A stretch of DNA of 21,167 nucleotides from a virus, in the IMG/VR virus record IMGVR_UViG_3300011115_000321, positions 1-21,167 of that record; one strand, written 5' to 3'. Shown here in pieces: positions 1-21,167 of the stretch. The notes beneath the pieces are model-generated. The model worked only from the letters and a program-made list of their open reading frames with translations. It ran no database searches and had not been told where the DNA came from. Each line of letters opens with the position of its first letter. Position 1 is the stretch's first letter. The translations under genes and the position numbers were made by a program.

Positions 1-151
1 AGCCACCCACCTCTTCAGCAATAGCCGTGACCTCTTTAACAGTCTTTTGGGCTGCGGCAACAGTTCCCTTGACCTCTTTATAGAGTTCACAGCCTTTGCG
101 AATAGCTGCGACACAGCCATTTGCCATCGCCAGAAGGGTGAGAGGATCAAT
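1..151 (-). CDS. Small hypothetical protein, 3' part cut by window edge
   Basis: After the stop of the SLT ejection protein the same frame stays open to the window edge. It reads KIDPLTLLAMANG, then an Ala/Lys-rich amphipathic stretch with two early cysteines (ANGCVAAIRKGCELYKEV). The IDPLTLLA opening looks like the start of small helical proteins that often follow ejection proteins in short-tailed phages; that is from memory, not a search. The start is uncertain. ATT at 151-149 has AAGGGG six bases upstream and would put the IDPLT motif at the N-terminus. The first ATG (127-125) lacks a ribosome site and would cut the motif off. A CTG at 133 is also possible. The 3' end is outside the window and the function is unknown. 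Confidence 0.6.
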   Translation of the reverse strand, partial: MDPLTLLAMANGCVAAIRKGCELYKEVKGTVAAAQKTVKEVTAIAEEVGG

Positions 152-163
152 CTTGCGCCCCTT

Positions 164-3100
164 TTATCCAACAATCTTTGCTACATAGTCTTGAGTTTCT
201 TTAAAGTTAGGAATTTTATTTCCTGCTTTAATCACATTTCCAGGGCCAGCGTTGTATGCGGCAGTTGCCAACTTAACATCGTTGTTAAAAAACTTTAGCA
301 TTTTGGCCCAATACCTTACTCCACCACGAACATTTTGATCCAAGTCATTTGGATTTACGCCAAGTTCTTGTGCGGTTGCTGGCATAAGCTGCATAACTCC
401 AATGGCTCCTTTGGGAGAAATTGCACCTTGTTTGTATTCAGACTCTTGTTTTGCAAGTTTTATAAGCAATTCAATGTGTTCTGGTATTCCTAATTTTGAT
501 GCTTCATCTTCAATGAGTGATGAAACACGCTCTTTTTGCGGAACATTTAACTGAAGTTTTTTGAGTTCCTCAAACTCATCAGGACTCAATTCTTGTGCTG
601 GCCCTTGGAGTTGTGTTGGTTCTTGAGTTTGCTGTACAGGCTGAGTGGCCTCTGGCAAGGCCATTCCTTCTGTTTGTTGCTCAAATCCAACATCTACCCC
701 ATTGTTTATCAATGTCTGTTTTAATGCTCCAAGTGCCGTGTCAATGTTTTTGGCATTCCCAGAAGCAATAGCTGCCTTTGCCTTGTTTAAATTAACAAGC
801 AAATCTCTACTTGCCTCTGGATTAGTTAGTACATTTACAAAAGCTGCATTTTCTATTCGTTCTTTTCTTGCTTTTAGCTTACCAACAAGCATTGACAAGC
901 CAATGTAACCAACAGACAAAAATGGAGAAATAAATCCAAGACCTCCAGCTACCGCAGCTTGACCAGTTAATCCTTTGTAATTGATAATTTTTTCACCAGG
1001 ACTAACATTTAATTTTGTGTCAAGAAGGTCAATTCCTTTGAGAATCATGCTCAGGTTATCTGCCTGTTTTCCAGTAAACGCTTTATCAAACAAAGCCTTG
1101 TTTTTAGATACAAACTCAGATGGATTTGATTGCTTTTGGGCAGCGTCAATCATGGCTCTTTGAATGCCAGAAGTTTCTGCACCAGTTTTGTCTTTTTCTG
1201 ATGCTCTAAGCAACTTTGTTAACATATCTGGTTTAGCAAACGCACCAGATTCATTGGTATTGAACACATCTTCAAGGCGAGTTTTCTTCAAAAGTTGTGC
1301 AGTTGCCGCATCAGCTATGTCAGCTTTACGCAGTTCTGCCGCACCTTTTGACTCAACATAAGATTGAATCCTGTTCTGCAAATTTACAAAAGAATTACGA
1401 GCAGATGGAACAAAATTAAACGCATCAGTGTTTGATGAAATAAATGAATTTAATTTATCTGGTTTGATAGACCCATCAGCGTTCATTACGCTGTCTGTTT
1501 TCATAAACTTTTGAATCAAAGCCTCTGTAACAGCTTGTTGTGCCAATGGACTATTGTCATTAAGACGAATAAAGTCATTGATGTACTCTGGTTTAGAGAT
1601 TAACTTTGCAGCAACATCAGAATCTTGTATTGATTCGCCAAAGCGGTTTCTTTTACCAAGTTGCCCACCAAAGCCTTCATAGAACAATCCCATGAAATCA
1701 GAGCCATATTTTGCTTTGGTCTCTTTATACATAACGCCAAATTTCCCTGGCAATGTTGACAATCCATTGTCTAGTGCTGTTTTTGCAGCCTTGACTTGGT
1801 TTAACATTACACGAGCATCTGCATTCCCCATTGAGGCTGCTGTATAGATGCTGGAATACTCTCTATTTATGGCATTTGAGTAGTCATGCAAAATGCTGAA
1901 TGGGACGGCATCATAAGTTACGGCTCCATCTTCTGCTTTATTGATGTATCCATTTAACTCACGAATGGCTTTTTGAGTAACTGGATCGAATGACTCAAAT
2001 ACACTGACTGGAATTTTTGTTGTTGCCTCATACAAAGATTTAACATTGTCAGGAGACATAGATATTTTTTTATTGTCGCCCTCATCTTTGATATTTGTAA
2101 AGATTCCATCCCAATATTTTTTCTTGTTAACTTTTATTAAATCTCGTAATTCTCTTGCAGATGCACCTAATTCAAGCGGAGATTGACCACCCATTTCTTT
2201 GAATTTGGCAGTTTGTTTTGTTAAGGCATCTTCTTGTGCAGATATAACACTTTGCTCAATGTATGATTTTTTGGCAATGTCTTTTCCAAGAGTATCTAAA
2301 ACATTGTCAGAAGCTGGGAAAGCAGAGTTTAGTTTTGCGGTAAAAGCCTTTTCTGTTGCAGTTCTATTAGAACGCAAAGTCACAATTGAATCTACATTAT
2401 TTTTTGCGGCAAGATTTGCCTTGTCAATTACAGCAATTTCTTTTGTTATCTCAGCTAAATTTGGATTGAAGTCTGAGCCATAGAACTTTTTGAGTTGAGC
2501 AACTTCATTAAATGTATTGGCAATATCATTGTTTGTTGCAATAAGTTCTGCAATTGGCTTTGGAATTGACTGTTTCAATGGAGAAACAATGTCCTTTATG
2601 GCTATTACTGGTTGAGTAACGACTTCTCCAATGGCTCTAGCAGCTCTTCCTGCGCCATAAATACCAGCACTTAAAACGCCACCTGTTGCCGCTTCTTCTG
2701 CGGCCTGTTCAACATCTAAATCACTTTGTCCAAATGTCCTTGCTCCTGCGGTTACGCCACCAGCTAATGCACCTCCTCCAGCAGTTCTAGCAATGTTAGA
2801 CACTAATCCAGCACCACGAACAGGAACGCCAACTCCACCTAACAATAACTGAGCAGGGTCTGCCATACTAGATACAATTTGCGAACCAAATAATTTAGGT
2901 TCTGCAACGGCATATCTTGCAACATTTGCTATGTTTTGAGAAACCCGTGGTATAAATCCAGTTTCCCTGCCTTCCATTTGAGCAATTTCTTGCTCTATTT
3001 GTTTTTCTCTTTCAGCGGTTCTTTGTTGAGCATCATAGTATTGTTGTGCTTCTTCCGATAAAACACCTGTACGCCTTAAAATACCAGTAGCTAAATTTTG

Positions 3101-3388
3101 ACCAATAGTTCCCTGACCATCACCAAGGCCAAATAAAGTTTCCTTTGCTTTTCTACCTGTAAAACTTAAAAACCCTTCTTTTTCTAATGCTGCTTTTTCT
3201 CTAGCTTGTGCTTGTTGTGCTTCTGCGGCTCGTTGTGCGGCAATATATTGAAGTGGATTAGTTATTCCAGTTAAATAAGAGCCACGACCACCGCCCGCAC
3301 TTCTTGGGGCAATTACTGGTTCAACAGGGGGTTGAGACCCGCCAATTAAAGATTGAAGTTCTTCAAATTCTTGTTCTGAAAGTGCCAT
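164..3388 (-). CDS. Internal virion (ejection) protein with C-terminal SLT transglycosylase domain
   Basis: This 1074-aa protein is probably carried in the capsid and ejected with the DNA to open peptidoglycan and help form the trans-envelope channel. The C-terminal 120 residues are a lytic transglycosylase (SLT, lysozyme-like) domain. The likely catalytic Glu is E982 in AKQESEY, followed by SPKGAIGVMQLMPATA (991-1006) and AAYNAGPG (1043-1050). A Gln/Pro/Thr-rich linker (about 903-933) precedes it. A hydrophobic, Gly-rich segment at about 811-836 and Ala/Gly-rich helices at about 177-260 could insert into membrane; the middle is long and helical. In T7 the homologous role is played by gp16, whose transglycosylase domain is N-terminal, so the domain order here is reversed. 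The start follows TAAGGATTAAAA, nine bases after the upstream stop. The domain call is firm; the ejection role is inferred from domain and position. Confidence 0.9.
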   Translation of the reverse strand: MALSEQEFEELQSLIGGSQPPVEPVIAPRSAGGGRGSYLTGITNPLQYIAAQRAAEAQQAQAREKAALEKEGFLSFTGRKAKETLFGLGDGQGTIGQNLATGILRRTGVLSEEAQQYYDAQQRTAEREKQIEQEIAQMEGRETGFIPRVSQNIANVARYAVAEPKLFGSQIVSSMADPAQLLLGGVGVPVRGAGLVSNIARTAGGGALAGGVTAGARTFGQSDLDVEQAAEEAATGGVLSAGIYGAGRAARAIGEVVTQPVIAIKDIVSPLKQSIPKPIAELIATNNDIANTFNEVAQLKKFYGSDFNPNLAEITKEIAVIDKANLAAKNNVDSIVTLRSNRTATEKAFTAKLNSAFPASDNVLDTLGKDIAKKSYIEQSVISAQEDALTKQTAKFKEMGGQSPLELGASARELRDLIKVNKKKYWDGIFTNIKDEGDNKKISMSPDNVKSLYEATTKIPVSVFESFDPVTQKAIRELNGYINKAEDGAVTYDAVPFSILHDYSNAINREYSSIYTAASMGNADARVMLNQVKAAKTALDNGLSTLPGKFGVMYKETKAKYGSDFMGLFYEGFGGQLGKRNRFGESIQDSDVAAKLISKPEYINDFIRLNDNSPLAQQAVTEALIQKFMKTDSVMNADGSIKPDKLNSFISSNTDAFNFVPSARNSFVNLQNRIQSYVESKGAAELRKADIADAATAQLLKKTRLEDVFNTNESGAFAKPDMLTKLLRASEKDKTGAETSGIQRAMIDAAQKQSNPSEFVSKNKALFDKAFTGKQADNLSMILKGIDLLDTKLNVSPGEKIINYKGLTGQAAVAGGLGFISPFLSVGYIGLSMLVGKLKARKERIENAAFVNVLTNPEASRDLLVNLNKAKAAIASGNAKNIDTALGALKQTLINNGVDVGFEQQTEGMALPEATQPVQQTQEPTQLQGPAQELSPDEFEELKKLQLNVPQKERVSSLIEDEASKLGIPEHIELLIKLAKQESEYKQGAISPKGAIGVMQLMPATAQELGVNPNDLDQNVRGGVRYWAKMLKFFNNDVKLATAAYNAGPGNVIKAGNKIPNFKETQDYVAKIVG

Positions 3389-3397
3389 TTTTAATCC

Positions 3398-4738
3398 TTA
3401 GTTAGACAAACCAAGTGCTCTACGCTGTTCTGGAGAGGCCTTGTTTAATAACTCTTGTTCTCTACTTATCCCAGTACCGGCTTTTTTTTCAACTCTTGTT
3501 TTTTTCTTTTCAAGTTGAGCAAGTAGTCTGTTATATGTGGTTTCAACACGATTAAGGTCTTGTGTAAATGTTGCAGATCCTGGATCAAGAGCCGCAATTG
3601 AATTTTGCAATGATTCAAACTCTTTAACAGTAGTAGCACCAAGTCCAGATGCTCCAGTTTTACTTGAATCTTTAAGTGCCTGAAGTTGAGCAAAAGCAAG
3701 ATTTGATTTAATTGTATTTATATTGTTTGCAACTGATCTTGCATCTGTAAGTGGCAAAGATTGCAAAAGAGTTCCATATCCAGTTGAAAATGGACTAATC
3801 AAATCTTTTGTTTCTTTAATTAAACTTATAACATCTTTTGTTTTGCTTGTAAGTTCACCCAAAGATTCTGCTTGAGAAATTGTTGCCTCTTGAGAAGCAG
3901 GTGTTTGAATAGTACCTGCTCTACCTCCACTAGCACCACCTTCTAATTTAGAAAGTCCAAGTTTTTTTGCAACATTTGGAGCAGCCAAATTAATATCAAG
4001 AGGTTCTATTGTTGTCAATTCGCCAGTTGTAGTATCACGAAATATTTTTGGTTTAATTTCTGTGGCAATTTGAAATCGCAATTGAGCCAATTCAGCAGGA
4101 GTTAATTCCTCATTTTTTGATAATTTAACTTCTGCGTCAGAAATGAATTTTCTGTTTCGTTCAGATGCGGTAGTGGCGGTTTTTGACAAGCCAATTGCTT
4201 GAGCATAAGTTGTTTCATTTGATGCAATGGCTTCTGCCTCGTCAACTGTTTTTGCAATTCCATTATCCATTAGTTGTTGCATACGAGAACGAGTTGTACT
4301 TAATTTTTTCAATCCAGATTGTTTTCTTTCTTCCTCTAGTGACCTATATGCACCAGTTTGTGCTTCTTGCAATGATTGTTTTGATTCTTCAGAACGAACT
4401 TTTCTCAATTCTGAAACAATGCCCAATGCACCCTGAGTATCGCCAGCTTGCTGTAGCGCATTTGCATATTGAGCTAACCCATCTGGATCAGTCAAATCAA
4501 ACTGTTTTGCCAGTGAATTCCGTATGCTAATCAGACGCATCTGAGGGTCTTCTGCACCCATCAAACCAGCAAACCCACCAGCGGCACGACCAGCACCAGC
4601 TTGGATAGCGGCATTTGCATATTGCATAGGGTCAAGTTGTGCCATAGCAATAGCATCTTTCAACCCCTGACGATTGCGCTCTTCCTGATACATCTCAGGA
4701 CTAACACCAAACAAACTTCCAACAATATCTGTTGCCAT
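3398..4738 (-). CDS. Internal virion (ejection) protein, middle of three
   Basis: This 446-aa protein has no enzyme motif I can see. The N-terminus (MATDIVGSLFGVSPEMYQEE) leads into an Ala/Gly-rich region at about 40-65. After that it is mostly charged and helical, rich in Gln, Glu, Lys and Ala, with likely coiled coil near 110-180 and again near 395-425. The last part is Lys-rich (LEKKKTRVEKKAG). It sits between two other large glycine-rich virion proteins, the arrangement of ejection protein trios in short-tailed phages (gp14-gp15-gp16 of T7, gp7-gp20-gp16 of P22). AAGGAATAATC precedes the ATG, nine bases after the upstream stop. The coding strand has A7 and A8 runs near the 3' end (3499-3505 and 3482-3489); the frame stays intact across both. 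Assignment is by context and composition. Confidence 0.75.
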   Translation of the reverse strand: MATDIVGSLFGVSPEMYQEERNRQGLKDAIAMAQLDPMQYANAAIQAGAGRAAGGFAGLMGAEDPQMRLISIRNSLAKQFDLTDPDGLAQYANALQQAGDTQGALGIVSELRKVRSEESKQSLQEAQTGAYRSLEEERKQSGLKKLSTTRSRMQQLMDNGIAKTVDEAEAIASNETTYAQAIGLSKTATTASERNRKFISDAEVKLSKNEELTPAELAQLRFQIATEIKPKIFRDTTTGELTTIEPLDINLAAPNVAKKLGLSKLEGGASGGRAGTIQTPASQEATISQAESLGELTSKTKDVISLIKETKDLISPFSTGYGTLLQSLPLTDARSVANNINTIKSNLAFAQLQALKDSSKTGASGLGATTVKEFESLQNSIAALDPGSATFTQDLNRVETTYNRLLAQLEKKKTRVEKKAGTGISREQELLNKASPEQRRALGLSN

Positions 4739-4747
4739 GATTATTCC

Positions 4748-7255
4748 TTAGAAATTAGCGTTTACATCATTCTGACGATCTTCTAACCCATAATTTGGGA
4801 GACCGCCACTGAATAATCCCAACAAATCTGGAAGAGCATTACCAGTAAATTGACCCAAGGCATTGCCAAACTGAGTGTTTCCACCAGCACCAACCAATGC
4901 CCTCGACAACGGGTTGAACTGCATAGAAGGAAGTCTAGCAGCAGCAGCCGCAGTGGTTCCTCTGATTCCAAGTTCACCAGCCCTTGCTCCAGATGCAGAA
5001 CTCAATTGAGCCAACTGTTGACTCAACGACAAAGGTTGTTGTCCAAGTTGCTCAAGTGATGAACCAACACCAATACCAGTGCTGAATGGTGCATAAGCAC
5101 CTGTCAAGCCCTGACCATAAGCACCAAGCAAGTTAGCACCAGTACCCATCAAGCCAGCACCAAACTGAACTTGTTGTTGACCAGCTTGCTGTGCGCCAGC
5201 AGCCAATTGAGCATCTTGTTGAGCCAAAGCGTTGTAGTAGGCTTCCATCTCAGGAGATGCCGCCCGTAGACCTTGACCACCACCTGGGCGCATACCCGTG
5301 CCACCAACAGACAACCCACCACGACCAGTGTTAAACAGTTGGGTTTGTAGTTGAGCCAATTGACGCTCACGGCTAGGAGCAAGCAAGTCTTGCTGTTTAG
5401 CCATGTAATCAGCAGCAACCTGTTGAGGAGACTGAGCCAGATACTGTTGACCCAAGCCAAACAAGCCCTGTGCGCCAGCAGTCAACGGAGCATACCGACC
5501 ACCAGCTTGTTCTGCCTCAGTCAAGCCTTGACCAGTTAAGGCCATAACTCGATCTTGCATCGCCTTGAGTTCTGGGGTTAACTGATAACCAGCACTTGTC
5601 AATTGACCAGTTGTAGGATCAACTTGGAATTGGCTTGTGCCAAACCTTGTGGTTGTTCCAACGGGTCTGAACTGAGAGCCGCCAACAGCTTGACCAGTTG
5701 CCCCAGAAATCATTCTGGCTTGTTCTTCAGCAGCTTTAGCCGCAGTTTCTCCAGCCAAAATACCACCAACGCCACCAACAGCGCCACCTAAAAGTGATCC
5801 TAATGCCTGTTGTTGAGCTGTTCTTTGTGCGGTGGTTAGAGGTCTTGCGCCAGCACCACCAGCAGTGCCACTAAGCAATCTTCGCAGTTGATCTACAGTT
5901 AGGTTTCCATACATGGCTGGGTTTTGATTTGTCCCAAGACCACCAGCACCACCTGTTGGATCATCGTAAAACTGTGTATTACTACTATTCATCATGCCTG
6001 TTGGATCAGTTGCATAATCAAGTGGAGTTCCTTGATAATTGTAAAGTTGATTGTAAAAATCATCTTTTGTTCCATAATATTGACCAGCCCCGCCTGTTGG
6101 GTCATCATAGGTTGCCATATTTCCTCCAGTATTTCCAGTAATCGGTGTTTGTGGTGTTGGTGTGGGTATATCAAACCCAGATGTGTCTGAAATGTCTTGT
6201 GTGGTGTCAAATGCAGTTGTGCTTGGTGGAATTGATGATGTAAGGTCATCAACTTTTATGTTGGAAACACCACGAATCAATGCTTGCTCACCAGTTTGAC
6301 CAGCAAGTAATCCAGCAGTAGTTCCAGCAGCTACTTGTCCAGCAACAGCAGAGCCAGTTCCTTGTGCAACAGTTCCACCAGCAAGACCAGCACCAGAACT
6401 GATAATTCCAGACTTAACAGCTTCTTCAGGAGGCTTTCCAGCTAAAAGATTGGTTGATGTACTAGAGACAAAATTATTTATTGCACCAGGGTCACCAACA
6501 AGATAGCTTCCAACAGCACCACCAGCAGCACCAATAACACCAGCTTTTAACGCTTCTTCTGGAGACTTGCCCTGTGCAACTTGTAGGGCGGCATTTGCCA
6601 CACCAGTACCAACTGCCGTAGCTACAGCCGCAGATGTTGCCGCTGGAAGCAAACCAGCAGTTATCATCTGTTGACCAATAGCTGAACCAACGCCTGGGGC
6701 CGCAACACTCAATGCAATAGCGGCAATCACTGGTGCGTTTTGAGAAAGACCTAAATCTTTGTCTGCTTGAGCAAGACCTTTACTGATCGCTGTAAAAGGA
6801 TCATTACTAGACAAAAAATTACTAAGTCCACCAAAAAAGCCACCACCTTGTTGTGCTCTTATTCTTTGAGTTGTTGCGTCAGATTCCGCTTGTTTGGTTG
6901 CGTGTTCTGTATATCTAGTTTGAATTGTGTCTAAAGGAACATTGTTTTGCTTTAGGTAATTAATTTGTTTGGTCAATAAAACAGGGTCAGCTTGATTAAC
7001 TGCGCTACGCACACCACTACGCATAGCCGTTAACACATACTCTGTTGGATTAGTTGACGCTTCTTTTATATTTTGTTTAAGAAGATCACTTACCGCAGGG
7101 CCAAAACTTTCAGCATCAGATTGCCTTCTAATTAAATTTAATCCTTGTTCAATTTCATCGTCAAATCCAGGTATTGAAGATAATTGTTTTACAGTTCCAA
7201 GATCATCTGGAAAATATCTTTGTAAAGTATCAAGTGTGTCTTCAGATAATGCCAT
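4748..7255 (-). CDS. Large Gly/Ala/Gln-rich internal virion (ejection) protein
   Basis: This 835-aa protein is probably packaged in the head and ejected at infection, where its hydrophobic glycine-rich parts may enter the host membrane. It opens MALSEDTLDTLQRYFPDD with a charged helical region to about residue 135. A long hydrophobic Ala/Gly segment (about 173-225) follows, then three repeats of a G-K/Q-x-x-E-E/Q-A-L/V-x-x-G-V/I type at 229-241, 273-285 and 319-330. A low-complexity middle holds YDDPTGGAG twice (383-391, 430-438). A second Gly-rich hydrophobic segment lies at about 485-503, and the rest is Gln/Ala/Gly-rich. GGGAG sits a few bases before the ATG, inside the end of a tiny upstream ORF. 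No catalytic motif is visible. Assignment rests on composition and the downstream neighbours. Confidence 0.75.
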   Translation of the reverse strand: MALSEDTLDTLQRYFPDDLGTVKQLSSIPGFDDEIEQGLNLIRRQSDAESFGPAVSDLLKQNIKEASTNPTEYVLTAMRSGVRSAVNQADPVLLTKQINYLKQNNVPLDTIQTRYTEHATKQAESDATTQRIRAQQGGGFFGGLSNFLSSNDPFTAISKGLAQADKDLGLSQNAPVIAAIALSVAAPGVGSAIGQQMITAGLLPAATSAAVATAVGTGVANAALQVAQGKSPEEALKAGVIGAAGGAVGSYLVGDPGAINNFVSSTSTNLLAGKPPEEAVKSGIISSGAGLAGGTVAQGTGSAVAGQVAAGTTAGLLAGQTGEQALIRGVSNIKVDDLTSSIPPSTTAFDTTQDISDTSGFDIPTPTPQTPITGNTGGNMATYDDPTGGAGQYYGTKDDFYNQLYNYQGTPLDYATDPTGMMNSSNTQFYDDPTGGAGGLGTNQNPAMYGNLTVDQLRRLLSGTAGGAGARPLTTAQRTAQQQALGSLLGGAVGGVGGILAGETAAKAAEEQARMISGATGQAVGGSQFRPVGTTTRFGTSQFQVDPTTGQLTSAGYQLTPELKAMQDRVMALTGQGLTEAEQAGGRYAPLTAGAQGLFGLGQQYLAQSPQQVAADYMAKQQDLLAPSRERQLAQLQTQLFNTGRGGLSVGGTGMRPGGGQGLRAASPEMEAYYNALAQQDAQLAAGAQQAGQQQVQFGAGLMGTGANLLGAYGQGLTGAYAPFSTGIGVGSSLEQLGQQPLSLSQQLAQLSSASGARAGELGIRGTTAAAAARLPSMQFNPLSRALVGAGGNTQFGNALGQFTGNALPDLLGLFSGGLPNYGLEDRQNDVNANF

Positions 7256-7256
7256 G

Positions 7257-7328
7257 TCACACTCCCAATGCCAAAAGAACCTGCAAGCACTTGCAAGTTA
7301 CATTGAGATTGTTTTGTACTGCGCTCAT
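7257..7328 (-). CDS. Candidate 23-aa micro-ORF between fibre anchor and ejection gene
   Basis: The 72 bases between the 91-aa protein gene and the first ejection gene are exactly filled by one ORF. It starts at TAATG overlapping the upstream stop by one base and ends one base before the next ATG (TGACATG). The product is 23 residues, opening MSAVQNNLNVTCK and ending hydrophobic (CLQVLLALGV). It has no ribosome site of its own, so it would depend on coupling from the upstream gene. Its last codons contain the GGGAG that serves the next gene. The fit at both ends argues that it is translated, but a spacer in which the frame happens to be open cannot be excluded. Confidence 0.4.
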   Translation of the reverse strand: MSAVQNNLNVTCKCLQVLLALGV

Positions 7329-7603
7329 TAAACAGTGCCGTTAGCCACAATGTTGCCCAACACAGTCAGGTTGCCAGAACTGTCAATCTTCATCACATCA
7401 GTTCCTGAATGACGAATAAGCAGATTAACACCACTCTCAACAAAGCTGAAGTTGGTGAAGGTTCCATCTATCTTGGTTGCAATGGCAGTCTGAATGTTGG
7501 TGAACTCAGTATCAATCTCAGTTCCCTTGACAACTTTTCCTGCATTTCCTGGCGACAAAGCATCTTTAGCCGCAAAGTTGGTGGTTTTGGTGTAATTTGC
7601 CAT
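7328..7603 (-). CDS. Short tail-fibre anchor-like protein
   Basis: This 91-aa protein opens MANYTKTTNFAAKDAL, followed by a segment with GTEIDTEF and a helix (TNIQTAIATK). From memory this is the usual N-terminal particle-binding part of tail fibres in many short-tailed phages. The C-terminal half is beta-type fibre sequence ending SSGNLTVLGNIVANGTV, after which a full-length fibre would normally carry a receptor-binding region. Here the gene stops, so the protein is either a stub adaptor or a fibre base to which another protein attaches. The end resembles that of the collagen-like fibre at 15585-16958 (NIVANGTV against NIVSNGTP). It lies just downstream of the nozzle gene, the normal place for a tail fibre. 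AAGGAAG precedes the ATG. Confidence 0.65.
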   Translation of the reverse strand: MANYTKTTNFAAKDALSPGNAGKVVKGTEIDTEFTNIQTAIATKIDGTFTNFSFVESGVNLLIRHSGTDVMKIDSSGNLTVLGNIVANGTV

Positions 7604-7612
7604 GTTTCTTCC

Positions 7613-9169
7613 TTAAACCAGTTTGCCATTCTTGGCTTGAATTTCAATCTTTTGAATGCTCACGGGATACCCATTGATCTGCACTTCATAACCCGTCTGC
7701 ACAGTCTTGCCAGAACCTGATGTTTGACCAACCAAAGTCTGCAAAGTAATGCCATCTGAATAGAAGGCAACAGGTGAGCCATTCGCCCCATACTCAGCAG
7801 TCCCATATTCAGCAACAGTAGACTGAGGAATTTGCAGTGTGGTTGCGTAATACTGACCAGTGAAGTCATATCCCCACTTGAGAATAAAGCCTTGGTTTGA
7901 GCCACCAATCACCACCACAGCAATGCGCTTCAGGATGGATGTGACATTGGGCGCACCCAGGTCAGCATAGGTGGTGAAATACTGCAATCGATATGTGCTT
8001 GCATGGTCAAGATAGGTTCCATACTTACCCACATAGCCATTCTTACCAATCAACAAGTCTCCATTGCGTTTAGCAAGAAAAGCAGTTGGCGTGATGGAAT
8101 CCCACACAGTTACCCGTGAAGAACCATCTTGCAAAGCCGCCTTGGTGTCAAAGCAGTAGGTCTGGGTTGCAACTGGGAAGTTAATCAGGTAGAAAGCATT
8201 TGACTCTGAATAGACTGCCTTGATGTTTGCCAATGTCTCAGCATTCACAATCGTCATCAAGTCATCACGCACATTCTTAGACAAGTCCCGCAAAGGAGCA
8301 GACTTCTCCTGAATGGTTCTGAGCAATGAGCGCACACCACTGTTTGACAAGAAAACCACATCACTGCCTGTGTTGGCAATAGAGTCCCTTGCAATGCAAC
8401 CAATGTTGCTTATGGTGTCACTCAGAGATAGGCTTGATGGGGTAGTTGCATTTGCATAAATCAAGACTTGACGCTTGCCAAAGATAAACAAGAATCCATT
8501 GTGAGCCGCTAATCCTGTGATCTCATCAGACCCATTGGGCCATACCCGTGAGATGTCCAAAGAACCAGCAGTTCCTGTTGACCAGATGTGCCCTGCCAGC
8601 AAGTCAGAGAAATAGACAGTTACAGTGTCAGCAGTGCTACTAGCAGTCCACAAGCGACCATAGGCAGAGATAACAATGTTGGTTTGTGGAGCAGTCGCAA
8701 CATAACCACTTTTCTCGCTCACACGCCTGTATGTGGTGGTACTTACAGCAGGGTCATAGATCAGCGGGTCATAACCTGACTGAAAGAAATATGTGATTCC
8801 ATTTAAAGAAGCACAATGCCAGTTGCTTGCGGTAATGGTGGGGCCAGTACCTCCCCCCCCATAGGTCAACTCAACAACACTCGCACCACTCAGTTTAAAC
8901 AGCTTGTTGTTTCCAGCAAACAGAACAGTCAAGGTTCCATCAGTCTGCACTAACTCATGGATGACTGTTACATTATTTGCACCAAGGTTGCCAGAGGATG
9001 TGTTAACCCTTGAAAAGCCTTTACGAGAGCCAATGCGCCCGTACTGGTCAATCACGCAGTTTGTTGCAATCGCAGCGTATCCAGCCGCTAAATCAAGCGG
9101 AGAGTCCTGTGTGTTCAACCCAAAGAAGCCTGGGGCTGAGACAGAGAAAGTCTGGATTTGTTGGCTCAT
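7613..9169 (-). CDS. Tail nozzle / tail tubular protein B-like structural protein
   Basis: This 518-aa protein is probably the distal tube or nozzle of the short tail. It opens with a beta-rich region containing FFGLNTQDSPLDL (residues 15-27) and NCVIDQYGRIGSRKGF (37-52), a signature I associate with nozzle or hub proteins of short-tailed phages. The rest is almost entirely beta-strand type, with repeated short blades (FAGNNKLFKL, LFIFGKRQVLIYAN, DLLIGKNGYVGKYG) that suggest a beta-propeller, as in T7 gp12 or P22 gp10. It overlaps the adaptor gene by four bases (ATGA) and is followed by the fibre anchor. A run of eight G on the coding strand (8853-8860) encodes part of a Gly stretch (YGGGGTG). 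The structural role is well supported by motif and order; which family it joins is inferred. Confidence 0.75.
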   Translation of the reverse strand: MSQQIQTFSVSAPGFFGLNTQDSPLDLAAGYAAIATNCVIDQYGRIGSRKGFSRVNTSSGNLGANNVTVIHELVQTDGTLTVLFAGNNKLFKLSGASVVELTYGGGGTGPTITASNWHCASLNGITYFFQSGYDPLIYDPAVSTTTYRRVSEKSGYVATAPQTNIVISAYGRLWTASSTADTVTVYFSDLLAGHIWSTGTAGSLDISRVWPNGSDEITGLAAHNGFLFIFGKRQVLIYANATTPSSLSLSDTISNIGCIARDSIANTGSDVVFLSNSGVRSLLRTIQEKSAPLRDLSKNVRDDLMTIVNAETLANIKAVYSESNAFYLINFPVATQTYCFDTKAALQDGSSRVTVWDSITPTAFLAKRNGDLLIGKNGYVGKYGTYLDHASTYRLQYFTTYADLGAPNVTSILKRIAVVVIGGSNQGFILKWGYDFTGQYYATTLQIPQSTVAEYGTAEYGANGSPVAFYSDGITLQTLVGQTSGSGKTVQTGYEVQINGYPVSIQKIEIQAKNGKLV

Positions 9170-9813
9170 GTTGATACAAATTGCTGATTTTCTGGATACC
9201 GATTTGCCTCTAAAGCAATGTAGTCAGATAGCATGGATCGGAACAATGTGTATGCCTCTGATGAAGACAATCCACCATCTTCACCACGCTCAACCAATGC
9301 CCTGGCATAAGCACCTTGAGCAACAACTACATCAGGCACAAGAACAACAGTGCTGTCAGATGCCAAAGTTGCCTGGGGTATTGTTAGACTGAATTTCAAT
9401 GTGTATACGCCATCAGGAATTGGGAACAAACTGACTTTGGTGTTGTAAGAGCCATCTATGCCATCAAAGGTAAATTCTGTAGGAATTGAGTTGACCAAGG
9501 GCAAAAAGTTCTGTTTGCGGTTCATGTCCACAAATGTGATGTTAGTCAAACCAACATTACTGGTTGTGTTGATGGCATCCATCACCTGAAACTTTTGACC
9601 AGCACCAGTGAGTGAATATGATGGGGTTGAAGCCACAGTAGTCACAGTGATGGTCTGCCCCAAAGAATTCCAACCAAAAGAATCTTCTACTTGACGTTTT
9701 GCATCGTTTACAAACTTTGCAACCAAAGTGGAATAGGTGGTTTCGTTGTAAGTGGTTACAACAGGCTCACGCAAGCGGATCAACACATCGTTGACAAGTT
9801 CTAGTAGTGTCAT
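9166..9813 (-). CDS. Head-to-tail adaptor protein (tail tubular protein A-like)
   Basis: This 215-aa protein probably forms the adaptor ring between portal and nozzle. The N-terminal helices (MTLLELVNDVLIRLREP, then LVAKFVNDAKRQVEDSFGW at about 30-48) match the pattern of phage adaptors of the gp11 (T7), gp4 (P22) and SU10-adaptor kind. In that pattern a first helix is followed by a loop and a helix ending in an aromatic W. A beta-rich middle (about 50-150) carries FLPLVNSIPTEF. A C-terminal helical pair (AQGAYARALVERGEDGG, then SEAYTLFRSMLSDYIALE) closes it. It shares ATGA junctions with both neighbours and lies directly before the nozzle gene. The call rests on helix pattern and gene order. 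Confidence 0.7.
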   Translation of the reverse strand: MTLLELVNDVLIRLREPVVTTYNETTYSTLVAKFVNDAKRQVEDSFGWNSLGQTITVTTVASTPSYSLTGAGQKFQVMDAINTTSNVGLTNITFVDMNRKQNFLPLVNSIPTEFTFDGIDGSYNTKVSLFPIPDGVYTLKFSLTIPQATLASDSTVVLVPDVVVAQGAYARALVERGEDGGLSSSEAYTLFRSMLSDYIALEANRYPENQQFVST

Positions 9814-10145
9814 GCTCTTGCCAACCCTTCTTGTTCAAATGTGGCTATAAAACTGAATGTGCTTCCTGCCTGAGTAGTTATTTTTATCTTGTCATCTTCT
9901 TCTAAAACAATGTAGGCATTGCCATCAAACTGCAAATATTGTTTTGATGTGAAATCGTAACTAGTCAATATATCAAGTGTTGTACTAGCGCTTGCATCAA
10001 ACCACTGAACAGTTATATGCTTGGTAGACTCACCTGTATTGTGTATATACATTACAGTGAATTTGGCGTAATAGCCCTTTGGACAGGTATAGACTGTTGT
10101 GTCTACTGCCGCTGTAGGACTAAAACCAACTGATAATGCTCTCAT
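9810..10145 (-). CDS. Small beta-rich protein, probable minor structural protein
   Basis: This 111-aa protein is beta-strand rich (VYTCPKGYYAKFTVMYIHN, ITVQWFDAS, FDGNAYIVLEEDDKIKITT). The pattern is that of a small jelly-roll or beta-sandwich, as seen in phage head-fibre, decoration or tail-attachment proteins. I do not recognise a specific family. It has no signal peptide or membrane segment. It is locked between a basic small protein gene and the adaptor gene by ATGA overlaps on both sides, so it is expressed with the tail genes. A virion role is likely from position only. Confidence 0.6.
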   Translation of the reverse strand: MRALSVGFSPTAAVDTTVYTCPKGYYAKFTVMYIHNTGESTKHITVQWFDASASTTLDILTSYDFTSKQYLQFDGNAYIVLEEDDKIKITTQAGSTFSFIATFEQEGLARA

Positions 10146-10444
10146 TTCGCCTTTGCCTTGTTCCTTGCGGATATAGCTTTAGCTTTTGCCTTTGCGTCAG
10201 CCTTGGAGTTTGCACCCCATGCCTTTAGCGAAAGAAGCAGTCTCGTTGGTTCACCATTCTTGAACTCAGGGCCATCATTGCCAGCCATTCGAGCCAAGAA
10301 ACTTGCTCTGCGAGGGTTGTCCCCCGACTTTACTGGTGCTTTGAGATTGCCACCAGTTTCTGCATTATAAGATGCTCTCCCCTTGGCATTCAACCCACCT
10401 TTTGGATTTTGCCCAGCTTTTGTTTGCCAAACAGGAGATTTCAT
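10142..10444 (-). CDS. Small basic protein, DUF6321-like
   Basis: This 100-aa, strongly basic protein contains NPKGGLNAKGRASYNAETGG (13-32), GDNPRRASFLARMAG (42-56) and a C-terminal Lys/Ala tail (KADAKAKAKAISARNKAKAK). The GGLNAKGRASYN and SFLARM-G blocks and the PTRLLLSLKAWG segment match what I remember of DUF6321, a small family found in many aquatic phages and of unknown function. The high Lys/Arg content suggests nucleic acid contact. The gene starts directly after the stop of another small basic gene, with no spacer, and ends in an ATGA overlap with the next one. It is the third of three adjacent basic genes. The family call is from memory. Confidence 0.7.
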   Translation of the reverse strand: MKSPVWQTKAGQNPKGGLNAKGRASYNAETGGNLKAPVKSGDNPRRASFLARMAGNDGPEFKNGEPTRLLLSLKAWGANSKADAKAKAKAISARNKAKAK

Positions 10445-10603
10445 CTACTTCACCTTTTTAACCTTCTTTGCAGTCTTTGCAGCTTGTTTAAAGTCAGCAG
10501 CAGTAGGTGCGGCCTTAGACCCCACCTTGTTCATCTTTTCGCCAGAACCAGCTTTTATCCTGGCTTGTTTTGCGTGGATGTTGGCATAAAGTCCAGTTTT
10601 CAT
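10445..10603 (-). CDS. Small basic protein, 52 aa
   Basis: Reading the minus strand from the ATG at 10603 gives 52 codons that open MKTGLYANIHAKQARIKAG, continue SGEKMNKVGSKAAPTAADFK and end in a Lys-rich tail (AAKTAKKVKKVK). The GLYANIHAK-(x)-RIKAGSGEKM pattern is one I have seen in small proteins of many phages; its function is unknown. The protein is very basic with no cysteines and no hydrophobic segment. It starts in an ATGA overlap with the DUF6496-like gene and its TAG stop touches the ATG of the DUF6321-like gene, so it fits the operon exactly. Confidence 0.75.
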   Translation of the reverse strand: MKTGLYANIHAKQARIKAGSGEKMNKVGSKAAPTAADFKQAAKTAKKVKKVK

Positions 10604-10770
10604 TTCATCTTCTTCTTGGGTTTAGTCATGCCAGCTTCAGACAAAGCAATGGCAATTGCTTGCTTACGGGAAGTCACTTCTGGCCCCTTTTTAGACCCAG
10701 AATGCAGACTGCCAGTCTTGTATTCGTGCATGACTTTCCCAACTTTTTTAGCCGCTTTGGTCATTTTCAT
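10600..10770 (-). CDS. Small basic protein, DUF6496-like
   Basis: The ATG at 10770 opens 56 codons: MKMTKAAKKVGKVMHEYKTG, then LHSGSKKGPEVTSRKQAIA, then IALSEAGMTKPKKKMK. The KVM-(H/x)-E-(Y/F)-K-x-G-x-L-x-S-G-S-KKGP-x-V-x-S-RKQAIAIALSEAG pattern matches the DUF6496 family as I remember it, which occurs in bacteria and phages and has no assigned function. AAGGAAATGCT lies just before the start, and the upstream gene ends nine bases earlier. The stop overlaps the next ATG (ATGA). The protein is very basic and has no membrane segment. DNA or RNA binding is an inference from charge. Confidence 0.75.
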   Translation of the reverse strand: MKMTKAAKKVGKVMHEYKTGSLHSGSKKGPEVTSRKQAIAIALSEAGMTKPKKKMK

Positions 10771-10779
10771 AGCATTTCC

Positions 10780-11064
10780 TTAGTAGACAATCTTAGCCGT
10801 GATGGTTCCAGTGACATAAACAGTGCAGTTAGCCCGTAGATATGTCGGTGCATTTGCAATGGTTACGATGCCATTAGCCGTCAATGCCGTACCAATTGTT
10901 GACCAATTCGTACCATCTAAGCTACCTTGCAAGGCTACAGTTGCACTGGTAATACCAGAAACTTGCAGGAATGCAGGTTGACCAGCATCTGCCTGAACTG
11001 CTTGAGATGCGCCAGTTGCAGTAACTGCGCTCAAAAGGGTGATGGGAGTTGTTAATGATGCCAT
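10780..11064 (-). CDS. Small beta-type protein, possible decoration or fibre-associated
   Basis: This 94-aa protein is rich in Thr, Ala, Val and Gly (TPITLLSAVTATGASQAV), followed by strands and the block VALQGSLDGTNWSTIGTAL. The LQGSLDGTNW motif is common in small beta-sandwich proteins of phage virions (decoration or fibre-related); I recall it from annotated phages without a proven function. There is no signal sequence and only one Cys. It begins in a TAATG overlap with a 56-aa basic gene, and its stop lies nine bases before the DUF6496-like start. Its acidic to neutral, beta-rich nature contrasts with the basic genes on both sides. Confidence 0.6.
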   Translation of the reverse strand: MASLTTPITLLSAVTATGASQAVQADAGQPAFLQVSGITSATVALQGSLDGTNWSTIGTALTANGIVTIANAPTYLRANCTVYVTGTITAKIVY

Positions 11065-11234
11065 TATTTACCTCTAGTTGATTTCTTCATCATGTTGGTA
11101 GCAGTACGCTGACCCTTTTTAGGGAGCATCTTAGGTTTCCCAACTGCAACCATAAAGGTAATAGATGGTTCGCCACGCTTTCTAGCGCCTTTTACAGCTT
11201 CATTTGCGTCTTTATATGTTTGTGTCTTTTTCAT
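11064..11234 (-). CDS. Small basic protein, 56 aa, unknown
   Basis: The ATG at 11234 opens 56 codons (MKKTQTYKDANEAVKGARKR, then GEPSITFMVAVGKPK, then MLPKKGQRTATNMMKK and a short basic end). I do not recognise a family. About a third of the residues are Lys or Arg, and there is one short hydrophobic strand (ITFMVAV). The start forms an ATGA overlap with the Cys-rich gene and the stop a TAATG overlap with the 94-aa gene. This fit and the composition support a real gene. It is the first of four small basic proteins in this stretch. Confidence 0.7.
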   Translation of the reverse strand: MKKTQTYKDANEAVKGARKRGEPSITFMVAVGKPKMLPKKGQRTATNMMKKSTRGK

Positions 11235-11641
11235 GGTTTTTCCTTGGTTATTGGCCCACCAGACTTCCAGGCATCACAGGTGCGGGCCGCTGCACAGGTG
11301 AATTGAAACAGATCACAGTATCCCAGGTTAGCCGCCTTGACAAAGTTCTCGTCATAGGACAACTCACCCTCATTTTCATCCTTTTCCAGACCAGATTTGA
11401 TGCACTCCATCATCTTTGGAGTCTGAATAAAAGCGGCACAGTTCCCACATCTCATGCCCTTGATGACAGAGGTAGGAGCGTTATACATCTTGGCCTTTTT
11501 CAACCAGAAAGCATCATTTGCTTCATCAGGGTTGGGTGGGCCATAACCAAACTCTTTGAATGCGTTATTCCTGTTTTTCAGGTTAACAGTTATATCCTGA
11601 GTGGCAATAGGGCACGACACTCCTGAGAGCAAGCCTTTCAT
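11231..11641 (-). CDS. Cysteine-rich small protein, unknown function
   Basis: This 136-aa protein has seven cysteines at 10, 65, 68, 80, 109, 116 and 122. Six lie in a C-terminal block: RCGNCAAF, MMECI, GYCDLF, FTCAAARTCDAW, then SGGPI. The spacing (CxxC, then C, C, C, C) suggests a metal or iron-sulfur site, or a disulfide-bonded fold. It recalls small phage proteins with the same GNC...GYC...RTCxxW pattern, for which I know no tested function. The N-terminal half has GYGPPNPDEAND and is charged. No signal peptide is visible. The start overlaps the holin-like gene by ATGA and the end overlaps the 56-aa basic gene by ATGA. Confidence 0.65.
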   Translation of the reverse strand: MKGLLSGVSCPIATQDITVNLKNRNNAFKEFGYGPPNPDEANDAFWLKKAKMYNAPTSVIKGMRCGNCAAFIQTPKMMECIKSGLEKDENEGELSYDENFVKAANLGYCDLFQFTCAAARTCDAWKSGGPITKEKP

Positions 11642-11841
11642 TTGAACAGCCTCTCACCAACATAGGTAAGTATGCCGCCAACAGTGGATGCAATGGTCAT
11701 TCCCATCCAGAATCCACCTTTACTCTTGTTTGCCAACTCAAGCAAAGCCTTCACATCTTTGCTCAAAGAGTGAACTTCTGTCTGGAGAGCCTCAACTTGA
11801 GCCTCCAGTCTTCCAAAATCTCTAGCGTCTATATCAGACAT
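11638..11841 (-). CDS. Coiled-coil protein with one C-terminal membrane helix; holin or lysis-protein candidate
   Basis: I start this gene at the ATG at 11841, giving 67 aa, because AAGGAAAG lies eight or so bases before it; an in-frame ATG 36 bases further upstream lacks this and sits deep in the previous gene. The product begins MSDIDARDFGRLEAQVEALQ with heptad-like Leu/Val spacing to about residue 40. A single hydrophobic segment follows at about 43-62 (GGFWMGMTIASTVGGILTYV), ending ERLFK. A short helix plus one or two membrane helices and a charged tail is typical of small holins and of XhlA-like proteins. No endolysin gene is next to it, so the lysis role is only a suggestion; it could also be a membrane-associated virion assembly factor. 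It overlaps the upstream gene by eight bases (ATGTCTGA). Confidence 0.6.
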   Translation of the reverse strand: MSDIDARDFGRLEAQVEALQTEVHSLSKDVKALLELANKSKGGFWMGMTIASTVGGILTYVGERLFK

Positions 11842-12040
11842 TTGCAACTTTCCTTGGGCGACCCATGCGCCGTACAACTGGCGGCATGAAGGGAGTATCT
11901 GTCCTCACTTCATCAGGAATGTCAGACACTTCTTGTTCATCAATACGAACATAACCCTGATGACCCTTCATTGAGTCAATGTCATGTTGCAAGGTAAAAC
12001 TCACTGTGTTACCAGATTGAAGACAACGAAAAGTAGCCAT
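11834..12040 (-). CDS. Small protein with basic AT-hook-like tail
   Basis: This 68-aa protein opens MATFRCLQSGNTVSFTLQHD with predicted strands, followed by an acidic middle (RIDEQEVSDIPDEVRTD). The end is a Pro/Arg tail, PPVVRRMGRPRKVANV, whose GRPRK core resembles an AT-hook. I do not recognise the family. It follows the second intrinsic terminator, with AAGGGTTCAA before its ATG, so it is the first gene after the capsid block. Its stop lies inside the start region of the holin-like gene. Function unknown. Confidence 0.55.
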   Translation of the reverse strand: MATFRCLQSGNTVSFTLQHDIDSMKGHQGYVRIDEQEVSDIPDEVRTDTPFMPPVVRRMGRPRKVANV

Positions 12041-12049
12041 TTGAACCCT

Positions 12050-12077
12050 TAAATAAGAAAGGGGGGACTAGCCCCCC
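12050..12077 (-). terminator. Intrinsic terminator after the decoration gene
   Basis: On the minus strand a perfect six-base G/C stem (GGGGGG, loop CTAGT, CCCCCC) is followed by TTTCTTATTT. It lies in the 42-base gap after the stop of the 108-aa gene. The U-tract is interrupted, so it may terminate only partly, letting the genes downstream be read at a lower level. Confidence 0.75.
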
Positions 12078-12082
12078 AATCT

Positions 12083-12409
12083 TTAAGACAAAGCCCTAGC
12101 AGCCACAAGACGAATCTTGCAGGATGCCAAGTCTACAGTGCTACCAGATTCGTTTTGGACACGAATGCTAATAACATTTGCAGCAGAGATATAAGCAGTT
12201 ACGCTCATACCAACTTCATCTACGGCAAAAGAACAACCCAAGACCATATCGCCCAACGCTACGCCAGGAACGGCAACAGTTTCGGTTTCACCCGCACCAT
12301 CAACCAAAGAACCAGCATCAAGCGTTGCGACAACAAACCAAGTGTCGCTAAAAAGCCCACGGAAAGTTTCATTGTCCCTTGCGGAAACAACAGCGGTAGC
12401 AGCAGCCAT
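12083..12409 (-). CDS. Probable head decoration protein
   Basis: This 108-aa protein is small, neutral and beta-rich, with short strands (TWFVVATLDAGSLVD, ETETVAVPGVALGDMVLG, VTAYISAANVISIRVQNES). It contains no enzyme motif or membrane helix. It directly follows the major capsid gene, the usual place for a decoration or head-stabilising protein, and it has a very strong ribosome site (TAGGAGAAATCAAA before the ATG), nearly the same as that of the capsid gene (TAGGAGAAACAAC). It is bracketed by two intrinsic terminators, so it seems to be regulated together with the capsid gene. The function is inferred from position, size and fold type; no family name is recognised. Confidence 0.6.
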   Translation of the reverse strand: MAAATAVVSARDNETFRGLFSDTWFVVATLDAGSLVDGAGETETVAVPGVALGDMVLGCSFAVDEVGMSVTAYISAANVISIRVQNESGSTVDLASCKIRLVAARALS

Positions 12410-12431
12410 TTTGATTTCTCCTAATTAGGTT

Positions 12432-12462
12432 AAAAAAGTCCCCCCACCACTAGGGCAGGGGG
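12432..12462 (-). terminator. Intrinsic terminator after the major capsid gene
   Basis: On the minus strand the gap after the capsid stop forms a nine-pair hairpin (CCCCCTGCC with GGTGGGGGG, including two G-U pairs, loop CTAGT) followed by AC and six T. It is a canonical intrinsic terminator. Placed just before the decoration gene, it would leave most transcripts ending after the capsid gene. Confidence 0.85.
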
Positions 12463-12473
12463 CGCAACTGCAA

Positions 12474-13427
12474 TTAGGCGGGAACCAAAAGTGCAAACAT
12501 AGATGCAGATTTGGCTGCACTTACGCTTGCGGCTGAACGCAGAATCTGAACGCCATACAAGGTATCAGAGGTAAACAGAGTAGCCAAATACTCTTGTTTG
12601 TACTGAACTTGTGAGCGAACAGCAACCTGCTCAACCAAAACCACTGCATCACGATGACCCATGATACAAACCCGTGCGGCAGCAGAACCTGATGCAGTGT
12701 CGCAATTGCTTGAGACAAACACAGGGATGCCGTACAGGTTACCGATCTCACCAGTGCGAATGGTAGAGTTAGTACCGCCCACAAAGGCTTGCTCAGTGTA
12801 ACGAGCCAGACCCATCAGGGTGTTGCGACTTGATGGAGGAATCAAGAAGAAACGCTGGTCCATTGGGGTATCGGTGTCATCCAAACGCTGAATGGTGCGG
12901 CGAATGGCGGCATCGGTCAGTGCTGACTCATTGTTGCTTGCGGCAACATAAGCAGTCGTACCATCACCACCAATAAACGCACCAGTTGCGTAAGCATTAG
13001 TACCAGCACCACCATTGGTTGAGCGACCCAACTGAACCAAGTCGGTATCAACTTGTTTAGCCAGGGCATAACCAGCGTCACTGGTGTAGAAGTTACGCAA
13101 CGAGTTGAGTGCTTGGGCCTCGACAATATCCTCAATCAAGCGGCTATATTCATAGTGCTTGTTGATCGACACGTTTACTTCAGACTCAGTAGCAGCAATC
13201 AAAGTGACTGCGGCTTCTGCGGCCTTGGCAGATGCTGAACCACGGGTAGGTGCGGGGATATGAATCGTATCGCCCTTCTTGCCCTTGAAGTTCATCTTCA
13301 TAACGAGGTTAGCAAGAACCAAGTTTTTCTTGTAAGCAGCAACAATCTCATCACTCCAAATGTCAGGAATGAATTTGTCTGCTGTAGTTACTGTCACCGA
13401 ATTGGTGGGGGAAAATGCTGTTGCCAT
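12474..13427 (-). CDS. Major capsid protein
   Basis: This 317-aa protein is the main shell subunit. It opens MATAFSPTNSVTVTTADKF, with IPDIWSDEIVAAYKKNLVLA at about 20-39 (the N-arm and first helix seen in T7-like and P22-like coats). KGDTIHIPAP follows at about 51-60. The long helix region near 85-130 (HYEYSRLIEDIVEAQAL, DAGYALAKQVD) and the P-domain and A-domain pattern (RFFLIPPSSRNTLMGLARYT, GEIGNLYGIPVFVSSNC) fit an HK97-fold coat protein. The end carries YKQEYLATLFTSDTLYGVQI. It follows the scaffold gene and has the strong ribosome site TTAGGAGAAACAAC. A strong terminator follows it. Length and order are typical for short-tailed phages. Confidence 0.9.
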   Translation of the reverse strand: MATAFSPTNSVTVTTADKFIPDIWSDEIVAAYKKNLVLANLVMKMNFKGKKGDTIHIPAPTRGSASAKAAEAAVTLIAATESEVNVSINKHYEYSRLIEDIVEAQALNSLRNFYTSDAGYALAKQVDTDLVQLGRSTNGGAGTNAYATGAFIGGDGTTAYVAASNNESALTDAAIRRTIQRLDDTDTPMDQRFFLIPPSSRNTLMGLARYTEQAFVGGTNSTIRTGEIGNLYGIPVFVSSNCDTASGSAAARVCIMGHRDAVVLVEQVAVRSQVQYKQEYLATLFTSDTLYGVQILRSAASVSAAKSASMFALLVPA

Positions 13428-13450
13428 GTTGTTTCTCCTAAGAAACGAAA

Positions 13451-13465
13451 GTTAAGTTACTTAAC
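13451..13465. repeat. 15-base inverted repeat at the scaffold-capsid junction
   Basis: GTTAAGT T ACTTAAC reads the same on both strands except for the central base. It overlaps the scaffold stop codon and ends 23 bases upstream of the capsid ATG, just before the capsid ribosome site. It might be an operator or a processing signal, or a chance palindrome around the TAA stop. Confidence 0.5.
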
Positions 13466-14215
13466 CCGTCCATCTGCGTATGCTTGCATGATTTCACCAC
13501 TCAAAGCATCGTATCTGTCAGGTTCTGTCATCTTCAGCCGAATAAGGTCAGCCCGTCTGTATACCCTCTTTGAACTTTCACCAGTTCCACCAACATCCAC
13601 TTGTGCGGCCTTCATATTTTGCTTTCTGGCGGTTTCACCCGCTTGTTCAGTCTGCTTATGTTTTACGCCACGCAATTCTTTGTAGGTAGACAGCAATTCA
13701 TTGGCACTATCGTAATCGAACTCACCATCTGCTTTTGCATATAGACCAATGCGAACAGGCGATGATTTCACCCAATTCGCAAAATCTTGGTCATTGACAA
13801 TCTGACTGTAGTCAGGATGATCTTGCGTTAGCTTTTGCTGAATCTGCATCCTTTTGAAATCCACACCCGCTTGACGGGCGGCGAGAACATCAGGATGGTT
13901 ATCAATAGTCTTCTGAACTGCCTTCTGTGGATTCTCAAAGAAATCTACTTCAGGCTCCTCTTCTTTAATAGGTTGTTGCTTTGAACTGAGGTTCTGCTTA
14001 ATAAGTTCATCAGCGAGTTTCCTAACCTCTCCCACTTCTTGCGCTTGCTTGCCAATTAGCTTTTCAGCTTCTTGGTGCATCCGAACAATGTCCTCCAGAC
14101 TTTTGTCCCTGTACTTGTCAGGGAGTCCTTGGCTTGCTGGCGCAATGGTGTCAGATAGCTTGGATTCTTCAGCTTCTAACTCACTCTTCATCTCAGGTTC
14201 GTTATCAATCAACAT
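13457..14215 (-). CDS. Capsid scaffold protein
   Basis: This 252-aa, highly charged helical protein should guide procapsid assembly and leave or be degraded before DNA packaging. It starts with an acidic stretch (NEPEMKSELEAEESKL), then LPDKYRDKSLEDIVRMHQEA at 31-50 and a coiled coil to about 75. An acidic linker is followed by a helical middle (about 95-170). The C-terminal part is basic and helical (VYRRADLIRLKMTEPDRYDA, about 218-237), ending YADGRVK. In P22 and related phages a basic helix-loop-helix at the scaffold C-terminus binds the coat protein, and this end fits that. It lies between the small zinc-ribbon gene and the major capsid gene, with AAGGGAAAAT before the ATG. Length and order match scaffold proteins of short-tailed phages. 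Confidence 0.85.
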   Translation of the reverse strand: MLIDNEPEMKSELEAEESKLSDTIAPASQGLPDKYRDKSLEDIVRMHQEAEKLIGKQAQEVGEVRKLADELIKQNLSSKQQPIKEEEPEVDFFENPQKAVQKTIDNHPDVLAARQAGVDFKRMQIQQKLTQDHPDYSQIVNDQDFANWVKSSPVRIGLYAKADGEFDYDSANELLSTYKELRGVKHKQTEQAGETARKQNMKAAQVDVGGTGESSKRVYRRADLIRLKMTEPDRYDALSGEIMQAYADGRVK

Positions 14216-14270
14216 ATTTTCCCTTTTCCTGCCGTTTTCGGTTGTAGGAGAATCAACTCGACATTGCTGT

Positions 14271-14498
14271 TTATGAGTTGTGCTTTTGCTCCCACTTCAA
14301 CTGATCTAGGTGTTTTTTCTCGAACCTTCCATGCTCTGATGGAAAAGAACCAGACCACCCTTCTAGTTTGAAGTTTGGAGCAGAAAGAATGCGGTTGGCT
14401 GTTTCACCACATTCACACCTAAAACTGATCGACTCATAATCAGTCAGTCTTTCGGTTTTATGCCCGTTTGCACAGGCAAAATCAAACATTCTTTTCAT
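14271..14498 (-). CDS. Small zinc-ribbon-like protein
   Basis: This 75-aa protein opens MKRMFDFACANGHKTERLTD and continues with FRCECGETANRIL. C9 and H13 (CANGH) and C28 and C30 (CEC) look like the two knuckles of a small zinc ribbon of FmdB type, although the first pair is CxxxH and the second CxC instead of the usual CxxC. The C-terminal half is polar (HGRFEKKHLDQLKWEQKH). GAGGAACTCA precedes the ATG, and the gene overlaps the end of the upstream 79-aa gene by 17 bases. Small zinc-ribbon genes are common in phage head modules; the role is not known. The metal site is an inference from residues. Confidence 0.6.
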   Translation of the reverse strand: MKRMFDFACANGHKTERLTDYESISFRCECGETANRILSAPNFKLEGWSGSFPSEHGRFEKKHLDQLKWEQKHNS

Positions 14499-14721
14499 TG
14501 AGTTCCTCGTATGCTCTCTCGCTTGCCTCTTTCAAGGTTTTCAGCCAAGTTAGTATAGAAAGTTCACCTTTTTTGAATTGTAGGCTTTGTTCATCAGAAA
14601 TCACAGATATATTATTCAAGGATGCAATCATGGTGTCAATATCCTCCACCAAGTCTTTCCACCCATCACTTCCCATCATTGAGAAGCGATCTTCATAATA
14701 TTTCTGGAGTTCTGGGGTCAT
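14482..14721 (-). CDS. Small helical protein, unknown function
   Basis: This 79-aa acidic protein is predicted almost all helical: MTPELQKYYEDRFSMMGSDG, then WKDLVEDIDTMIASLNNI, then ELSILTWLKTLKEASERAYE. It has no cysteines, no membrane helix and no signal. I recall similar proteins between portal and scaffold genes in phages with this gene order, always of unknown function. It begins in a TAATG overlap with the fibre/S74 gene and overlaps the zinc-ribbon gene by 17 bases. Helical amphipathic packing suggests a protein partner, perhaps in head assembly. Confidence 0.6.
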   Translation of the reverse strand: MTPELQKYYEDRFSMMGSDGWKDLVEDIDTMIASLNNISVISDEQSLQFKKGELSILTWLKTLKEASERAYEELNEKNV

Positions 14722-15575
14722 TAAGCACCTTTAAGCGCGGCTACATCGGATTGCAGTTGGGTTATCAGGGCTTGTTGTTCTTGAATTGCCGCCGTCAGAG
14801 TTGCAACCAAAAATGATGTGTCAATGCCTTGCGGTTTTATATTTCCATCAGCATCCACTGCGTCTTTTTCGCCAGTAACACACTCAGGAACAATGGCTTG
14901 CAATTCGTGGGCAATAAATCCCTGACTTTCTAAGCCGTTTACCTTCCACTTGTAGGTAACTGGCTTGAGTGCCGCAACTTTGGCAAGCGCACCCGTCATG
15001 GGGGAGATACTTTCTTTTAGGCGATAATCAGACGATGTTGCATAAGTAGTTGTAGAACCACTTGTTTGAATTGCCCCAACATTTCCATTACCATTTATAA
15101 AAAGCAGCATATTAAAAGTGCTAGTAGAAGTACCTGCGCTAATAATATTTGCATAACTAAGCATATTGGTAGATATTTGTACGCCCCTTACGGTTGAAGA
15201 TACCTCACTTGTAGCCCCGAACAGAAAATTCGTACCATCAAACACCAACGCAGTGCCCGTGGTCAGCACCTTTGAGCCATTGAGATAGGCCACACCATTG
15301 GCTGTGCCGCCATTGTGAGTAATAGTCGATGATGTAGTTAGGGTGGTTACAGATGCAGTACTTGGAGTAGTTGCCCCCAAAGTACCATTCATTGCCGCAC
15401 CTGTTAGCGTCTTATTGGTCAGCGTGTCAGTTGTTGCCTTACCAACCAAAGTGTCAGTAGCCGCAGGAAGCGTCAAAGTGGTAGTACCAGCCACCGCAGT
15501 TGCAGTGACTGTAGTTGTCCCTGATGTGGTTCCAGCAAGAACAAGTGTTCCAGAACCTAGTGTTGAGGTTGCCAT
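14721..15575 (-). CDS. Fibre protein with C-terminal S74 self-cleaving chaperone domain
   Basis: This 284-aa protein has a Thr/Ala/Gly-rich beta fibre part (to about 180) and a C-terminal Peptidase_S74 domain (about 181-284). In S74 proteins such as phage endosialidase, the domain acts as an intramolecular chaperone that trimerises the fibre and is then cut off. Here S182 opens the SDYRLK motif (with K187), the likely Ser/Lys pair; cleavage would be just before S182. LKPVTYKWK, GFIAHELQAIVPECVTG and the C-terminal helix EQQALITQLQSDVAALKGA follow, as is usual. The short fibre part has tandem short repeats (TTSGTTTVTATA). The start has AGGAAAATT before it, nine bases after the collagen-like fibre gene, so the two proteins may form one fibre. 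Its position among head genes is unusual. Confidence 0.85.
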   Translation of the reverse strand: MATSTLGSGTLVLAGTTSGTTTVTATAVAGTTTLTLPAATDTLVGKATTDTLTNKTLTGAAMNGTLGATTPSTASVTTLTTSSTITHNGGTANGVAYLNGSKVLTTGTALVFDGTNFLFGATSEVSSTVRGVQISTNMLSYANIISAGTSTSTFNMLLFINGNGNVGAIQTSGSTTTYATSSDYRLKESISPMTGALAKVAALKPVTYKWKVNGLESQGFIAHELQAIVPECVTGEKDAVDADGNIKPQGIDTSFLVATLTAAIQEQQALITQLQSDVAALKGA

Positions 15576-15584
15576 AATTTTCCT

Positions 15585-16958
15585 TTAAGGTGTTCCATTG
15601 GAGACAATGTTTGCAGAAGAGGTAATCAATCCAGTTGAAGACATTGATGCAATTGTCGTTGCCCCATACTTGAATATCAACTTTCCACCACTTTCTTCAA
15701 TTGTGAAGTTTGTAGTCAAGAGTTTAGGTGTTGATGCCGCAGTTCCAGTAGTGTTCTGGTTGAATGTTGGGAATGAAGTTAAAGATGCCGCTGATCCCGT
15801 GGGAGCCAACACATCAGTACCAATCGCCAATCCAAGGTTTGTTCTGGCCCCAGAGGTAGTAGTTGCACCTGTACCACCATTCAAAACCGCAACAGTACCC
15901 GTCACATTAGATGCTGTGCCTGTGGTGTTCTGGTTGAAAGTAGGGAAAGAAGTTAGGCTTGCAGCAGAGCCACTTGGAGACAGAACATCTGTTCCTATGA
16001 CCAACCCTAGATTTGTTCTGGCATCACCAGCAGTAGATGCGCCCGTACCACCATCAGCAACTGCCAAATCTGTGATACCTGTAATTGAACCACCAGTAAT
16101 AGAAACATTGCTTGCCGCTTGAGTAGCAATTGTCCCAAGACCACCAATATCAGCAGTGGTCAGAGTAATAGCGCCAGTGCGACCTGCAACTGAAATAATT
16201 AAGTTGGTCTGGTCAATCTTTTGCCAAGCAGTGCCGTTGTAGATTGCCCAATCCCCTGTCACCCAATCAGTGATGCCATTGAGGTTGGTTGAGCCAGAAA
16301 CACTGACAACATAGTAATAGTTGCTTGTGCCTGAACTTGATGTAAGCGTAGGCGTGTTTGTGGATGCGTTCCAGGTTCCCTGATAGCTTAAACCACCGCT
16401 GATAGCACTGATTTGAGCCTGAAGGCTTGTCAGAGTATCAAGTACAGACTGAGAAGTACCGCCACCATTGGTAATAACTTTGATGCGTTCAGCAACATCA
16501 AAAGGAACAACCTCACCAACATTAATCTCACGACCATCATCAAGAGTGATGACAAGGCTACCATCAAAATCAATGCGAGCAGAGGCAACACCAGTGCCGT
16601 CAGAACCATCAACTCCATCACGCCCAGGAACACCATCTCGTCCTGCTGGCCCCGTTGATCCTGCTGGCCCTTGCTTGCCATCTCGTCCATCTTTTCCATT
16701 CTTGCCATCCTGTCCATCTTGTACAGAGGCAACTTTGCTCTGAATCTCGCCATTCAATTGAGCAAACTTTTGCTCCATGTCTGACTTGATCTTCTTCAAG
16801 CCTTGGATAACAAGTTCAGCACCCTTGCCAATAGACTCGCTCTTAGCCTTGGCAATCTTCTCAGCGGCAGACTGTTGCAAAGCAGTAATGATCTCCATCT
16901 GCTGTTCAGCAGAGATTCCATCAATTCCTAGCTTACGCTCAAGATCAGCAATGTCCAT
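15585..16958 (-). CDS. Collagen-like fibre protein, head-module located
   Basis: This 457-aa protein is a trimeric fibre candidate. Residues 1-80 form a charged helical part (DLERKLGIDGISAEQQMEII, then a Lys/Ser/Gln helix). Residues 82-123 are 14 Gly-X-Y triplets (GKDGRDG, GPAG, GRDGVPGRDG), a collagen-like segment. A beta region follows, with two nearly identical 47-residue repeats at 303-349 and 361-407 (start GGTGA, end FNQNTTGTA, period 58 residues). The end resembles that of the short tail-fibre anchor (NIVSNGTP). No receptor-binding or depolymerase domain is visible. It starts immediately after the portal stop and is followed by the S74 fibre gene. Between portal and scaffold one does not expect a tail fibre, so a head or neck fibre is possible. 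Confidence 0.8.
   Translation of the reverse strand: MDIADLERKLGIDGISAEQQMEIITALQQSAAEKIAKAKSESIGKGAELVIQGLKKIKSDMEQKFAQLNGEIQSKVASVQDGQDGKNGKDGRDGKQGPAGSTGPAGRDGVPGRDGVDGSDGTGVASARIDFDGSLVITLDDGREINVGEVVPFDVAERIKVITNGGGTSQSVLDTLTSLQAQISAISGGLSYQGTWNASTNTPTLTSSSGTSNYYYVVSVSGSTNLNGITDWVTGDWAIYNGTAWQKIDQTNLIISVAGRTGAITLTTADIGGLGTIATQAASNVSITGGSITGITDLAVADGGTGASTAGDARTNLGLVIGTDVLSPSGSAASLTSFPTFNQNTTGTASNVTGTVAVLNGGTGATTTSGARTNLGLAIGTDVLAPTGSAASLTSFPTFNQNTTGTAASTPKLLTTNFTIEESGGKLIFKYGATTIASMSSTGLITSSANIVSNGTP
15738..16052 (-). repeat. Two-copy 141-bp repeat within the fibre gene
   Basis: Positions 15912-16052 and 15738-15878 encode the two nearly identical 47-residue fibre repeats (residues 303-349 and 361-407), 174 bases apart and separated by an 11-residue linker. 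The copies differ at a handful of residues. Confidence 0.8.
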
Positions 16959-19019
16959 TTAAGTCAATTCCCTAGAAAGACGATTGAGAAACTCATCTTC
17001 AACGCTCGACATTTTGCCCTTCTTGTCTGCCATTTGCAACTCGACAATCTTGGACTTGTTCTTAATGTCAGCTTCTTTCAGCATCAATTCAGCAATCTTA
17101 ACCCGCTTGTCGAACTCTTTTGAACCAGCATCATCTTGGTTTGGCAGGTTCTTGGTCATTGCCGCCATGTTCTTGGCTTGCACTTCTTGGGGCATCAACT
17201 GTGCCTCAATCGACAACTTCTGTGCTTCTGCCCGATTCTGTTCAGCTTGAGTCGTATTAACAGCAATCTGAGCCTGTGCAGCTTGCATAGCCAACTGCTG
17301 TTGCATTTGTTGCATTTGCTCTGCTTGCGGGTTAGGTTGGCTCATCTTGTCCAACTGTTCCATCAGTTCATAGCGGTTGGTCAATGAAGAATTAGCCAAA
17401 ACACCCTTCAGAATCAGTGGCAACACAGGGGTGTTAGGGCCAAGGGTCTGGAGCAAGCCAATGAACATCTGTTGCTCATGCTCACGGGCAATGATGCCAA
17501 GGGTGGCAGTAGGAATGAAGGTCATGTCCACAGAAGGGTAACGCTCTGGGTCAAACTGCATATACCTGAAAGCCGCCTTCTGGATGAAGGGAATCAGGAA
17601 GTCTTCTTGGAAGTTCACTAGAGTACGCTTGTACTTCTTGATGATGGTGGCAACTGCCATAGACATACCGCCTTGGCCCATGTCTCTAGCACCAGCACTG
17701 ACCATGCCTTGAGAATCCAAAGTTCCCGTGGATTGCAGGAGCATACGCTCAAAATCCTTGGCAGTTGCTAGGTTGTTGCCATCAGTCTGCCCAAACTTGA
17801 AGGGATACAGAATCTCTGAAGGTGCGCCATTGGTAAGAATGGCTTTCCCAGGCTTGACTTCAAACTTAGCCCCACGGGGCAGACGGGTTGCATCCATTGC
17901 AATCATGGGGCTGGTGGTCAGCGCCAATGAATCCAAGTGAGAACGAATCTGAGCATCAATAGCCTTTTGCATATTGAAGGCTTTTTCCACTGTGCCACGC
18001 CCAAGCAGACGATTGGGAACAGTGTCATCTTGGTAGGTCAGAACAGGGCGATCCTTCATCATGTAAGGATTTGCCTCTGCTTTGAGCAACTGCCCATCGT
18101 TGGCAATTACGACAATGGCCTCAACCATGTCTGAATATTCTTCAGCAGCGGAACTCTCAGGGAACAAGTCAACAATGTTCTTGTTTTCTTCAAGGTTCTC
18201 AAGATACTCACGGGGAACCAGACCATAGTAAGTCAGCAACAATACCTTTTCATCCTGGTACTGGCTTACCTCTTGGGTGGGTTCTAGGTCAGTGTCTTCA
18301 TAGGTGGGCGTAATGTCTACTTTGCGATAGATGCCACGCTCAATGCCTTCAACAATCTTATGAATAGAAATGTATTTCTCAATTGCCACCCCCATACAGT
18401 CATCAACTGAGGTTCCATTGGGGTCGAAAAGGAAGTTTTTTGGATTAACAGGGGAAATCTTGACTGAAATCCTGTCTTTTTCCACTACGCCAATGGCGGC
18501 TTGTCCCATTTGCCCAGGAATTGCCTGAGTAGAGGGTACAAACTGCTTTTCAGTCTTAACGACAATCTCGCCAATGCCTGTTCCATAAATCTCTGCCATC
18601 AACTCAATGGCATCAATGGATTTACGAATCTTGTCCCGCTTGAAATCCTCCATCAACTGGGCTTTTAGGACTCCAACATCAATGGGGTTGTTGTTCACAT
18701 CCCGAATATCATCTTGAATGTCAAAGAACTCGCCTTGACCAAAGATGGCTTCCATGATCTCAGCATGGCGAGTCTCTACAGCTTGTTGGGTGGCAGGGGT
18801 TACGATGCGTGAACGCTCAGACTCACGGGTCTTGTCTTCAGATGCCCACTGTCCACGAAAGATTCGCTCGTATTCAAGCCAATCTGGGAGGAAGTTGGTA
18901 TCTCTGTAGTCACGCCAGCGGTTGCAATGGTCAGTAACAAAATCAGTCAGTTCTTTATCAGCCTCAGTAGGCTCATAAAACTCATTTTGCTCTAGCTTTT
19001 CTTGCTTATCTGTTGCCAT
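16959..19019 (-). CDS. Portal protein
   Basis: The portal forms the twelve-subunit ring at the head vertex through which DNA enters. I start it at the ATG at 19019, giving 686 aa beginning MATDKQEKLEQNEF, because it forms a TAATG overlap with the terminase stop and has CGGGGGTT upstream; an earlier in-frame ATG at 19052 lies inside the terminase gene. The N-terminal part carries WRDYRDTNFLPDWLEYERIF and SRIVTPATQQAVETRHAEIM (about 70-95), typical of portals of short-tailed phages. Other blocks are NPKNFLFDPN and AGARDMGQGGMSMAVATIIK. The C-terminus is a long Gln/Ala-rich helix (about 560-640, QMQQMQQQLAMQAAQAQ), comparable to the portal barrel of P22. Length fits a P22-type portal. It follows the large terminase and its stop directly abuts the fibre ATG. 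Confidence 0.9.
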   Translation of the reverse strand: MATDKQEKLEQNEFYEPTEADKELTDFVTDHCNRWRDYRDTNFLPDWLEYERIFRGQWASEDKTRESERSRIVTPATQQAVETRHAEIMEAIFGQGEFFDIQDDIRDVNNNPIDVGVLKAQLMEDFKRDKIRKSIDAIELMAEIYGTGIGEIVVKTEKQFVPSTQAIPGQMGQAAIGVVEKDRISVKISPVNPKNFLFDPNGTSVDDCMGVAIEKYISIHKIVEGIERGIYRKVDITPTYEDTDLEPTQEVSQYQDEKVLLLTYYGLVPREYLENLEENKNIVDLFPESSAAEEYSDMVEAIVVIANDGQLLKAEANPYMMKDRPVLTYQDDTVPNRLLGRGTVEKAFNMQKAIDAQIRSHLDSLALTTSPMIAMDATRLPRGAKFEVKPGKAILTNGAPSEILYPFKFGQTDGNNLATAKDFERMLLQSTGTLDSQGMVSAGARDMGQGGMSMAVATIIKKYKRTLVNFQEDFLIPFIQKAAFRYMQFDPERYPSVDMTFIPTATLGIIAREHEQQMFIGLLQTLGPNTPVLPLILKGVLANSSLTNRYELMEQLDKMSQPNPQAEQMQQMQQQLAMQAAQAQIAVNTTQAEQNRAEAQKLSIEAQLMPQEVQAKNMAAMTKNLPNQDDAGSKEFDKRVKIAELMLKEADIKNKSKIVELQMADKKGKMSSVEDEFLNRLSRELT

Positions 19020-20278
19020 TAAACCCCCGATATGATGTCTACAGGCTCCCACTCTTCATCTTCTTCGGCCTCAAAGTAAGATGTTACAGCCAATTGATCG
19101 ATATAACTCAAAGCATCGGGCAAGTCATCATGTACGCCATTGGCAGGAAACATCAAGAGTTGATCGGTGAATTCATCCCAATCTTCTTCAGAGTTCAGCA
19201 CAATTCGCCCATGCTCAAACCGCCCTTGGAGACTCCAGATGATTCTGTCTGTCTTTTTCCTGTTGCCATGCGTTAGGTCAACTATGTGCGAATATACATT
19301 ATTTTTCCGCATCAGGTCACTGAGGTAGGGCAAAACAGCGTTTTTAAGTGCCCCACGCTCGATTCCAACCGAAATTGGCCTGTAATCCCGCATCTTCATC
19401 AGGATTTTGGCAGCAGTTTCCCGAATGTCCCACCGCCCATGGTCAATCTCTTTGACAAACCACTTGCCATCATCAGTGACTTTGACCACTGCAATGGCAC
19501 TCTCATCTAGTCTTTTTTTCGCGTTAGCAGCTTGTTTAGCCACTTCTTCAAATCCTGCCAAGTCGATTGCAATGAAGTAACTACCATACTCAGGTTCCAC
19601 ACCATATTTGATCCAATCTTCTTTAAAAACATCGCTTCCTGCGTTGTCAAAGGACGCTAGATATTCCTGCTTGAAAGCAAAGGATGACAGCGTTTTCTTG
19701 GCAGACTCAATCTCAGTTGGGTCTATCAATGGGTTGTCTTGGGTTGTGAAGTGCCAAGACTTCCAATCAGGATCAGTCTCCTCTTGGCCCATCTTGAACA
19801 GATCATAGAACCAGTTTCGCCCCTTGGGAGTGCCGATGAATATGGCTCTGCCCTTTTTGTCTGACAAAGAAGCCCTGATAACCTGCTCCCAGGCTTCAGG
19901 CTTAATGTCCGCAACCTCGTCTAGCACCGCATAGGTCAGGGACACACCCCGCAGGGTATCTGGTCTATCAGCACCACGAACATAAATCTTTGCACCATTT
20001 ATCATGGTGATATCCATATTGTTGATGTGACTGTTTTGGATAACATCCCGTCCAATCTCTAACAGCACATCCCAAATGATCTGTCTTGCCTGACCATTGG
20101 TGGGCGCAACATAGAGAACTGCACTTCCTGCTGGGCAACGCAATGCTTCAATAATTAGCGTAGTAGCCGCTAACCTAGACTTACCACAACGCCGACCAGC
20201 AGCCACAACCTTAAACCTTGTTTTGTCAGCAAAGACTGTTTGTTGCCAAGGCAGGAGTGAGAAGTTGAGGTCAGACAT
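19019..20278 (-). CDS. terL: Terminase large subunit
   Basis: This 419-aa protein is the packaging motor and headful or end-cutting nuclease. The ATPase part has Walker A AGRRCGKS (residues 27-34) and Walker B YAVLDE (116-121, D120 E121), with the coupling motif FIGTPKG at 147-153. The RNase H-like nuclease part starts with FIAIDLAG, where D239 is the first metal ligand, and ends with HDDLPDALSY (383-392), which carries the last acidic pair. The C-terminal tail is very acidic (EAEEDEEWE). The start overlaps the small-subunit candidate by eight bases (ATGTCTGA); it lacks a strong ribosome site and probably depends on coupling. The portal starts at its stop. All expected motifs are present. Confidence 0.95.
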   Translation of the reverse strand: MSDLNFSLLPWQQTVFADKTRFKVVAAGRRCGKSRLAATTLIIEALRCPAGSAVLYVAPTNGQARQIIWDVLLEIGRDVIQNSHINNMDITMINGAKIYVRGADRPDTLRGVSLTYAVLDEVADIKPEAWEQVIRASLSDKKGRAIFIGTPKGRNWFYDLFKMGQEETDPDWKSWHFTTQDNPLIDPTEIESAKKTLSSFAFKQEYLASFDNAGSDVFKEDWIKYGVEPEYGSYFIAIDLAGFEEVAKQAANAKKRLDESAIAVVKVTDDGKWFVKEIDHGRWDIRETAAKILMKMRDYRPISVGIERGALKNAVLPYLSDLMRKNNVYSHIVDLTHGNRKKTDRIIWSLQGRFEHGRIVLNSEEDWDEFTDQLLMFPANGVHDDLPDALSYIDQLAVTSYFEAEEDEEWEPVDIISGV

Positions 20279-20663
20279 TTTTTGTTTCTACATCAGTCAC
20301 ATCTTGCAAGGGTTCAATCTCTACGCCACCAATGCCTGTGATGTTGATGGTAACGGCATTCCTTTGCTTGCCTTCTTTCTCAAACAATGACACAGGCAAC
20401 ATCCGATCCATACAGAGTTTGAGCATAGCCGCCTGTGCTGGGTGTTCATCATTCATGGCAATCTCAATTGCTTTGTGAACGACATTGGAACCTGCACTGT
20501 TTATCAGGAGGTCTTTGAGTTCTTTGATGCGCTGAACTTCAGTCTTTGGCAGGAGAGCCGCAGGTCTTTCAGCATAGGTAGACATAGTGAACTTCTTGTT
20601 CACAGCACCTTTGGGGCGACCCTTTTTCTTTAGGTTGTTTGGCAGTGCATCAATCACATTCAT
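20271..20663 (-). CDS. Probable terminase small subunit (first gene of operon)
   Basis: This 130-aa protein is the likely DNA-recognition subunit of packaging. It sits directly upstream of the large terminase and overlaps it by eight bases. The N-terminus is basic and has KKKGRPKGAVNKK (12-24), an AT-hook-like GRPKG core. The centre is helical (RIKELKDLLINSAGSNVVHK, then AIEIAMNDEHPAQAAMLKLC) and ends MDRMLPVSLFEKEGKQRN. A C-terminal strand region (NAVTINITGIGGVEI) follows. There is no clear helix-turn-helix of the classical type. The call rests on position and composition. It is preceded by a sigma70-like promoter, with only a weak ribosome site (GGGTAAAGT before the ATG). Confidence 0.6.
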   Translation of the reverse strand: MNVIDALPNNLKKKGRPKGAVNKKFTMSTYAERPAALLPKTEVQRIKELKDLLINSAGSNVVHKAIEIAMNDEHPAQAAMLKLCMDRMLPVSLFEKEGKQRNAVTINITGIGGVEIEPLQDVTDVETKNV

Positions 20664-20691
20664 ACTTTACCCAGTTATGGAAGTTTGGTGA

Positions 20692-20720
20692 ACTATACAT
20701 TGTTTGACAAGTGGGGTAAA
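20692..20720 (-). promoter_or_regulatory. Candidate sigma70-like promoter for the late operon
   Basis: Reading the minus strand, TTTACC (20720-20715), a 17-base spacer and TATAGT (20697-20692) fit a sigma70-type promoter (4 of 6 and 5 of 6 bases). The predicted RNA start lies about 20 bases before the ATG at 20663, giving a short leader. The -35 box is within GGGTTTACCC, an inverted repeat that could bind a regulator. A single match of this quality is common by chance. Confidence 0.45.
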
Positions 20721-20732
20721 CCCTAGTACATT
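20704..20732 (+). promoter_or_regulatory. Candidate divergent sigma70-like promoter
   Basis: On the plus strand a perfect -35 TTGACA (20704-20709) is followed after 17 bases by TACATT (20727-20732, 4 of 6). It overlaps the opposite promoter completely. It points away from all genes of the window and would read through the leader into sequence to the right of 21167. Confidence 0.4.
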
Positions 20733-20794
20733 CTTCACGGGGCCATCACCCAGCCCTCTATGCGGTGGAACCGACCAATTAGGATAATCGTAGC

Positions 20795-20808
20795 GAGTCA
20801 GGCGACTC
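20795..20808. repeat. Inverted repeat GAGTC-AGGC-GACTC
   Basis: Perfect five-base arms around a four-base loop in the leader region. Could be a small hairpin or a protein site; no link to a gene is visible. Confidence 0.5.
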
Positions 20809-20891
20809 TTAAGTAGCCCCCCATCATTCGGGATGAATCATGGCAAGGTGAACAGGAAATGTAGTCTGAGCCACTTGTCTGACAAACAAGA

Positions 20892-20908
20892 TACTGGTTA
20901 GCTTAGAT
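20892..20908. repeat. Diverged single copy of the array motif
   Basis: TACTGGTTAGCTTAGAT matches the middle array copy (TACTGGCTAACTTAGAT, 21123-21139) at 15 of 17 bases. The offset of 231 bases is not a multiple of 26, so it is separate from the array. Confidence 0.5.
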
Positions 20909-20922
20909 AAACAAGAGGTTCA

Positions 20923-20936
20923 CTTCTGAAAAGAAG
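20923..20936 (+). repeat. Hairpin with GAAA tetraloop
   Basis: CTTCT-GAAA-AGAAG: perfect five-pair stem closed by a GNRA-type tetraloop when read on the plus strand. Supports the possibility that plus-strand RNA is made here, without showing it. Confidence 0.45.
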
Positions 20937-20946
20937 ACTAACCCTC

Positions 20947-20985
20947 ACGGGTGCCTGAACTCGTCTATACCCTACCACCACCCGT
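20947..20985. repeat. Seven-base inverted repeat with overlapping local hairpin
   Basis: ACGGGTG (20947-20953) pairs with CACCCGT (20979-20985) across a 25-base loop. A local stem ACCC-TCAC-GGGT (20941-20952) uses some of the same bases, so the two structures exclude each other. Confidence 0.45.
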
Positions 20986-21091
20986 CTGTAGCACCTTCTT
21001 CCTTCCCAACAAAAGGCTAATTTGGCTTTTCTTGTGGATAGGAGGCACCACAAAATCTCTCACACCACGACCACCCCCTCCCCCCTACGAA

Positions 21092-21164
21092 GTAAGCACA
21101 CACTAACTAAAGGCTAAGTAAGTACTGGCTAACTTAGATGTTAGTGAGTACACGCTAACTTATA
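21092..21164. repeat. Iteron-like direct repeat array, 26-bp period
   Basis: Three copies of a 19-21-base motif start at 21092, 21118 and 21144, exactly 26 bases apart: GTAAGCACACACTAACTAA, GTAAGTACTGGCTAACTTA and GTGAGTACACGCTAACTTA. Shared core: GT-R-AG-Y-AC, two or three variable bases, then CTAACT. The next copy would start at 21170, beyond the window, so the array may be longer. Spacing near two and a half helical turns and repeated half-sites suggest binding of a phage protein. Confidence 0.7.
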
Positions 21165-21167
21165 AGT

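Follow-up and report, generated by a model that had tools for sequence, protein, structure and literature searches.

A row of sites resembling SlmA docking sites lies 5' of the terminase genes of a freshwater phage, and similar rows recur across phages

The array at the right-hand edge of the window (the whole stretch of DNA analyzed here, a 21,167-bp virus fragment of a freshwater phage with its structural genes on the minus strand) looks like a row of sites resembling the docking sites of SlmA. SlmA is the bacterial nucleoid occlusion factor, a protein of TetR fold that keeps cells from dividing across their chromosome. Judging from sequence comparisons, the array is probably bound by a host protein, and we consider it reasonably likely that this protein is the host-encoded SlmA or an ortholog, whereas any single function for the array is held with less confidence than the identity of its binder.

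A repeat search of the window returned three diverged 18-nt copies (78%–83% alike) at 21091, 21117, and 21143, separated by steps of 26 and 26 bp, as had been claimed in the original prediction of three copies at exact 26-bp steps. The lag-26 autocorrelation of the array stretch (0.71) was the highest among 7030 sampled 77-nt stretches of the window (lags 10–39 scanned), and was matched by 0 of 20,000 shuffles. Read on the minus strand, the array unit is an imperfect 20-bp palindrome (GTTAGYNNGTRCTYACTNAC, centre GTAC), and exact copies of this type were found at this locus only. The array comprises the following sites, scored against the consensus for E. coli SlmA binding sites (SBS):

21140..21159, minus-strand reading GTTAGCGTGTACTCACTAAC: SBS-like copy 1, 8/10 palindromic pairs, 14/20 to the E. 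coli SBS consensus
21144–21163: site overlapping SBS-like copy 1, 14/20 to the SBS consensus
21114..21133, minus-strand reading GTTAGCCAGTACTTACTTAG: SBS-like copy 2, 13/20 to the SBS consensus
21118–21137, CTAAGTTAGCCAGTACTTAC: site overlapping SBS-like copy 2, 14/20 to the SBS consensus
21088..21107, minus-strand reading GTTAGTGTGTGCTTACTTCG: SBS-like copy 3, 14/20 to the SBS consensus
21160..21167: array running off the window edge, with the next copy in locus L010

The published E. coli consensus is GTAAGTGAGCGCTCACTTAC (for example, SBS17 is GTTAGTGACCATTTACTTAC and SBS12 is CGAAGTGAACGCTAACTCAC; PMC4423959), with a 12-bp core, GTGAGTACTCAC (PMC3116907), that is present exactly in locus L113. 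Phage units score 13–16/20 against this consensus, and SBS12 and SBS17, both genuine E. coli sites, reach 15/20 each. In the window, four sites reach at least 14/20, compared with 0.51 expected, and all four lie within the 76-bp array; in the overlapping contig G001 there are seven such sites compared with 0.31 expected, six of them inside the array. The phage sites share with E. coli SBSs a 20-bp palindrome, the half-site GTNAGTNA, the range of consensus scores, and a centre that is mostly YR, as in GCGC. Unlike E. coli SBSs, which are distributed across the chromosome with the exception of Ter, the phage sites are packed as 2–10 copies in one intergenic spot. The degeneracy of the window's own copies speaks against the SlmA reading.

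The array had also been described as cut by the window end, and it does continue past that edge in L010, a locus in contig G001 (IMGVR_UViG_3300011115_000633) that is 100% identical to the array end of the window over 504 bp. The suggested look for further copies to the right yielded a fourth copy, GTTAGTAGGTACTCACTTAC, exactly 26 bp further on (L010 9479–9498, 15/20 to the SBS consensus), and beyond it more copies that are out of register; an outer copy, CTTAGTTAGCACTCACTTAC, scores 16/20. A SprT-like gene lies past the L010 array, with transcription directed away from the terminase side. The 26-bp step is held in relatives with the window-type array, even in L083, whose inter-copy DNA differs, the exceptions being L076, where a step measures 22 bp, and L059, L062, and L025, which contain a 30-bp insertion.

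Tandem SBS-type pairs with free spacing were found in at least 120 IMG/VR contigs, compared with 3 for a reversed-motif control, and the strict tandem pattern at 26 bp was found in 55 contigs, where we estimate a chance expectation of about 0.02 (assuming about 4e10 bases). The 157 loci grouped into 41 nucleotide clusters with 131 distinct arrays, clusters being defined by alignments of at least 800 nt at 70% identity or more, such that some may be kin at the protein level (as the window-family TerLs are). Positions 9 and 10 of the site, which the search pattern left unconstrained, were G in 153/170 and Y in 161/170 sites, respectively, both in agreement with the E. coli consensus. Sites scoring at least 16/20 were concentrated near arrays (44 within 700 bp, versus 3 elsewhere in 382 kb). 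The recurrence of arrays in unrelated phages lends support to the earlier proposal of selection for protein binding, and the presence of similar rows at the same place in many phages suggests that phages exploit a host protein through them.

Exact 26-bp spacing was rejected as a general rule. The step belongs to the phage family of the window, and copies keep it in near relatives with the same array type but not in other phages, in which the spacing of distinct arrays is mostly 28–29, 37–39, or 46–50 bp. These peaks outside the window family may reflect helical phasing. A very long SlmA-type array is found in L247 (a 73.7-kb contig), where positions 9399–9938 contain 12 tandem-pattern matches in about 540 bp. 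Among isolated phages, no DNA relatives were found for the window region or for three other array phages; L170 has a distant isolated relative, DSL-LC05, with a predicted gammaproteobacterial host, which is without the array. A host search among genome contigs gave one 57% TerL match, in a marine Acidimicrobiaceae MAG, which was not informative for the host.

The position of the arrays relative to the terminase genes is consistent. In the window, these genes are as follows:

19019..20278, minus strand: large terminase subunit (TerL; phrog_2, Terminase_6N)
20271..20663, minus strand: putative small terminase subunit (TerS), 130 aa, GRPKG-type, assigned by position

Neither PHROG nor Pfam gave a match for the putative TerS itself. 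Of the 41 clusters, 21 have a recognizable terminase close by, and the array lies 5' of it in each of them (21/21). L245, where the array directly follows a terminase-small-subunit-like ORF, may be an exception. TerL was the gene most widely shared near arrays (20 clusters), and seven clusters are related to the window's own TerL or TerS (L173, L178, L195, L221, L225, L240, and L244). On the side away from the terminase, the array is often flanked by GP88 (PF17338) or DUF7227 genes (L178, L173, L275, and others).

Relatives with 95%–100% identical TerS carry one of two array types between the same boundaries. Type A, that of the window, was present in 8 of 45 distinct upstream sequences, and type B, a repeated AGGGTTTACCCT, in 37 of 45. 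Tandem GGGTTTACCC pairs (type B) occurred in 89 contigs, from which 80 loci were read and grouped into 26 clusters (by eye, a few matches, L320 and L323, are perhaps in coding repeats). Several type B clusters adjoin the TerL of lineages that also bear SlmA-type arrays: L301 adjoins the TerL lineage of L179, L305 and L354 that of L170, L302 and L324 that of the window, and L344 that of L175. Because type B sits beside the TerL of the same lineages as SlmA-type arrays, the two types look, at the sequence level, like alternatives at one functional place. Most near relatives have the AGGGTTTACCCT array; hence, the function is not strictly dependent on SlmA-type sites, which counts against the SlmA reading. 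A literature search on the type B motif returned no relevant paper.

We searched for a phage-encoded binder in two ways. No TetR_N domain was detected in 30 array-family contigs (up to 169 kb, some incomplete), most of which carry a SlmA-type array, with the rest from the window's own family and including three type B relatives. Likewise, across 37 ORFs, TerS and TerL among them, no residue column distinguished type A from type B, and no early or packaging gene was found to covary with array type. The binder is thus probably host encoded, given that there was neither a TetR-type phage protein nor a phage residue tracking array type, and the lack of any gene or residue separating type A from type B argues against TerS, a phage initiator, or a phage immunity repressor in this role.

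These results bear on three explanations in which the phage supplies its own binder. Tandem sites at regular steps that are bound by the TerS or Rep of the element itself are familiar from lambda cosB, pac sites, and plasmid iterons, and the location beside the terminase resembles that of lambda cosB. The consistent 5' position (21/21 decidable lineages) and the invariant G-rich block directly adjoining the array would suit a cosB- or pac-like packaging site bound by the phage TerS, with the G-rich block as the cleavage site. However, no TerS or TerL residue tracks array type (8 type A versus 36 type B contigs), and the same 20-bp palindrome accompanies unrelated TerS and TerL. Many contigs also read through the array site, although replicating DNA can also assemble this way; the window and G001 overlap at their opposite ends too (99 bp, 100% identity) and so close a circular map of about 34.2 kb, and the relative G006 likewise spans the full circle. 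The packaging site of the original prediction, read by the phage terminase, is therefore disfavored and in our view improbable. A replication origin with iterons bound by a phage initiator, which had also been put forward, would account for the regular direct repeats present in the window array, the nearby inverted repeats, and the gene-free stretch between divergent modules. What speaks against it is the location elsewhere, about 5 kb away, of the sole initiator-like gene (a DnaD-like candidate identified by eye in L113), which is present with both array types; no initiator tested tracks array type, and the palindrome is common to unrelated phages. We judge this origin quite improbable. A further possibility is an operator or stoperator array of a phage immunity repressor, in which types A and B would mark two immunity classes; it is suggested by phages that are otherwise nearly identical but carry either of two interchangeable operator types at this locus. 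Nonetheless, no early-module gene or residue tested tracks the type, there is no TetR-like gene, and the palindrome is common to dozens of unrelated phages, making this the most improbable of the explanations. Unlike cosB, pac sites, and iterons, the phage arrays show no covariation with the phage proteins examined.

The region between the array and TerS contains the following features:

20692..20720, minus strand: sigma-70-like promoter TTTACC-17-TATAGT, toward TerS, its -35 overlapping the AGGGTTTACCCC box
20704..20732, plus strand: sigma-70-like promoter TTGACA-17-TACATT, toward the array (from L010, 9960–9932)
20713..20724: AGGGTTTACCCC box, in nearly all relatives checked; the same as the unit of the type B array
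20735..21010, plus strand: candidate structured non-coding RNA, about 280 nt
21011..21033, plus strand: AAAAGGCTAATTTGGCTTTTCTT, possible intrinsic terminator of the candidate RNA, at its end; hairpin in several relatives
21035..21089: conserved G-rich block, in nearly all relatives whatever the array type

The description of this region as gene-free stands for protein genes, but not if the candidate structured RNA lying between array and TerS is counted. The strand of the candidate was deduced from its promoter and terminator. Relatives contain at least three divergent versions of the candidate (homologous stretches L020, L023, and L064), among which the motifs CACGGGG, GCGGTNGANCCGACCAA, ATAAACNAGAGG, and GTCTGTAG are kept and hairpin stems change together. 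Rfam and ARAGORN searches of the region gave nothing at curated thresholds, and a terminator scan did not pick up AAAAGGCTAATTTGGCTTTTCTT, the hairpin being weak in the window copy. Single-sequence folding of the candidate was no more stable than that of shuffles (z 0.06), and its support hence comes from the covarying hairpins seen by eye.

The conserved block contains a G-run, GGGGGGAGGGGG, on the TerS-sense strand (window 21074–21085), and GGGGAGGG, a putative KOPS match; on the other strand the block is C-rich, like a Rho site. A G/C-run of the GGGGGGAGGGGG kind lies beside the array in about a third of array clusters, and can be likened to mitochondrial CSBII, a KOPS motif or, on the other strand, a Rho site. 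Other variation was observed in this region among relatives. A second putative RNA, absent from the window, lies upstream of TerS in L016, L025, L026, L060, L062, L064, and L076, with the layout GTTGTTGCC...ACGCATGGRGATT-variable-CYCCAGCCGTGTTGG-variable-CCAACAACC and hypervariable loops, one of which contains a tRNA-like piece in L016. Longer versions of the region (L036, L050, L065, and L028; L015 and L068) contain an ORF in the opposite orientation to TerS, which is HNH-type by motif in L050. Within the fixed boundaries GGTGCTTA and GGGGGGAGGGG, the 180 bp upstream of the G-block in window-family relatives form a mosaic in which short palindromic cassettes are swapped (TTATGC..GCATAA, CCGACCGGTCGG, and AGGGTTTACCCT).

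The two divergent sigma-70-like promoters share the AGGGTTTACCCC box, and this arrangement is relevant to the remaining alternative, in which the array is the operator of a different host transcription factor, one that recognizes a SlmA-like palindrome, regulates the divergent terminase and early promoters, and has no connection with division. The intergenic, divergent position adjoining these promoters, the AGGGTTTACCC box overlapping both promoters at the TerS start, and the alternative array at the same place, implying a role that several binders can fill, are all consistent with such a factor. The 20-bp site, however, fits the SBS consensus even at positions that the search left free, and we regard this alternative as unlikely, if still worth weighing. 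The regulator operator of the original prediction survives in part, as an operator whose binder is probably not the phage's own and is most likely host SlmA.

Binding by host SlmA has precedents in two known systems. The tandem-SBS plasmids pHC534 and p2SBSK, which cause a SlmA division block (PMC3573117), resemble the phage genomes in bearing several SlmA-type sites on a multicopy replicon; unlike these laboratory constructs, the phage arrays are natural, and all come from metagenomic contigs. At the SlmA-activated chb promoter of Vibrio cholerae (PMC5519180), an SBS upstream of a promoter is used for gene control, although there a single site serves a host promoter, in contrast to the tandem sites in phages.

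With SlmA as the binder, the array would serve as a SlmA binding row in the divergent control region 5' of the terminase operon, on which the SlmA of the infected cell would load cooperatively. Its most likely action would be in cis, on the promoters that flank it, toward the terminase and late genes on one side and the early genes on the other; SlmA can activate transcription, as in Vibrio cholerae (PMC5519180). A placement strictly 5' of the terminase is easier to reconcile with cis action than with a decoy that does nothing but block division, and we favor local control of divergent promoters or of packaging start as the primary role. In trans, multiplying genomes may present many SlmA-bound arrays, whereby FtsZ would be inhibited and division would stop while the phage replicates. 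In E. coli, a multicopy plasmid needs no more than two tandem SBSs to bring about a SlmA-dependent division block that is lethal (PMC3573117); hence, phage genomes with 3–10 sites should act alike, provided SlmA is present and binds.

SlmA sites have so far been known from chromosomes and laboratory plasmids, and our literature search returned no paper linking them to phage genomes. More tentatively, the arrays that many freshwater phages carry at this conserved place could make use of SlmA as a ready-made nucleoprotein switch, by which phage DNA, with no phage protein involved, halts host division and makes packaging-gene expression depend on SlmA, with types A and B as interchangeable answers to one task. 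If SlmA binds these arrays, phages would be able to act on the division machinery of the host without a protein of their own, and there would be a testable role for a widespread class of non-coding phage DNA 5' of the terminase.
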